Assembly: GCA_017307375.1 (NCBI GenBank)
Contig: JAFKFH010000023.1
Coordinates: forward strand, 1-64,000
Origin: Alphaproteobacteria bacterium
Lineage (GTDB): Bacteria; Pseudomonadota; Alphaproteobacteria; Ferrovibrionales; Ferrovibrionaceae
Direction of reading: 5' to 3'
Length of the DNA: 64,000 nucleotides
Position 1 is the stretch's first letter; every line of letters starts with the position of its first letter. Both the position numbers and the translations under genes were made by a program. Of the stretch, positions 1 through 64,000 are shown in pieces. The notes beneath the pieces were generated by a model, which worked only from the letters and a program-made list of their open reading frames with translations, ran no database searches and was not told where the DNA came from.

Positions 1-342
1 GTGGTGGTGAAGGCGGTGGACAAGTCGACCCCGAAGCTGTTCGAGAGCCTGTGCAAGGCCGATTCGAGCCTGGGCGACGTCAAGCTGCACTTCCTGCGCC
101 AGTCGGGCGGCAAGCCCGAGAAGTACATGACGATCGAACTGGGCGAGGCGATGGTCGCCCGGCTCGAGACCTTCGTCCCCGGCGACGAGCAGGACGACCC
201 GACGAAGAACAACGTGCCGCTCGAGAAGGTCTCGATCAGCTACAAGACCATCAAGTTCACCTACGCCCCCCAGAAGACCGACGGCGCGATGGGCGGCAAC
301 GTCCAGGCCGGCTGGGACGTCATCGCCAACAAGGCGGCCTGA
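1..342 (+). CDS. hcp: Hcp family protein, C-terminal part (cut by window start)
   Basis: C-terminal 113 residues of an Hcp-type protein, the hexameric ring protein that forms the type VI secretion inner tube and is itself exported. The GTG at base 1 is only where the window begins; the true start lies upstream. It matches residues 57-169 of the complete copy at 7305..7814 almost residue for residue (shared KAVDKSTPKLFESLCKAD, GGNVQ.GWDVIANK), with a divergent patch at ETFVPGDEQDDPTKN. No other type VI genes are in view, so export partners must be elsewhere. A hairpin terminator follows directly. Confidence 0.9.
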   Translation: MVVKAVDKSTPKLFESLCKADSSLGDVKLHFLRQSGGKPEKYMTIELGEAMVARLETFVPGDEQDDPTKNNVPLEKVSISYKTIKFTYAPQKTDGAMGGNVQAGWDVIANKAA

Positions 343-357
343 TCTCTTCGCATAAAG

Positions 358-383
358 GCGGGGCCGGCGTGAGCCGGCCCCGC
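358..383 (+). terminator. Hairpin terminator after the partial hcp gene
   Basis: Perfect 11-bp stem GCGGGGCCGGC / GCCGGCCCCGC with a GTGA loop, starting 15 bases after the hcp stop codon. Only a short TT follows, so termination may be imperfect. It also sits at the 3' end of the convergent GNAT gene (ends 385) and could serve both. Confidence 0.7.
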
Positions 384-384
384 T

Positions 385-906
385 TCAGCTCATCACCTTC
401 TCGAAGCGGAAACCCTCGCCATTTCCTCCCGGCAGATCGCCGGCGTCATGCGGATCGGGATGGCTGGCGCAGAAGAATTCGACGATCCGGAAACCGCATT
501 TGTTGACGTAGAAGTGGATGTTGCGCTTCTCGAAATAGGGCGTATGGGTCTGCCAGACGCGCGTGCGCGGATACATCCGCTCGATCGCGATCCAGGCGTC
601 GAACCCGAGGCCGCGACCGTGCTGGCCGACGGCGATGAAGAACAGATCGAGCGCGTTATGCTGGGTCGCCTCGTCGATGGTCACGACGGCGCCGCCGACT
701 TTCCGGCCAGCGCGAAGGATGCGCAGCACCACCGCCCCGGGTGCCGCCATCGCCGTGTCGAGATCGTCGTCGTCCGGGATCGGTCCGCCGGGCAGTTGCC
801 CGAATTCCGCGACGACCGCCAGCGCGAAGGCCTCCTGCAATTCCCGCTTGAAGGCCGGGAAGTCCTCAGGTTCAGCGACGGCGAGGGTGACGAGGTTCGT
901 ATTCAT
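385..906 (-). CDS. GNAT family N-acetyltransferase (putative)
   Basis: 173 residues. The stretch [21 protein letters not shown] (about residues 89-109) resembles the GNAT acetyl-CoA-binding motif A (Q/RxxGxG/A followed by a helix). It is followed by a segment rich in His, Tyr and Asn ([22 protein letters not shown]), typical of the C-terminal beta4-beta5 part, where 'N.FY.K.GF' is a GNAT hallmark. Substrate cannot be told. It is convergent with hcp and divergent from the RND operon; the 250-bp gap upstream carries the CRP-like site at 981..996, which could affect either side. Confidence 0.75.
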
Positions 907-980
907 CGTGCGCTTATAGCCTTTCCCGCCGTCCGACGCCGCACGGCAGACATTCCTACCGGCCGGTAACGCGGCTGCGG

Positions 981-996
981 TGTGACCTTCATCACA
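981..996. promoter_or_regulatory. Perfect CRP/FNR-family binding motif
   Basis: TGTGA-CCTTCA-TCACA matches the CRP consensus TGTGA-N6-TCACA in all ten fixed positions. It lies in the 250-bp gap between the divergent GNAT gene (start 906) and the RND adaptor gene (start 1157). Alphaproteobacteria have several CRP-like regulators; which one binds here is not known. Confidence 0.55.
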
Positions 997-1156
997 TCAG
1001 CGTCATTTGCCGCCAGCCGCCGCCTTGTTTCCGCCGCTTGCGGCGAAACCTACAGTCGGCCGCGCAATCATCGGAGAACCATCCGCGATTACGTGGTAAC
1101 GGTTGTACAGGACAGGGCCGGCCGGCGGGCCGCCCCCGGGGGTAACGGGTGGGATC

Positions 1157-2299
1157 ATGCAGAGCATTCGTCTGATCGTCGCGGCGGCCGGGGCGGCCGC
1201 CACGCTTCTCGGCTTCGACGCCACGGCGCAGGCTCCGGCGGGGCCGCCACCGGTGACGGTCGCCAAGCCGGTGGTCAAGGAAATCACCGAATACGACGAA
1301 TATATCGGCCGGTTCGAGGCGATCGACCAGGTCGACCTGCGCGCCCAGGTCTCGGGCTATCTCGACAAGGTCAACTTTACCGACGGCACGCTGGTCAAGA
1401 AGGGCGACCTCTTGTTCGTGATCGACCAGCGCCCCTACCGGCTGGCGCTGGAGGAGGCGCGGGCGGCGCTGGCTTCGGCCAAGGCCGAGCTCGATTTCGC
1501 CACCACCGATTTCCGCCGCGCCGAACAGTTGAAGCAGGGCGGCAATGTCACCGAGCAGATCTTCGACCAGCGGCGCCAGCGGGTGACGACGGCGCGCGCC
1601 GCCGTCGACCGGACCCAGGCGGCGCAGAACCGCGCCCAGCTCGACCTTGAGTTCACCGAGATCCGCGCCCCGATCGACGGCCGCGTCTCGCGCCGGCTGG
1701 TCTCGGTCGGCAACCTGGTCAAGGCCAACGACACGCTGCTGACCAATATCGTCTCGGTCGCGCCGATCCAGTTCTATTTCGACGTCGACGAACGCTCCTA
1801 CCTCGCCTATTCGCGGATGGCGCTGGACGGCCAGATGAAGTCGAACCGCGACAACCCGAACGACGTCCGCGTGGCGACGACCGACCAGCGGATCCCGAGC
1901 CAGCCTGGCCACATGGATTTCGTCGACAACCGCGTCGACCAGGCCTCGGGCACGGTGCGGGCCCGGGCGATCTTCGACAACCAGGACATGCTGCTGGTGC
2001 CCGGGCTGTTCGGCCGCCTGCTGATCGCCGGTTCGCCCCGCTACCAGGGTATCCTGGTGCCGGAGGAAGCGATCGGCGCCGACCAGGACCGCCGCGTCGT
2101 CTATGTCGTCGGGCCGGACAACAAGGTAGCGATGCAGCCGGTCCGCGTCGGGCCGCATATCGACGGCTACCGCGTCATCCGCTCGGGGCTGAAGGGGGAC
2201 GAGACCATCGTGGTCAACGGGCTGATGCGCGTGCGGCCCGGGGCGCCGGTGACGCCGCAGCTGACGACGCTGCCGCCGGTGCGCGAGCGCCGGAACTGA
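1157..2299 (+). CDS. RND efflux periplasmic adaptor (membrane fusion protein)
   Basis: 380 residues, AcrA/MexE family. It links the inner-membrane RND pump to an outer-membrane channel. It has a signal peptide (cleavage probably after ATAQA), a lipoyl/biotinyl-like half-motif near VDLRAQVSGYLDKVNF, a coiled-coil hairpin rich in Ala/Gln/Arg (about residues 100-170), a second lipoyl half at RAPIDGRVSRRLVSVGNLV, and a beta-barrel/MP domain. The ATG at 1157 is chosen because a GGGTGGGA ribosome-binding site stands just before it and the signal peptide starts there; an in-frame start at 1103 would add a proline/glycine leader. No outer-membrane factor gene follows, so the pump probably borrows one. 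Confidence 0.92.
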   Translation: MQSIRLIVAAAGAAATLLGFDATAQAPAGPPPVTVAKPVVKEITEYDEYIGRFEAIDQVDLRAQVSGYLDKVNFTDGTLVKKGDLLFVIDQRPYRLALEEARAALASAKAELDFATTDFRRAEQLKQGGNVTEQIFDQRRQRVTTARAAVDRTQAAQNRAQLDLEFTEIRAPIDGRVSRRLVSVGNLVKANDTLLTNIVSVAPIQFYFDVDERSYLAYSRMALDGQMKSNRDNPNDVRVATTDQRIPSQPGHMDFVDNRVDQASGTVRARAIFDNQDMLLVPGLFGRLLIAGSPRYQGILVPEEAIGADQDRRVVYVVGPDNKVAMQPVRVGPHIDGYRVIRSGLKGDETIVVNGLMRVRPGAPVTPQLTTLPPVRERRN

Positions 2300-2316
2300 G
2301 GCCCGGGATCACAGCC

Positions 2317-5300
2317 ATGCGCTTCGCCCATACCTTCGTCGATCGCCCGGTCCTGGCTTCGGTCCTGGCGATCGTCATCATGCTGATCGGCTCGATCGCC
2401 TATACGACGCTGCCGGTGACCCAGTATCCCGAAATCGTGCCCCCGACCATCGTGGTCCGGGCCTCCTATCCCGGCGCCAATGCCGAGACCATCGCGGCCA
2501 CCGTCGCGACCCCGCTGGAACAGCAGATCAACGGCGTCGAGGACATGCTCTACATGTCCTCCTACTCGACCGGCGACGGCCAGGTCTCGGTGACCGTCAC
2601 CTTCAAGCTGGGCACCGATCTCGACAAGGCCCAGGTGCTGGTCCAGAACCGGGTCTCGATCGCGACCCCGCGCCTGCCCGAGGAAGTGCGGCGGCTCGGC
2701 GTCACCACGCTGAAAAGCTCGCCCGACCTGATGATGGTCGTGCATATGCTGTCGCCCGACGCGACCTACGACCAGCTCTATGTCTCGAACTACGCGCGCA
2801 ACAACATCCGCGACGAATTGCTGCGGCTGGAGGGCGTCGGCGACCTGATCCTGTTCGGCGAGCGGCAGTACAGCCTGCGCCTGTGGCTCGACCCCGAAAA
2901 ACTGTCGTCCTTCGGGCTGTCGGCCGGCGACGTCGTGCGCGCGGTGCAGGAACAGAACGTCCAGGTCTCGGGCGGCGCATTGGGGCAGGAGCCGACCAAT
3001 GCCGGCAACGCCTTCCAGATCACGGTGACCACGCAGGGCCGCTTCGACGATCCGCGCCAGTTCCGCCGCGTCATCGTGCGCGCGACGCCGGACGGCCGTC
3101 TGGTCCGGGTCGAGGATGTGGCGCGCATCGAACTCGGCGCCCAGGACTACGTCACCAATTCCTATCTCGACGACAAGCAGGCGGTGGCGCTGGGCATCTT
3201 CCAGCGCCCGGGCACCAACGCGCTGAAGGCGTCCGAGCAGATCATCCAGGTGATGGAGGAGGCCAAGAAGTCGTTCCCGCCCGGGCTGGAATACCGCATC
3301 GTCTACAATCCGACCGAATTCATCGGCGAGTCGGTCAAGGCGGTCTACGACACGCTGTTCGAGGCGGTCGTGCTGGTCGTGCTGGTCGTGCTGATGTTCC
3401 TGCAATCCTGGCGCACCGCGATCATCCCGATCCTGGCCATTCCGGTCTCGCTGATCGGGACCTTCGCGCTGATGGCGGCGCTGGGCTTCTCGCTCAACAC
3501 CCTGACCCTGTTCGGCCTGGTGCTCGCGATCGGCATCGTCGTCGACGACGCGATCGTCGTGGTCGAGAATGTCGAGCGCAACATCGCCGACGGCATGAAC
3601 CCGCGCGATGCGGCGCACGAGACGATGGACCAGGTCGGCGCCGCCGTCATCGCCATCGCCCTCGTCCTGGTCGCGGTGTTCGTGCCGACCGCCTTCATTC
3701 CCGGCATCACCGGCCAGTTCTATCGCCAGTTCGCGCTGACCATTGCGGTCTCTACCGTGATCTCGGCCCTGGTCTCGGTCACCTTGTCGCCGGCGCTGGC
3801 CGCCCTGCTGCTGAAGCCGCACGGCCATGCCCGGCCGACCAACATCCTGTCGCGGGCCGGCGCGAAATTCGCCAACGCGTTCAACCGCGGCTTCGACTGG
3901 ATGTCGAACAAATATGCCGTCGTCATCGACGCGGTCGTGCGCCGCCAGGTCATCGTGCTGCCGATCTATGCGCTGCTGCTGGCAGGTACGGTCTGGATCT
4001 CGAACGTGGTCCCGACCGGCTTCATTCCCGCCCAGGACCAGGGCTATGCCATCGTCGTCGTGCAGCTGCCCGACGGCGCGTCGCTGTCGCGCACCGACGC
4101 GGTGACCAAACGCGTGGTCGACATCGCGCGGGGTACACCAGGTGCCAGCAATGCCGTGTCGTTCGCCGGCTTCTCCGGCGCGACCTTCACCAACGCGACC
4201 AATGCCGCCGCGGTGTTCGTGACCTTCGCCCCGTTCAAGGACCGCATCAAGGCGGGCATATCGGGCGACCAGATCGTGCGCGACCTGTTCGTGCGCATGC
4301 AGGTGGTGCAGGAAGCCTTCATCATCGCCATCCCGCCGCCGCCGGTCCGCGGCCTGGGCAATTCCGGCGGCTTCAAGCTGCAGGTCCAGGACCGCACCGG
4401 CGGCGACGTCCGCAAGGTGCTGGCCGCGACCTACCAGCTGATGGGCGCCGCGCGCCAGAACCCCCAGCTTTCGGGCGTGTTCACCACGTTCACCGCCGGC
4501 TCGCCGCAGATCTTCCTCGATATCGACCGGCAGAAGGCGCAGATCCTGAACGTGCCGATCGCCAACATCTTCGAGACGCTGCAGGTCAATCTCGGCTCGG
4601 CCTTCGTCAACGACTACAACGCCTTCGGCCGCGTCTACCAGGTGCGGGCCCAGGCCGACCAGCGCTTCCGCCTGACCGAGGACGACATCAACCGGCTGCG
4701 GGTACGCTCGGCCACCGGCGCGCTGGTGCCGCTGGGCACGCTGGTCGAGATCCGCGAGACCACCGGCCCCGACCTGGTCCAGCGCTACAACATGTATCCG
4801 TCGGTGCCGCTGCAGGGCAATGCGGCGCCCGGCGTCTCGTCGGGCCAGGCGCTGCAGGCGATGGAAAAGCTCGCCGCCGAGGTGCTGCCGCAGGGCATGT
4901 CCTATCAATGGACCGAACTTGCCTTCCAGCAGCGCTCGGTCGGCAATACCGCGGGCTTCATCTTCGCGCTGTCGGTGCTGTTCGTGTTCCTGGTGCTGGC
5001 CGCCCAGTACGAGAGCTGGTCGCTGCCGCTCGCCATCATCCTGATCGTGCCGCTGGCCGTGCTGTCGGCCCTGGCCGGGGTGATGCTGCGCGGCATGGAC
5101 AACAACATCCTGACGCAGATCGGCCTGGTGGTGCTGGTCGGGCTTGCCGCCAAGAACGCGATCCTGATCGTCGAATTCGCCCGCGAGGCGGAGGGGCGCG
5201 AGGGCAAGGATCCGGTCGCCGCCGTGGTCGAGGCCTGCCGGCTGCGCCTGCGCCCGATCCTGATGACGGCGCTGGCCTTCATCCTGGGCGTGGTGCCGCT

Positions 5301-5490
5301 GGTGATCGCCAAGGGCCCCGGGGCCGAGATGCGCCAATCGCTCGGCACCGCCGTGTTCTTCGGCATGTTCGGCGTGACCATCTTCGGCCTGTTCCTGACG
5401 CCGGTGTTCTACGTGGCGATCAGGAAGCTCGTCCTGCGCTTCCGCAAGGCCGGGCCGGCGCCGTCAAAGGGACATGAAGCGGCACACTGA
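2317..5490 (+). CDS. RND multidrug efflux permease, HAE1 family
   Basis: 1057 residues, the usual length of AcrB/MexF proton-driven pumps. Two repeats of six membrane helices surround large periplasmic loops. The proton-relay residues are visible: paired aspartates in GIVVDDAIVVVEN (TM4) and the TM10 lysine in VGLAAKNAILIVEF. It starts 17 bases after the adaptor stop and forms an operon with it. Its 3' end overlaps the convergent AroE-like gene by 27 bp. The drug range cannot be read from sequence. No dedicated TetR repressor is adjacent. Confidence 0.95.
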   Translation: MRFAHTFVDRPVLASVLAIVIMLIGSIAYTTLPVTQYPEIVPPTIVVRASYPGANAETIAATVATPLEQQINGVEDMLYMSSYSTGDGQVSVTVTFKLGTDLDKAQVLVQNRVSIATPRLPEEVRRLGVTTLKSSPDLMMVVHMLSPDATYDQLYVSNYARNNIRDELLRLEGVGDLILFGERQYSLRLWLDPEKLSSFGLSAGDVVRAVQEQNVQVSGGALGQEPTNAGNAFQITVTTQGRFDDPRQFRRVIVRATPDGRLVRVEDVARIELGAQDYVTNSYLDDKQAVALGIFQRPGTNALKASEQIIQVMEEAKKSFPPGLEYRIVYNPTEFIGESVKAVYDTLFEAVVLVVLVVLMFLQSWRTAIIPILAIPVSLIGTFALMAALGFSLNTLTLFGLVLAIGIVVDDAIVVVENVERNIADGMNPRDAAHETMDQVGAAVIAIALVLVAVFVPTAFIPGITGQFYRQFALTIAVSTVISALVSVTLSPALAALLLKPHGHARPTNILSRAGAKFANAFNRGFDWMSNKYAVVIDAVVRRQVIVLPIYALLLAGTVWISNVVPTGFIPAQDQGYAIVVVQLPDGASLSRTDAVTKRVVDIARGTPGASNAVSFAGFSGATFTNATNAAAVFVTFAPFKDRIKAGISGDQIVRDLFVRMQVVQEAFIIAIPPPPVRGLGNSGGFKLQVQDRTGGDVRKVLAATYQLMGAARQNPQLSGVFTTFTAGSPQIFLDIDRQKAQILNVPIANIFETLQVNLGSAFVNDYNAFGRVYQVRAQADQRFRLTEDDINRLRVRSATGALVPLGTLVEIRETTGPDLVQRYNMYPSVPLQGNAAPGVSSGQALQAMEKLAAEVLPQGMSYQWTELAFQQRSVGNTAGFIFALSVLFVFLVLAAQYESWSLPLAIILIVPLAVLSALAGVMLRGMDNNILTQIGLVVLVGLAAKNAILIVEFAREAEGREGKDPVAAVVEACRLRLRPILMTALAFILGVVPLVIAKGPGAEMRQSLGTAVFFGMFGVTIFGLFLTPVFYVAIRKLVLRFRKAGPAPSKGHEAAH

Positions 5491-6264
5491 GGCGATCTGG
5501 TCGAGCAGCATTTCGCGGCCACGCACCACCGCGCACCCCTGCTCGACCGCCCGCGCCAGCAGCGGCGTCGTCTCCGGCACCATGATCACCTCGGCCACAG
5601 TGGTCGGCGGTGCCAGACCGGCGAGATCGAGCGGCAGCGGGTCTTCGGGCTTGAGGCCGAGCGAGGTGGTGTTGACGACGATGTCCGCATCGGCGGTCGG
5701 AATCGCGCCGGCCTGCACGCGGGTCGCGGGAAAGGCGTCCTGAACCGCGGCGGCGAGTTCCTCGGCCTTCGCCACCGACCGGTTGACCAGGTTCAGGCTT
5801 GCCACCCCGGCCTCGGCCAGCGCGAAGGCCACGGCGCGGCCCGCGCCCCCTGCCCCAGCCTGCAGCACGCGCGCACCTGCCACGGCGACGCCGTTGCGCC
5901 GCAGGCCGGAAACGAAACCGACGCCGTCGAGATTGTCGCCGGTCAGGCTGCCATCGGCCTCACGGCGGACGAAATTCACCGCCCCGACATGCTCGGCCCG
6001 CGCCGTGCGCCGGTCGAGCAGCGGCAGCACCGCGATCTTGTGCGGGATGGTGACGCCGAAGCCGGCGACGTTGCGCAGGCAGCGGATCGCCGCCACGACC
6101 TGGGCCAGGTCGCGCGGCGCGACGTGCAGCGGCGACACCGCGGCATCGATGCCCTGGGCGCGGAAATGATCGTTGAAAAGCGCGCTGCCCAGGATATGGG
6201 CGACCGGATCGCCGAGCATGAACAGGATTCGGCTCTTGCCGGTGATGCGCAGCGTGTCGGTCAT
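5464..6264 (-). CDS. Shikimate/quinate dehydrogenase-like (AroE family)
   Basis: 266 residues with AroE architecture. The N-terminal substrate domain carries the catalytic lysine motif VTIPHK and a GDNLDGVGF loop; the Rossmann domain has AGAGGAGRAVAFALAEAG and NRSVAKAEELAA. The usual shikimate-binding SxSP...HN element is not there: the equivalent stretch reads GDPVAHILGSALFNDHF. This suggests a paralogue acting on another hydroxy-acid rather than the housekeeping aroE. The start codon overlaps the stop of the upstream PhyH-type dioxygenase gene (ATGA), so the two are translationally coupled and probably share a pathway. Confidence 0.8.
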   Translation of the reverse strand: MTDTLRITGKSRILFMLGDPVAHILGSALFNDHFRAQGIDAAVSPLHVAPRDLAQVVAAIRCLRNVAGFGVTIPHKIAVLPLLDRRTARAEHVGAVNFVRREADGSLTGDNLDGVGFVSGLRRNGVAVAGARVLQAGAGGAGRAVAFALAEAGVASLNLVNRSVAKAEELAAAVQDAFPATRVQAGAIPTADADIVVNTTSLGLKPEDPLPLDLAGLAPPTTVAEVIMVPETTPLLARAVEQGCAVVRGREMLLDQIASVCRFMSL

Positions 6265-7112
6265 GCGCGGCCCTCCCAGACCACAGGAAACAACGGATGG
6301 TCGAGCGCGGCGCCGGCCGGCAGTTCGTCGGCAAGCCCGGGAAAGTTCGGCGAGGTCCGCCAGGGCCGCGGCGCGTGGCGCATGTCCTCGCCCAGGAAGC
6401 GCAACGAGATGACCCGGCGGCGGCCGGTGGAGCCGGCGGCGCCATGCAGGGCCAGCATGTGGAAGAAGATCGCGTCGCCCGGTTCCAGCGCCCAGCCGAT
6501 GATCGGGAAGGCGCCGCGGTCGGCCTCGATGTCCGGCAATTCCTTCAGCGTGCCTTCGGGGAACCACTTCGCCTGATTGTCGCGAAACGACCGCGGCATC
6601 AGCCAGCCCTGACGGTGCGATCCGGCGACGAATTCGAGGCTCGAGTCGCGCGGCACCGGATCGACCGGCAGCCACAGGCTGCAGTTCATCGTGCCGTCGA
6701 CGTTGTAATAGGGCTGGTCCTGGTGCCACGGCGTCTTCTGCCGGGTGTTCGATTCCTTGACCAGCAGATGGTCGTGATAGAAGCGCACCGGACCCGCCGT
6801 TCGCATCAGGCGCGCCGCCGCCGCGGCCACCGGGCTTTCGGCCAGGAAGCGGCGATAGGCGGCGATGCGCTGCCAATTGCAGAAGTCCTCGAAGAAGCGG
6901 CCGGGATCGTCGTCGCGGCTGGCGATCAACGCGTCGGCACCGGGGTGGGCAAGGTTCTCTTCGATCCCCTGTTCGAGCAGGGCGATCTCGTCGCCCGAAA
7001 ACAGGCCGCGCACGCAGACGGCGCCGTCACGGGCAAAGGCGTCAACCAACTCGGCCGGGATGGCATTGCCCGCCCGCTGTGCCAGCAGTTCGGCCTTTCC
7101 GACGTCGATCAT
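6261..7112 (-). CDS. Phytanoyl-CoA dioxygenase (PhyH) family protein
   Basis: 283 residues, an Fe(II)/2-oxoglutarate dioxygenase of the PhyH fold. The metal-binding HxD is seen in TPWHQDQPYY, the distal histidine in MLALHGAAGS, and the 2-oxoglutarate-binding arginine just after (TGRRRVISLRF). Family members hydroxylate small metabolites, lipids or natural products; the substrate here is unknown. It leads a two-gene operon with the AroE-like dehydrogenase, so hydroxylation followed by NAD(P)-dependent oxidation is a reasonable guess, not a demonstration. Confidence 0.85.
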   Translation of the reverse strand: MIDVGKAELLAQRAGNAIPAELVDAFARDGAVCVRGLFSGDEIALLEQGIEENLAHPGADALIASRDDDPGRFFEDFCNWQRIAAYRRFLAESPVAAAAARLMRTAGPVRFYHDHLLVKESNTRQKTPWHQDQPYYNVDGTMNCSLWLPVDPVPRDSSLEFVAGSHRQGWLMPRSFRDNQAKWFPEGTLKELPDIEADRGAFPIIGWALEPGDAIFFHMLALHGAAGSTGRRRVISLRFLGEDMRHAPRPWRTSPNFPGLADELPAGAALDHPLFPVVWEGRA

Positions 7113-7197
7113 TCCTACCTCGTACCGTCACATCGCCGGCGCATTCTGTCGGGCGCCGGGGGCCATCGCCAGCCGATTCTACAGACTGCGATCGGAT

Positions 7198-7209
7198 TGA
7201 TCATGATCA
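7198..7209. promoter_or_regulatory. Perfect 12-bp palindrome in the gap before hcp
   Basis: TGATCATGATCA lies between the divergent PhyH gene and hcp, about 95 bases before the hcp start. It may be an operator, but no family is recognised. The hcp gene itself has an AAGGA ribosome-binding site before its ATG. Confidence 0.35.
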
Positions 7210-7304
7210 CAGACGACGGGTCCAGATCAGGGCACATTGGCCTCAAGTAAAACGCGTACCCCGAACCCGATACAGCCAATCAATTCTCCAAAAGGAACCG
7301 TGTC

Positions 7305-7814
7305 ATGTCCGACCTGATCATCATGGATTGCAAGCATGAAGGCGAAGCCACCGAGACGGGCTTCGAGAACAAGATCGCCTGCCTCGCCGCCAAGTATTCG
7401 GCGGAAGTGCCGATCACCTACGACCGTACCAAGGGTGGCCGTACCGCGGGTGTCGCCGTCCACAAGCCGGTGACGGTGATCAAGGCTGTCGACAAGTCGA
7501 CTCCGAAGCTGTTCGAAAGCCTGTGCAAGGCCGACAATTCGCTGGGCGACGTCAAGCTGCACTTCCTGCGCCAGTCGGGCGGCAAGCCCGAGAAGTACAT
7601 GACCATCGAACTGGGCGAAGCCATGGTCGCGCGTCTTGCCACCTACACCAGCGGCGACGAGCAGGAGGATCCCTCCAAGAACAACGTGCCGCTGGAACAG
7701 GTCGAGATCAGCTACAAGACCATCAAGTTCACCTACGTGCCGCAGAAGACCGACGGCTCGATGGGCGGCAATGTCCAGTCCGGCTGGGACGTCATCGCCA
7801 ACAAGTCCGCCTGA
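7305..7814 (+). CDS. hcp: Hcp family type VI secretion protein
   Basis: 169 residues, the usual Hcp length, beginning MSDLIIMDCKHEGEA. Hcp forms hexameric rings that stack into the type VI secretion tube and carry small effectors. The last 113 residues are nearly the same as the partial hcp at 1..342, so this genome carries at least two close copies about 7 kb apart with unrelated genes between. It is monocistronic: its own promoter gap lies upstream and a strong hairpin terminator follows. No TssB/C, ClpV, VgrG or effector gene is seen, so it is an orphan copy in this window. Confidence 0.93.
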   Translation: MSDLIIMDCKHEGEATETGFENKIACLAAKYSAEVPITYDRTKGGRTAGVAVHKPVTVIKAVDKSTPKLFESLCKADNSLGDVKLHFLRQSGGKPEKYMTIELGEAMVARLATYTSGDEQEDPSKNNVPLEQVEISYKTIKFTYVPQKTDGSMGGNVQSGWDVIANKSA

Positions 7815-7840
7815 TTACTTAGTTGTCAGGTTTACCGGGC

Positions 7841-7863
7841 GGGGCCAGCAGTCTGCTGGCCCC
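7841..7863 (+). terminator. Rho-independent terminator after hcp
   Basis: Perfect 10-bp stem GGGGCCAGCA / TGCTGGCCCC with a GTC loop, followed by GTTTCC, 27 bases after the hcp stop. Confidence 0.8.
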
Positions 7864-7962
7864 GTTTCCATTTGCCGCCGACATCGGCATGTCATCCCGC
7901 ACAGGCAAAACAACATTCAATTCTCGGTAAAGTCGTGGGGGCGAATATCATGTTTTGACAAC

Positions 7963-7984
7963 TGGTCAGAGATTTGACTGACCA
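7963..7984. repeat. Inverted repeat upstream of the 169-aa protein gene
   Basis: TGGTCAG and CTGACCA arms separated by 8 bases, next to a TTGACA hexamer at 7955. It lies in the 277-bp gap between hcp and the gene at 8092. The rest of that gap is relatively AT-rich and looks like promoter DNA; I see no gene in it. No convincing -10 pairs with the TTGACA. Confidence 0.35.
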
Positions 7985-8091
7985 AGGCTGTCGACAGACT
8001 TTTTCGAACGCGCTGGAATCCGTAGCCAAAACACGAGGATTAGTATACCAGCTTCAGGCAACGTCTGATGGGCATTTAAGAATGGGCCTCG

Positions 8092-8601
8092 ATGGTTTCT
8101 TCTGACGCGACGCGACGGGCAAATCTTGTTCTGGTAGCCGAGGCCATGGAGACCCTGCTGAAGGGCGCCAGCATTCCTTCGGACGACCTTCCGGCCATCG
8201 CGGCCGCCTTTCACGAAATCCTCACCGGCCCCGCCGCCCCGGCGGCGGAGCCGCCTGCACCGATGATCCCGCAGAAGAAGCCGCGCGCGCCTCGCGGCAC
8301 GATGCCGCCGCGGGCCTCTGCCGTCCGCACGGCACCGGCCACCCCGCTCGAGCGTCTGGCCGCGATGTTGCGCCGCAAGCCGGTGCGGCTCGACGATCAG
8401 GCGGCGATGGCGGTTGCGCGGGCCTCCGGCAAGGCGGTCGGCCGCGACCGGCTGGAGCGGCTCGAGCAACGCGACGGCCAGCTTTTCCTCACCTTCGGGT
8501 TCGAATTCGGTTCGGCCAAGTTCACCGTCCAGTTCGACCCGTCCGGCGCTCCGGGGCAGACTGCGGTCGCCGCGCTCACCGCGTTGCTGCCGCCGGAGTG
8601 A
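8092..8601 (+). CDS. Hypothetical protein, 169 aa
   Basis: Not recognised. It has three visible parts: an N-terminal helical segment (about residues 1-45), a central proline/alanine/arginine-rich linker (about 48-85, including basic KKPRAPRGTMPPRAS), and a C-terminal compact region with GQLFLTFGFEFGSAKFTVQFD. No signal peptide or membrane segment. The ATG has only a weak ribosome-binding site. Codon use matches neighbours, which supports it being real. The linker suggests a two-domain cytoplasmic protein; function is not inferred. Confidence 0.6.
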   Translation: MVSSDATRRANLVLVAEAMETLLKGASIPSDDLPAIAAAFHEILTGPAAPAAEPPAPMIPQKKPRAPRGTMPPRASAVRTAPATPLERLAAMLRRKPVRLDDQAAMAVARASGKAVGRDRLERLEQRDGQLFLTFGFEFGSAKFTVQFDPSGAPGQTAVAALTALLPPE

Positions 8602-8684
8602 CGGGGCGCCAAAAGAAGGTTGGCAGGGCTGCGGGTCCACGCCAATAATTCCCGCGCATGCCGGTCGCGGGGAGTAAACGCATC

Positions 8685-10160
8685 ATGGAGTTTCGTCTTG
8701 TCGGGCTGGTCGCGCTCGGCCTGATCGTCGCGCTTGCCGCCGGGCCGGCAGCGGCGCAGCAGCAGCCCGCGGCCGCGGCCAAGCCGAAGGAAGGCGTGGC
8801 CCTGCTCGAATATGCCGGCCGTCCGCATACCGGCGACCTCGATGCGCTGGTCAAGCGCGGCACGATCCGGGTGCTGACCACCGTCAGCCTGGGCCAGTAC
8901 TACATCAACGGCATCGAGCAGAGCGGCGTCACCTACGAGTTGATGCAGCGCTTCGAGAAATACGTCAACCAACAGCTGAAGAAGTCGAAGAACCGCAGCC
9001 GCGTCCAGATCGTGATGATCCCGGTGGCGCGCGACGATCTGCTTCCCGGGCTGATTGCCGGACGCGGCGACATCGCCGCCGCACGCCTGACCCAGACCAC
9101 GGCACGCGAGCAGAAGGTGGACTTTGGCGCACCGCTCGTCACCGAGGTCAAGGAACTGGTCGTGACGGGGCCGGCGGCCCCCGACATCAAGACCTTCGAC
9201 GACCTGGCCGAAGTGCCGATCCATGTCCGCCGGTCGTCGTCCTATTACGAAAGCCTCATCCGGCTGGACGGCGAGCGGCAGGCCGAAGGCAAGAAGCCGT
9301 TGCAGATCGTGGCCGCCGACGAGCGGCTGGAGGACGAGGACCTGCTGGAGATGGTCCATGCCGGGCTGTTTCCGGCCGCGGTCGTCGACGACTATATCGG
9401 CAAGTTCTGGGCCAGGGTCTATGACGACATCGTCGTCCATGACGATCTGGTGCTGCGCGAGGGCGGCGACATTGCCTGGGCGATCCGCAAGGACAGCCCG
9501 GCGCTGAAGGCGATGATCGACGAGTTCATCCCGACGGTCGGCGAAGGCACCGCCTTCAACGACCAGCTGGTCGGCCGCTATCTGAAGTCGACCAAGTGGG
9601 TGACCAACGCGCTGGGCGAGAACGAACGGGCCCGGTTCACGCAGGTGGTCGATTTTCTGAAGAAGTATTCCGACCGCTATGGCTTCGACTGGCTGATGAT
9701 CGGTGCCCAGGGCTACCAGGAATCACGTCTCGACCAGGGCGCCCGCAGCCAGAGCGGCGCCGTCGGCGTGATGCAGTTGCTGCCCTCGACTGCGGCCGAC
9801 CAGAAGATTTCGGTCAAGAATATCGAGATCCTGGAGAACAACATCCACGCCGGCGTCAAATACCTGAACCTGCTGCGCCGGAATTACTTCGACCAGCCGA
9901 ACCTGACCCCCGCCGACAAGGTGTTCTTCTCGTTCGCCGCCTACAACGCCGGGCCGGGCGGCGTCTCGAAGGCGCGCGCGAAAGCCAGGAAGATGGGGCT
10001 CAACCCCGATATCTGGTTCGACAATGTCGAGATCGCGGCCGGCCGCACGCTGGGGCGCGAGCCGGTGCAGTATGTGCGCAACATCTTCAAGTACTACGTC
10101 GCCTATTCGCAGGTGATGGCCGGCACCGAGGCCCGCAAGGCGGCGACCTCGACACCCTAA
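8685..10160 (+). CDS. mltF: Membrane-bound lytic murein transglycosylase F-like protein
   Basis: 491 residues, exported (signal peptide MEFRLVGLVALGLIVALAAGPAAAQ). The first half (about 50-280) is a solute-binding-protein type 3 domain (GTIRVLTTVSLGQYYINGIE). The second half is an SLT lytic transglycosylase with the catalytic glutamate in GAQGYQESRLDQGARS followed by GAVGVMQLLPSTA and FSFAAYNAGPGGVSKA, all classic family-1 motifs. This MltF arrangement cuts peptidoglycan with 1,6-anhydro ends. The ATG at 8685 follows a GGGGAG site and begins the signal peptide, so it is preferred over the earlier in-frame ATG at 8658. Its stop overlaps the convergent marR gene by 4 bp. Confidence 0.92.
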   Translation: MEFRLVGLVALGLIVALAAGPAAAQQQPAAAAKPKEGVALLEYAGRPHTGDLDALVKRGTIRVLTTVSLGQYYINGIEQSGVTYELMQRFEKYVNQQLKKSKNRSRVQIVMIPVARDDLLPGLIAGRGDIAAARLTQTTAREQKVDFGAPLVTEVKELVVTGPAAPDIKTFDDLAEVPIHVRRSSSYYESLIRLDGERQAEGKKPLQIVAADERLEDEDLLEMVHAGLFPAAVVDDYIGKFWARVYDDIVVHDDLVLREGGDIAWAIRKDSPALKAMIDEFIPTVGEGTAFNDQLVGRYLKSTKWVTNALGENERARFTQVVDFLKKYSDRYGFDWLMIGAQGYQESRLDQGARSQSGAVGVMQLLPSTAADQKISVKNIEILENNIHAGVKYLNLLRRNYFDQPNLTPADKVFFSFAAYNAGPGGVSKARAKARKMGLNPDIWFDNVEIAAGRTLGREPVQYVRNIFKYYVAYSQVMAGTEARKAATSTP

Positions 10161-10630
10161 CCGCGGGGGCGCGGCCCCAGCGGCACCCGGCTGTGATCGT
10201 TGTTGATATCGACGATCCGGCCGAGCATGCGGACGAACGCCCGGCGTTCGTCCGGCGGCAGCGGGGCCAGGATGCGCTCCTGGGCCCGGGCCACCGCCGG
10301 CTCGATCCGGGCCAGCAGCCCCGCCCCCGCGTCGGTCAGGCGCAGCAGCTTGGTCCGCCGATCCTCGTCGCCGGGCCGACGGTCGATCCAGCCCTTGGCC
10401 TCGAGCCGCTCGATCACGTTGCCGAGCGTCGAGCGGTCGAAGGCGATCAGTTCCGACAGCCGGGTCGCATCGATGCCGGGATGGGCGCCGATCGCGGTCA
10501 TCGCGGCATACTGCACCGGCGTGACGTCATGGCCCAGCGCGGTCGCCTCCTCGATGAACAGCCCGACCGCGATCTGCTGGCATCGCCGGATCAGATGCCC
10601 GGGCTTGGCATGGAGATCATCGAGGGACAT
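10157..10630 (-). CDS. MarR family transcriptional regulator
   Basis: 157 residues with the MarR winged helix: VTPVQYAAMTAIGAHPGIDATRLSELIAFDRSTLGNVIERLEAKGWIDRRPGDEDRR, written here only as landmarks at about residues 36-92 (recognition helix around RSTLGNVIERLE, wing at DEDRRTKLLRLT). It starts at the ATG of MSLDDLHAKPG; an upstream in-frame start would add 14 residues. It is convergent with mltF and separated from the Mrp operon by 134 bp facing the other way, so its target is not evident. Confidence 0.87.
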   Translation of the reverse strand: MSLDDLHAKPGHLIRRCQQIAVGLFIEEATALGHDVTPVQYAAMTAIGAHPGIDATRLSELIAFDRSTLGNVIERLEAKGWIDRRPGDEDRRTKLLRLTDAGAGLLARIEPAVARAQERILAPLPPDERRAFVRMLGRIVDINNDHSRVPLGPRPRG

Positions 10631-10764
10631 GAGACGGTTAAGGGCTCCGAAGCTTGCGTCCGGGCGACACAATCAACCATCAGGGGCCGCCTGCGCAACC
10701 GGCAAGGTCTCACCATCCTCCAGGCCGATACCGGCTTCCGCGGCCGGCGGCCGACTGATCCATC

Positions 10765-11136
10765 CTATGGCGCGTCGGCGTCGGGCTGATGCCGGGGTAG
10801 CGGCGGCACGCCGGGCCGGTCTTCGCGGCGGTCGCGGTAGAGTGCCGCGCGCGCCAGCAGCATCAGGCTGACCGGCGTGGTCAGCACGATGAAGACCGCG
10901 ATCAGCAGTTCGTGCACGACGGGCCGTGCCTGGATGATCGAGAAGAACAGCATCGATGCGATCAGCAGCAGGCCGATGCCCAGCGTGGTGCCGAGGGTCG
11001 GGGCATGGACCCGCTCATAAAAGGTCTCCAGCCGCACCAGCCCCACGCTACCGATCAGCGTCAGCGAGGCGCCGGCAAGGATCAGCAGCGCGACGGCGAC
11101 TTCGGCCCAGGCCGGCAGGTCGACCGGCGGCATCAT
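10765..11136 (-). CDS. mrpG: Mrp Na+/H+ antiporter subunit G
   Basis: 123 residues with three membrane helices and the MrpG/PhaG core GSVGLVRLETFYERVHAPT, then a charged C-terminal tail. It is the last gene of the antiporter operon, its start overlapping the stop of the F subunit by 4 bp. Part of a membrane complex exchanging Na+ or K+ for H+. A 134-bp gap follows with nothing recognised in it. Confidence 0.93.
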   Translation of the reverse strand: MMPPVDLPAWAEVAVALLILAGASLTLIGSVGLVRLETFYERVHAPTLGTTLGIGLLLIASMLFFSIIQARPVVHELLIAVFIVLTTPVSLMLLARAALYRDRREDRPGVPPLPRHQPDADAP

Positions 11137-11414
11137 TCGATGACCTCGCCGCGCATCAGGAACTTCGCGCAGGCGGCGGTCGAGACGAATCCGAGCAGTG
11201 CGATCACCAGCGCGGCCTCGAAATAGAGGGTGCTGGCGGTGCGGATGCCCATCGTCACCAGCAGGCACATCGCACCGACATAGAGCGCGTCCAGGCCAAG
11301 CACGCGGTCCTGCGCCCGCGGGCCGCGCAGAATCCGCCAGGCGGCGCAGGCCATGGCCAGGCCCAGCATGATCTGGGCCGCGACGATCGACCAGCTCAGC
11401 AGGGAGGACGTCAT
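11133..11414 (-). CDS. mrpF: Mrp Na+/H+ antiporter subunit F
   Basis: 93 residues, three hydrophobic helices, with the family's ILRGPRAQDRVLGLDAL loop between helices 1 and 2. Overlaps both neighbours by 4 bp, so it is translationally coupled within the operon. Confidence 0.93.
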   Translation of the reverse strand: MTSSLLSWSIVAAQIMLGLAMACAAWRILRGPRAQDRVLGLDALYVGAMCLLVTMGIRTASTLYFEAALVIALLGFVSTAACAKFLMRGEVIE

Positions 11415-11899
11415 CCGAAGATCTCCATCAGCGGCTTCTCGTAGCGTTCCTTGACGACCGCGACCCAGTCCTGGGCGTCGGTCAGATCGAGCACATGCAG
11501 CAACATCGTGTTGCGCGACGAATCATATTCGACCCAGACCGTGCCCGGCGTCGCGGTGATGATGCAGGCCAGCGCCGCCAGGCTGTAGGGATTGCGGGTG
11601 TCCAGCGGGATCTGGACAAACCCCGAGCGGCGCGACGTCCGGCCCCGCCCCAGCACGATGCGGGCGACGGCATAGTTGGATCTGACGACTTCGGCCAGCA
11701 CGGTCAGCATCAGTTTGAGGAAGATGCCGGGTCGCCGGGCCACGAGCCGCGGCAATTCGAGAACGGTGAGCGACCATGCGGTGACGACGGCGACGACGGC
11801 GCCGAGGACGAGACTACCGGGGCTGACACTTTCGCTGGCGAGCAGCCAGGTGCCCAGCAAAGCCAGCGACAGCAACGGGAACGGCAGCCATCGCGCCAT
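11411..11899 (-). CDS. mrpE: Mrp Na+/H+ antiporter subunit E
   Basis: 162 residues. Two or three N-terminal membrane helices are followed by a cytoplasmic domain holding the MrpE signature RSGFVQIPLDTRNPYSLAAL, ITATPGTVWVEYD and LLHVLDLTD. It starts at the ATG of MARWLPFPLLS, sharing one base with the end of mrpD. Confidence 0.93.
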   Translation of the reverse strand: MARWLPFPLLSLALLGTWLLASESVSPGSLVLGAVVAVVTAWSLTVLELPRLVARRPGIFLKLMLTVLAEVVRSNYAVARIVLGRGRTSRRSGFVQIPLDTRNPYSLAALACIITATPGTVWVEYDSSRNTMLLHVLDLTDAQDWVAVVKERYEKPLMEIFG

Positions 11900-13515
11900 C
11901 ACCGGGCCTTCCCTTCCCCGGGCGGCGGGCGGTCGGTCGGGACCCCGCCGGCGTAGTCCTGGGGCTGATGCAGCGACGCCGCGGCAGCCCCCAGATATTG
12001 CATCACCGGTTGCGGCTTCGCGGTCAGGGCTATGCAAAGGCCGAGCAGCAGCAGCACCGGCCCGATTTCGACGAGGCGGATCCGCGCCACGCTGTCGGGC
12101 GATGCCCAGAAGACGTCGATGCCGGTGCGCACCATCGCGATCGTGGTCACCAGGCCCGAGACCAGCAGGGCGCCGAGCAGGACCCAGGCGCCGGCCGACG
12201 GGGCCTCGCCGGGTGCCAGCAGCGGCACCAGCATCGCCAGCTTGCCGACGAAACCGGAAAGCGGCGGCAGCCCGGCAAGGATCAGCGCACAGGCGATGAA
12301 GCTCAGTCCCAGGACGGCCGTGCCGACCGGGATTGCGATGCCGGCCGACTCCTCGCTTTCGGACAGTACCTCGTCCTCCTCGCCGAACGCTTCGCGCGTC
12401 ACGGCCAGCACGTCGGCGCCGGCATCGCGGCCGCGCTCGAACAGTTCGATCAGCAGGAAGAAGGCGGCAATGCCGAGGACCGAACTGGCCAGGTAGAACA
12501 GCGCCCCCTGCGTCACCCCGACCACGCCCATGGCGATCGCGGCGAGCAGCGTGCCGGAAGAAACGAGCACGCAGCCGCCGACCAGGCGCGCCGCACTCTG
12601 CGCTGCCAGAACCACGACGGATCCGAAGCCGATGGTCGCCAGGCCGCCGACCAGCAGCCAGGTTCCGCCGAAACCGGCCGACGCCCCCGCATCGTCGCCG
12701 AACAGCAGCAGCCAGAGCCGCAGGATGGCATAGATGCCGACCTTGCTGAGGATCGACAGCATCGCGGCGGCCGGCGCGCTGGCGGCGGCATAGGTGGTCG
12801 GCAGCCAGAAACCCAGCGGCCAGATCGCAGCCTTGATCACGAAGGCGACGCCGAGCACGGCGCAGCCTGCCTCCATCAGCCCGCGGTCGGCGGCGGCGAT
12901 CGAGGGGATGCGGCCGGCCAGGTCGGCCATATTGAGCGTGCCGGTGACGCCATAGATGACGCTGACACCGATCAGGAACAGCAGCGAGGCGACGAGGTTG
13001 ATGACGATGTAGTGCATCGCCGACTGTACCCGCAGGCGGGTCGAGCCATGCAGGGCCAGCCCGTAGGAGGCGGCCAGCATCACTTCGAAGAAGACGAACA
13101 GGTTGAACAGATCGCCGGTCAAAAAGGCGCCGTTCAGCCCCATGATCTGGAACTGGAACAGCGGGTGGAAATAGGTGCCCGCGCGATGCCAGCGCGCCAG
13201 GGCGAAGACCAGCGCCGCGAGCGCCAGCACGCTGGTCAGCACCAGCATGACCGCCGCCAGACGGTCGAGCACCAGCACGATGCCGAACGCTGCCGGCCAG
13301 TCGCCCAGCCGGTAGACCCGGACCATCGCGCCCGGCTCGGCGGTGCCGGCGATGCCGAGCAGCGCCAGCGCCAGCGCAGCCACCGCCAGGGTCGAGACCA
13401 CGCCCAGCGCGGCCAGGGTGCGCCGCCGGCGTTCGCCGATCAGGATCATCACCGCGCCCGCGATCAGCGGCACCAGGATCGGCAGGATCAGCAGGTGGTC
13501 GCCCCAGCCGCTCAC
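11899..13515 (-). CDS. mrpD: Mrp Na+/H+ antiporter subunit D
   Basis: 538 residues with about 14 membrane helices, homologous to the proton-pumping Nuo subunits. Conserved landmarks: FNLFVFFEVMLAASYGL, a lysine in KAAIWPLGFWLP, and SKVGIYAILRL. It is read from a GTG at 13515 that overlaps the mrpC stop (GTGA); no ATG fits as well. The hydrophilic loop EEDEVLSESEESAG between helices is unusually acidic. Confidence 0.92.
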   Translation of the reverse strand: MSGWGDHLLILPILVPLIAGAVMILIGERRRRTLAALGVVSTLAVAALALALLGIAGTAEPGAMVRVYRLGDWPAAFGIVLVLDRLAAVMLVLTSVLALAALVFALARWHRAGTYFHPLFQFQIMGLNGAFLTGDLFNLFVFFEVMLAASYGLALHGSTRLRVQSAMHYIVINLVASLLFLIGVSVIYGVTGTLNMADLAGRIPSIAAADRGLMEAGCAVLGVAFVIKAAIWPLGFWLPTTYAAASAPAAAMLSILSKVGIYAILRLWLLLFGDDAGASAGFGGTWLLVGGLATIGFGSVVVLAAQSAARLVGGCVLVSSGTLLAAIAMGVVGVTQGALFYLASSVLGIAAFFLLIELFERGRDAGADVLAVTREAFGEEDEVLSESEESAGIAIPVGTAVLGLSFIACALILAGLPPLSGFVGKLAMLVPLLAPGEAPSAGAWVLLGALLVSGLVTTIAMVRTGIDVFWASPDSVARIRLVEIGPVLLLLGLCIALTAKPQPVMQYLGAAAASLHQPQDYAGGVPTDRPPPGEGKAR

Positions 13516-13856
13516 GACCCCTTCTCCCGCCCGTCGACATGGTCGGTGCCGGTGAACCCGCGCGCGGCCAGCAGCACGACGAGGAACAGCGCGGTCGTGG
13601 CAAAGCCGATCACGATCGCGGTCAGGACCAGCGCCTGCGGCACCGGATCGGCATAGCCGGCAAGCGTCCCGGCCTCGCCCGGCGCCAGGACCGGGGCCGC
13701 GCCGGTGCGCAGCCCCCCGGTGGAGAAGATGAACAGGTTCACGGCATAGGACAGCAGCGACAGCCCGATGACTACCTGGAAGGTGCGCGGCCGCAGCACG
13801 AGCCAGGTACCGGACGCCGCCAGCACGCCGATGGCGATGGCCAGGATGGTTTCCAT
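13512..13856 (-). CDS. mrpC: Mrp Na+/H+ antiporter subunit C
   Basis: 114 residues, NuoK-like, three membrane helices, with GLSLLSYAVNLFIFSTG and DPVPQALVLTAIVIGFATTA, which are the diagnostic MrpC segments. The ATG at 13856 overlaps the mrpAB stop (TGATG); a GTG one codon upstream is possible. Confidence 0.92.
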   Translation of the reverse strand: METILAIAIGVLAASGTWLVLRPRTFQVVIGLSLLSYAVNLFIFSTGGLRTGAAPVLAPGEAGTLAGYADPVPQALVLTAIVIGFATTALFLVVLLAARGFTGTDHVDGREKGS

Positions 13857-16789
13857 CACTCGCCCCCTGCCAGCGGCGATGGCGGTGCCGGACCGGCCCC
13901 GGCGTCGCGCGGCAGGGCGCGATGGGCACGCACCGACTGGTGGGCCAGCGCCACCAGCATCAGGGCGGTCGCGCCGACCACCAGCGCGAACACGCCGAGG
14001 TCGAAGACGAGGGCGCTTGGCGTCGGTATCGCGCCGAACACCGGCACCTCCAGATAATTGAAGTAGGATGTCAGGAACGGGCGCCCGAACGCCCAGGCGC
14101 CGAGACCGGTGGCGGTGGCCAGCAGCAGCCCCACGCCGATCCAGCGCAGCGGCCGGATGGTGACGCGGTCCTCGAACCAGCGGATGCCGCCGATCATGTA
14201 TTGCAGGATCAGCGCCACGGCGGCGGCCAGCCCCGCGGCAAAGCCGCCGCCCGGCAGGTCGTGTCCGCGCAGCAGCAGGAACAGCGCGATCAGGCAGACC
14301 ACGGGAAACAGCAGCCGCGAGATCAGCCCGGGAATCAGCAGCCAGTCCGCCGCGGTGTCGCCATCCTTGCGATCGGGCTGCAGCGTGTCATAGGCGCTCT
14401 GCTCGCGCTGCTGCTCGGGCACCTCGATGCTTTCGGTGGCGGGGCGGAACCGGCGCAGCAGCGCAAACACGGTCAGCGCGACGATGCCGAGGACGGTGAT
14501 CTCGCCCAGCGTGTCGAAGCCGCGGAAATCGACCAGGATGACGTTGACGGCGTTGGTGCCGCCCCCCTCGGTATAGGCGCGGGCGAGGAAATCCTGGGCC
14601 AGCAGTTCAGGCGGCGTCCGCGTCATCACGGCGAAGGCGAGGCCGGCAACCGTGCAGCCCACCGCCAGCGCGATGCCGAGGTCGATTGCCCGCCGCGTCC
14701 GGGTGACCGGCGCGGAGGCGGCCGACCCTGCGGTCTCGAACCGCTTGGGCAGCCAGCGCAGCCCGAGCAGCAGCAGCACCGTCGTGACCACTTCGACCAG
14801 CAACTGGGTCAGGGCGAGATCGGGCGCGGAGAACCAGACGAAGGTGACGCAGACGGCAAGGCCCGCCCCGCCGAGCGACAGCAGCGCCGCCAGGCGATGG
14901 AATTTGGCATGCATGGCGGCCCCGACGGCACAGGCCCCGCCGATCAGCCAGACCAGGGCCAGCACCGGATCGATGGCGGAATGGCCGAGATTGCCCGGCC
15001 CCAGCCCGCGAACCAGCACCGCACCGACGGCGGCAAGCACCGCGGCCCCCAGCACGAGGCGCAATTGCGACTGCAGCCGGCGGGTGCCGAGCAGCCGTTC
15101 CAGCAGGCGTGCGACCCGCCAGGCCAGGAAGACCATCGCCCGCTCGAACAGGCGGCGGCCGTCGAGCAGGCGCAGCACGGGCGCCCCGTCGATACCGGCG
15201 AGATGGCGTTGCAGCAGCGCATAGAGCGCAACGCCCAGGCCCAGCGCCGCCGCGCTCATTGCCAAGGGCCAGTTGAGGCCGTGCCAGACCGCGAGGCTGT
15301 ATTCGGGCGTATCCGTGCCGAGCACGGCCTGGACGGCGGTGGCCAGATAGGGCCCGACGGTGGCCGCCGGCAGGATGCCGACCATGATGCAGATCAGCAC
15401 CAGGACTTCGACGGGCGCCCGCATCCAGGCCGCGGGCTCGTGCGGCGTGCGGGGCAGTCCTTCCGGATCGGGACCGAAGAACACCGCGTGGATGAACCGC
15501 AGCGAATAGGCGACGCTGAACGCGCTGGCGACGACCGCGGCGAACGGCATCAGGTCGAAGATCAGCGGATGGGGGGCAGGCGCCCACAGCGCCTCGGCGA
15601 AGAACATCTCCTTCGACAGGAAGCCGTTCAGCAGCGGCACCCCGGCCATCGCCGCCGCGGCGACCATGGCCAGCCGCGCGGTGAACGGCATCAGCCGGTT
15701 CAGGCCGGACAGCCGCCGCATGTCGCGGGTGCCGGCCTCGTGGTCGATGATGCCGGCGGCCATGAACAGCGACGCCTTGAAGGTGGCGTGATTGATGATG
15801 TGGAAGATCGCGGCGACCAGCGCCAGTTCGCTGTTGAGGCCGAGCAGCAGCGTGATCAGGCCGAGATGGCTGATCGTCGAATAGGCGAGCAACCCCTTCA
15901 GGTCATGCTGGAAGATCGCGACATAGGCGCCGAGCAGCAGCGTCGCCATGCCGGCGGTGCCGACGATCCAGAACCAGGCATCGGTCCCGGCCAGCGCCGG
16001 CCAGAGCCGCGCCAGCAGGAAGACGCCGGCCTTCACCAGCGTCGCGGAATGCAGATAGGCCGACACCGGGGTCGGCGCCGCCATGGCATGGGGCAGCCAG
16101 AAGTGAAAGGGGAACTGCGCGCTCTTGGTCAGCGCGCCGATCAGAATCAGCACCAGGGCCACGAGGTAGAGGGGATCGGCACGAATGACGTCGCCGCGGT
16201 CCAGCACCAGATCGAGACCGTAGCCGCCGGCAATGTGCCCTAGGACCAGGATGCCCGCCAGCAGGCTGAGCCCGCCGGCCGCCGTGACGGTGAGCGCCAT
16301 GCGCGCGCCGTCGCGCGCCGCCGCCGACTGGTGGCGATAGCCGATCAGCAGGAAGGAGACGATGCTGGTGATTTCCCAGAAGAACACCAGCTGCAGCAGG
16401 TTGCCGGACAGCACCATGCCGAGCATCGCGCCCATGAACGCCAGCAGGAAGGCGAAGAATCGCGGCACCGGGTCTTCGCCGGACATGTAGTAGCGGGCAT
16501 AGAGCACCACGAGGCTGCCGATGCCGGTGATCATGCCGGCGAACAGCCAGGCCAGCCCGTCCATCCGCAATTCGACGTCGAGGCCGAGCGACGGCAGCCA
16601 TTCGGCCTGCCAGCGGATGATGCCCCCGGCCTCGATCGTCGGATAGGCAAGGAAGACCAGGATCAGCCCGGCGACCGCGACCCCGCCCGCCAGCAGCGCC
16701 GCGGCATTGCGGGCATGGGTCGGCAACAGCCCGGCAATGGCGGCGCCGAGATACGGCAGGGCGACGAGAAGCAGCAATGCGTCCGGCAT
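13856..16789 (-). CDS. mrpA: Mrp Na+/H+ antiporter fused subunit A/B
   Basis: 977 residues. The first ~800 are MrpA (NuoL-like): FFWEITSIVSFLLIGYRHQS, KSAQFPFHFWLPHAMAAPTPVSAYLHSATLVKAG and the DHEAGTRD loop (landmarks only). The C-terminal ~170 residues are MrpB (RGHDLPGGGFAAGLAAAVA). The A-B fusion is the form common in proteobacteria. I place the start at the ATG at 16789, which has a CAGGAG ribosome-binding site six bases upstream. It leads the A/B-C-D-E-F-G set, a complete hetero-oligomeric Na+(K+)/H+ antiporter for pH and salt homeostasis. Confidence 0.93.
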   Translation of the reverse strand: MPDALLLLVALPYLGAAIAGLLPTHARNAAALLAGGVAVAGLILVFLAYPTIEAGGIIRWQAEWLPSLGLDVELRMDGLAWLFAGMITGIGSLVVLYARYYMSGEDPVPRFFAFLLAFMGAMLGMVLSGNLLQLVFFWEITSIVSFLLIGYRHQSAAARDGARMALTVTAAGGLSLLAGILVLGHIAGGYGLDLVLDRGDVIRADPLYLVALVLILIGALTKSAQFPFHFWLPHAMAAPTPVSAYLHSATLVKAGVFLLARLWPALAGTDAWFWIVGTAGMATLLLGAYVAIFQHDLKGLLAYSTISHLGLITLLLGLNSELALVAAIFHIINHATFKASLFMAAGIIDHEAGTRDMRRLSGLNRLMPFTARLAMVAAAAMAGVPLLNGFLSKEMFFAEALWAPAPHPLIFDLMPFAAVVASAFSVAYSLRFIHAVFFGPDPEGLPRTPHEPAAWMRAPVEVLVLICIMVGILPAATVGPYLATAVQAVLGTDTPEYSLAVWHGLNWPLAMSAAALGLGVALYALLQRHLAGIDGAPVLRLLDGRRLFERAMVFLAWRVARLLERLLGTRRLQSQLRLVLGAAVLAAVGAVLVRGLGPGNLGHSAIDPVLALVWLIGGACAVGAAMHAKFHRLAALLSLGGAGLAVCVTFVWFSAPDLALTQLLVEVVTTVLLLLGLRWLPKRFETAGSAASAPVTRTRRAIDLGIALAVGCTVAGLAFAVMTRTPPELLAQDFLARAYTEGGGTNAVNVILVDFRGFDTLGEITVLGIVALTVFALLRRFRPATESIEVPEQQREQSAYDTLQPDRKDGDTAADWLLIPGLISRLLFPVVCLIALFLLLRGHDLPGGGFAAGLAAAVALILQYMIGGIRWFEDRVTIRPLRWIGVGLLLATATGLGAWAFGRPFLTSYFNYLEVPVFGAIPTPSALVFDLGVFALVVGATALMLVALAHQSVRAHRALPRDAGAGPAPPSPLAGGE

Positions 16790-16852
16790 GATCTCCTGCA
16801 ACAGATTGGCCCGTCGGCCCTGCCGGCCGGGCCGAAGGATCCCGGTCCGGAT

Positions 16853-17338
16853 CTATTTATCGACGGAAAGACCTGGTTCGGCGACCGGGAATCCATTCCC
16901 GCGGAGCAGTGCGGCGATCTCGTCGGCACCGGCGGCGGCCCGCAGGCCACGGCGTAGCGCCTGGTCCTGCAGGACGCGCGCGATCTCGGCCATCGCGGCC
17001 AGCAATTCCTTGGTCGCGGCGGCCGGCCACAGCACCATGACGACGAGATCGACCGGTTCGCCGTCGCGCGCGTCGAAATCGACCGGCCGTTGCAGACGGG
17101 CGAACAGCACGAAGGGGCGCGCCGCCTCGGCCAGCTGGGCATGCGGCATCGCCGCGCCATGGCCCAGCGCCGTCGATCCCAGTGCCTCGCGGCCTTGCAA
17201 CGCCTTCAGGATCTCGTCGCTGGAATGGTCGATGCGGGTCGACGCCTCGATCGCCAACGCCTCGAGCAGTGCGGCCTTGGTTTTCGAGGTGATGTCGAGA
17301 CAAATATCGGAAGAACGAAATTGAATTGACGAAGCCAT
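16853..17338 (-). CDS. PTS EIIA (PtsN-like) domain protein
   Basis: 161 residues, a stand-alone fructose/nitrogen-type EIIA domain. The phosphorylatable histidine is in LGHGAAMPHAQL (about residue 65), preceded by ALQGREALGSTA, as in PtsN. No transport domain is attached, so a regulatory role in a PTS-Ntr relay is likely. It sits 63 bp upstream of the Mrp antiporter in the same orientation. PtsN is known to control K+ handling in other bacteria, so the neighbourhood with a cation antiporter is suggestive. It may be a paralogue of the ptsN next to rpoN. Confidence 0.85.
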   Translation of the reverse strand: MASSIQFRSSDICLDITSKTKAALLEALAIEASTRIDHSSDEILKALQGREALGSTALGHGAAMPHAQLAEAARPFVLFARLQRPVDFDARDGEPVDLVVMVLWPAAATKELLAAMAEIARVLQDQALRRGLRAAAGADEIAALLRGNGFPVAEPGLSVDK

Positions 17339-17469
17339 CGTGTGTCCAGGGTAGCGCAATGGGCGCGGCGGTGCAATAACTGCACGGCAATCAAATCAGT
17401 ACCAAAGTTATCCTAAAGCAGGCTTGAAATTATTGAGACGAATCCCAGCCCCGGCATTCGATCTTTCCT

Positions 17470-18531
17470 TCAAGCCGGATGAATCAGTCCGTGCACGAAG
17501 CCCAGCTTGGCGATGACCTGCGGCGTCAGCACGAATGGATAGAGGTCGGGCTGGCCGAGGCTGCGGTTCAGGCTGTTGACCGCAAAGGCCAGCGGCAGCC
17601 AGGCCTCGACCAGCCGGTCGATGGTGGCCGCATGGTGGGGATCGAAGTCGATCCGGGTGGCAAGGCTGAGATCGTCGCCCGCGGTCGGGCGCACGCGCAG
17701 GCCGAAGGCGGCGGCGGTTTCCAGAGCGTCGACAATATGGAGGTAATGCGCCCAGGTTTCGGCGAAATCCTCCCACGGATGGGAGGCGGCATAGCTGCTG
17801 ACGAAGCTGTCCTGCCAGCCCGGTGCCGGACCGTTCTGATAATGGACCGCCAGCGCTTCGCCGTAATCGGCGCGCTCGTCGCCGAAGATGGCCCGGAAAT
17901 CGTCGAGCGCCGGCGTGTCGCGCACCAGCAGGTCCCAGTACCAGTGGCCGATCTCGTGCCGGAAATGGCCGAGCAGCGTGCGGAACGGCTCGCCCATCTG
18001 GCTGCGGATGCGTTCGCGCTCGGCATCGTCGGCCTCGGCGATGTTGATCGTGATCAGCCCGTCGGCATGGCCGGTCATCACCCGTTGGGCATGGCCCTCG
18101 CTGTCCGCGTCGGCCAGGAAGTCGAAGGCGAGGCCATGCTCGGGGTCGTCGGCCCGCGTCGCCCGGGGCAGGCGCAGCGCGATCAGCGTGTAGATCAGCC
18201 GCCGCTTGGCGACCTCGAGCTTCTGCCAGCGGGCGAGGTTTTCGGGAATCGCCGGATCGGGAACGGTATGGTTGTGCTGGCAGGCCGGGCAGAACGTCTC
18301 AGCCCCGTCGGCCGGAACCAGCCAGTTGCAGGCGCCATGGGCAGCATTGGCGCAGTAGCGCAACGGTCCCGGCGCCGGCACCATCGCCGTCCAGACGCCC
18401 TCGTCGGCCGGGGCGAGCGCCGTGAGCGTGCCGGGATCGGGCAGATAGCCGAGCGCCAGGCCGCAGCGTTCGCAGCGGACGTTCTCGAAATAGATGAGCT
18501 GGCCGCAGTTCTGACATTCGAAGAGCTTCAT
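17470..18531 (-). CDS. Zinc-ribbon putative zinc metallopeptidase
   Basis: 353 residues. The N-terminus holds a zinc ribbon (CQNCGQLIYFENVRCERCG), and a second Cys pair follows (FCPAC). The central domain carries an HExxH motif in HFRHEIGHWYWDLL (about residue 195) and ERADYGEALAVHY plus PWEDFAETWAHYLHIVDALE downstream, where the third ligand may lie. This is the Peptidase_Mx-type family found in many proteobacteria. No signal peptide, so it is cytoplasmic. The biological substrate is unknown. An inverted repeat GGCTTGAA / TTCAAGCC spans its 3' end with a long loop and may aid termination. Confidence 0.82.
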   Translation of the reverse strand: MKLFECQNCGQLIYFENVRCERCGLALGYLPDPGTLTALAPADEGVWTAMVPAPGPLRYCANAAHGACNWLVPADGAETFCPACQHNHTVPDPAIPENLARWQKLEVAKRRLIYTLIALRLPRATRADDPEHGLAFDFLADADSEGHAQRVMTGHADGLITINIAEADDAERERIRSQMGEPFRTLLGHFRHEIGHWYWDLLVRDTPALDDFRAIFGDERADYGEALAVHYQNGPAPGWQDSFVSSYAASHPWEDFAETWAHYLHIVDALETAAAFGLRVRPTAGDDLSLATRIDFDPHHAATIDRLVEAWLPLAFAVNSLNRSLGQPDLYPFVLTPQVIAKLGFVHGLIHPA

Positions 18532-18573
18532 GGCCCGGCAAACGCCGGGCCGGCCCCTGGCGTTCCGGCGCCC

Positions 18574-18996
18574 TTAGTTGATCGCCTTCCAGGAGCCGTC
18601 GGGCTGCATGCAGGCGGTGCCGAAGCCGGGCTGCGGCTGGCCGCCGATGATCACGGTCTTCTGGTACTCGCGGCAATAGGGCTGCTGCTGGGCCACCGCC
18701 GGCCGCTGGGGCGCGACGTAGTAGTTCGGCGCGGGCTGCTGGTAGACCACGACGGGCGGCGGCGGGGGCGGGGGCGGCGCCACGACCACCGCCGGCGGCG
18801 GATAGTAATAGGCGGGATAACCGTAATAGCGCGGCCCGTAATAGCGCGGGTAGTAGCCGGGCCCATACCAGCCGGTACCGATCGAGACGCCGACCGCCAC
18901 CCGCCCGCCGGCCTCGGCCGGAGCGGCAAGACCAGTCGCCAGCACGGCCGCGACGGCGGCGATACCGGCCAGGACAACGCAACGAAGGGGTTTCAT
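18574..18996 (-). CDS. Exported Tyr/Pro-rich protein
   Basis: 140 residues. A clear signal peptide (MKPLRCVVLAGIAAVAAVLATGLAAPAEA) is followed by a GYYPRYYGPRYYGYPAYYYP segment, an eight-proline run, and a C-terminal part with CREYQKTVIIGGQ and TACMQPDGSWKAI. The C-terminal motif recalls surface-antigen-like proteins that end in 'G.ACRQPDG.W'. Two cysteines could form a disulphide. Likely a periplasmic or envelope protein of unknown role. Confidence 0.75.
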   Translation of the reverse strand: MKPLRCVVLAGIAAVAAVLATGLAAPAEAGGRVAVGVSIGTGWYGPGYYPRYYGPRYYGYPAYYYPPPAVVVAPPPPPPPPVVVYQQPAPNYYVAPQRPAVAQQQPYCREYQKTVIIGGQPQPGFGTACMQPDGSWKAIN

Positions 18997-19149
18997 AATC
19001 GCTACTCACCGCGGTTCGAGGGCTTGGGTGCAGTCTACTCCAACCCCCGCAGGCCGGGAATTGCAGATTGGTAACAGATCGTCGGCGCCGCCGCCTTCCC
19101 GCCGCAATTGGCAACCGCAGCCGACAGCGTTCGCTTGCATCGGAACCAA

Positions 19150-19163
19150 CTTGCCTATACAAG
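19150..19163 (+). promoter_or_regulatory. HutC-like operator upstream of hutU
   Basis: CTTGCCTATACAAG, a CTTG-N6-CAAG dyad resembling the CTTGT-rich/TATACAAG operators of the GntR-family repressor HutC, followed immediately by TATAG which extends a second overlapping dyad (CTATACAAGTATAG). It lies 43 bp before the hutU start, where a repressor would block transcription. No hutC gene is in the window. Confidence 0.6.
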
Positions 19164-19206
19164 TATAGTCATAGCCTGCCAGCAGGGAAAATCCGAGGAG
19201 ACGGCC

Positions 19207-20892
19207 ATGACCGCAAGCCCGAACCGCCGTATCAGCAACCGTGTCGTCCGGGCCCCGCACGGCCCCGAGAAGACGGCCAAGAGCTGGGGGGCGGAGGCCG
19301 CCATGCGGATGCTGATGAACAACCTGGACCCCGAGGTGGCCGAGCGGCCGCAGGAACTGGTGGTCTATGGCGGCATCGGCCGGGCCGCGCGCGACTGGGA
19401 TGCCTTCGACCGCATCGTCGCCGCGCTGCAGACCCTCGAGGAAGACGAAAGCCTGCTGATCCAGTCGGGCAAGCCGGTCGGCGTGTTCAAGACCCACCCG
19501 GACGCGCCGCGCGTGCTGCTGGCCAATTCCAACCTGGTGCCCCATTGGGCGACCTGGGAAAAGTTCCACGAACTCGACCGCAAGGGCCTGATGATGTACG
19601 GCCAGATGACGGCCGGCTCGTGGATCTATATCGGCAGCCAGGGCATCGTCCAGGGCACCTATGAAACCTTCGTCGAGGCGGGCAAGCAGCATTACGGCGG
19701 CGACCTCGCCGGCCGCTGGATCCTGACCGGCGGCCTCGGCGGCATGGGCGGGGCCCAGCCGCTGGCCGGGGTGATGGCCGGTGCCACCGTGCTGGCAGTC
19801 GAATGCCAGCAGAGCCGCATCGACATGCGCCTGCGCACCCGCTATCTCGACGTCCAGGCCAAGGATCTCGACGATGCGCTGCGCCTGGTGCGCGAGGCCT
19901 GCGAGGCGAAGAAGGCGATCTCGATCGGCCTGCTGGGCAACGCCGCCGAAGTGTTCCCCGAGCTGGTGCGGCGCGGCGTGCGCCCCGACATCGTCACCGA
20001 CCAGACCTCGGCCCATGACCTGATCAACGGCTACCTGCCCGCCGGCTGGACGGTCGAGCGCTGGCGCCAGGCCCAGGAAGATCCGGACCAGCATGCCGAG
20101 CTGATCGAGGCGGCCAAGGCGTCGGCCCGCATCCATGTCGAGGCGATGGTCGCCTTCCACCGCGCTGGCATCCCGACCGTCGACTACGGCAACAACATCC
20201 GCCAGGTGGCGCTGGACGAAGGCTTCGCCGACGCCTTCGCCTTCCCCGGCTTCGTGCCGGCCTATATCCGCCCGCAATTCTGCGTCGGCCGCGGCCCGTT
20301 CCGCTGGGCCGCGCTGTCGGGTGACCCCGAGGACATCTACAAGACCGACGCCAAGATCAAGGAACTGTTCCCCGAGGACCGGCATCTGCATCGCTGGCTC
20401 GACATGGCGCGCGAGCGCATCGCCTTCCAGGGCCTGCCCGCCCGCATCTGCTGGCTGGGCCTGGGCGAGCGTCATCGCGCCGGCCTCGCCTTCAACGAGA
20501 TGGTGGCCAATGGCGAGCTGAAGGCCCCGATCGTCATCGGCCGCGACCATCTCGACACCGGTTCGGTGGCCAGCCCCAACCGCGAGACCGAGGCGATGAA
20601 GGACGGTTCGGACGCGGTGTCCGACTGGCCGCTGCTGAACGCGCTGCTGAACACCGCCGGCGGCGCCACCTGGGTCAGCCTGCATCACGGCGGCGGCGTC
20701 GGCATCGGCTTCTCGCAGCATTCCGGCGTCGTCATCGTCGCCGACGGCACCGAAGCCGCGGCCAGGCGCCTCGGCCGCGTGCTGTGGAACGACCCGGCCA
20801 CCGGCGTCATGCGCCATGCCGACGCGGGCTACGAGAGTGCCCAGGCCTGTGCCCGCACCCACAACCTCAACCTGCCCTCGCTGAAGGACTGA
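19207..20892 (+). CDS. hutU: Urocanate hydratase
   Basis: 561 residues, normal length. It converts urocanate to imidazolone propionate, step two of histidine breakdown, using tightly bound NAD+. Family landmarks: [54 protein letters not shown] and [14 protein letters not shown]. The ATG at 19207 follows GAGGAGACGGCC and begins the conserved N-terminus. hutI follows 4 bp later. hutH, hutG/hutF and hutC are not seen here, so the histidine pathway is split or continues elsewhere. Confidence 0.97.
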
Positions 20893-20896
20893 GCCC

Positions 20897-22114
20897 ATGG
20901 CCGCCCGCCGCTTCGACCAGCTCTGGACCGGCGTCAACCTCGCCACCATGGCGGCGGCGGGCGAGGCCTACGGTGCAATCCCGGACGGCGCCCTCGGCGT
21001 CCGGGACGGGCGCATCGCCTGGGTCGGCCGCCGTGTCGATCTCGACGACGCGGCGGCCAATCTCGCCAGCGAGGTGATCGACGGCGAGGGCGGCTGGCTC
21101 ACCCCCGGGCTGATCGACTGCCACACCCACCTGGTCTACGGCGGCAATCGCGCCCGCGAATTCGAGATGCGGCTGCAGGGCGTCGCCTATGAGGAAATCG
21201 CCCGCCAGGGCGGCGGCATCCTGTCGACGGTCAAGGCCACGCGCGCGCTGGACGAAGACGGGCTGGTCCGCGCCAGCCGCGGCCGGCTCGACGCGCTGAT
21301 CGGTGACGGCGCCACCACGGTCGAGGTCAAGACCGGTTACGGCCTCAACCTCGAGGACGAGCTGAAATGCCTGCGCGCCGCCCGCCGGCTCGGTGACGAG
21401 GCCGGTGTCGAGATCGCGCCCACCCTGCTGTCGGCCCATGCCGTGCCGCCCGAATATTCGGGCCGCGCCGACGACTACGTCGACCTCGTCTGCAACGAGA
21501 TCATCCCCGCCGCGGTCGGCCTGGCCGAGGCGGTCGACGTGTTCTGCGAAGGCATCGGTTTTTCCGCCGCCCAGACCGCGCGGGTGTTCGACGCGGCGAA
21601 GAAACACGGCCTGGCCGTCAAGGGCCATACCGAGCAGCTGTCGAATCTCGGCGGCTCGGCGCTGGCCGCCGCCTACGGCGCCTGGTCGGTCGACCATGTC
21701 GAATATCTCGACGACGACGGCGTCGCCGCCCTGGCCAAATCGGGCACCGTCGCCGTGCTGCTGCCCGGCGCGTTCTATTTCCTGCGCGAGACCAAACAGC
21801 CGCCGGTCGCGGCCTTGCGCGTGGCCGGCGTGCCGCTGGCCATCTCGACCGACGTCAATCCCGGCACCTCGCCGTTCGCGAGCCTGCGGCTGACCCTCAA
21901 CATGGCCTGCACGCTGTTCCGCCTGACGCCGGAGGAGGCGCTGGCCGGGCTGACCCGCAACGCCGCCCGCGCCTTGGGCCGCGCCGCGACCCACGGCACG
22001 CTCGAGGTCGGCAAGCATGCCGATCTCTGCCTGTGGGCCGTCGCCCACCCCGCCGAACTGGCCTATGAATTCGGCGCCAACCCGCTGCGCCGCCGGGTGT
22101 TCAGGGGGCGGTGA
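20897..22114 (+). CDS. hutI: Imidazolonepropionase
   Basis: 405 residues, amidohydrolase superfamily. It opens imidazolone propionate to N-formimidoyl-L-glutamate, step three of histidine breakdown. The metal-binding HxH is in [19 protein letters not shown]; further ligands lie in [13 protein letters not shown] and [13 protein letters not shown]; a late [10 protein letters not shown] segment completes the site. Directly after hutU (4-bp gap). Its 3' end overlaps the convergent LOG-like gene by 14 bp. Confidence 0.97.
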
Positions 22115-22661
22115 TCAGTTCGGCCGCCAGCCCCGCGGCCAGATCCTCGACGCCGGCGAGGTGGCGCACGCCCTCGACCTGGGCGGCGCCGCCCAGCCCG
22201 AACACCGCACGGCCGAAGCGCAGGGCCAGCGCCACTTCCGACAGCGTGCCGAGGCTGTTGCCGACCGCGACGAGACAGCGGCAGGCGCGGGCCACGATGG
22301 CGTTGCGCGCCTCGCCGATGCCGGTGGCGATCGGGATGGTGACGTAGGCGTTGGCACCGCCGATGTCTTCCTCCGGCAGGATGCCGACGACGATGCCGCC
22401 TTCCTGGGCCGCCCCGCGGCTGGCCGCCTCCATCACACCCTGGCGGCCGCCGCAGAGCAGGGTGAAGCCGCAGCGGGCGATCAGCGCGCCGGCGGCCTCG
22501 GCCAGCGCCAGGGTTTCCCCCTCGGCCTCGCGCGGGCCGATCACGCCGATCGGCATGCGCAGCGGCGCGGCGCCCTGGCGCTGCATCGCCAGCATCGCGG
22601 CCTCGGGCGGCAGGGCACCGCCGCGGCGGACCAGGCGGGTGACGGGATCGAATTCATACAT
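22101..22661 (-). CDS. LOG-like / TIGR00725 family nucleotide-binding protein
   Basis: 186 residues, Rossmann-type fold with [27 protein letters not shown] and [20 protein letters not shown], then [14 protein letters not shown]. These mark the family annotated as 'TIGR00725/molybdenum-cofactor carrier-like' and related to lysine decarboxylase-like LOG proteins. The exact function is unknown. The C-terminus of the gene overlaps hutI; its start overlaps the end of the ABC permease gene by 8 bp, so it is probably the last gene of that operon. Confidence 0.75.
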
Positions 22662-23490
22662 GGCGAGACTCCGCGCGCGCCGCTACGACCTCGGCGACGC
22701 CCATCAGCAGGGAACAGGTGGCGAGCAGCACAATCGAGGTCGCGGCCGCCAGGGGGAAATCGGCGCCGGCATCGGCGACCATCGAATAGAGCCGCAAGGG
22801 CAGGATGTCGAGCTGGGTACCGACCAGGGCCAGTGCGGTGCCGTAGGTGCCGATCGCGACCGCCGCGACCAGGCAGAAGGCGGCGAACGCGGTCGGCGCC
22901 ACCTGGGGGGCCAGGATGTCGATCAGGGCCCGCGCCCGGCCCGCCCCCATCGATTCCGCGGCGTCGATCTGGCGCTGGTCGAAATTGGCGAAGACCGGCA
23001 GCAGCATCAGCACGACGCGCGGCGTCAGGTAATAGGCATAGGCCATGACGAGGCCCGCCGGCCCGTAGAGCAGCGCGGCGACCTGGCCGGGATCGACGCC
23101 GATCTCGGCCAGCAGCAGCGTGACGAAGCCGGCGCGGCCCAGCACCAGGATGAAGCCGTAGGCGATGATCAGCCCGGAGAAGGTCAGCGGCAGCGCGATG
23201 ACGAGCTGCAGCAGCGCGCGCCGCGCGGGCGGCAGGCGCGACAGGTGCAGCGCCACGGCGATGCCGACGACGAGCGAGACCCCGCCCGCCCCGATGCCCA
23301 GCAGCAGCGACCGGCCCAAGGCGCCGATCAGGTCCGCCGAGGCCAGGAAGCGGGCGAAGGCGTCGCCGGCGAAGGCCTCGCCGGCGACCACCGCGAGCGG
23401 CAGGATGAAGAAGAAGCCGAGGGCCGCAAGGCCCGGCGCGGCCAGCGCGATCAGGCGCAGCCGCGGCGTGCGGATTTGCGGCCCCGCCAT
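22654..23490 (-). CDS. ABC transporter permease (spermidine/iron/phosphonate type)
   Basis: 278 residues with about six membrane helices and an EAA-like loop (AAESMGAGRARALIDILAPQVAPT). It is one of two permeases of the importer at 22654..26391. It starts just 3 bp after the binding-protein gene ends. Homology is to PotB/FbpB-like permeases. Confidence 0.88.
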   Translation of the reverse strand: MAGPQIRTPRLRLIALAAPGLAALGFFFILPLAVVAGEAFAGDAFARFLASADLIGALGRSLLLGIGAGGVSLVVGIAVALHLSRLPPARRALLQLVIALPLTFSGLIIAYGFILVLGRAGFVTLLLAEIGVDPGQVAALLYGPAGLVMAYAYYLTPRVVLMLLPVFANFDQRQIDAAESMGAGRARALIDILAPQVAPTAFAAFCLVAAVAIGTYGTALALVGTQLDILPLRLYSMVADAGADFPLAAATSIVLLATCSLLMGVAEVVAARAESRHV

Positions 23491-23492
23491 CG

Positions 23493-24575
23493 TCACTTGC
23501 CCAGCGCGGCCTTGGCCCAGCCGGCGTCGATCTCGGCCTTGCGCGCCGCAGCGGCGGCGACGTCGAGCGGCTTGACCTGCGGAGAGGCCGGCAGCTTGTC
23601 GGCCACCGCCTCGGGCAGCGCCACGCCCGGCACCGCCGGCCGCACGAAGCCCTGGGCGAAGATGCCCTGCCCCATCTCGGTCATCACGAAGTTCAGCCAC
23701 AGCTTGCCGGCGTTCGGGTTGGGGCCGTTCTTGACCAGGCTGATCCCGTAGGGGGCGGCCACCGAGGCCTCGGCCGGGATCACCACCTCGACGGCGTCGC
23801 CGAGGCCGTCGGTGTACTTGGCCTTCAGCCCGTCGTTCTCGTAGGAGATCCAGATCGGGATCTCGCCCTTGACGAACTTGGCGTAGGGGGTGGTGCCCTC
23901 GACGCGCTGGACGTTGCCCGACTTGTGCAGCTTCTCGATGTAGTCGAAGCCGGGCTGCAGGTTGTCGATCGAGCCGCCGTTGCCGTAGGCGGCGCCGATC
24001 ATCATCACCTGGCCGATGCCGGCCGAGCGCGGGTCGAGATAGACCACGGTGTTCTTGTATTCCGGCTTCAGCAGGTCGGCCCAGCTCTTCGGCGGGTTGG
24101 CCACCAGCTTCTTGTTGACGACGAAGGCGATGGTCAGCGAGTGGATGGTGAACCACTTGCCCTCGGGGTCGCGGAAGACGTCGGGCAGCTTGTCGAAGTT
24201 GACCGGCTTGAACGGCGCGACCACGTCCTTCTTCACCGCATCGATCGCCGAGGCCGCGAAATAGTAGGCGGTGTCGGCCTGCGGGCGGTTGCGCGCCTTG
24301 TCCAGCGCCACGACGGTCGCGGCCGAGCCGAGGTCGTTATAGGTGATCTCGACCGCCGGATAGCGCTTCTTGAAGGCGGCGAACTGCGCCGCCCAGTTGG
24401 CCCAGGTAGGGCCGGTATCGAAGGAGACGACGATGCCTTCCTTGGCCGCGGCCTCGTAGAGCGACTTTTCGCCGGGATAGAGTTCCGGGCCTTCCAGCGT
24501 CTGGGCGGCAACCGGGCCGGTCAAGGCCGCGGCGAGGGCTGCGGCAAGCGTCAGGCGGCGTGTGATCATGGTCAT
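23493..24575 (-). CDS. ABC transporter periplasmic substrate-binding protein
   Basis: 360 residues with a signal peptide (MTMITRRLTLAAALAAALTGPVAAQ) and a type 2 periplasmic binding fold: KEGIVVSFDTGPTWANWAAQF, ADTAYYFAASAIDAVKKD, SWADLLKPEYKNTVVYLDPRSAG. It resembles the Fe3+/polyamine/2-aminoethylphosphonate/thiamine cluster. No iron-binding Tyr pair is clear to me, so the ligand is left open. It overlaps the ATPase gene by 4 bp. Confidence 0.88.
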   Translation of the reverse strand: MTMITRRLTLAAALAAALTGPVAAQTLEGPELYPGEKSLYEAAAKEGIVVSFDTGPTWANWAAQFAAFKKRYPAVEITYNDLGSAATVVALDKARNRPQADTAYYFAASAIDAVKKDVVAPFKPVNFDKLPDVFRDPEGKWFTIHSLTIAFVVNKKLVANPPKSWADLLKPEYKNTVVYLDPRSAGIGQVMMIGAAYGNGGSIDNLQPGFDYIEKLHKSGNVQRVEGTTPYAKFVKGEIPIWISYENDGLKAKYTDGLGDAVEVVIPAEASVAAPYGISLVKNGPNPNAGKLWLNFVMTEMGQGIFAQGFVRPAVPGVALPEAVADKLPASPQVKPLDVAAAAARKAEIDAGWAKAALGK

Positions 24576-25621
24576 GATCCCCTGGGGTTGGTCGTTTCTG
24601 GCGGAAGCAGACGGATGGACGCGGGCGGAATCTCGATGGCCGCGACCGCCTCGCGCGAGGCGGTCTCGACCATGACGACGCCGTCCCCCACGGCGACGTC
24701 GAAGCGGCGCAACGAGCCGAGGAAGCGATCGCGCAGCACCGCGCCGGCAAACCGGTTGGTGCCGCCGCCGGCCGGGGCCGGCCGCACCGCCTCGGGGCGG
24801 AACAGCGCGACGACCGCGGCCCCGATGGTCTGGGTCCGGGTGTCGCAGGCCAGGGGGCCGATCGCGGTGGTCACCACGCCCGGCGCGGTGACTGTGCCGT
24901 CGAGCAGGTTGGCATGGCCGACGAAGCCCGCGACGAAGCGGTTGACCGGCGCATCGTAGAGCTCGCGCGGGCTGGCATGCTGCTGCAGCCGGCCGCCGCG
25001 CATCACCGCGACGCGGTCGGCGATCGACAGCGCCTCCTCCTGGTCGTGGGTGACATGCAGGGTGGCGATGCCGAATTCGCGCTGCACGCTGCGGATCTCG
25101 TCGCGCATGTCGGCACGATGGGCGGCGTCGAGCGCCGACAGCGGTTCGTCGAGCAGCAGGGCACGCGGCCGGAACACCAGCGCGCGCGACAGCGCCACGC
25201 GCTGCTGCTGGCCGCCGGAAAGCTGGGCGGGATGGCGGTCGGCCTCGGCCGACAGCCGCGCGCGTTCCAGCATCTCGCCGGCCCGGCGGCGCCGCTCGGC
25301 CCGGCCGACGCCGCGCAGCTTCAGCGGATAGGCGACGTTGTCGAGCGCCGACATGTGCGGGAACAGCGCGTAGTTCTGGAAGACGATGCCGAGGTCGCGG
25401 GCGCGCGGCGGCAGGCTGCCGGCATCGGTGCCGCCGATGGCGATCCGCCCGGCCTGCGGCAACAGGAAGCCGGCGACCAGCTTCAGCAGCGTCGACTTGC
25501 CGCAGCCCGACGGCCCGATGACCGCGCAGAGCTCGCCGGGGCCGACCTCCAGCGTCACGTCGTCGAGCCCGGCGGTGCCGGCGCCATAGCGGAAACCGAG
25601 ATGGTCGACCGCGATGCTCAT
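24572..25621 (-). CDS. ABC transporter ATP-binding protein (PotA/UgpC-like)
   Basis: 349 residues. Walker A is GPSGCGKST, Q-loop VFQNYALFPHM, signature LSGGQQQRVALSRAL, Walker B RALLLDEPLSALD, H-loop HVTHDQEEAL. A C-terminal TOBE-type domain follows (FRPEAVRPAP... region). Overlaps both flanking genes by 4 bp, so the four transporter genes are translated in series. Confidence 0.93.
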   Translation of the reverse strand: MSIAVDHLGFRYGAGTAGLDDVTLEVGPGELCAVIGPSGCGKSTLLKLVAGFLLPQAGRIAIGGTDAGSLPPRARDLGIVFQNYALFPHMSALDNVAYPLKLRGVGRAERRRRAGEMLERARLSAEADRHPAQLSGGQQQRVALSRALVFRPRALLLDEPLSALDAAHRADMRDEIRSVQREFGIATLHVTHDQEEALSIADRVAVMRGGRLQQHASPRELYDAPVNRFVAGFVGHANLLDGTVTAPGVVTTAIGPLACDTRTQTIGAAVVALFRPEAVRPAPAGGGTNRFAGAVLRDRFLGSLRRFDVAVGDGVVMVETASREAVAAIEIPPASIRLLPPETTNPRGS

Positions 25622-26391
25622 GCCATCAGCCTTTTTGCGCGATTGGCCGCGACCGAGGCCAGCGAGGCGACCATGGCCAGCAGCAGCAGCACCATGGTGG
25701 CGGCGCAGGCAAAGCCGGTGGCGCCGTAGAACGCCTGCAGCAGCACGACCGGATAGGGTCGCGACAGGAAGCCGGCGATCAGGTTCGACAGCTGGAATTC
25801 GCCGATCGACAGCGCCGCGACCATGATCAGCCCCGACGCCAGGCTGTGCCCGAGGCTCGGCACCACCACGTCGAAGAAGCGGGCGGCAAAGCCGGCACCG
25901 AGCGATTCGGCCGCGGCCTCCAGCGTCGCGAGGTCGAGATGCCGCATGTCGGCGACCAGGGTCTGCATCAGATAGGGCAAGGTCAGCACCACATGCCCGG
26001 CGATCAGCAGCCAGGTGGTGCCGAGCCAGGGCAGCGTGTCGGACGAAAACACCAGCACGAAGCCGAACCCCAGCACCAGCGCCGGGGCCGCGACCGGCAT
26101 CAGGTAGAGGATGCGGGCGGCCACCCGGATGCCGCGCCCGGCGGCGGCATAGATCGCATAGGCGAGCGGCAGGCCGATCAGCGCGGCGGCAGCGCAGGTG
26201 GCGAGGCAGACCACCAGGCTGACCCGGAAGGCCCGCGCGAAGCTCGGATCGGCCCACAGCGCCTCGTACCAGCGCAGCGTCGACCCGGTGGGCAGCAGCG
26301 TGTTGGTCCAGCCGTCGCCGAACGACCCCAGCGCCAGCAGCGCGATCGGCGCGGCCAGGTAGAGCAGGTAGAGATAGGTGACGACGCGCAT
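25618..26391 (-). CDS. ABC transporter permease (PotC-like)
   Basis: 257 residues, six membrane helices, with an EAA loop at AAESLGAGFAARFFDVVVPSLGHS. It is the first gene of the importer operon. The start ATG at 26391 begins MRVVTYLYLLYLAAPIALLALG, a membrane helix; a longer reading frame upstream is not supported. The 169-bp gap to the divergent DeoR-type gene holds the likely operator. Confidence 0.88.
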   Translation of the reverse strand: MRVVTYLYLLYLAAPIALLALGSFGDGWTNTLLPTGSTLRWYEALWADPSFARAFRVSLVVCLATCAAAALIGLPLAYAIYAAAGRGIRVAARILYLMPVAAPALVLGFGFVLVFSSDTLPWLGTTWLLIAGHVVLTLPYLMQTLVADMRHLDLATLEAAAESLGAGFAARFFDVVVPSLGHSLASGLIMVAALSIGEFQLSNLIAGFLSRPYPVVLLQAFYGATGFACAATMVLLLLAMVASLASVAANRAKRLMA

Positions 26392-26516
26392 CGGGGCTGA
26401 CGTACCGGTTTGTGGTGCAAAACGTACATACGATACCAATATGATCGTTTTATGACACCAAAATTTGGGCATCCGCCAAAAATTCGCGCAATACCGGGCT
26501 TGCACCGTCGCGATGA

Positions 26517-26543
26517 ATGTAAGATATCTTCCATAGCTTACAT
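26517..26543. promoter_or_regulatory. Inverted repeat between importer and DeoR-type regulator
   Basis: ATGTAAG (26517-26523) and CTTACAT (26537-26543), 13 bases apart, lie 18 bp before the regulator start and about 126 bp before the transporter start. The whole gap is AT-rich for this genome. A good candidate for autoregulation by the DeoR-type protein; not proven. Confidence 0.5.
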
Positions 26544-26560
26544 CGTGCGGAGCCGCCTTC

Positions 26561-27331
26561 ATGGATGACCAGACCGCCCTGACCGACCGCCAGCGCCGGA
26601 TCGTCGAGATCGTGCGCGAGCTGGGCTTTGCCACGGTCGAGGCGCTGGCCCGCGAATTCGACGTCTCGGCCCAGACCGTGCGGCGCGACATCATCTTCCT
26701 CGACGAGCGCGAGCTGCTGCAGCGTTTCCACGGCGGGGCCGGCCTGCGCGAGACCACGGTGCGGCTCGGCTATGGCCAGAAGCAGTCGGTGGCGGCCGAG
26801 GCCAAGGCGCGGATCGGCGAGGCGGTGGCGGCGCTGATCCCCGAGGGCGCCTCGGTCTTCCTCGACGTCGGCACGACGGTCGAGGCGGTGGCGCGCAGCC
26901 TGCGCCTGCGCAGTTCGCTGCACGTCTTCACCTCGAGCCTGCCGGCGGCGACGCTGCTGGCCGGGCGGCCGGGGATCGAGCTGTTCGTCACCGGCGGCCA
27001 GGTGCGCGGCCTGGACGGCTCGCTGGTCGGCGAGACGACGACGGCGGCGCTGGCGCGTTTCCGCCTCGACTATGCCGTGCTGGGCCTGTCGGGTTTCGAC
27101 GACGACGGCTGGATCATGGATTTCGACCTGCAGAAGGTCGGGGTCAAGCAGGCCGCGCTGGCGGCGGCGCGCCAGGGCATCGCGGTGGCCGATGCCGGCA
27201 AGTTCGAGCGCAGCGCCATCGTGCGCGTGGCCCCGCCCGAGCGGTTCGCCCGCCTGGTCAGCGATGCCGCGCCGCCGGCCCCGCTGGCCGCGCTGTTCCG
27301 CACCGCGGGCCTCGACCTGACGATCGCCTGA
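26561..27331 (+). CDS. DeoR/GlpR family transcriptional regulator
   Basis: 256 residues. An N-terminal DeoR helix-turn-helix (TVEALAREFDVSAQTVRRDIIFLDERELLQRFHGG, landmarks at about residues 25-55) precedes the DeoRC sugar-phosphate sensor domain with FLDVGTTVEAVAR, GLDGSLVGETT and VADAGKFERSAIVRVAP. DeoR proteins usually respond to phosphorylated sugars or related metabolites. Its divergent position suggests control of the ABC importer, which would hint at a phosphorylated or polyol ligand. Confidence 0.9.
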   Translation: MDDQTALTDRQRRIVEIVRELGFATVEALAREFDVSAQTVRRDIIFLDERELLQRFHGGAGLRETTVRLGYGQKQSVAAEAKARIGEAVAALIPEGASVFLDVGTTVEAVARSLRLRSSLHVFTSSLPAATLLAGRPGIELFVTGGQVRGLDGSLVGETTTAALARFRLDYAVLGLSGFDDDGWIMDFDLQKVGVKQAALAAARQGIAVADAGKFERSAIVRVAPPERFARLVSDAAPPAPLAALFRTAGLDLTIA

Positions 27332-27425
27332 GCGGGGGCCGGCGGGCGCGCGGCGCGGGTTGCGCGGCGGGCCGTTTCGGGGTCAGATCGCGGCCCCTGA
27401 TTCACCCTGACGAGGATGCCCGGTC

Positions 27426-28583
27426 ATGATCCGCGACCCGGAAAGCTTTGCCCTGCTGATCGACACGATCCGCCGCTTCGTGCGCGAGCGCCTGGTGCCG
27501 ATCGAGCACGAGGTCGCCGAGACCGACCGGATCCCCGATTGGGCGGTGGCCGAGATGCGCGAACTGGGCCTGTTCGGGCTGGCGATCCCCGAGGAATATG
27601 GCGGGCTCGGCGTGACCATGGAGGAGGAGGTGGCGATCGCCTTCGAGCTGGGCCGCACCTCGCCCTGCTTCCGCTCGATGATCGGCACCAACAACGGCAT
27701 CGGCTCGTCGGGCATCGTCATCGACGGCACGCCCGAGCAGAAGCAGAAATACCTGCCCCGGCTGGCCGCCGGCGACCTGATCGGCTCGTTCGCGCTGACC
27801 GAGCCGGAGGCCGGGTCGGACGCCGCCAGCCTGAAGACCACGGCGCGGCGCGACGGCGACCATTACGTGCTGAACGGCACCAAGCGCTACATCACCAACG
27901 CGCCGCATGCCGGCATCTTCACCGTGATGGCCCGCACCGACCCCGCCAACAAGGGCGCCTCGGGCATTTCGGCCTTCGTGGTCGAGGCCGGCACGCCCGG
28001 CCTGTCGATCGGCAAGACCGACCGCAAGATGGGGCAGAAGGGCGCCCACACCGCCGACGTGATCTTCGAGGATGCGCGCGTTCCCGCCGGCAACCTGATC
28101 GGGCTGAAGGAAGGCGTCGGCTTCAAGACGGCGATGCGCGTGCTCGACAAGGGCCGGCTGCATATCGCGGCGGTCTGCGTCGGCGTCGCCGAACGCATGC
28201 TCGACGATGCGGTGCGCTATGCGGTGGACCGGCGCCAGTTCGGCCAGCGCATCGCCGATTTCCAGCTGATCCAAGGCATGCTGGCCGATTCCAAGACCGA
28301 GATCTACGCCGCCCGCTCGATGGTGATCGACGCCGCCCGCCGCCGCGACGCCGGCGAGGACATCACCACCGAGGCATCGTGCTGCAAGTACTTCGCCTCG
28401 GAAATGTGCGGCCGGGTGGCCGACCGCGCGGTGCAGGTGCATGGCGGGGCCGGCTATATCGCCGATTACGGCATCGAGCGGTTCTACCGCGACGTCCGCC
28501 TGTTCCGGCTCTACGAGGGCACCAGCCAGATCCAGCAGATCGTGATCGCCCGCAACCTGATCCGCGCGGCGGAGGCCGGCTGA
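27426..28583 (+). CDS. Acyl-CoA dehydrogenase
   Basis: 385 residues, standard FAD-dependent acyl-CoA dehydrogenase. FAD/substrate segments ALTEPEAGSDAASLKTTA, RYITNAPHAGIFTVMART and the C-terminal VQVHGGAGYIADYGIERFYRDVR, ending with RLYEGTSQIQQIVIARNL. In this family the catalytic glutamate lies near the 'YEGTSQIQ' segment (LYEG), which is present. Substrate chain length is not readable. Divergent neighbours and a 94-bp gap from the DeoR gene leave its pathway open. Confidence 0.93.
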   Translation: MIRDPESFALLIDTIRRFVRERLVPIEHEVAETDRIPDWAVAEMRELGLFGLAIPEEYGGLGVTMEEEVAIAFELGRTSPCFRSMIGTNNGIGSSGIVIDGTPEQKQKYLPRLAAGDLIGSFALTEPEAGSDAASLKTTARRDGDHYVLNGTKRYITNAPHAGIFTVMARTDPANKGASGISAFVVEAGTPGLSIGKTDRKMGQKGAHTADVIFEDARVPAGNLIGLKEGVGFKTAMRVLDKGRLHIAAVCVGVAERMLDDAVRYAVDRRQFGQRIADFQLIQGMLADSKTEIYAARSMVIDAARRRDAGEDITTEASCCKYFASEMCGRVADRAVQVHGGAGYIADYGIERFYRDVRLFRLYEGTSQIQQIVIARNLIRAAEAG

Positions 28584-28599
28584 GCGCCGGCCGCCCCCC

Positions 28600-29772
28600 T
28601 CACTTGTAGGCGATGACGACCCGGTCGGCGGCCGCCTTGGCGGTCGCGCGGGCCTCGTCGGTGTCGCGGCCCAGCGCCAGTGCGACGCCCATGCGGCGAT
28701 AGGGCCGGGTGGTCGGCTTGCCGAACAGGCGCAGGTCGACCGCCTGGTCGGGCCGGCCGGCCGACAGCGCCTCGGCCACGCCGGTAAAGGCGAAATCGGT
28801 CGCCTCGCGATCGGCCAGGATGACGGCCGAGGCGGCCGGGCCGCGCAGCGTGACGCCGGGGATCGGCAGGCCGAGGATGGCGCGGGCATGCAGGTCGAAT
28901 TCCGACAGGTTCTGCGAGGCCAGCGTGACCATGCCGGTATCGTGCGGCCGCGGGCTCAGCTCGGAGAAGATCACCTCGTCGGTGGTGACGAAGAATTCGA
29001 CGCCGAAGATGCCGTAGCCGCCGAGATCGTCGACCACCTTGCGCGCCATCTCCTGCGCCGCGGCGAGCAGTTCGGGGCGCATCGCCATCGGCTGCCAGCT
29101 TTCCTGGTAGTCGCCGCGCTCCTGCCGGTGGCCGATCGGCGGGCAGAACACCACGCCCTGGCGCGTGCGCACGGTCAGCAGGGTGATTTCGTATTCGAAG
29201 GGAACGAATTCCTCGACGATGACCTTGGCGCGGTCGCCGCGCATGTTGGCGACGGCATAGCTCCAGGCGGCCTCTAGCCCGGCGGCTTCGCGCACGGTGC
29301 TCTGCCCCTTGCCCGACGACGACATCACCGGCTTGATCACGCAGGGCAGCCCGGTATGGGCGATGGCGGCCTCGACCTCGGCCAGGCTTTCGGCATAGCG
29401 ATAGCGGCTGGTGCGCAGGCCGAGATCGACGGCGGCCAGCTCGCGGATGCGGTCGCGGTTCATCGTCATGATCGTGGCGCGCGCCGACGGCACCACCGTA
29501 TGCCCCTCGCCCTCCAGCTCGGCCAGCATCTCGGTCCGGATCGCCTCGACCTCCGGCACGATGAAATCGGGGCGGTGCTTCAGCACGGCGGCGCGCAGGC
29601 GTTCGCCGTCGAGCATGGGGAAGACTTCCCGGCCGTCGGCGACCTGCATCGCCGGCGCATCGTCATAGGCGTCGCAGGCAATGACCTGCGCCCCCAGGCG
29701 CTTCGCGGAAATGACGAATTCGCGGCCGAGTTCGCCCGAACCGAGCAGCAGGATCTTGGCGGTGAACGGCAT
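28600..29772 (-). CDS. purT: Formate-dependent phosphoribosylglycinamide formyltransferase
   Basis: 390 residues, ATP-grasp enzyme of purine synthesis that adds formate to GAR using ATP. PurT landmarks: ILLLGSGELGREFVISAKRLGAQVIACD, PCVIKPVMSSSGKGQS, EEFVPFEYEITLLTVR, FCPPIGHRQERGDYQESWQP and FFVTTDEVIFSELSPRPHDTGMVTL. Divergent from cas3, with a 140-150 bp gap that includes an AT-rich patch (near 29855-29872) likely to hold the cas promoter. Confidence 0.96.
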   Translation of the reverse strand: MPFTAKILLLGSGELGREFVISAKRLGAQVIACDAYDDAPAMQVADGREVFPMLDGERLRAAVLKHRPDFIVPEVEAIRTEMLAELEGEGHTVVPSARATIMTMNRDRIRELAAVDLGLRTSRYRYAESLAEVEAAIAHTGLPCVIKPVMSSSGKGQSTVREAAGLEAAWSYAVANMRGDRAKVIVEEFVPFEYEITLLTVRTRQGVVFCPPIGHRQERGDYQESWQPMAMRPELLAAAQEMARKVVDDLGGYGIFGVEFFVTTDEVIFSELSPRPHDTGMVTLASQNLSEFDLHARAILGLPIPGVTLRGPAASAVILADREATDFAFTGVAEALSAGRPDQAVDLRLFGKPTTRPYRRMGVALALGRDTDEARATAKAAADRVVIAYK

Positions 29773-29921
29773 GGCAGAGGCCCCTGAAGTTGCGCGGGCC
29801 GGAAACTAGGGCTTCAGCGGCGGCGGCGCAACCGGCCGGAAACAGGTTGCCGATACAACAATATAAACTAATCTGGCGGCGCTCGATGCTTCGGGCATGG
29901 GGAGGCACTTTGTTGCCAGAC

Positions 29922-34459
<4,538 letters not shown>

Positions 34460-34463
34460 GCCG

Positions 34464-36650
34464 ATGGCAGACGGCCTGCTTCTGTCCGTCCGATTTCTCG
34501 ACGGACGCTATCACGGCAGCGGCGACTGGCCGCCCGCCCCGGCGCGGCTGTTCCAGGCGCTGGTCGCCGGTGCCGCCCGCGGGCAGACGCTGGCCGACGA
34601 CGCGCGTGCGGCCCTCGCCTGGCTCGAAACCCTGCCGGCACCGATCATCGCGGCCCCGGTGGCCCGGCCCGGCCAGCCGTTCACGACCTTCGTGCCCAAC
34701 AACGACCTCGACACCCTCGGCGGCGATCCCCGCCGCATCGGCGAGATCCGGGCGGCCAAGGCGGTCAGGCCGATCCTGTTCGACGAGCGTGCGGCGATCG
34801 ACTACCTCTGGCAGTTCGATCCCGACCCGGTGGCGGCGCGGCAGGCCGCGGCGGCCTGCGCCCTGGCCGACCGCCTCTATCAGCTCGGCCGCGGCGTCGA
34901 TGCCGCCTGGGCGCAGGGGCGGCTGGTCGACTGGACCGCGACCGATGCGGCATTGGCAAACGACGGCCGGGCCGTCCACCGCCCGGCAGGAACGGGCGAG
35001 CACGGCACGCTCGCCTGCCCGGTACCGGGCAGCCTGGCCAGCCTGGAGGCGCGCTTCGCCGCCGGCCGGACGCGGTTTCGCGCTGCAGGCGGCAATCGCC
35101 GCCAGCAATGGCTTTTCACCCAGCCGCCGAAGGCTCGCTTCGCCATGGTCGCCTATGACAGCCCGCCGCGCCGGCAGCTGTTCGAGCTGCGCGCCGGCAG
35201 CGGCGACGATCGTTTCGTGCCCTGGCCGCTGACCGATGCCGCCGCCCTGTGCGAACGGGTCCGCGACCTGGCCGCGGCACGGCTGGCACGCGCCCTGCCC
35301 GCGCAGTCGGCGATGATCGACCGGCTGCTGGTTGGGCGCGGCGCCGGGCCGGCCGACCTGCCGCGGCGGGTCCGCATCCTCGCCCTGCCCTCGATCGGCC
35401 ATCGCCATGTCGATCAGGCGATCCGCCGGCTGCTGGTCGAGATCCCGGCCGATTGCCCGCTGGCCGCCGACGACGTCACCTGGGCCTTTTCCGGCCTGGC
35501 CCTGCATGACGCCGACCCCGAAACCGGCGAGGTGCTGCACGACGGCGCGCTGCTCGTCGCCGTCGACGATCCGCGCCCGCTCGCCCCCTATCGCATCGGT
35601 GCCGGCAACGCCACGGTGTGGCGCAGCGTGACGCCGCTGGCCCTGCCGGGGGGCAGGCGTGGCGGCCGCGACGGCGCCGCCCGGTCGCTGCGCGAGGCGC
35701 AGGCGACTGCCGCCGTCGCCCGGGCGCTGCGCCAGGCGGGCATCGGCCGCACCGCGGCGACGATCCGGGTTCAGCGCGCGCCGTTCGGCCGCCGCGGTCG
35801 GCCGGCCGCCGATTTCGCTGCGGCCACACGCTTCAGCCCCGACCGGCTCTGGCATGTCGAAATCGGTTTCGACGGCCCGGTTGCCGGGCCGCTGGTGCTG
35901 GGCGACGGCCGGTTTCTCGGGCTGGGGCTGATGGCACCGCATGACGGGCGGGACCAGGACGCCGTGGCCCTCGCCCTGCCCGCTGACGCCGCCATCGACA
36001 TGGCCGACGCGCCCGCCTTGCTGCTGGCCGCGCGGCGCGCCCTGATGGCGCTGGCCCGCGACGACAAGGGCGGGGTGCCCCGGCTGTTCTCGGGTCACGA
36101 GCCGGACGGCAGCAAGGCCCGCTCGGGCCGGCATGAGCATATTTTCCTGGCCGCCGATGGTGGCCGGCGGGTCCATCGCCTCGTTGTGGCGCCGCCCTGG
36201 ACCGCCGATCGCGGCGTCACGGCCCGGCCGGACCAGCGGGCTCTGTTCGACCGGGTGGTCGGCGCCCTGCGCCAGTTGCGGGCCGGCCGGCTCGGCCGGC
36301 TCGACCTAGGGCCAGCCCTGGCGCTGGCAGCCGCCGATCCTCTGGTCGCCGCGGCCCGCTGCTGGGAATCGCGCACCCCCTATCATCCGCCGCGCCAACT
36401 CCGCCGCGGCGGCGATCCGGCCACGGCAATCGCCGAGGCCCTGCGGGCCGAATGCGCGGCCCGCGGCCTGCCGCGGCCCGAGGTCGAGGTGATCGAGGCC
36501 AGCGCCGGACCGCGTGGCGGCAACCCCGTGGCCCGGCTGCGCCTGCGCTTCGCCACCGCCGTGGCCGGGCCGCTGATGCTGGGCCGCGACAGCCATCGCG
36601 GCGGCGGCCTGTTTGCGGCGCTGCCGGACATGGATATACGGGACGGTTGA
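34464..36650 (+). CDS. csb2: Type I-G Cas5-Cas6 fusion protein (Csb2, GSU0054 family)
   Basis: 728 residues, longer than the roughly 500-560 typical of this family as I remember it. The N-terminus (LLLSVRFLDGRYHGSGDWPPAPARLFQAL) is the Cas5-like part. The second half carries glycine-rich RAMP loops GPLVLGDGRFLGLGLMAP and GPLMLGRDSHRGGGLFA; the latter is the Cas6-type C-terminal loop. A histidine in RSGRHEHIFL may take part in crRNA cleavage. The protein is expected to process pre-crRNA and hold the 5' handle. Rich in Ala, Arg and Asp linkers, which explains part of the extra length. Confidence 0.88.
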   Translation: MADGLLLSVRFLDGRYHGSGDWPPAPARLFQALVAGAARGQTLADDARAALAWLETLPAPIIAAPVARPGQPFTTFVPNNDLDTLGGDPRRIGEIRAAKAVRPILFDERAAIDYLWQFDPDPVAARQAAAACALADRLYQLGRGVDAAWAQGRLVDWTATDAALANDGRAVHRPAGTGEHGTLACPVPGSLASLEARFAAGRTRFRAAGGNRRQQWLFTQPPKARFAMVAYDSPPRRQLFELRAGSGDDRFVPWPLTDAAALCERVRDLAAARLARALPAQSAMIDRLLVGRGAGPADLPRRVRILALPSIGHRHVDQAIRRLLVEIPADCPLAADDVTWAFSGLALHDADPETGEVLHDGALLVAVDDPRPLAPYRIGAGNATVWRSVTPLALPGGRRGGRDGAARSLREAQATAAVARALRQAGIGRTAATIRVQRAPFGRRGRPAADFAAATRFSPDRLWHVEIGFDGPVAGPLVLGDGRFLGLGLMAPHDGRDQDAVALALPADAAIDMADAPALLLAARRALMALARDDKGGVPRLFSGHEPDGSKARSGRHEHIFLAADGGRRVHRLVVAPPWTADRGVTARPDQRALFDRVVGALRQLRAGRLGRLDLGPALALAAADPLVAAARCWESRTPYHPPRQLRRGGDPATAIAEALRAECAARGLPRPEVEVIEASAGPRGGNPVARLRLRFATAVAGPLMLGRDSHRGGGLFAALPDMDIRDG

Positions 36651-36655
36651 GGCCG

Positions 36656-38395
36656 ATGCCTCCGCCCGGCGAACAGCTCAGCCTCGATCTCCCGGCGCCG
36701 CCGGTGGTCGGCGAGGTGCCGCCGGTGCCGGCGCGGATGGTCAACGAATACGCCTATTGCCCACGGCTTGCCTATCTGATGTGGACGCAGGCGGAATGGA
36801 CGGACAGCGGCGACACGGTCGATGGCCGGCGCGTCCATGCGCGGGTCGACCGCGCCAACGCGCCGCTGCCGGCACCCGAGGCGGTCGAGACGGCCGAGGC
36901 GCGCATCACCAGCCGGTCGCTGCAGCTTTCCTCGGCCACCCTCGGCGTCGTCGCGCGCATCGACATCGCCGAGGCCGAGGGCGGGGTCGTCACCCCCGTC
37001 GACTACAAGCGCGGCAAACGCCCGCATGTGGCGCAGGGGGTATACGAGCCCGAGCGGGTGCAGGTCTGCCTGCAGGCGCTGCTGCTCGAAGAGCATGGCT
37101 ATCGCGTCGACGAGGCGGCGATCTACTACGTCGAGAGCCGCGAGCGCGTGCGCGTCGCCCTGGACGACGATCTGCGGGCGAATGCCCGCGCGGCCGTGCA
37201 TGGCCTGCGCCTGCTGGTTTCCCAGGGGCGGATGCCACCGCCGCTGACCGACAGCCCGAAATGCCCGCGCTGTGCCCTCGTTTCGGTCTGCCTGCCCGAC
37301 GAGGTCGCGGCCCTGAACGGCTCGGCCCTGGCGCCCCGCCAGATCGCGGTGCCGGCCGACGATGCCCTGCCGCTGATCGTGCAGTCGCAGCGCGCCCGCA
37401 TCGGCAAGGAGGGCGACACGCTGAGGATCGTCGACGAGGAACAGGGCGAGACCACGGTCCGGCTGATCGACGTTTCCGACCTGGCGCTGTTCGGCAACGT
37501 CACGATCACCACACCCGCGCTGGCGGCGTTGATGGAGCGCGAAATCCCCGTCGCGTTCCACAGCCATGGCGGCTGGTTCCGCGGGATGGCCCATGGCCTG
37601 GGCCATCGCAACGTCGAGATCAGGACGGCACAGTACCGCGCCAGCTTCGACGAAGCGTTCTGCCTGCGCTTCGCCCGCGACCTCGTGGTGGCCAAGATCA
37701 CAAACCAGCGCACCATCCTGCGCCGCAACTGGCGGGCCGAGGCCGGCGACCGCCAGGCCGCGCTCGACCGCCTGTCGGCGGGCCGCACGGCCGTCGAGGG
37801 GGCGACCGGCGCAGCCGCGCTGCTGGGGCTGGAAGGCGAGGCCGCAGCCATCTACTTCCGCGCCTTCGCCGGGCTGCTCGCCCCGCCCGCGGCGACCGAC
37901 CCGGGGGATGGCGCAGCCCTCGCCGCCTTCCGGTTCGACAGCCGCAACCGCCGCCCGCCCGCAGATCCGGTCAACGCCATGCTGTCGCTGGCCTATGCGA
38001 TGCTCGCGCGCCATCTGACGGTGGCGCTGACCTCGATCGGCCTCGATCCCTATCGCGGCTTCTATCATGCGCCGCGCTATGGCCGGCCGGCCCTGGCCCT
38101 CGACCTGATGGAGCCCTTCCGGCCGATCATCGCCGATTCCGTCGTGCTGTCGGCGGTCAATACCGGCGAGATCGGCGCGGGCGACTTCGTCGTCGCCACT
38201 ACCGGCACCGCCCTGACCCAGGCCGGCCGGCGCCGCTTCGTCGAGGCCTTCGAACGGCGCCTGTCGCAGGAAACCACCCATCCGCTGTTCGGCTATCGCC
38301 TGTCGCTGCGCCGGCTGATCCTGGTGCAGGCCAGGCTGCTTTCGCGCTTCCTGCTCGGCGAATTGCCGCGCTATCCCCACTACCTGCCGCGCTGA
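36656..38395 (+). CDS. cas4-cas1: Cas4-Cas1 fusion, CRISPR adaptation nuclease-integrase
   Basis: 579 residues. Residues 1-220 are Cas4, a RecB-like Fe-S nuclease: Cys35 in YAYCPRLAYLMW, RID at 101-103, VDYKRGK at 115-121, and the Cys trio 203/206/212 in KCPRCALVSVCLPDE. Residues 230-579 are Cas1 integrase, with VDEEQGETTVRLIDVSDLALFGNVT, the metal-site histidine in GFYHAPRYGRPALAL and DLMEPFRP. The fusion couples PAM-dependent spacer trimming to integration. Starts 5 bp after csb2 and ends 9 bp before cas2. A fused cas4/1 is typical of I-U/I-G. Confidence 0.95.
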   Translation: MPPPGEQLSLDLPAPPVVGEVPPVPARMVNEYAYCPRLAYLMWTQAEWTDSGDTVDGRRVHARVDRANAPLPAPEAVETAEARITSRSLQLSSATLGVVARIDIAEAEGGVVTPVDYKRGKRPHVAQGVYEPERVQVCLQALLLEEHGYRVDEAAIYYVESRERVRVALDDDLRANARAAVHGLRLLVSQGRMPPPLTDSPKCPRCALVSVCLPDEVAALNGSALAPRQIAVPADDALPLIVQSQRARIGKEGDTLRIVDEEQGETTVRLIDVSDLALFGNVTITTPALAALMEREIPVAFHSHGGWFRGMAHGLGHRNVEIRTAQYRASFDEAFCLRFARDLVVAKITNQRTILRRNWRAEAGDRQAALDRLSAGRTAVEGATGAAALLGLEGEAAAIYFRAFAGLLAPPAATDPGDGAALAAFRFDSRNRRPPADPVNAMLSLAYAMLARHLTVALTSIGLDPYRGFYHAPRYGRPALALDLMEPFRPIIADSVVLSAVNTGEIGAGDFVVATTGTALTQAGRRRFVEAFERRLSQETTHPLFGYRLSLRRLILVQARLLSRFLLGELPRYPHYLPR

Positions 38396-38404
38396 GGCCG
38401 GATC

Positions 38405-38698
38405 ATGAGCGACGAACGCCTGTTCATCGTCACCTACGACATCGCCGACGAGCGCCGCTGGCGCCGGGTGTTCAAGACGATGAACGGCTATGGCGAATGG
38501 ATTCAGCTTTCGGTCTTCCAATGCCGGCTGACGCGGCGGCGGCGTGCCGAACTGGAAACCCGCCTGCGCGAACTGATCAAGGCGGGCGAGGACCACATGC
38601 TGCTGATCGATGTCGGCCCGGCCGACCAGATCCACCTCGCCGTCGAAAGCCTGGGCAAGAGCTTTGCCCGCATCGAACGCCATGCCGTGGTAATATGA
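38405..38698 (+). CDS. cas2: CRISPR-associated endonuclease Cas2
   Basis: 97 residues, usual size. The catalytic/ferredoxin-fold strand FIVTYDIADERRWRRVFKTM is followed by GYGEWIQLSVFQCRLT. It forms the Cas1-Cas2 integration complex; here it pairs with the Cas4-Cas1 fusion. Last gene of the cas operon; the leader and array follow at once. Confidence 0.96.
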   Translation: MSDERLFIVTYDIADERRWRRVFKTMNGYGEWIQLSVFQCRLTRRRRAELETRLRELIKAGEDHMLLIDVGPADQIHLAVESLGKSFARIERHAVVI

Positions 38699-38910
38699 TC
38701 GCCGACATGCCGCCGCGCGGATTCGAGCGGCTCAGTGACGCGGGAAACCCGGGGGTCGCTCGAATCCCGCCAAGTATTTGAAAATATTGGCTCTTGGACA
38801 TCGTGAACCAATTGTATGGCCATGTCTGGGCTGCGGAATCGACCGCAACCGCGACACCGCTCGAAAACGTCGCGAATTTGCCTTGCAGATCAACAGGCTG
38901 TAAGGTGGCT
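38699..38910 (+). promoter_or_regulatory. CRISPR leader
   Basis: 212-bp noncoding stretch between cas2 and the first repeat, where pre-crRNA transcription should start. It holds a perfect 11-bp inverted repeat, GGATTCGAGCG (38719-38729) and CGCTCGAATCC (38757-38767), enclosing a CGGGAAACCCG hairpin, and then an AT-rich patch (38771-38820) with TATTTGAAAATATTGG. A loose -35/-10 pair TTGGAC (38794) and TATGGC (38815) has a short 15-bp spacing. Leader side is inferred because the array's odd repeat is at the far end. Confidence 0.75.
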
Positions 38911-40413
38911 CTCTCCGAGGCGGAAACGCCTCGGCCTCATTGAAGCCCCGGGTGATGCAACGGGGCGCAACGGCTGCAACACAGCTCTCCGAGGCGGAAA
39001 CGCCTCGGCCTCATTGAAGCGCGTCGTAGCTCGTGGTGCCAAGCATCATTGCCAAGCGACTCTCCGAGGCGGAAACGCCTCGGCCTCATTGAAGCGACGA
39101 TTTTGTGATCATGACCGATCGGCCCAGCATCCTCTCCGAGGCGGAAACGCCTCGGCCTCATTGAAGCCCCGAGCGTCAGGTCGATGGCCTCCTCGAGACG
39201 CCGCCCTCTCCGAGGCGGAAACGCCTCGGCCTCATTGAAGCCCCAGGTCGGGGGTGTGCATCGGGCCTTGCTCGATGCCGGCTCTCCGAGGCGGAAACGC
39301 CTCGGCCTCATTGAAGCTGCGAGGCCGCCAAAGCAGTATTCCACCCCTGCTGTCTCTCCGAGGCGGAAACGCCTCGGCCTCATTGAAGCAAGCTCGGCGC
39401 GATCCAGATGATCCGGCGCTTGCACCTCTCCGAGGCGGAAACGCCTCGGCCTCATTGAAGCCTTCAGCATTGCGGCGAACTCCCGGTCGGGCGCGGCAAC
39501 CTCTCCGAGGCGGAAACGCCTCGGCCTCATTGAAGCCATGACGCACCTTTACGCAAATTGCCGTAGACCGCCGCCTCTCCGAGGCGGAAACGCCTCGGCC
39601 TCATTGAAGCTTCCGGCAACGATACCGAGCGGCACAAGATGGCCGCGCTCTCCGAGGCGGAAACGCCTCGGCCTCATTGAAGCTGGAGGGCGCCCATCAC
39701 GCCTATGGCGGCATCGGCGGCCCTCTCCGAGGCGGAAACGCCTCGGCCTCATTGAAGCATGAGCGTCGACACCGCCCAGGAACAGGGCGAGGAAACTCTC
39801 CGAGGCGGAAACGCCTCGGCCTCATTGAAGCCGGCCTACGCGCGCTGGGCCACCTGGGCGATGAACCCTCTCCGAGGCGGAAACGCCTCGGCCTCATTGA
39901 AGCGTCGTGGTTCAGCGCGATGTGAACCGGGTAGCCGGCTCTCCGAGGCGGAAACGCCTCGGCCTCATTGAAGCTAGAGGGCACCCGAGGGCAACCCCGC
40001 GGAACTCGTGGCTCTCCGAGGCGGAAACGCCTCGGCCTCATTGAAGCGACCATTGCTTGATGTCGCTCGGGTCCAGTTCGTCGGGCTCTCCGAGGCGGAA
40101 ACGCCTCGGCCTCATTGAAGCGAGAAATCGCGCATGAACGTCTCGTATGTCATGCCCACTCTCCGAGGCGGAAACGCCTCGGCCTCATTGAAGCGCAAGC
40201 GTGAAGACCCCCTTGTTGACCGCTTCCACCGGCCTCTCCGAGGCGGAAACGCCTCGGCCTCATTGAAGCCCCAGGACATTGGCCCAGCTCGCGCTGCCCA
40301 GCGCCCTCTCCGAGGCGGAAACGCCTCGGCCTCATTGAAGCGGGAACTTCGCGAACCGCGCCCGTGACATGGATGGCCTCTCCGAGGCGGAAACGCCTCG
40401 GCCTCATTGACGC
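38911..40413 (+). CRISPR. CRISPR array, 21 repeats of 36 bp and 20 spacers
   Basis: Repeat starts at 38911, 38985, 39060, 39132, 39206, 39282, 39354, 39426, 39501, 39575, 39648, 39723, 39796, 39868, 39939, 40012, 40086, 40159, 40234, 40306 and 40378. Each 36-bp repeat begins CTCT, carries the 20-bp palindrome CCGAGGCGGAAACGCCTCGG (8-bp stem, GAAA loop) and ends CCTCATTGAAGC. Twenty copies are identical; the last ends ATTGACGC (one change), marking the leader-distal end. Spacers are 35-40 bp and all differ by eye. Apparent reading frames across this region that repeat MRPRRFRLGE or LRGGNASASLK are repeat artefacts. Confidence 0.99.
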
Positions 40414-40418
40414 TCCCC

Positions 40419-40955
40419 TCACCCCTCCCAGCGGGGCAGGCCGAGCCGTTCGACCGGGAGCAGCAGGGCGGCGCCGATCGTCACTTCGCCGAACGAGGCG
40501 TGGCGGCTTTCGGCGTAGCCCATCGCCTGGTTCGGGTTCTGCGACCAGACCAGGACATGGCGATCCTCGCCGAAGCGCGAGGCGGCGACCGGCGAACTGG
40601 CATAGCGGGCGACGCGCACCAGCACCGAGAACGGCCGGTCGGCCGACAGCACCGGCGCGTCGGCGGTGACGTAGACGAGTTCGCCGGGCCGCCGCCGCTC
40701 CTCCTCGATCTGGCGGCGCAGGCCGTCATGCTCGCGGGCGCGGTCGGCGAAGCGGCGTTCGGCCTCCTTCTTCGACTTGGCCAGTTCGTTGGCGCGGTCG
40801 CGGATCGCCTCGCCCCGCTCGCGCAGCGTCTTGCGCGCGGCCTGCAGGCGCTCGTAGTGGCTGGAGGCGATATGCACGCGCCAGCCCAGGTCGATCAGCA
40901 GCGCGGCGGCGGCCACCAGGCCGAAGATGGAGACGAAGAGGAGACTGAAATCCAT
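40419..40955 (-). CDS. Membrane-anchored coiled-coil protein, unknown (178 aa)
   Basis: 178 residues. An N-terminal membrane helix (MDFSLLFVSIFGLVAAAALLIDLGW) is followed by a long charged coiled coil (about 35-90, RLQAARKTLRERGEAI... to REHDGLRRQIEEERRR) and a C-terminal beta-rich domain (GELVYVTADAPVLSADRPFSVLVRVARYA, NQAMGYAESRHASFGEVTIGAALLL). It is not recognised. It starts by overlapping the stop of the upstream gene (TGATG). Its stop is only 5 bp after the CRISPR array, in convergent orientation. The layout helix-coiled coil-domain is shared with its neighbour. Confidence 0.7.
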   Translation of the reverse strand: MDFSLLFVSIFGLVAAAALLIDLGWRVHIASSHYERLQAARKTLRERGEAIRDRANELAKSKKEAERRFADRAREHDGLRRQIEEERRRPGELVYVTADAPVLSADRPFSVLVRVARYASSPVAASRFGEDRHVLVWSQNPNQAMGYAESRHASFGEVTIGAALLLPVERLGLPRWEG

Positions 40956-41569
40956 CAGGCCGACATCGCCTCCGGTTCGGGGTCCTGGCCCTGCACCTCG
41001 GCCGCGGCCGGGGTCGGGTCCGCGAACTGGATGACACGGTCGCGATGGCGCAGGTGAAGCGGGAACGAGGTGGTGGCGAAGGCCAGGCTGTAGCCATGCG
41101 CCGACGGAAAGCGCGACATCGCGCCGGCCACCGCCGCACTCTCGTTCTCGGCGTAGATGATCAGATAGTTGGGTACCGCCCAGACGCTGGGGGTGCCGCC
41201 GGCCAGCCTTTCGAGCCGCGCGACGTAGACGCGCGTGGTATCGGTTTCCGACAGCACCACTTCGCGCGCCGGCCACACCGGGCGGCGGCGCAGGGAAGCG
41301 AACTCCTCGCGCAGCTGGGGGATTTCACGGCCCAGCGAGACGAAGCGGGAATCGATGTCGCGGATATCGCCGTCGACCTTTTCGAGCAGCTTGCGCGCCT
41401 GTTCGAGCTGCTGGGCCTCGGCCGCGATTTCGGCCTCGAGCGCCGAAAGGCGCAGATGCCGCCGATGGGCCGCCGGAATCGAGAGGCGTGCGACGATCGC
41501 GCCGAGGAGGGCTATACAGGCCGCAACCGGGAACCAGAGCATCAGCCACCCATCCGCCACACGCATCAT
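40955..41569 (-). CDS. Membrane-anchored coiled-coil protein, unknown (~204 aa)
   Basis: About 204 residues. An N-terminal helix (LMLWFPVAACIALLGAIVARL) is followed by a coiled coil (LSALEAEIAAEAQQLEQARKLLEKVDGDI... about residues 35-85) and a C-terminal domain (REVVLSETDTTRVYVARLERLAGGTP, NYLIIYAENESAAVAGAMSRF, GYSLAFATTSFPLHLRHRDRVIQFAD). The start is uncertain: ATG at 41569, 41566 or 41542, none with a strong ribosome-binding site. The pair may form a two-part membrane complex. The order VV.SETD/RVYVARLERLA resembles the corresponding VYVTADAPVLSADRPF/VARYA part of the other gene, so they are probably old paralogues. Function not inferred. Confidence 0.65.
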   Translation of the reverse strand: MMRVADGWLMLWFPVAACIALLGAIVARLSIPAAHRRHLRLSALEAEIAAEAQQLEQARKLLEKVDGDIRDIDSRFVSLGREIPQLREEFASLRRRPVWPAREVVLSETDTTRVYVARLERLAGGTPSVWAVPNYLIIYAENESAAVAGAMSRFPSAHGYSLAFATTSFPLHLRHRDRVIQFADPTPAAAEVQGQDPEPEAMSA

Positions 41570-41808
41570 TACAAATGATGAAATAAATTTATAGTTATTT
41601 TGATCCAGTATCGGCCGATTCCGTATACTCAGGCAATGGCCAAATCCTTGCAGGTTGCGGAAGGTTCGCCGATCGTCACATCTGTGGGGTACAGGATTAT
41701 CCGCCCATCGCCGCCGGCCGATGCAGGGCTGATCTAGGGGGACGTGGTGTCGCTTGGTGGCCGGCCGGGCGATTGCATTCTTGTCCAGTAGATGGCGGAA
41801 TTGACGAC

Positions 41809-42747
41809 ATGACAGTACACCAGAGTTCGTTGGATATCGGGGCGGCGGCCGAGATCGCGCGGCTGCAGGCGGAATTGCTCCACAGCCGCAAGATTTTCGA
41901 TCGTGCCTCCGAGGCCGCGCGCATCGGCGTCTGGGAATGCACCCTGCCCGACGAGGCGCTGAGCTGGACGGATGTCGTGTTCGACCTGTTCGACCTGCCG
42001 CGCGGCTGCACGCTCGATCGCGGCCAGATCCTGGCCTGCTACACCGAGGCATCGCGCGAGGCGCTGACCCGCCTGCGCGGCCAGGCCATCGCCGAGCGCA
42101 GCGGCTTCACCCTCGATGCCGAGATCGTCACCTTTCGCGGCCGGCGCCGCTGGATCCGCGTGACCGCGACGGTCGAGAGCGAGAACGGCCGGGCCGCCCG
42201 CATCTTCGGCATGAAGCAGGACATCACCGAGGAGCGGCTGCTGTGGGAACGCACCCGCTATCTGGCCGAGTTCGACGTGATGACCGGCCTGGCCAATCGC
42301 AGCCAGTTCCAGACCCGGCTGGCCACGGCCGACAGCGGGCACGACATCGGCGCGCTGCTCCTGGTCGACCTGGACGGGTTCAAGCAGATCAACGACAGCT
42401 TTGGCCATGCCGTCGGCGACGACGGGTTGCGTGAAGCCGCGCGGCGCCTGGCGGAAACCTGCCGCGGGGTCGAACTGGTCGCCCGCATCGGCGGCGACGA
42501 ATTTGCGGTGCTGCTGGGCACGCACGCCACCCCCGCCGCCTGCGATGCGCTGGCCGCGGCGATCATCGCCGGGCTCAGCCGCCCGCTCGACATCGACGGG
42601 CGCCGGCTGACCATGGGGGCCTCGGTCGGCATTGCCCAGGCCGATGGTTGCAGCGCCGCCGACCTGTTCGTGCGCGCCGATGCCGCGCTCTATGCCGCCA
42701 AGGCCGCCGGGCGCAACACCGCGCGCGCCTTCGGCCGCCTGAGCTGA
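41809..42747 (+). CDS. PAS-GGDEF diguanylate cyclase
   Basis: 312 residues. A PAS-like sensor region (about 15-130) has ARIGVWECTLPDEALSWTD and IFGMKQDITEERLL at its end, where PAC-type motifs fall. A GGDEF domain follows: DVMTGLANRSQFQTRL, VDLDGFKQINDSFGHAVGD, and intact ARIGGDEFAVLLG. The inhibitory I-site position reads RGVE rather than RxxD, so product feedback may be weak. It makes c-di-GMP. The ATG at 41809 is preferred to an upstream TTG that would add a short leader. The 239-bp gap upstream is AT-rich and contains no gene. Confidence 0.9.
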   Translation: MTVHQSSLDIGAAAEIARLQAELLHSRKIFDRASEAARIGVWECTLPDEALSWTDVVFDLFDLPRGCTLDRGQILACYTEASREALTRLRGQAIAERSGFTLDAEIVTFRGRRRWIRVTATVESENGRAARIFGMKQDITEERLLWERTRYLAEFDVMTGLANRSQFQTRLATADSGHDIGALLLVDLDGFKQINDSFGHAVGDDGLREAARRLAETCRGVELVARIGGDEFAVLLGTHATPAACDALAAAIIAGLSRPLDIDGRRLTMGASVGIAQADGCSAADLFVRADAALYAAKAAGRNTARAFGRLS

Positions 42748-42792
42748 TTTCGGTCGCCGACGAAATCGTCGACGGCAGGGTCCGGCGCGAGG

Positions 42793-43752
42793 TCAGCGGC
42801 CGGCCCTGACGAAACCGGCGATGGCGGCGACGACGCCGGGGGCCAGCGGCAGGCCGGGATCGGCATAGGCGGCGAGATTGGCGGCGGCATCGTCGGTCGC
42901 CACCGCTTTCAGCACATGGTTGACCCCGGGCAGCAGCACCAGCCGTGCCCGCGGATCGGCGGCGGCGAGCGCGCGGGCATCGGCCGGGCCGACCTGCAGG
43001 TCGCGTTCGCCCTGCACGATCAGCGCCGGGCCGGCCCAGCCCCGCAGCAGCGCGGCGGGATCATAGGCCATCGCCGAGATCATGAACCCCTGCACCGACG
43101 GGCGGAACAGGCCGAGCAGCGCCGGCGGCATGCCCGCGGTATCGACCCGCCGCCCGGCTTCCAGCGCGTCGATCGCCGGCATCGCGGCGGCGAGCAGCGG
43201 GGCATTCGCCGGGTTCGCCCGCAATTGGGCGCGCAGCACGGCGCCGAGCGGCCGGCCCGCCGTCGCCACCAGCACCAGGCCGCAGAGGCCGGCGGGCTGG
43301 CGCGCGGCGACCAGCGCGATCAGCCCGCCCTCGCTGTGGCCGAGCAGCCAGACGCAGTCGAGGCCGAGCCGCCCGCGCAGCAGCGCGGCCCAGCCCAGCG
43401 TGTCGGCGGCATAGTCGGCAATGGTCACCGCATCGGCATCGGCCAGCGCCGCCTTGCTGCCGAACAGGCCGCGCTTGTCGGTGCGCAGCGTGGCGATGCC
43501 CGCGGCCGCCAGCCCCTCGGCCAGCAGCCGGTAGGTCGCCGCCCGCACGCCGAGCGGGTTGTTGCCGTCGCGATCGGTCGGGCCGGAACCCGGAATGATC
43601 AGCACCGCCGGCGCCCCGGCCCCATCGGGCACCAGCAGCGTGCCGCGCAGCGGCCCTTCCGGCCCCGGCATCTCGACCGGCTGGGCCAGGACCGGCGGTG
43701 CGGGCAGCAGCCCGGCCAGCAGCAGCAGAAACAGCAATGCCCGCGCGATCAT
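42793..43752 (-). CDS. Exported alpha/beta hydrolase
   Basis: 319 residues with a signal peptide (MIARALLFLLLLAGLLPAPPVLAQ). The oxyanion region is VLIIPGSGPTDRDGNN; the nucleophile elbow is WLLGHSEGGLIALV (Ser near residue 148); a late histidine is in LLPGVNHVLKA, and an acid lies in IVQGERDLQVG. It resembles the serine aminopeptidase/dienelactone-hydrolase branch, with the substrate unknown. Periplasmic location is expected. It is followed by 32 bp to the glutathione S-transferase-like gene in the same direction. Confidence 0.87.
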   Translation of the reverse strand: MIARALLFLLLLAGLLPAPPVLAQPVEMPGPEGPLRGTLLVPDGAGAPAVLIIPGSGPTDRDGNNPLGVRAATYRLLAEGLAAAGIATLRTDKRGLFGSKAALADADAVTIADYAADTLGWAALLRGRLGLDCVWLLGHSEGGLIALVAARQPAGLCGLVLVATAGRPLGAVLRAQLRANPANAPLLAAAMPAIDALEAGRRVDTAGMPPALLGLFRPSVQGFMISAMAYDPAALLRGWAGPALIVQGERDLQVGPADARALAAADPRARLVLLPGVNHVLKAVATDDAAANLAAYADPGLPLAPGVVAAIAGFVRAGR

Positions 43753-43784
43753 CGGCCCATTCTGGGCGATCGCGGCCGCCGCGG

Positions 43785-44450
43785 CTAGCCGGCCGTCGCC
43801 ACCGGCCGGCCGGGCCGGGCATAGACATCGGCGACGCCGTCATAGGCGCGCACGGTCGCCGGCCGCTCGCCGATCGCGGCAAACCAGCGGCGCAGGTTCG
43901 GGAAGGCGGCGAGGTCCTGGCCATGGGCGCGATGGGGCACGATCCACGGATAGCAGGCGATATCGGCAATCGTGTAGTCGTCGCCGGCAAGATAGGCGCG
44001 ATCGGCCAGCCGGCGATCCATCACGCCGTAGAGCCGGGCGGTTTCCTTCTCGTAGCGGGCGATGGCGAACGGCACGGTCTCGGGCGCGTAGACCTTGAAG
44101 TAGCCGGCCTGGCCGGCCGTCGGGCCCAGCCCCGCCATCTGCCAGAACAGCCACTGCAACACCTCGTTGCGGCCGCGCAGGTCGGGCGGGATCAGCCTGC
44201 CGGTCTTGTCGGCGAGGTAGAGCAACATCGCCCCGGATTCGAACAGCGCCAGCGGCGCCCCGCCATCGGCCGGCGCATGGTCGACCAGGGCCGGAATGCG
44301 GTTGTTCGGCGCGATCGCCAGGAAGTCGGGCCGGAACTGCTCGCCCTTCGTCAGGCTGACCGGGACGATGCGGTGGGCCAGGCCGGTCTCGGCCATGAAC
44401 AGCGTGAGCTTCAGCCCGTTCGGCGTCGGCGCGAAATAGAGATCGATCAT
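43785..44450 (-). CDS. Glutathione S-transferase-like protein (YfcG/YghU type)
   Basis: 221 residues. The thioredoxin-like N-terminal half has IDLYFAPTPNGLKLTLFMAETGL and NRIPALVDH with the GST SNAIL-like FESGAMLLYLADKTGR. A helical C-terminal half follows (WLFWQMAGLGPTAGQAGYF). The active-site position reads TPNG, as in disulphide-bond oxidoreductases such as YfcG. Divergent from the molybdenum hydroxylase operon. A 7-bp inverted repeat CGGCCCC / GGGGCCG lies just upstream (44456-44479). Confidence 0.85.
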   Translation of the reverse strand: MIDLYFAPTPNGLKLTLFMAETGLAHRIVPVSLTKGEQFRPDFLAIAPNNRIPALVDHAPADGGAPLALFESGAMLLYLADKTGRLIPPDLRGRNEVLQWLFWQMAGLGPTAGQAGYFKVYAPETVPFAIARYEKETARLYGVMDRRLADRAYLAGDDYTIADIACYPWIVPHRAHGQDLAAFPNLRRWFAAIGERPATVRAYDGVADVYARPGRPVATAG

Positions 44451-44549
44451 GCTGGCGGCCCCGCTGGTTGACGGGGCCGACCCTGGCCGATCCGGCGGCG
44501 GGGAAAAAGATCCGCCTGCCCCGGTTCACGGGGTGCCAATCGCAGTCGC

Positions 44550-44577
44550 TTGACAGCCTGCCGACCGGAATTAATAT
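44550..44577 (+). promoter_or_regulatory. Sigma70-type promoter for the molybdenum hydroxylase operon
   Basis: TTGACA (44550-44555, perfect -35), 16 bp, then TAATAT (44572-44577). Start codon at 44626 is preceded by GGGAGG at 44608. The operator palindrome at 44574..44587 overlaps the -10. Confidence 0.7.
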
Positions 44578-44587
44578 GTATACAAAC
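44574..44587. promoter_or_regulatory. Operator-like palindrome, shares GTATAC core
   Basis: ATATGTATACAAAC with central TGTATACA. It matches the perfect palindrome at 53905..53918 (GTTCGTATACGAAC) at 10 of 14 positions. It overlaps the -10 box, so binding would repress. The likely ligand-responsive repressor is the MarR protein encoded at 53931..54404; this is inference. Confidence 0.6.
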
Positions 44588-44625
44588 AATCGCCGCTTAG
44601 CCAGTACGGGAGGCGCGAGCGCGGC

Positions 44626-45477
44626 ATGGGCCAGTACAGCCGACCCGATACCCTCGACGAGGCGCTGAGGATCCTGAGCGCCGGCGGCCGCACGCTGCTG
44701 GCCGGGGGGACCGACCATTACCCCGCCCGCGTCGACCGCTTCGCCGACGAAGACATCCTCGATCTCACCGCGATCGGTGCGCTGCGCGGCATCGCCGAGC
44801 TGGCCGATCACTGGCGGCTCGGCGCCCTGACCACCTGGACCGAGCTGGCCGAGGCCGCGCTGCCGCCGCTGTTCGACGGCTATCGCCGCGCCGCCCGCGA
44901 GGTCGGCGGCCGCCAGGTGCAGAATGCCGGCACGCTGGGCGGCAACCTGTGCAACGCCTCGCCGGCGGCCGACGGCACGCCGAACCTGCTGGCCCTCGAC
45001 GCGCGGGTCGAGCTGACCTCGGCGGCCGGGCGGCGCGAACTCGCCATTCCCGATTTCGTGCTGGGCAACCGCCGCACCGCGCGCCTGCCCGACGAGATCG
45101 TCACCGCGCTGATCGTGCCGAAACCGGCGGCCGCGGCGCGCACCGCCTTCGCCAAGCTCGGCGCCCGCCGCTATCTCGTCATCTCGATCGTGATGGTCGC
45201 CGCCCGGCTGGAGGTCGAAGGCGATCGCATCGCCCGGGCCGGCATCGCGGTCGGCGCCTGCAGCGCGGTGCCCCAGCGCCTGCCGGCATTGGAGGCGCGT
45301 CTGGTCGGCCAGTCGCTGGCCAGCGGGCTGCACGATCTCGTCGCCGCCTCCGACATCGCCGGGCTGGCACCGCTCGACGACGTGCGCGGCAGCGCCGCCT
45401 ATCGCCGGGCCGCCGCCGTCACCCTGCTGCGCGACACCCTGGCGGGCCTGGGCCAGCCGATCACCGAGGCCGCCTGA
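44626..45477 (+). CDS. Molybdenum hydroxylase FAD-binding subunit
   Basis: 283 residues, the medium (FAD) subunit of xanthine-dehydrogenase-type enzymes. FAD landmarks: TLLAGGTDHYPARVD (residues 23-40) and VGGRQVQNAGTLGGNLCNASPAADGTPNLLALDA, the pyrophosphate loop. It passes electrons from the 2Fe-2S part to an acceptor. The stop overlaps the next start codon (TGATGA). An amidase-like name seen in automated sets would be misleading. Substrate identity depends on the partner subunit. Confidence 0.92.
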   Translation: MGQYSRPDTLDEALRILSAGGRTLLAGGTDHYPARVDRFADEDILDLTAIGALRGIAELADHWRLGALTTWTELAEAALPPLFDGYRRAAREVGGRQVQNAGTLGGNLCNASPAADGTPNLLALDARVELTSAAGRRELAIPDFVLGNRRTARLPDEIVTALIVPKPAAAARTAFAKLGARRYLVISIVMVAARLEVEGDRIARAGIAVGACSAVPQRLPALEARLVGQSLASGLHDLVAASDIAGLAPLDDVRGSAAYRRAAAVTLLRDTLAGLGQPITEAA

Positions 45478-48212
45478 TGAACCCCATCGCCCTCACCGTC
45501 AACGGCGCCGCCGTCGAGGTCGCCGCCGCCCCGGCCACGCGGCTGGCCGACGTCCTGCGCGACCAGCTGGGCTTGACCGGCACCAAGGTCGGCTGCAATG
45601 CCGGCGATTGCGGCGCCTGCACCGTGCTGCTCGACGGCGCGCAGGTCTGCGCCTGCATGGTGCCGGTGGCCCAGGCGGCCGGCCGCGCGGTCACCACGGT
45701 CGAGGCGCTGGCCGCCGACGGCGGGCTGTCGCGGCTGCAGGCCGCATTCCTGCGCCATGGCGCGGCGCAATGCGGCATCTGCACCCCGGGCATGCTGATG
45801 GCGGCCCACGACCTGCTGGAACGCAATCCCAGCCCGGCGCGCGCCGAGGTCGAGGATGCGCTGGGCGGCGTGCTGTGCCGCTGTACCGGCTACGTCAAGA
45901 TCGTCGAGGCGGTGATGGATGCCGGCGCGCCCGCCACCCTGCCGGACGGGCCGGCCGAGGGGGCCGCCGTGGGCGCCCGCACCGTCAAGGCCGACGGCCG
46001 CCCGCGTGTCACCGGCGAGGCGCTCTATGGCGCCGACGGGATCCCGGCCGATGCGCTGGCGCTGCGCGTCGTGCGCTCGCCGCATGCGCGGGCCCGCTTC
46101 ACCCTCGGCGATCTCGGGCCGCTGCACGCGCGCTGGCCCGGGCTGGTGCGGGTACTGACCGCCGCCGACATCCCGGTCAACCGCTATGGCATCTATCCGG
46201 TCGACAAGGACCAGCCGGCCCTGGCCGATGGCGGCATCGTGCGCTATCGCGGCGAGGCCGTGGTGGCGCTGGTCGGCGAGCCGGACTGCATCGCCCGCCT
46301 GCCCGATGCCGAGGTGCCGATCACCTGGGAACCGCTCGATCCCGTCACCTTCGCCGCCGCCCGCCGCGGCGCGGCCCCGGCCCTGCACGACCACCGCCCG
46401 GACAACGTGCTGACCCGCGGCCGGCTGGCCCGCGGCGACCTCGCGGCCGGCTTCGCCGCCGCGGCGGCGACGGCCGAGATCGCGGTCGAGACCAGCTTCG
46501 TCGAACATGCCTATATCGAGCCCGAGGCGGGTTATGCCCGCCGCGTCGGCGACCGCATCGAGATCGTGGCCTGCACCCAGTCGCCCTACATGGACCGCGA
46601 CGAGGTCGCGCATGTGATGGGCATGGCGCCCGACCGCATCCGCATCATCCCCACCGCGACCGGCGGCGGTTTCGGCGGCAAGCTGGACCTGTCGATCCAG
46701 CCGGTGGTGGCGGTCGCCGCCTGGCTGACCGGGCGGCCGGTGCGCTGCGTCTATTCGCGCCCGGAATCGATGAAGGCGACCACCAAGCGCCATCCCGCCG
46801 CGATCACCGCGCGGGCCGCCGCCGATGCCGCGGGCAACATCACCGCCTTCGACTTCGCCGGCGATTTCAACACCGGCGCCTATGCCTCCTGGGGGCCGAC
46901 GGTCGCCGGGCGGGTGCCGGTGCATGCGACCGGCCCCTATCGCGTCGCCGCCGCCCGGGTCGAGAGCCGCGCGATCTATACCAACGATCCGCCGGCCGGC
47001 GCCTTCCGCGGCTTCGGCGTGCCGCAATCGGCCATCGCCGGCGAGGCGCTGATCGACATGCTGGCCGAGAAGCTCGGCATCGACCGGCTGGAATTCCGCC
47101 ATCGCAATGCGCTGCGCGTCGGCGACATCACGCCGTCGGGCCAGATGCTCAAGGCCTCGGCCGGCCTGGCCGACTGCCTGGCGGCGCTGCGCCCGCACTG
47201 GCAGGCGGCGCAGCGGGCGGTGGCCGAGGCGAATGCGCGGGGCGGCCGGCATCGGCGCGGCGCCGGCATCGCCTGCCTGTGGTACGGCATCGGCAACACC
47301 GCCCTGTCGAACCCGTCGGCGATGCGGCTGGGCCTGCGGCCGGACGGGCGGCTGATGCTCTATAACGGCGCGGTCGACATCGGCCAGGGATCGACGACGA
47401 TCATGCCGCAGATCGCGGCCGACGCGCTGGGCGTGCCGGTCGACCGCATCGACTTCCTCATCGGCGACACCGACCTGACCGAGGATGCCGGCAAGACCTC
47501 GGCCTCGCGCCAGACCTATGTCTCGGGCAAGGCCGCCGAACTGGCCGGCCGCGACCTGCGCGGCCAGATCCTGCGCCGGGTCAATGCCGGCGACGATGCG
47601 GCGATCATCCTGCACCAGGGATACCTGGTGGTGCGCGACGGGGCGGGCGAACACCGGCTGGACCTCGCGTCGCTGAAGCCGGACGAACGCGGTGACGTGC
47701 TGTCGGGCCACGGCCGCTTCGACCCGCCGACCACGACGCTCGATCGCGACGGCCAGGGCGAACCCTATGCCGCCTATGCCTTCGGCGCCCAGATGGTCGA
47801 ACTCAGCGTCGATGTCGCGCTGGGCAAGGTCACGCTGCACCGGATCGTCGCCGCCCATGATGTCGGCCGCGCGGTCAATCCGCAGCAGGTCGAAGGCCAG
47901 CTGCACGGCGGCATCGCCCAGGGGATGGGCCTGGCGCTGATGGAGGAATACGTGCCCGGCCGGACCGAGAACCTGCACGACTACCTGATCCCGACGGTCG
48001 GCGACATGCCGCCGATCGATTGCATCCTCATCGAAAGCCCCGATCCGCTCGGCCCGTTCGGCGCCAAGGGGGTGGGCGAACCGGCGCTGGTCGGCATTCC
48101 GCCGGCGATCTTCGCCGCGATCCACCAGGCGACCGGCGTGCGGCTGACCCGCGCCCCGGCGACGCCGGACCGCATCCACGCAGCCCTCGTAGCCGCCGGG
48201 GTGACGCCATGA
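45477..48212 (+). CDS. Molybdenum hydroxylase, fused 2Fe-2S and molybdopterin subunit
   Basis: 911 residues. Residues 1-150 carry two 2Fe-2S clusters: Cys40, 45, 48, 60 and Cys99, 102, 134, 136 (GCNAGDCGACT, QCGICTPGM, CRCTGY). Residues 170-911 are the molybdopterin domain, with TGGGFGGKLDLS, GAFRGFGVPQ, DIGQGST and the catalytic glutamate in GVGEPALVG (about residue 868). Such enzymes hydroxylate purines, pyridines or similar rings with water-derived oxygen. The CO-dehydrogenase AYxCSFR loop is absent, so this is not CoxL. The neighbouring reductase and enamidase make a pyridine carboxylate (nicotinate-like) substrate the best guess. Confidence 0.92.
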   Translation: MNPIALTVNGAAVEVAAAPATRLADVLRDQLGLTGTKVGCNAGDCGACTVLLDGAQVCACMVPVAQAAGRAVTTVEALAADGGLSRLQAAFLRHGAAQCGICTPGMLMAAHDLLERNPSPARAEVEDALGGVLCRCTGYVKIVEAVMDAGAPATLPDGPAEGAAVGARTVKADGRPRVTGEALYGADGIPADALALRVVRSPHARARFTLGDLGPLHARWPGLVRVLTAADIPVNRYGIYPVDKDQPALADGGIVRYRGEAVVALVGEPDCIARLPDAEVPITWEPLDPVTFAAARRGAAPALHDHRPDNVLTRGRLARGDLAAGFAAAAATAEIAVETSFVEHAYIEPEAGYARRVGDRIEIVACTQSPYMDRDEVAHVMGMAPDRIRIIPTATGGGFGGKLDLSIQPVVAVAAWLTGRPVRCVYSRPESMKATTKRHPAAITARAAADAAGNITAFDFAGDFNTGAYASWGPTVAGRVPVHATGPYRVAAARVESRAIYTNDPPAGAFRGFGVPQSAIAGEALIDMLAEKLGIDRLEFRHRNALRVGDITPSGQMLKASAGLADCLAALRPHWQAAQRAVAEANARGGRHRRGAGIACLWYGIGNTALSNPSAMRLGLRPDGRLMLYNGAVDIGQGSTTIMPQIAADALGVPVDRIDFLIGDTDLTEDAGKTSASRQTYVSGKAAELAGRDLRGQILRRVNAGDDAAIILHQGYLVVRDGAGEHRLDLASLKPDERGDVLSGHGRFDPPTTTLDRDGQGEPYAAYAFGAQMVELSVDVALGKVTLHRIVAAHDVGRAVNPQQVEGQLHGGIAQGMGLALMEEYVPGRTENLHDYLIPTVGDMPPIDCILIESPDPLGPFGAKGVGEPALVGIPPAIFAAIHQATGVRLTRAPATPDRIHAALVAAGVTP

Positions 48213-49648
48213 TCGAGGTCAACCCGGTCGAAACCGTGCGCGACGGCGACGTCGTCGTCTGCCAGGCCTGCCCGGTGCTGTGCCGGATCAAGCCGGGCAA
48301 GACCGGCGCCTGCGACCGCTATGCCAATGTCGAGGGATTGCTGCACCGGGTCGATCCGCTGGTCCTGCTCGACCGCAGCGGGGCCGAGGTCGTGCCGTTC
48401 CTGGCCAACGACTGGACCGGCAACCCGGTCGAGCCCTCGGCCGCCCCGTTCGTGACCGGCATCGGCTCGGGCACGACCTATCCGGACTACAAGCCCGCCC
48501 CCTTCATCGTCGGGTCCGAGGTCGCCGGGGTCGACATGGTCACCGTGGTGACCGAAGGCATCTTCTCCTATTGCGGGCTGAAGGTGAAGATCGACACCGA
48601 CCGCTTCGTCGGCCCCGAACAGGCCGTCGTCACCGCGCGCGGCGAACCGGTCGGGCATGTCACCACTGCCGAATACGGCTCGCAGATGCTGTCGCTGGGC
48701 GGGGTGCGCCACCTGACCGGCGGGTCGAAGAAGGAAGGCGTCGTCACCTGCGACACCCTGCTGGCCCTGGCCAACGGCGCGGCGGTCGAGCTGGCGGTCG
48801 AGGGCGGCGCCCGGCTGGTCGTGCAGGCGGGCAAGCCGCCGGTCATCAACGACGTGCTGGAACAGCGGATGCGCGTCGGCTGCGGCAGCGCCACCATCGG
48901 CATGTTCGCCCAGCAATGGCACGGCCATGTCGACGAGGTCATCGTCGTCGACGACCATATCACCGGCGTGCTGACCGAGCATCAGGCCGGACGCGGCCTC
49001 GACATGCGGCCGGCCGGCATCCGCGTCCGCGGCCGCAAGTCGACGCCGGGCCGCTATTTCCACGTCGCCGACCCGGGCTCGGGCTGGGGCGGCACCACGA
49101 TCACCGATCCGCTGACCATCATCGAGAAGATCGACCCCAAGCTCGCCTGGCCGGGCATGCGGCTCCTGATGGTGTCGACCACCGGCGAGGATTCGATCTG
49201 GCTGGAACTCGACAACGATCTGGTGCCGCGCCCGGCCGCGATGCCCGACCCGATCGCCAAGGTCGTCGCCCGCATCGGCGAGAATTGCGAGCCGGCGCTG
49301 TCGACCGTGCTGTTCATGGCCGGGGCGGGCGGGTCCCTGCGTTCCGGCGTCACCGAGAACCCCATTCGCCTGACCCGGTCGGTACGCGAGGCGCTCACCC
49401 GCGTCACCTCGGGCGGGGCGCCGGTCTATGTCTGGCCGGGCGGCGGCATCACCTTCATGGTCGACGTCACCACCCTGCCGGCCAATGCCTTCGGCTACGT
49501 GCCGACGCCGGCCCTGGTCGCACCGATCGAATTCACCATGCGCCGCGACGACTACGCGGCGCTGGGCGGCCATATCGGCCGGATCCGCCGGCTGGACAGC
49601 ATCGCCGCCTACGGCCAGCATCATCGCAGCGCGCGCAGCGGGGCCTGA
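48209..49648 (+). CDS. 6-hydroxynicotinate reductase-like Fe-S protein
   Basis: 479 residues. A 4Fe-4S pattern opens the protein: Cys18, 21, 25, 35 in VCQACPVLCRIKPGKTGAC. It resembles the 6-hydroxynicotinate reductase of Eubacterium barkeri, which dearomatises 6-hydroxynicotinate to 1,4,5,6-tetrahydro-6-oxonicotinate with a ferredoxin. The rest has long conserved stretches (SEVAGVDMVTVVTEGIFSYCGLKVKIDTDRFVG, a second Cys in FSYCGLK; HITGVLTEHQAGRG). No electron donor gene is beside it. The start overlaps the hydroxylase stop by 4 bp, giving tight coupling. Substrate is by analogy only. Confidence 0.78.
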   Translation: MIEVNPVETVRDGDVVVCQACPVLCRIKPGKTGACDRYANVEGLLHRVDPLVLLDRSGAEVVPFLANDWTGNPVEPSAAPFVTGIGSGTTYPDYKPAPFIVGSEVAGVDMVTVVTEGIFSYCGLKVKIDTDRFVGPEQAVVTARGEPVGHVTTAEYGSQMLSLGGVRHLTGGSKKEGVVTCDTLLALANGAAVELAVEGGARLVVQAGKPPVINDVLEQRMRVGCGSATIGMFAQQWHGHVDEVIVVDDHITGVLTEHQAGRGLDMRPAGIRVRGRKSTPGRYFHVADPGSGWGGTTITDPLTIIEKIDPKLAWPGMRLLMVSTTGEDSIWLELDNDLVPRPAAMPDPIAKVVARIGENCEPALSTVLFMAGAGGSLRSGVTENPIRLTRSVREALTRVTSGGAPVYVWPGGGITFMVDVTTLPANAFGYVPTPALVAPIEFTMRRDDYAALGGHIGRIRRLDSIAAYGQHHRSARSGA

Positions 49649-49650
49649 CC

Positions 49651-50514
49651 ATGGGTCCGGCCGGCCGCCCGCTGCCCGATGGCCGGCTGCATTTCCAGCA
49701 CGGGCCGATCGACCTCGTGCTGCGCGCCTGGGGGCCGGATGCCGAAGCGGCGCACCGGGCGGCGTGGCAGCGCTTCCAGGACATCCTTGACGGGCTGTGC
49801 GGCGAACTGGCCCTGCTGCGCCGGCCGCTGGGGCCGACGCCACCCGACCTGCAGGGGCCGGTGGCCCGGCGCATGCTGGCCGCCTGCTGGCCGCATCGCG
49901 ACGTCTACCTGACGCCGATGGCGGCGGTAGCCGGCAGCGTCGCCGACGAGATCCTGGCCGCGATGCGCCGGGCCGCGCCGGGCCTTGCCCGCGCCTTCGT
50001 CAACAACGGCGGCGACATCGCGCTGCATGTGACGGGCGAGGCGACGCTGACCGCCGGGCTCGTCACCGACCTGGCCGCCCCGGCGATCGACGGCGAGATC
50101 ACGATCCGCGCCGCCGACGCCATCGGCGGCATCGCGACCTCCGGCTGGCGCGGCCGCAGCCAGAGCCTCGGCATCGCCGAAGCCGCGACCGTGCTGGCGC
50201 GCGATGCCGCGGCGGCCGACGCGGCGGCGACGCTGATCGCCAATGCCTGCACGGTCGATCACCCGGCGGTGCAGCGCCTGCCCGCCACGGCGGTGAAGGA
50301 CGACAGCGACCTGGGCGACCTGCCGGTCACCGTCGCGGTCGGTCCGCTGCCGCCCGATGCCGTCGCCGCGGCGCTGGCGCGCGGGGCGGCGCGCGCCGAA
50401 CAATTGCGCCGCGACGGCCATCTCGTCGCGGCAAGCCTTGCCTTGCAGGGCCGTTTCCGCATTATCGGATCCAAAGCCTCGCCTGTCGCCCGGGAGCGCG
50501 TCGCATGTCGCTGA
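49651..50514 (+). CDS. UPF0280 family protein
   Basis: 287 residues, an ApbE-related family. The conserved segment VAGSVADEILAAMRRAAPGLARAFVNNGGDIALHVTGEA has the NNGGDI.L core shared with ApbE-like flavin transferases, and GGIATSGWRGRSQSLGIAEAATV follows. The precise role is unknown. It starts 3 bp after the reductase stop and overlaps the first AA_synth gene. A maturation or flavin-transfer role for the reductase is imaginable but not shown. Confidence 0.8.
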   Translation: MGPAGRPLPDGRLHFQHGPIDLVLRAWGPDAEAAHRAAWQRFQDILDGLCGELALLRRPLGPTPPDLQGPVARRMLAACWPHRDVYLTPMAAVAGSVADEILAAMRRAAPGLARAFVNNGGDIALHVTGEATLTAGLVTDLAAPAIDGEITIRAADAIGGIATSGWRGRSQSLGIAEAATVLARDAAAADAAATLIANACTVDHPAVQRLPATAVKDDSDLGDLPVTVAVGPLPPDAVAAALARGAARAEQLRRDGHLVAASLALQGRFRIIGSKASPVARERVACR

Positions 50515-51089
50515 TCGAAGTCCGCCGCAAGCATTTCATCTACGAGGAGGTCCGCCACGAATTCGGCCCGGCGCCGGGGCGGGTCCATCATCGCGGCGCG
50601 GCGCTGGTGGTCCTGACCAATCCCTATGCCGGGCGCTACGTGGCCGACATCATGCCGATGCAGGACGCGCTGAAGCCGCTGGGCCTGGAAATGGCGCTGG
50701 ACCTGATCCGCGGCATGGGCGGCGATCCCGCCGCGATCGAGGGCTACGGCAAGGGCTCGATCGTCGGTGCCGCCGGCGAGCTCGAGCACGGCGCGCTGTG
50801 GCACGCGCCGGGCGGCTATGCGATGCGCGAGGCGCTCGGCGGGGCCAAGGCCATCGTCCCCTCGGCCAAGAAGGTCGGCGGGCCCGGCGCCCGCCTCGAC
50901 GTGCCGATCACCCACAAGGACGCCTCCTACGTGCGCGGCCATTTCGATGCGATGGAAGTGGGGGTGCCCGGCGCGCCGGCGGCCGACGAACTCGTCTTCG
51001 CCCTGGTGATGACCACGGGGGCGCGCATCCACGACCGGGCCGGCGGCCTGAAAGCCAGCGAGATCAAGGGAGAGGACGGACTGCGATGA
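50505..51089 (+). CDS. AA_synth (DUF1185) family protein, copy 1
   Basis: 194 residues. It belongs to the family named 'amino acid synthesis' but of unproven function. Conserved segments: TNPYAGRYVADIM, GYGKGSIVGAAGELEHGALWH, VPSAKKVGGPGARLDVPITHKDASYVRGHFDAMEV, LKASEIKGEDGLR (used as landmarks). It overlaps UPF0280 by 10 bp and copy 2 by 4 bp. By operon logic it acts on an intermediate of the ring-opening pathway. Confidence 0.85.
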   Translation: MSLIEVRRKHFIYEEVRHEFGPAPGRVHHRGAALVVLTNPYAGRYVADIMPMQDALKPLGLEMALDLIRGMGGDPAAIEGYGKGSIVGAAGELEHGALWHAPGGYAMREALGGAKAIVPSAKKVGGPGARLDVPITHKDASYVRGHFDAMEVGVPGAPAADELVFALVMTTGARIHDRAGGLKASEIKGEDGLR

Positions 51090-51670
51090 GCGCCGATATC
51101 CGCAAGATCGTGACCATCGTCGACGAAATCCGGCGCGAAATGGGCCGCGAGGTCGATCCGCCGGCCCGCCGCGCCGTCGCGGCGGCGGTGATCGCCAATC
51201 CGTTCGCCGGGCGCTATGCCGAAGACCTGGCCGAACTGACCGCGATCGGCGAGGAACTGGGCGAGCTGCTGACGCAGCGCTGCATCGCCGCGCTGGGCAT
51301 CGACGGGGCCAAGGCCGAAAGCTATGGCAAGGCCGCGATCGTCGGCGAAGGCGGCGAGCTCGAACATGCCGCGGCGATCCTGCATCCGAAGATGGGCACG
51401 CCGGTCCGCCGCGTGCTGGAAAAGGGCGCGGCCCTGATCCCCTCGGCCAAGAAGATCGGCGGGCTGGGCACGCCGATCGACGTGCCGCTCGGGCACAAGG
51501 ATGCGGCCTATGTCCGCAGCCATTTCGACGCCATCGAGCTGCGCGTGCCCGACGCGCCGCGCACCGGCGAGATCGTCGTGGCCATCGCGGTCACCGCGTC
51601 GGGCCGGCCGCTGCCGCGCGTCGGCGGGCTGACCAAGGACGAGATCAAGGGTGAGGACGGCCTGCGCTGA
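51086..51670 (+). CDS. AA_synth (DUF1185) family protein, copy 2
   Basis: 194 residues, a clear tandem paralogue of the preceding gene with the same length. Matching landmarks: ANPFAGRYAEDLAELTA, SYGKAAIVGEGGELEHAAAILHP, IPSAKKIGGLGTPIDVPLGHKDAAYVRSHFDAIEL, and the same KGEDGLR end. Sequence divergence is too high for a recent duplication, so the two copies probably form a heteromer or act in sequence. The next gene overlaps by 20 bp. Confidence 0.85.
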   Translation: MSADIRKIVTIVDEIRREMGREVDPPARRAVAAAVIANPFAGRYAEDLAELTAIGEELGELLTQRCIAALGIDGAKAESYGKAAIVGEGGELEHAAAILHPKMGTPVRRVLEKGAALIPSAKKIGGLGTPIDVPLGHKDAAYVRSHFDAIELRVPDAPRTGEIVVAIAVTASGRPLPRVGGLTKDEIKGEDGLR

Positions 51671-51986
51671 AGCGCTGCGCCTGGCCGCCGCGGCGCTGAT
51701 CGCGCTGGCGGCGGCGGCACCCGTCGCGGCCCAGCAGAAACCGCCGCCGCCACCGCCGCCGGTGGAAGGCGACCGGCCGGTCGAGGCGATTGCCCGCGAC
51801 CTCGGCGTCACCCCCGAACAGTTCCGCGAAGCCTTCAAGAAGGTGACGCCGGCCCCGAAAGGCCAGCGCCCGACGCCGGAACAGCGCGCCCGCAACCGCA
51901 AGGTGCTGTCGGAAGCCCTCGGCGTCTCGCCCGAAAAGCTCGACGAAGTGATGGACAAGTACCGCCCGGAGGGGCCGCGGCACTAA
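51651..51986 (+). CDS. Small exported protein with two helix-turn repeats
   Basis: 111 residues from a GTG that overlaps the preceding gene by 20 bp. A signal peptide (LRLAAAALIALAAAAPVAAQ) is followed by a polyproline run and two similar helical units: DLGVTPEQFREAFKKVTP and ALGVSPEKLDEVMDKYRP. No other domain is recognised. It is the last gene of the hydroxylase operon; its stop lies inside a hairpin terminator. The role in a catabolic operon is unclear. A periplasmic sensor or scaffold would fit but is not supported further. Confidence 0.6.
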   Translation: MRTACAEALRLAAAALIALAAAAPVAAQQKPPPPPPPVEGDRPVEAIARDLGVTPEQFREAFKKVTPAPKGQRPTPEQRARNRKVLSEALGVSPEKLDEVMDKYRPEGPRH

Positions 51987-52013
51987 TCAAGCTACCCATG
52001 TCAGCTTGATTAG
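51983..52013. terminator. Bidirectional hairpin between hydroxylase operon and mazEF
   Basis: Perfect 11-bp stem CTAATCAAGCT / AGCTTGATTAG with a 9-base loop. It overlaps the stop codon of the small exported protein and ends 26 bp from the mazF 3' end, so it could stop transcripts from both sides. Confidence 0.75.
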
Positions 52014-52038
52014 GCTCTAGATGGTTGGCTCCAACGGC

Positions 52039-52382
52039 TCATTCGTAGAGTCCAAGAATGCGCTCGAGATGGCGGCGCACTTCTCGACGATCGATATCGG
52101 ACAGCACTCCCAGCCGATCGACGTCGCGCGCATCGAGCGTTGCCAGTTGGCCGTCCTGACAACCGACGGCGCTGGTAGTCCGGCCTGGCGGATGTCGGTG
52201 ACAAGAATGTCGCCGGGCCAGCCTCGATTTTCGGCACTCGTGATCATCATCGCCCACAACAGGTGCGGTGCCAACAGATGGGTTCCTGTTGCGACGACCA
52301 ACGCCGGACGACGCTGTGTCGTCGTCAGGTCGGTATACGGGAACGGAACCTTGACGACCGACCGACGCTCAAAGGTCGGCAT
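52039..52382 (-). pseudogene. mazF/pemK toxin, frameshifted
   Basis: A MazF/PemK-type mRNA interferase. The first two-thirds reads normally (MPTFERRSVVKVPFPYTDL, RRPALVVATGTHLL, GDILVTDIRQAGLPAPSVVRTA). Then the frame is lost: near 52145-52149 one base is missing. Adding one G there (GCCAA then CTGGCA) restores a normal family ending, LATLDARDVDRLGVLSDIDRREVRRHLERILGLYE, in the -1 frame ending at 52039. As written, the original frame runs on to a stop at 52017 with an unrelated C-terminus. So the toxin is dead or there is a base error. The antitoxin overlaps its start by 14 bp. Confidence 0.75.
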
Positions 52383-52587
52383 AGGCGCGCCGATCGGCTT
52401 CGCTATCCCATTCACCAAAGGTCTTGAAAGGATCTTCGCGCGCTTCCCGGCGCGGCGCCTTCATCAAGACGACACGATCCCCCTCGATCAGATAGGCGAT
52501 CTCATCGCCCTCTTCCAGGTGCAGCACGTCACGCACCGGCTGCGGTATCGTTGTCTTTGCCTCGCTCGCCAACCGGCTGGTAATCAT
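52369..52587 (-). CDS. MazE/AbrB-type antitoxin
   Basis: 72 residues. An N-terminal SpoVT-AbrB swapped-hairpin fold (ITSRLASEAKTTIPQPVRDVLHLEEGDEIAYLIEGDRVVLMKA, landmarks) is followed by an acidic/aromatic tail (REDPFKTFGEWDSEADRRAYADL) of the sort that binds MazF. It lies directly upstream of the toxin and overlaps it by 14 bp. A 104-bp gap follows before the enamidase gene, with no gene in it. Confidence 0.85.
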   Translation of the reverse strand: MITSRLASEAKTTIPQPVRDVLHLEEGDEIAYLIEGDRVVLMKAPRREAREDPFKTFGEWDSEADRRAYADL

Positions 52588-52691
52588 GGCGGAGACCTCA
52601 AAAATAGGTTCTGGCTACCATCAGGGCAAAATATAGTTGCCTGCCAGCATCTATCCAGCAGGTTTTCCCAAGACGCAAAATCGAACCATGA

Positions 52692-53888
52692 TCAATGCCC
52701 CACCACCTCCGGCACGCGTTCGGCCGGCGGGGTATTGCGGCTGCGCCCGGCGCGGATGATGCCGTCGATGACGACCATGCCGACACCCGGCAGGTCGCCG
52801 ACCTCGAGGCATTCGAGCGTGTCCTTGCCCGCCGAATGCTGCGCCTTGTCGAGGAACACGAAATCGGCCGGGCGGCCGGCTTCGAGCAGGCCGCCGGCGA
52901 GGTTGCGGATGCGCGCGGTGTTGCCGGTGGCCAGGCAGATCGCCTCGGCGCCCGACAGGCCGCCCAGCCCCGACAGCAGCGCCATCATGCGCAGGATGCC
53001 GAGCGGCTGGACGCCCGAGCCGGCCGGGCTGTCGGTGCCGAGGATCACGCGATGGAGCTGGCCCAGTTCGCGTGCCACCTTCATCGCCGCCAGCGCCACG
53101 CGCTCGTTGCCGTTGTGCACGAGTTCGATGGCGCGGGTCGAGCGTTCGCAGAGTTCGCAGACATGCCCCTCGGGCAGCGAGGTGTGGCCGCCGTTGATAT
53201 GGCCGATGACGTCGGCGTCGGCCTCCAGCACCACATCCTTGTCGATCAGCCCGGAACCGGGGATCGACGGGCCGCCGGTATGGATCGTCGACTGGATGCC
53301 GTGCTTGCGCGCCCAGGCGACCATCTGGCGGGCCTCGGCCCCGGCCTTGACCGAGCCCAGCCCGACCTCGCCCAGCAGCCCGACCCCGGCGGCCGCCAGT
53401 TCGCGGAAATCATCCTCGACCATGCCCTTCTCGATCACCGGGGCGCCGGCCAGCACCTTGACCCCGCCGGGGCGGAAGGCGTCGAAGGCGCGCTGGGCGG
53501 TGATCGCCAGCGCCTTCAGCCCGACGATGTCCTTGGGCCGGCCGGGCAGGTGCACCTCGCCGGCCGAGACCATCGTGGTGACGCCGCCATGCATGAAGCT
53601 GTCGATCCAGTTCAACTGGGTCTGGCGCGGCGTCCAGTCGCCGAACACCGGATGGACATGGCTGTCGATCAGCCCGGGCGCCAGGGCGCAGCCGTGGGCG
53701 TCGATGATCTGCTTTGCCGCCGACGTGTCGACATCCTTGGCACGGCCGACCGCTTCGATCTTGCCGTCGACGGCCACGAGGGTGTCGGCATCGAGGATCG
53801 GCTGCGCCAGATCGCCCGACAGCATCAGCCCGACGTTGCGGATGACCAGCTTGCCCTTCATCGGGCCCGACGTCACGTCCAGCGCCAT
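52692..53888 (-). CDS. Enamidase-like amidohydrolase
   Basis: 398 residues, amidohydrolase superfamily. It has a metal HxH in GLIDSHVHPVFGD, and long segments strongly recalling the E. barkeri enamidase (HGGVTTMVSAGEVHLPGRPKD, GVKVLAGAPVIEKGMVEDDF, GEVGLGSVK, HTGGPSIPGSGLI, RNTPPAERVP). That enzyme opens 1,4,5,6-tetrahydro-6-oxonicotinate to 2-formylglutarate and ammonia, the step after 6-hydroxynicotinate reduction. AGGAGG lies 8 bp before the ATG. It follows marR (42-bp gap) in the same direction. Confidence 0.87.
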   Translation of the reverse strand: MALDVTSGPMKGKLVIRNVGLMLSGDLAQPILDADTLVAVDGKIEAVGRAKDVDTSAAKQIIDAHGCALAPGLIDSHVHPVFGDWTPRQTQLNWIDSFMHGGVTTMVSAGEVHLPGRPKDIVGLKALAITAQRAFDAFRPGGVKVLAGAPVIEKGMVEDDFRELAAAGVGLLGEVGLGSVKAGAEARQMVAWARKHGIQSTIHTGGPSIPGSGLIDKDVVLEADADVIGHINGGHTSLPEGHVCELCERSTRAIELVHNGNERVALAAMKVARELGQLHRVILGTDSPAGSGVQPLGILRMMALLSGLGGLSGAEAICLATGNTARIRNLAGGLLEAGRPADFVFLDKAQHSAGKDTLECLEVGDLPGVGMVVIDGIIRAGRSRNTPPAERVPEVVGH

Positions 53889-53904
53889 CTGGCTGCCTCC
53901 TGTT

Positions 53905-53918
53905 GTTCGTATACGAAC
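53905..53918. promoter_or_regulatory. Perfect 14-bp palindrome in the marR-enamidase gap
   Basis: GTTCGTATACGAAC, an exact palindrome placed 17 bp before the enamidase start codon and 12 bp after the marR stop. It resembles the operator at 44574..44587. A MarR-type dimer site by size and symmetry. Confidence 0.65.
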
Positions 53919-53930
53919 GAGTGTGGACGT

Positions 53931-54404
53931 TCAGCCCAGGCGTTTCAAGAGGGCGATGAACTGCGCCTGCTCGTCCGGTTCGAGCGGCGAAAGGGTCTCG
54001 CGCGTCACCGCGCGGGCGCGGTCCTCCATCGCCTCGTAGGCCTCGACGCCGCGCCGGGTCAGGCGCACCAGGAAGCGCCGCTTGTCGACCGGGTCGGGCA
54101 CGCGGTCGACCAGCTTGCGTTCGCCCAGGCGCTGGACGACACCCTGGATCGTCGCCGGATCCATCGCGATCAGCCGGCCCAGATGGTTCTGCGACAGCGG
54201 CCCGCGTTCGGTCAGCATGGCCAGCGCGGCGAACTGCGTCGGTGTCGCCGCATCGCCCATGTTGTCCTGGAAGATCGCGCTTTCGCGCTGATGGGCGCGG
54301 CGCAGCAGGTGGCCGACCTGCTCGGTCAGGCGATAGGGCGGCAAGGTCGCCGCGGCCGGGGCCGGCGCCGCCGCCTGGACGGGATTTTTCGTCTTCGCCG
54401 CCAT
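53931..54404 (-). CDS. MarR family transcriptional regulator
   Basis: 157 residues. A winged helix spans about residues 55-115: ATPTQFAALAMLTERGPLSQNHLGRLIAMDPATIQGVVQRLGERKLVDRVPDPVDKRR (landmarks), with the wing DPVDKRRFLVRLTRRG. The ATG at 54404 has a GGGGGAG site six bases upstream; the earlier ATG at 54434 has none. MarR proteins commonly sense aromatic acids; NicR of Pseudomonas putida, a MarR protein, senses nicotinate intermediates. It likely controls the enamidase, hydroxylase operon and perhaps the BMP importer (divergent). Confidence 0.88.
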   Translation of the reverse strand: MAAKTKNPVQAAAPAPAAATLPPYRLTEQVGHLLRRAHQRESAIFQDNMGDAATPTQFAALAMLTERGPLSQNHLGRLIAMDPATIQGVVQRLGERKLVDRVPDPVDKRRFLVRLTRRGVEAYEAMEDRARAVTRETLSPLEPDEQAQFIALLKRLG

Positions 54405-54463
54405 CCCTGCTCCCCCGGGGTTTCGATTAACCATCCGGTCAGGTTTTCGTTACTAAGGACTAG

Positions 54464-54483
54464 GCGCCGGCCATGGCCGGTGC
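54464..54483. promoter_or_regulatory. Hairpin/dyad upstream of the BMP importer
   Basis: GCGCCGGCCA / TGGCCGGTGC, a 10-bp dyad with one G-T pair containing a perfect CCGGCCATGGCCGG palindrome, in the 126-bp gap between marR and the importer. A half-site ACGAAA (complement strand near 54450) faintly recalls the GTATAC operator. Function unknown. Confidence 0.3.
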
Positions 54484-54530
54484 TAGCAATTATGGTTCTG
54501 GGAGTAAAACACGCTGGGGAGACAGCATCC

Positions 54531-55517
54531 ATGCGCATTCGTGCCACGCTGACCGCCGCCGCCGCCGCGCTTGCCCTCGTCGCCGCGTCGGGCGCCGCAC
54601 GGGCTGCCGATTTCGAACCGGCCGTCATCTTCGACATGGGCGGCAAGTTCGACAAGTCGTTCAACGAATCGGCCTATAACGGCGCGGAACGGTTCAAGAA
54701 GGAAACCGGGATCGCCTACAAGGAATTCGAGGTCACGAACGAAAGCCAGCGCGAGCAGGCCCTGCGCAACATGGCGCGCCGCGGCGCCACGGTGATCGTC
54801 GGCATCGGCTTTGCCCAGGCGACCCCGATGAAGACGGTCGCCCCCGAATTCCCCAACATCAAGTTCGTCATCATCGACGGCGTGGTCGAGGCGCCGAACG
54901 CCCGCTCGATCCTGTTCAAGGAACACGAAGGCTCGTTCCTCGTCGGCATGATCGGGGCGATGAAGTCGCAGACCGGCAAGATCGGCTTCGTCGGCGGCAT
55001 GGACATCCCGCTGATCCGCAATTTCGCCGCCGGCTATGTCGAGGGCGCGAAGTATTCGAATGCCGCCGTCGAGGTGTTCCAGAACATGACCGGCACCACG
55101 CCGGCCGCCTGGAACGACCCGGGCAAGGGCGCCGAGTTGGCCAAGAGCCAGATGGATCGCGGCGCCGACGTGGTCTATGCCGCCGCCGGCGCCACCGGCC
55201 TCGGCGTGCTGCAGGCCGCCAAGGATGGCGGGAAGTTCTCGATCGGCGTCGATTCCAACCAGAACTACCTGCATCCCGGCTCGGTGCTGACCTCGATGAT
55301 CAAGCGGGTCGACAACGCCGTCTACGACTCGTTCAAGTCGGCCAAGGACGGGACCTGGAAGGCCGGCATGGTCTCGCTCGGCCTCAAGGAAGACGGCGTC
55401 GGCTACGCGCTCGACGACTACAACCGCAAGCTGATCACCCCGGAGATGGAAGCCAAGGTCAACCAGGCCAAGGCCGACATCATCGCCGGCAAGATCGTGG
55501 TGCAGGGCTACAAGTAA
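54531..55517 (+). CDS. BMP family ABC transporter substrate-binding protein
   Basis: 328 residues. Signal peptide ALVAASGAARA without a lipobox Cys, so it is soluble in the periplasm, not a lipoprotein. The BMP fold is shown by FDMGGKFDKSFNESAYNGAERF, GIGFAQATPMKTVAPEFPNIKFVIIDG (landmarks), FKEHEGSFLVGMIGAM, GFVGGMDIPLIRNFAAGYVEG. Relatives bind nucleosides or nucleobases, so an N-heterocycle ligand is plausible. A GGGGAG site precedes the ATG. First gene of a four-gene importer operon. Confidence 0.93.
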   Translation: MRIRATLTAAAAALALVAASGAARAADFEPAVIFDMGGKFDKSFNESAYNGAERFKKETGIAYKEFEVTNESQREQALRNMARRGATVIVGIGFAQATPMKTVAPEFPNIKFVIIDGVVEAPNARSILFKEHEGSFLVGMIGAMKSQTGKIGFVGGMDIPLIRNFAAGYVEGAKYSNAAVEVFQNMTGTTPAAWNDPGKGAELAKSQMDRGADVVYAAAGATGLGVLQAAKDGGKFSIGVDSNQNYLHPGSVLTSMIKRVDNAVYDSFKSAKDGTWKAGMVSLGLKEDGVGYALDDYNRKLITPEMEAKVNQAKADIIAGKIVVQGYK

Positions 55518-55533
55518 CCCTCGCCCCGGGGCC

Positions 55534-57111
55534 ATGACCCCTCATGCGAAGGCGGCCGGCGGTGCGGATGCATCGCCGGTCTCCCCTCCCCTCGTCGAAC
55601 TGATCGGCATCGACAAGCGCTTCGGCGCCGTCCATGCCAACCGCGACGTGTCGCTGCAGATCGGGCGCGGCTCGATCCACGGCATCATCGGCGAGAACGG
55701 TGCGGGCAAGTCGACGCTGATGTCGATTCTGTACGGCTACTACACCGCCGATGCCGGCGAGATCCGGGTCGACGGCCAGCCGGTGTCGATCCGTTCGTCG
55801 CAGGATGCGATCCGCGCCGGGATCGGCATGGTCCACCAGCATTTCATGCTGGTCGACACCTTCACCGTGCTCGAGAATGTCTGTCTCGGCGTCGAGGGCG
55901 GCTTCCGCCTCGGCGAGGGCATGGCCCGTGCCCGCGAGACGCTGGCCGCGCTGGAGCGCGACTACAAGCTGGAAGTCCCGCTCGATGCCGTGGTCGGCGA
56001 CCTCGCCGTCGGCATCCAGCAGCGCGTCGAGATCCTGAAGGCGCTCTATCGCGGCGCCCGCATCCTGATCCTCGACGAGCCGACCGGCGTGCTGACGCCG
56101 CAGGAAGCCGACCATCTGTTCCGCATCCTCAAGAGCCTGCGCGACGAAGGCAAGACGGTCATCCTGATCACCCACAAGCTGCGCGAGATCATGGACGTCA
56201 CCGACCGGGTGACCGTCATGCGCCAGGGCGCCGTCGTCGCCGAGCGGCGCACGACCGAGACCAACCGCCAGGAACTGGCCGAGCTGATGGTGGGCCGCAA
56301 GGTGTTGCTGCGGGTCGAGAAGGAGGCGGCGACGCCCGGCCCGCAGATGCTGATGGTCTCGGGCCTGTCGGTGGTCGACGAGGCCGGCGTCGCGCGGGTC
56401 AAGAACGTCTCGTTCTCCGTGCATGCCGGCGAGATCGTCGGCATCGCCGGGGTCTCGGGCAACGGCCAGTCGGAATTGCTGGAGGCGCTGACCGGCATGC
56501 GGCCGGCGACATCGGGCCATATCGGCCTGCGCGGCGAGGACGTGACGGCGCGGCTTGCCGCCGGCGCCGCCGATTTCCGCCGGCTGCGCGCGGCCCACGT
56601 GCCCGAAGACCGCCACCGGATGGGGCTGGTCAAGCCGATGGCGGCCTATGAAAGCTACATTCTCGGCTATCAGGACGACCCCGCCTACAACGGCTCGATC
56701 CTCAACCGCCTGGGCGCGATCGTGCAGCGCTGCGCCAAGGCGATGGCCGGCTTCGACGTCCGCCCGCCCAACCCGCATCTGCGGTCGGCGGCGTTCTCCG
56801 GCGGCAACCAGCAGAAACTGGTGCTGGCGCGCGAATTCGAGCGCGACCCCGATTTCCTGGTGGTCGGCCAGCCGACGCGCGGCGTCGACATCGGCGCCAT
56901 CGAGTTCATTCACCGGCGGCTGATCGAATTGCGCGACCAGGGCAAGGCGATCCTGCTGGTCTCGGTCGAACTGGACGAGATCCTGGCGCTGTCGGACCGG
57001 ATATTGGTGATGTTCGACGGCCACATCGTCGGCGAATGCCTGCCGGCCCAGGCGACCGAACGCCGGCTGGGGCTGATGATGGCCGGCGTCGCCGACGTGG
57101 AGGCCGCCTGA
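55534..57111 (+). CDS. BMP-type ABC transporter ATP-binding protein (two domains)
   Basis: 525 residues with two fused nucleotide-binding domains, as in RbsA-like and BMP-type systems. Domain 1: Walker A GENGAGKST, signature-like VGIQQRVEILKALYR, Walker B ILILDEPTGVL. Domain 2: a degenerate Walker A GVSGNGQSELLEALTG and SGGNQQKLVLAREF. It starts 16 bp after the binding-protein stop and overlaps the first permease gene by one base. Confidence 0.93.
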   Translation: MTPHAKAAGGADASPVSPPLVELIGIDKRFGAVHANRDVSLQIGRGSIHGIIGENGAGKSTLMSILYGYYTADAGEIRVDGQPVSIRSSQDAIRAGIGMVHQHFMLVDTFTVLENVCLGVEGGFRLGEGMARARETLAALERDYKLEVPLDAVVGDLAVGIQQRVEILKALYRGARILILDEPTGVLTPQEADHLFRILKSLRDEGKTVILITHKLREIMDVTDRVTVMRQGAVVAERRTTETNRQELAELMVGRKVLLRVEKEAATPGPQMLMVSGLSVVDEAGVARVKNVSFSVHAGEIVGIAGVSGNGQSELLEALTGMRPATSGHIGLRGEDVTARLAAGAADFRRLRAAHVPEDRHRMGLVKPMAAYESYILGYQDDPAYNGSILNRLGAIVQRCAKAMAGFDVRPPNPHLRSAAFSGGNQQKLVLAREFERDPDFLVVGQPTRGVDIGAIEFIHRRLIELRDQGKAILLVSVELDEILALSDRILVMFDGHIVGECLPAQATERRLGLMMAGVADVEAA

Positions 57112-58214
57112 TGCAAGCCTCGGGCGGCGGCGGCCTGCCGCGCTGGGTCGATATCGGCCTGATCCCGCTGCTCAACCTCGCGGCGGCCTTCGTCTGTTCC
57201 GGCCTCGTCGTCGTCGCGGTCGGGGAAAATCCGTTCAAGGCGATGATGCTGCTGGTGCAAGGCGCCTTCGGCTATCCCGACCTGATCGGCTGGACGCTCT
57301 ATTACGCTACCAACTTCATCTTCACCGGGCTCGCCGTGGCCGTCGCGTTCCACGCCGGGCTGTTCAATATCGGCGGCGAGGGCCAGGCCTATCTCGGCGG
57401 GCTCGGCGCGGGGCTGGTCTGCCTTTATCTCGGCCCGCATCTGCCGGCGCCGGTGATCATCCCGCTGGCCATTCTCGCGGCCGCCGCCTTCGGCGCCGGC
57501 TGGGCCGCGATTCCCGGCTGGCTGCAGGCCCATCGCGACAGCCATATCGTCATCACGACGATCATGTTCAATTTCATCGCCGCGGCGCTGATGACCTATC
57601 TGCTGGTCAACGTGCTGATCAAGCCGGGCCAGCAATCGCCGGAATCGCGCGAATTCGCGACCTCGGGCTGGATCCCGCAGGTCCACGAGGTGCTGGGATG
57701 GATCGGCATCAAGATGCCGCCCTCGCCGCTCAACCTCGCCTTCGTGCTGGCGATCGTCGCCTGCATCGCTTTCCAGCTGTTCCTGTGGCGCACGCGCTGG
57801 GGCTACTCGCTGCGGGTCGTCGGCCACAACGAGACGGCGGCGCGTTATGCCGGCATTTCGCCCAGGCGCATGATCGTGCTGGCGATGCTGCTGTCAGGCG
57901 GTTTCGCCGGGCTGGTCGCGGTCAACGAACTGATGGGCGTGCAGCACCGCATCCTGCTCAACTTCACCGGCGGCTACGGCTTCGTCGGCATCGCCGTGGC
58001 GCTGATCGGCCGCAACCGGCCGCTCGGCATCGTGCTGGCGGCCATCCTCTTCGGCGCGCTCTACCAGGGCGGCTCCGAGCTGTCGTTCGAGATGCCGAAC
58101 GTGAAGCGCGAACTGGTCGTCGTCATCCAGGGCCTGGTGATCCTGTTCTGCGGCGCCCTGGAACAGCAATTCCGCGGGCGGCTCGCCGCCTGGTTCAACC
58201 GCGCGCAGGGGTGA
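57111..58214 (+). CDS. BMP-type ABC transporter permease 1
   Basis: 367 residues, about ten hydrophobic segments. Landmarks: NLAAAFVCSGLVVVAVGENPF, FHAGLFNIGGEGQAYLGGLGAGL and GHNETAARYAGISPRRM. Membrane half of the importer. The ATG at 57111 shares its A with the stop codon of the ATPase (TGATG). Confidence 0.92.
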   Translation: MQASGGGGLPRWVDIGLIPLLNLAAAFVCSGLVVVAVGENPFKAMMLLVQGAFGYPDLIGWTLYYATNFIFTGLAVAVAFHAGLFNIGGEGQAYLGGLGAGLVCLYLGPHLPAPVIIPLAILAAAAFGAGWAAIPGWLQAHRDSHIVITTIMFNFIAAALMTYLLVNVLIKPGQQSPESREFATSGWIPQVHEVLGWIGIKMPPSPLNLAFVLAIVACIAFQLFLWRTRWGYSLRVVGHNETAARYAGISPRRMIVLAMLLSGGFAGLVAVNELMGVQHRILLNFTGGYGFVGIAVALIGRNRPLGIVLAAILFGALYQGGSELSFEMPNVKRELVVVIQGLVILFCGALEQQFRGRLAAWFNRAQG

Positions 58215-58218
58215 GGCG

Positions 58219-59193
58219 ATGGACGAGATCATGATCACCGTCGCCTCGCTGGCCGCTTCGACCCTGCGGGTGGCGACGCCGATGATCCTCGCAGCCCTCG
58301 GCGGCCTGTTTTCCGAGCGGGCGGGCATCGCCAACATCGCGCTCGAGGGCAAGATGCTCGGCGCCGCCTTTGCGGCCGCCGCGGTCGCGGCGCTGTCGGG
58401 CTCGGCCGTGATCGGTCTCGGCGCCGGCATCCTGGTCGCCGTGCTGTTGTCGCTCGTCCATGGCTATGCCTGCATCACCCATAACGGCGACCAGGTGGTC
58501 TCCGGCATGGCGATCAACATCATGGTGGCGGGCCTTGCCCCGACGCTCGCCCTGGCCTGGTTCCAGCAGGGCGGGCAGACGCCGATCCTGTCCGGGGCGC
58601 AGCGCTTCGCGCCGATCATCCTGCCGTTCAGCGACGTCGCCCGCGACGTGCCGCTGTTCGGCCCGCTCTATGCCCGGGTGCTGTCGGACCAGACCGTGCT
58701 GGTCTATGTCGCGCTGCTGGCCGTGCCGCTGGCCGCCTGGGTCCTGTACCGCACCCGCTTCGGCCTGCGCCTGCGCGCGGTCGGCGAAAACCCGCATGCC
58801 GTCGATACCGCCGGCATCTCGGTGGCCGGCATGCGCTTCCGCGCGCTGATCATCGCGGGCGTGCTTTGCGGCATTGCCGGCGCCTACATGTCGACGGCGC
58901 ACGGCGCCGCCTTCGTGCGCGACATGACCGCCGGCAAGGGGTTCCTGGCGCTCGCCGCCCTGATCTTCGGCAAGTGGCGTCCGGTACCCACGATGCTGGC
59001 CTGCCTGCTGTTTGCCTTCGCCGACGCCGTGCAGGTGCGGCTGCAGGGCACCGTGCTGCCCGGGATCGGCGTGGTGCCGGTCCAGGCGATCCAGGCCCTG
59101 CCCTATGTGCTGACCGTCGTGCTGCTGGCCGGCTTCGTCGGCAAGTCGGCGGCGCCGAAGGCAATCGGCCTGCCGTTCGTCAAGGACCGTTGA
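58219..59193 (+). CDS. BMP-type ABC transporter permease 2
   Basis: 324 residues, several membrane helices; FSERAGIANIALEGKMLGAAFAA, GENPHAVDTAGISVAGMRFRA and GKGFLALAALIFGKWRP are typical of the second permease in BMP-type importers. Starts 4 bp after permease 1. A 78-bp gap follows to the HupE-like gene. Confidence 0.92.
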   Translation: MDEIMITVASLAASTLRVATPMILAALGGLFSERAGIANIALEGKMLGAAFAAAAVAALSGSAVIGLGAGILVAVLLSLVHGYACITHNGDQVVSGMAINIMVAGLAPTLALAWFQQGGQTPILSGAQRFAPIILPFSDVARDVPLFGPLYARVLSDQTVLVYVALLAVPLAAWVLYRTRFGLRLRAVGENPHAVDTAGISVAGMRFRALIIAGVLCGIAGAYMSTAHGAAFVRDMTAGKGFLALAALIFGKWRPVPTMLACLLFAFADAVQVRLQGTVLPGIGVVPVQAIQALPYVLTVVLLAGFVGKSAAPKAIGLPFVKDR

Positions 59194-59271
59194 GAAGCCC
59201 GGCGGCCTCGGCCTATAGTCGTGTCCGACAAAAAACATCGATCGCCCCAGGGGATACACAAGGAATCGATG

Positions 59272-59850
59272 ATGAAGCTGTTACGTCCTCTCCTGCCGGC
59301 GACGCTCGTCCTGCTCGCGGCCGGTCCCGCCCTCGCCCATACCGGCACCGGCATGCTCGACCATGTCCATGACGGTTTCCTGCACCCGATGCTGGGCGCC
59401 GACCACCTGCTCGCCATGGTCGGCGTCGGCCTGTGGGCCGCCCAGATCGGCGGCCGCGCGCTATGGGCCCTGCCGCTGTCGTTCATCGGCTTCATGGTCG
59501 GCGGCGCGGCGCTGGGCATGGCCGGGATCGCGCTGCCCCAGGTCGAGACCCTGATCGGCGTCTCGCTCCTGCTGTTCGGCATCGTCGTCGCGCTGGCCTG
59601 GAAGCCGGCGACGCCGCTGGCCATGGCGATCACCGCTTTCTTCGCCCTGGCGCATGGCCATGCCCATGGCGCCGAACTGCCGGAAGCGGCGACCCCGGTG
59701 GCCTATGCCGCCGGGTTCGTGGTTGCCACCGCGCTGCTGCACGGGGTCGGCCTCGCCGCGGGCCTGTTGCTGAAGGCGCGCGGCGCCCTGCTGGTCCGCG
59801 CGTTGGGCGGGCTGGTCGCGCTGGGCGGCGCCTATTTCCTGATCGCCTGA
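59272..59850 (+). CDS. HupE/UreJ family membrane protein
   Basis: 192 residues with a signal-like N-terminus ending at LAAGPALAH, then six hydrophobic segments. Histidine-rich motifs mark the family: AHTGTGMLDHVHDGFLHPMLGADHLLAM and FALAHGHAHGAELPE. HupE/UreJ proteins are metal (nickel or cobalt) permeases. Two ATGs (59269, 59272) are next to each other after AAGGA; either is possible. No urease or hydrogenase is beside it. A strong terminator follows. Confidence 0.9.
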   Translation: MKLLRPLLPATLVLLAAGPALAHTGTGMLDHVHDGFLHPMLGADHLLAMVGVGLWAAQIGGRALWALPLSFIGFMVGGAALGMAGIALPQVETLIGVSLLLFGIVVALAWKPATPLAMAITAFFALAHGHAHGAELPEAATPVAYAAGFVVATALLHGVGLAAGLLLKARGALLVRALGGLVALGGAYFLIA

Positions 59851-59858
59851 ACCGGCGG

Positions 59859-59892
59859 GCGGCCGCGTCGTCATTGACCGCGGCCGCTTTTT
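59859..59892 (+). terminator. Rho-independent terminator after the HupE-like gene
   Basis: 9-bp perfect stem GCGGCCGCG / CGCGGCCGC, 11-base loop, followed by TTTTT. Confidence 0.9.
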
Positions 59893-59899
59893 CGGGTTA

Positions 59900-59923
59900 T
59901 TGATCGACCGGTCGGCCGGTCAA
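59900..59923. promoter_or_regulatory. TetR-type operator upstream of paaG
   Basis: 24-bp dyad, arms TTGATCGACCGG and TCGGCCGGTCAA, 10 of 12 positions symmetric counting a G-T pair. The core resembles CGACCGGTCGG-type sites of TetR-family regulators of acyl-CoA and phenylacetate genes (PaaR-like). It lies 26 bp before the paaG start. The TetR gene at 62519 ends the same operon. Confidence 0.6.
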
Positions 59924-59949
59924 TGATGCCGGCGATTGGGAGAGAAACG

Positions 59950-60738
59950 ATGGATGGGTCGACGATCGCGGTCCAACGCGTGGACGGCTATGCGCTGATC
60001 ACGCTGAACCGCCCCGACAAGCTGAATTCCTTTACCGAAACGATGCATGGCGAACTGGCCGCGGCGCTCGACGCCATCGCGGCCGACGACACGATCCGCG
60101 CCGTGCTGCTGACCGGTGCCGGCAAGGGGTTCTGCGCCGGCCAGGACCTCGCCGACCGCAAGTCGGAACCGGGCAAGGCCCCCGATCTCGGCGATACCAT
60201 CGACCGGCTCTACAATCCGCTGATCCGTCGCATCCGCAATCTGCGCAAGCCGGTGATCGCCGCGGTCAACGGCGTCGCGGCCGGGGCCGGGGCCAATATC
60301 GCGCTCGCCTGCGACCTGGTGCTGGCCGCCCGCTCGGCCCGCTTCATCCAGGCCTTCGCCAAGATCGGGCTGGTGCCCGATTCCGGCGGCACCTGGACGC
60401 TGCTGCGGCTGGTCGGCGAGCAGCGCGCCAAAGGCCTGGCGCTGCTGGGCGAACCGCTCGGGGCCGAGCAGGCCGAGGCCTGGGGGCTGATCTGGAAGGC
60501 TGTGGACGACGACAAGCTGATGATCGAGGCGCGTGCGCTGGCCGCGCGGCTGGCGACCCAGCCGACCTTCGGGCTCGGCCTGACCAAGCACGCGATCCAC
60601 GAGGCAGCCGCCAGCGACCTCGACACCCAGCTCGACCGCGAGCGCGACCTGCAGGCCCAGGCCGGGCGCAGCGACGACTATCGCGAGGGTGTCGCCGCCT
60701 TCCTCGAGAAGCGGCCCGCCCGCTTCACCGGGCGCTGA
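59950..60738 (+). CDS. paaG: Enoyl-CoA hydratase/isomerase, PaaG-like
   Basis: 262 residues, crotonase fold. It matches 2-(1,2-epoxy-1,2-dihydrophenyl)acetyl-CoA isomerase, an aerobic phenylacetate step: LLTGAGKGFCAGQDLADRK, VNGVAAGAGANIALACDLVLAA, KIGLVPDSGGTWTLLRLVGEQRAKGLALLG, which are close to PaaG. It starts at ATG 59950 after a GGGAGAG site; an upstream ATG at 59923 lies in the operator. Next gene is 2 bp away. paaABCDE are not seen here. Confidence 0.9.
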   Translation: MDGSTIAVQRVDGYALITLNRPDKLNSFTETMHGELAAALDAIAADDTIRAVLLTGAGKGFCAGQDLADRKSEPGKAPDLGDTIDRLYNPLIRRIRNLRKPVIAAVNGVAAGAGANIALACDLVLAARSARFIQAFAKIGLVPDSGGTWTLLRLVGEQRAKGLALLGEPLGAEQAEAWGLIWKAVDDDKLMIEARALAARLATQPTFGLGLTKHAIHEAAASDLDTQLDRERDLQAQAGRSDDYREGVAAFLEKRPARFTGR

Positions 60739-60740
60739 CC

Positions 60741-61169
60741 ATGACGACCGACGCCGACCGGCTTGCCCGGGAATGCGCCGAGGCGATGTGGAAGAACGAC
60801 CACGCCTCGCAGGGCCTGGGCATGAAGATCGAGGAGATCGGCGCCGGCCGCGCGGTGCTGTCGATGACGGTGCGACCCGACATGGTCAACGGCCATGCCA
60901 TCGCCCATGGCGGACTGATCTTCACCCTGGCCGATTCGACCTTCGCCTTCGCCTGCAATTCCTATGACCAGCGGGCAGTGGCGCAGCATTGCGCCGTCAC
61001 CTTCGTCAACCCGGCCAAGCTGGGCGACCGGCTGACGGCGACCGGCCAGGAACGCGGCCGGCAGGGGCGCGGCGGCATCTACGACATCACCGTCACCGAT
61101 CAGGACGGCCAGGTGATCGCCGAATTCCGCGGCCATTCGCGCACCATCAAGGGAACCGTGCGCGGCTAG
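60741..61169 (+). CDS. paaI: Hydroxyphenylacetyl-CoA thioesterase PaaI
   Basis: 142 residues, hotdog fold. Landmarks: NGHAIAHGGLIFTLADSTFAFACNSY with the catalytic aspartate in LADSTFA, and HCAVTFVNPAKLGDRLTATG. It rescues CoA from dead-end intermediates of phenylacetate breakdown. Directly after paaG and 26 bp before paaK. Confidence 0.93.
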   Translation: MTTDADRLARECAEAMWKNDHASQGLGMKIEEIGAGRAVLSMTVRPDMVNGHAIAHGGLIFTLADSTFAFACNSYDQRAVAQHCAVTFVNPAKLGDRLTATGQERGRQGRGGIYDITVTDQDGQVIAEFRGHSRTIKGTVRG

Positions 61170-61195
61170 AACAAGAAAGTCACTGGGAGGAACCG

Positions 61196-62509
61196 ATGCT
61201 GCCCGACCTGACGCCCGACCGCGCCAGCCTCGATCCGATCGAGATCGCCTCGCGCGACGAGATCGCCGGCCTGCAGCTGGCGCGCCTGCAATGGACGCTG
61301 CGCCACGCCTACGACAACGTCCCGCTCTATCGTGCCAAGTTCGACGCCGCCGGCGTCCATCCCGACGATTGCCGGCGGCTGGAGGATCTGCAGCGCTTTC
61401 CCTTCACCACCAAGGCCGACCTGCGCTCGGCCTATCCCTACGGCATGTTCGCGGTACCGCGGGACCAGATCAGGCGCATCCATGCCTCCTCCGGCACGAC
61501 CGGCAAGCCGACTGTGGTCGGCTATACCGAGAACGACATCAGGACCTGGGCGCAGGTGATGGCCCGCTCGATCCGCGCCTCGGGCGTGCGGCCGGGCCAG
61601 CGCGTCCATGTCGCCTATGGCTACGGCCTGTTCACCGGCGGGCTCGGCGCCCATTACGGCGTCGAGGCGCTCGGCTGCACGGTGATCCCGATGTCGGGCG
61701 GCCAGACCGAGAAGCAGGTGCAGCTGCTGGTCGATTTCGAACCCGATGCGATCATGGTCACGCCTTCCTACATGCTGGCGATCCTCGACGAGTTCCGCCG
61801 CCAGGACGTCGACCCGCGCGCGACCGCCCTGAAGGTCGGCATCTTCGGCGCCGAACCCTGGACCCAGAGCATGCGGGCCGAGATCGAGCAGAGCTTCGGC
61901 ATGCATGCGGTCGACATCTACGGCCTGTCCGAGGTGATGGGGCCGGGCGTCGCCAACGAATGCGTCGAGACCAAGGACGGCCTGCATGTCTGGGAAGACC
62001 ATTTCTATCCCGAAGTGATCCATCCCGAGACGGCGGCGGTGCTGCCCGACGGCGAGAAGGGCGAGCTGGTCTTCACCTCGCTGACCAAGGAGGCCCTGCC
62101 GATCATCCGCTATCGCACCCGCGACCTGACGCGGCTGCTGCCGGGCACGGCGCGGACGATGCGGCGGATGGAGAAGATCACCGGCCGGTCCGACGACATG
62201 ATGATCGTGCGCGGCGTCAACGTCTTCCCGACCCAGATCGAGGAACTGATCCTGGCCTGCGACGGCCTGTCGGCCCATTTCCACGTCGAGCTGACGCGCG
62301 AAGACCGCCTCGATGCGATGACCGTGGTCGTCGAGGCCCGCGAAACCCACGCCGCCGACGAGGCGCGCCACGCCCAGGGCCAGGTGCTCGGCGCCCGCGT
62401 CAAGGAACTGATCGGCGTCTCGGCCGCGATCCGCGTGCTGGCGCCGGGCGGCGTCGAGCGATCGATGGGCAAGGCCCGCCGCGTGATCGACAAACGGCCA
62501 AAGGAGTGA
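61196..62509 (+). CDS. paaK: Phenylacetate-CoA ligase
   Basis: 437 residues, standard length. It activates phenylacetate to phenylacetyl-CoA with ATP. AMP-binding motif HASSGTTGKPTVVGYTENDI, then GAEPWTQSMRAEIE, YGLSEVMGPGVANEC and RSDDMMIVRGVNVFPTQIEE. The ATG at 61196 follows a GGGAGG site. Upstream ends of the pathway (ring epoxidase paaABCDE, paaZ) lie outside the window. Confidence 0.97.
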   Translation: MLPDLTPDRASLDPIEIASRDEIAGLQLARLQWTLRHAYDNVPLYRAKFDAAGVHPDDCRRLEDLQRFPFTTKADLRSAYPYGMFAVPRDQIRRIHASSGTTGKPTVVGYTENDIRTWAQVMARSIRASGVRPGQRVHVAYGYGLFTGGLGAHYGVEALGCTVIPMSGGQTEKQVQLLVDFEPDAIMVTPSYMLAILDEFRRQDVDPRATALKVGIFGAEPWTQSMRAEIEQSFGMHAVDIYGLSEVMGPGVANECVETKDGLHVWEDHFYPEVIHPETAAVLPDGEKGELVFTSLTKEALPIIRYRTRDLTRLLPGTARTMRRMEKITGRSDDMMIVRGVNVFPTQIEELILACDGLSAHFHVELTREDRLDAMTVVVEARETHAADEARHAQGQVLGARVKELIGVSAAIRVLAPGGVERSMGKARRVIDKRPKE

Positions 62510-62518
62510 TGCCGGCCG

Positions 62519-63148
62519 ATGGCCCGCCTGCGCGCCAAGGATTATGACGACAAGCGGCTGGCGATCCTCGAGCAGGCGGCCGGGCTGTTTGCCACCGAAG
62601 GCTTCGCCGCCGCCTCGCTGAGCCGGCTTGCCGCCGCCTGCGAGACGTCGAAGGCATCACTCTACCACTATTACCAGAGCAAGGAGGCGATCCTGTTCGA
62701 CATCCTCGACGGCCATATCCGGCTGTTGCTGGAAACGGTCGAGGCCGCGGCCCGTGAGACAGGGGCCGAGCCGCGGTCGCGGCTGAAGCATATGGTGCGC
62801 GCGCTGATCGGCGCCTACGACCAGGCCGACAACGAGCATCGCGTGCTGCTGAACGAGATCACCCGGCTGGCACCCGAGCAGCAGCAGCAAATCAGGACGA
62901 TGGAACGCGCGATCGTCGCCCGCTTCGCCGAGGCGATCGCGGCGGCGCTGCCCGAGATGTCGGACCATGCGCGCTGGCGCACGCCGGCGACGATGTCGCT
63001 GCTGGGCATGCTGAACTGGCACTATACCTGGTTCCGCCGCGACGGCTGGCTCAGCCGCGAAGCCTATGCCGATTTCGCCTGCGCGCTGTTCCTCGACGGG
63101 ATGCCGGCGGCGCTGTCACAGGCCGCCGAAGCGGCGGCGGAAGTCTGA
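62519..63148 (+). CDS. TetR/AcrR family regulator (PaaR-like)
   Basis: 209 residues. TetR helix-turn-helix at about residues 15-60: ILEQAAGLFATEGFAAASLSRLAAACETSKASLYHYYQSKEAIL (landmarks). A helical ligand domain follows. It starts 9 bp after paaK, so it is co-transcribed with paaG-paaI-paaK, and the operator before paaG suits autoregulation. PaaR-type TetR repressors bind phenylacetyl-CoA; that ligand here is inference. Its end overlaps the convergent paaX by 33 bp. Confidence 0.88.
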   Translation: MARLRAKDYDDKRLAILEQAAGLFATEGFAAASLSRLAAACETSKASLYHYYQSKEAILFDILDGHIRLLLETVEAAARETGAEPRSRLKHMVRALIGAYDQADNEHRVLLNEITRLAPEQQQQIRTMERAIVARFAEAIAAALPEMSDHARWRTPATMSLLGMLNWHYTWFRRDGWLSREAYADFACALFLDGMPAALSQAAEAAAEV

Positions 63149-64000
63149 CGCGGCGTCCGGCAGCGGGCCGCCGTCGCGGCCTTGCCAGTGAGCGGAAATC
63201 CAGCCCTCCGCCGCGAAGGCGATCGCACGATAGAGGCTGGCGGCCGCCTTCAGCGCCGCGCGGCCCGACCAGTCCGGCGGCATCAGCTCGGCCGGCAGCA
63301 ACGGATCGCGCAGGATGACGCGGCGATAGTCGTGGACCAGCATGACCCGGGCGACGAGGCAGTCCGGCGGGGCGAGGGTGTCGCCGGCGGCCAGTGCCGC
63401 GCCGAGCGCCGCGATCTCGTCGCCGAAGCGGCGATAGGCCTGGTCCAGCCCCGAGAAATCCCAGCAGCGCGCGACCAGGCCACGCAGCGCCTCGGGTGAC
63501 GGATCGAACTGGCTCGGGCCCGCCACCACGACCGGGCGTTCCCCGGCCGGCCAGTCGGCGACGAGTTGGGCCAGCGAGTCGGTATCGGGCGCGGGATGGA
63601 CCAGCACGGCCGGGGCGAGCTGGCCGAAGCCGAGCCATTGCAGCTGCCGCACCAGTTCGGCCCGCCGGTCGCGCGCCACCTCGGGCAGCACGGCGACCGC
63701 CCAGGCCCCGTCCCAGTCCGAGACACCGTCACGATAGATGCGCCGTGCCGCCGCCTGGAAGCGGCGGGCCCCGGCATCGGACAGACGATAGAAGCTTTGC
63801 CGCCCGATACGCTCGGCCACCAGCCAGCCGTCGGCGACCAGCCGCGACAGCGCGGTGCGGGTCTGGCTGTCGTTGACCCCGAGCCGTTCGAGCAGCCCGA
63901 ACAGGTCGGCCAGGAACAGCCCGCCGCCGCGCGGGGCGGCGGCATCGCCGAACACCGTCACGATGAGCGAACCGGCGCGCAACGGCCGGCGACCGGCAAA
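63116..64000 (-). CDS. paaX: PaaX family repressor, cut by window end
   Basis: About 294 residues in view, reading in frame to the last base with no start codon seen; the real N-terminus lies beyond the window. PaaX is the phenylacetyl-CoA-responsive repressor of phenylacetate catabolism. Landmarks: SLIVTVFGDAAAPRGG (normal PaaX opening segment), TRTALSRLVADGWLVAERIGRQSFYRLSD winged helix, and VHDYRRVILRDPLLPAELMPPDWSG near the C-terminus. It lies opposite the paa genes, so a second regulator of the same pathway is present next to the TetR-type one. Confidence 0.93.
   Translation of the reverse strand, partial: FAGRRPLRAGSLIVTVFGDAAAPRGGGLFLADLFGLLERLGVNDSQTRTALSRLVADGWLVAERIGRQSFYRLSDAGARRFQAAARRIYRDGVSDWDGAWAVAVLPEVARDRRAELVRQLQWLGFGQLAPAVLVHPAPDTDSLAQLVADWPAGERPVVVAGPSQFDPSPEALRGLVARCWDFSGLDQAYRRFGDEIAALGAALAAGDTLAPPDCLVARVMLVHDYRRVILRDPLLPAELMPPDWSGRAALKAAASLYRAIAFAAEGWISAHWQGRDGGPLPDAASDFRRRFGGL

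Follow-up and report, generated by a model that had tools for sequence, protein, structure and literature searches.

What two genes of the AA_synth family (DUF1185, PF06684) and one of the UPF0280 family contribute to a nicotinate-degradation operon is the question raised by the window, the whole 64,000-nucleotide stretch of alphaproteobacterial DNA analyzed here. AA_synth structures were solved in 2007-2008 while a function has been lacking, and in databases the family is named for amino acid synthesis. The initial annotation of the DNA considered these proteins as a missing hydrolase, isomerase or decarboxylase of the pathway, or as a maturation complex for the reductase.

Gene content of the locus

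The pathway context proposed earlier is right: the locus encodes a xanthine-dehydrogenase-type hydroxylase, the 6-hydroxynicotinate reductase (Hnr) and an enamidase (Table 1). Orthologues of Hnr and enamidase, which together we use to recognize the reductive nicotinate pathway, are both encoded in the window. The enamidase gene lies about 1 kb downstream of the AA_synth pair, and the MarR gene recurs at most Hnr loci.

Table 1. Genes and smaller reading frames at the nicotinate locus of the window
Feature	Position	Strand	Basis or remark
FAD subunit, xanthine-dehydrogenase-family hydroxylase (predicted nicotinate dehydrogenase)	44626..45477	+	PF00941, PF03450
Same hydroxylase, fused [2Fe-2S]/molybdopterin subunit	45474..48212	+	PF00111, PF01799, PF01315, PF02738, PF20256
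6-Hydroxynicotinate reductase (Hnr)	48203..49648	+	42% identity to E. barkeri Hnr; 63-71% to 37 other Pseudomonadota
UPF0280, predicted cytosolic ApbE-type flavin transferase for Hnr	49651..50514	+	NF003322, 357 bits vs 290 cut-off
AA_synth copy 1 (AAS1 clade, BB2672/3byq-like)	50505..51089	+	PF06684 213.5 bits; 3byq E=2.7e-53
AA_synth copy 2 (AAS2 clade, SPO0826/2qtp-like; enamidase-linked)	51086..51670	+	PF06684 246.6 bits; 2qtp E=6.5e-82
ORF of 111 aa, signal-peptide-like start and proline run	51651..51986	+	Other frame; overlaps end of copy 2
Small ORF, PemK/MazF-type toxin-like by eye	52017..52418	-	Between AA_synth pair and enamidase
Enamidase, lactam-ring-opening amidohydrolase	52692..53888	-	E. 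barkeri enamidase 2vun, E=9.6e-106
MarR-family regulator	53931..54434	-	PF12802, PF01047
BMP-type ABC transporter	54438..59193		Beside nicotinate genes, in place of usual BCAA-type one

Both AA_synth proteins are 194 amino acids long and end in EIKGEDGLR, which confirms the KGEDGLR landmark noted before. The reading-frame overlaps are also as described, with 10 bp shared between copy 1 and the end of UPF0280 and 4 bp (ATGA) between the two copies. Each copy scores far above the PF06684 gathering cut-off of 27 bits, and they are clearly diverged from each other, with 45% identity over 191 amino acids (E=5e-47). A search of the window's genome found no third AA_synth. The nearest relative of copy 1 is BB2672 (3byq) and that of copy 2 is SPO0826 (2qtp). 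A tree built from 107 sequences places the copies in different clades, with 38 rows in that of copy 1 (SH-aLRT 99) and 27 in that of copy 2 (SH-aLRT 94). Because the nearest relatives differ and the clades are separate, the pair is, judging from these sequences, one of old paralogues or diverged orthologue groups and not a recent duplication.

Distribution of AA_synth and Hnr

We surveyed 397 Pseudomonadota genomes, assigning the functions of neighboring genes by homology and, outside named families, calling neighborhoods by simple ORF picking; all co-occurrence counts come from genomes that are not phylogenetically independent. AA_synth is encoded in 74 of the genomes and Hnr in 38. Thirty-seven have both, and AA_synth is also present in 37 genomes without Hnr. 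A predominance of DUF1185 genes without the reductase, named at the outset as the result that would speak against a tie between them, was therefore not found, and neither was its reverse, the two counts being equal. The sole Hnr genome lacking AA_synth is the one-contig genome G134 (L093), with an Hnr-UPF0280 locus and no AA_synth anywhere.

Behind the reductase, the order UPF0280-copy 1-copy 2 recurs in 12 of the 38 Hnr loci, so the arrangement is not due to chance. These 12 are the loci with both copies; 15 have only copy 1, 10 only copy 2 and one has neither. A single copy is thus present in 25 of the 37 AA_synth-bearing Hnr loci, and obligate co-assembly of the two proteins is not required.

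Copy 2 groups with SPO0826, and copy 1 belongs to a wider BB2672 clade. The "amino-acid metabolism" label of BB2672 and SPO0826 came from the fold and from BCAA-type transporters beside SPO0826 (PMC2954203). In our tree SPO0826 groups among the AA_synth genes of Hnr loci, and such loci commonly carry a BCAA-type transporter. The name "amino acid synthesis" is therefore probably a misreading of a transporter in this kind of locus.

AA_synth in anaerobes and in other pathways

Searching with the enamidase of E. barkeri brought up the cluster of that species (L094) and its relatives. All nine complete anaerobe loci encode Hnr, UPF0280, enamidase and one AA_synth of the copy-2 type. The AA_synth gene of E. 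barkeri begins at 11188, 33 bp past the enamidase stop (11155), and is the only one in the genome; window copy 2 is 55% identical to it. The E. barkeri hnr-hgd-ndh-ena cluster for nicotinate fermentation was reportedly described by Alhapel et al. in 2006, with 2-formylglutarate said to be reduced and not decarboxylated, and it includes a gene for a 3-hydroxyisobutyrate-dehydrogenase-type reductase. Like the window, E. barkeri has Ndh, Hnr, UPF0280, enamidase and AA_synth in one cluster. It differs in having one AA_synth, a two-subunit molybdenum protein, an Hnr with an N-terminal ferredoxin-like extension that the window protein lacks, and a pathway that goes on by reduction to methyleneglutarate. 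Another related system is the nicotinate cluster of Azorhizobium and Bradyrhizobium, which serves an aerobic reductive pathway (PMC3511419); the Bradyrhizobium-like family f8 has the copy-2 type only.

The largest other clade holds 32 of the 105 AA_synth genes. Its 32 loci encode an alpha/beta hydrolase (31 loci), an aldehyde dehydrogenase (32), a luciferase-type monooxygenase (27) and a flavin reductase, a gene content that we take to be that of the trigonelline pathway. In that pathway an enamide is hydrolyzed to an aldehyde, and a 2-formyl diacid is formed that loses CO2. TgnF of A. baylyi resembles the window pair in family and in belonging to a pathway with an enamide-opening hydrolase. 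It differs in clade, in the two-component flavin monooxygenase upstream (judged from the trigonelline-type gene content) and in being said to assist an aldehyde dehydrogenase: it is reported to stimulate TgnE-dependent succinate-semialdehyde oxidation, its own reaction not being given (PMC7913881). Genes of the BB2672 subclade adjoin an FAH hydrolase, a VOC protein and a Zn-alcohol dehydrogenase, a neighborhood resembling the coumarin operon of HcdD, a pathway member with no demonstrable effect (PMC7913881). Further AA_synth contexts combine an FAD monooxygenase, a hydrolase and a succinate-semialdehyde dehydrogenase.

AA_synth accompanies the lactam-opening hydrolase

An enamidase of the orthologous type is encoded in 23 of the 38 Hnr genomes. 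The copy-2 type of AA_synth is present in all 23 and in only one of the 15 without enamidase (Fisher p 1.6e-9, kinship ignored). Four independent contrasts on the Hnr tree gave three concordant, no discordant and one without difference (p 0.25, a test with no power at this number).

All 15 Hnr genomes without enamidase (G016, G051, G055, G071, G134, G155, G158, G172, G223, G225, G277, G279, G313, G332 and G353) encode HyuA and/or HyuB of one orthologous type, nine in the locus and six elsewhere, usually with copy 1 alongside. HyuB identity was 66-93% in the eight genomes tested by name. HyuB paralogues in the enamidase genomes are all distant (at most 46% identity), except in G122 and G170, which have both systems; the orthologous HyuA/HyuB type is absent in 21 of 23. 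Given its presence in 15 of 15 genomes on one side and its absence from 21 of 23 on the other, it looks as if an ATP-dependent HyuAB lactamase replaces the enamidase in the Hnr pathway. HyuA/HyuB of the hydantoinase/oxoprolinase type also appear to stand in for enamidase at loci L114-L119. With an enamidase gene in the window, and enamidase or HyuAB in 38 of 38 Hnr genomes, the proposal that AA_synth is the missing ring-opening hydrolase was rejected.

Plasmids give a similar picture. Copy 2 is present in 16 of 16 records with an enamidase at 60% or more, and in all seven inspected copy-2 records without enamidase HyuA and HyuB adjoin AA_synth or Hnr genes. A strict rule that copy 2 occurs only with enamidase is weakened by G332 and by the plasmid loci carrying HyuAB.

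In several genomes the hydrolase and the reductase genes are apart. G122 and G170 have an AAS1-AAS2-enamidase group away from the Hnr locus and a further copy 1 within that locus, and R. rhododendri (L118) has HyuA-HyuB-AAS1-AAS2 in a stretch that lacks Hnr. Seven loci without Hnr have an AA_synth gene immediately before an enamidase-like gene (42-44% identity): G199 (L036), G235 (L043), Mariluticola (L108), Mesorhizobium WSM4875 (hits H56 and H107), Shinella (L120), A. vitis (L121) and Thermomicrobium roseum (L123), from the Thermomicrobiota. Prescottella (L122) has the enamidase-like gene without AA_synth. Since both the split modules and the Hnr-less loci keep AA_synth with the hydrolase, AA_synth goes with the ring-opening hydrolase rather than with the reductase.

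The T. roseum plasmid encodes a Rieske dioxygenase, an XDH-type protein, AA_synth and the enamidase-like amidohydrolase in one operon, presumably for a ring-opening pathway. The BMP-type transporter of the window also takes the place of the BCAA-type one at L017, L025 and L118; the same BMP protein is encoded near the AAS1-AAS2-enamidase group in G122 and G170 and, in R. rhododendri, less than 7 kb from HyuAB-AAS1-AAS2, which suggests a different import substrate.

UPF0280 as a predicted flavin transferase for Hnr

Among the 397 genomes, UPF0280 (NF003322) is found above its cut-off in exactly the 38 with Hnr, one copy each. The structural model (pLDDT 90.5) matches the DUF375 structure 2o34 at Z 20.2 and the flavin transferases ApbE, Ftp and FmnB at Z 13.8-16.5 over about 200-218 residues; unrelated structures come next, from Z 8. 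The motifs NNGGDIA and ADAxAT are invariant or nearly so, and in a profile alignment the GGD and ADxxAT motifs of UPF0280 match those of V. cholerae ApbE. D190 and T194, both invariant, are within the C-terminal ADxxAT motif and presumably correspond to the Asp/Thr metal site of ApbE-type transferases. Unlike ApbE, Ftp and FmnB, UPF0280 has no evident signal peptide; it is 13-19% identical to them and forms a separate family (NF003322/DUF375). The Hnr of E. barkeri holds a covalently bound flavin. With the ApbE fold, the one-to-one occurrence with Hnr and this covalent flavin, the natural reading is that UPF0280 is a predicted ApbE-type flavin transferase for Hnr. The idea of a reductase maturation factor in the operon thus holds up for UPF0280; for AA_synth it does not, as half of the AA_synth genomes have no Hnr.

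GSGTT in Hnr was considered as the flavin acceptor motif and set aside, as it is not conserved in E. barkeri (GAGTN). The GSAT motif of Hnr is GSAS in L103. Literature searches on UPF0280, PF06684 and the covalent flavin of Hnr found nothing further. UPF0280-like proteins scoring below the cut-off are encoded in the control genomes of Methanocaldococcus jannaschii and Methanosarcina acetivorans; such ApbE-like proteins of archaea may have other flavoproteins as clients.

Conserved residues and fold of AA_synth

N39, K81, E90, E92, H93, R106, E160 and R176 (BB2672 numbering) are invariant in 114 AA_synth sequences, and R142, H144 and R172 nearly so. Both window copies retain the full conserved polar set from N39 to R176, as expected for an enzyme. 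His174 is replaced by Leu in 24 of 25 Pseudomonadota copy-2 proteins (L176 in window copy 2) and kept in the anaerobes. Glu90, Glu92, Arg172 and Arg176, reported as interface salt-bridge residues in 3byq (PMC2954203), are present in both copies; BB2672 and SPO0826 are hexamers in solution (PMC2954203).

The model of copy 2 (mean pLDDT 78) matches 2qtp at Z 24.9 (147 residues, 1.3 Å) and 3byq at Z 21.8; copy 1 was assigned to the same BCM-like fold of 2qtp and 3byq by sequence only. Beyond its own family, the copy 2 model has matches below Z 8, the Rid proteins and chorismate mutases (Z 6-8) being tied with unrelated folds.

A possible role in processing the opened ring

From the observed gene order, orthology, co-occurrence, fold and conserved residues we infer a reaction, a substrate and a division of labor between two modules. 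One would consist of Hnr and UPF0280, with UPF0280 installing the covalent flavin of Hnr. The other would combine the lactam-opening hydrolase, enamidase here and HyuAB elsewhere, with AA_synth. The hydrolase would open 1,4,5,6-tetrahydro-6-oxonicotinate to 2-(aminomethylene)glutarate, a product of the enamine/enol type. As AA_synth follows the lactam-opening step, it probably acts on the opened-ring product. It would speed the conversion of 2-(aminomethylene)glutarate to free 2-formylglutarate by enamine/enol tautomerization and hydrolysis, as a small oligomeric enzyme with a possibly RidA/chorismate-mutase-like fold, hexameric in its solved relatives. The two copies would be separately maintained paralogues with similar chemistry and not obligate partners. 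The E. barkeri enamidase reportedly yields 2-formylglutarate without AA_synth, so any effect of AA_synth would be on rate or tautomer.

That AA_synth turns a ring-opened enamine or enol into the free aldehyde is the reading we favor, at somewhat less than an even chance. Such a role would explain the tie to two unrelated hydrolases, the presence in both fermenters and respirers, and the trigonelline parallel. Among the roles suggested initially the isomerase comes closest: isomerase- or tautomerase-type chemistry fits best, with the particular reaction a proposal of ours. Against enamine processing stand G134, which has no AA_synth, and the BB2672-clade loci with FAH, VOC and Zn-alcohol dehydrogenase genes, which have no obvious enamine. 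The negative result for HcdD, the weak, tied structural matches outside the family and the small number of independent contrasts count against it as well.

The main rival, which we consider unlikely but worth keeping in view, is that AA_synth is a non-catalytic partner of the next enzyme, an aldehyde dehydrogenase or reductase, for instance binding the reactive aldehyde and passing it on. The effect of TgnF on TgnE-dependent oxidation would agree with this, as would an aldehyde dehydrogenase within 6.5 kb in 32 of 32 trigonelline-type loci and in 4 of 5 loci of another clade. However, the same distance holds one in 0 of 37 Hnr loci, though AA_synth is present in all but one Hnr genome, and the near-invariant set of charged residues and His exceeds the needs of a binding scaffold. 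The other proposals are considerably less probable. AA_synth as a decarboxylase converting 2-formylglutarate to glutarate semialdehyde, an unassigned aerobic step, would be in line with the CO2-losing 2-formyl diacid of the trigonelline-type loci, and copy 1, which the anaerobes lack, could still be such an enzyme; we think it improbable. E. barkeri, which reduces 2-formylglutarate, has the same gene after its enamidase and a reductase gene besides, which disfavors the decarboxylase proposed in the initial annotation as far as copy 2 is concerned. As our main idea for copy 2 it was abandoned when its prediction, an E. barkeri genome without AA_synth, failed.

No more credible is an obligate heteromer of one specialized and one degenerate subunit. 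The ATGA overlap, the loss of His174 from Pseudomonadota copy 2 and the 3byq salt-bridge residues kept in both copies could be read this way, but single-copy Hnr loci are common, the anaerobes have one copy, and homologues of each copy are homohexamers in solution (PMC2954203). Least probable by far is that AA_synth matures or stabilizes Hnr or the molybdenum hydroxylase. It shares their transcription unit and is present in 37 of 38 Hnr genomes; yet as many genomes have it without Hnr, G134 has Hnr without it, split modules leave it with the hydrolase, and UPF0280 already fits the role one to one.

Returning to enamine processing, the survey ties AA_synth to one specific chemical step and links UPF0280 to one specific client protein, Hnr. 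Many nicotinate degraders are predicted to use an ATP-dependent HyuAB lactamase and not an enamidase. A wider claim, that PF06684 constitutes a new family of enzymes whose substrates are enamine or enol products of ring-opening hydrolases in nicotinate, trigonelline and other pathways, with UPF0280 a cytosolic flavin transferase dedicated to Hnr, we advance a shade more cautiously than the role at this locus, as possible rather than probable. If PF06684 does act on such products, "amino acid synthesis" would be a misnomer for the family.
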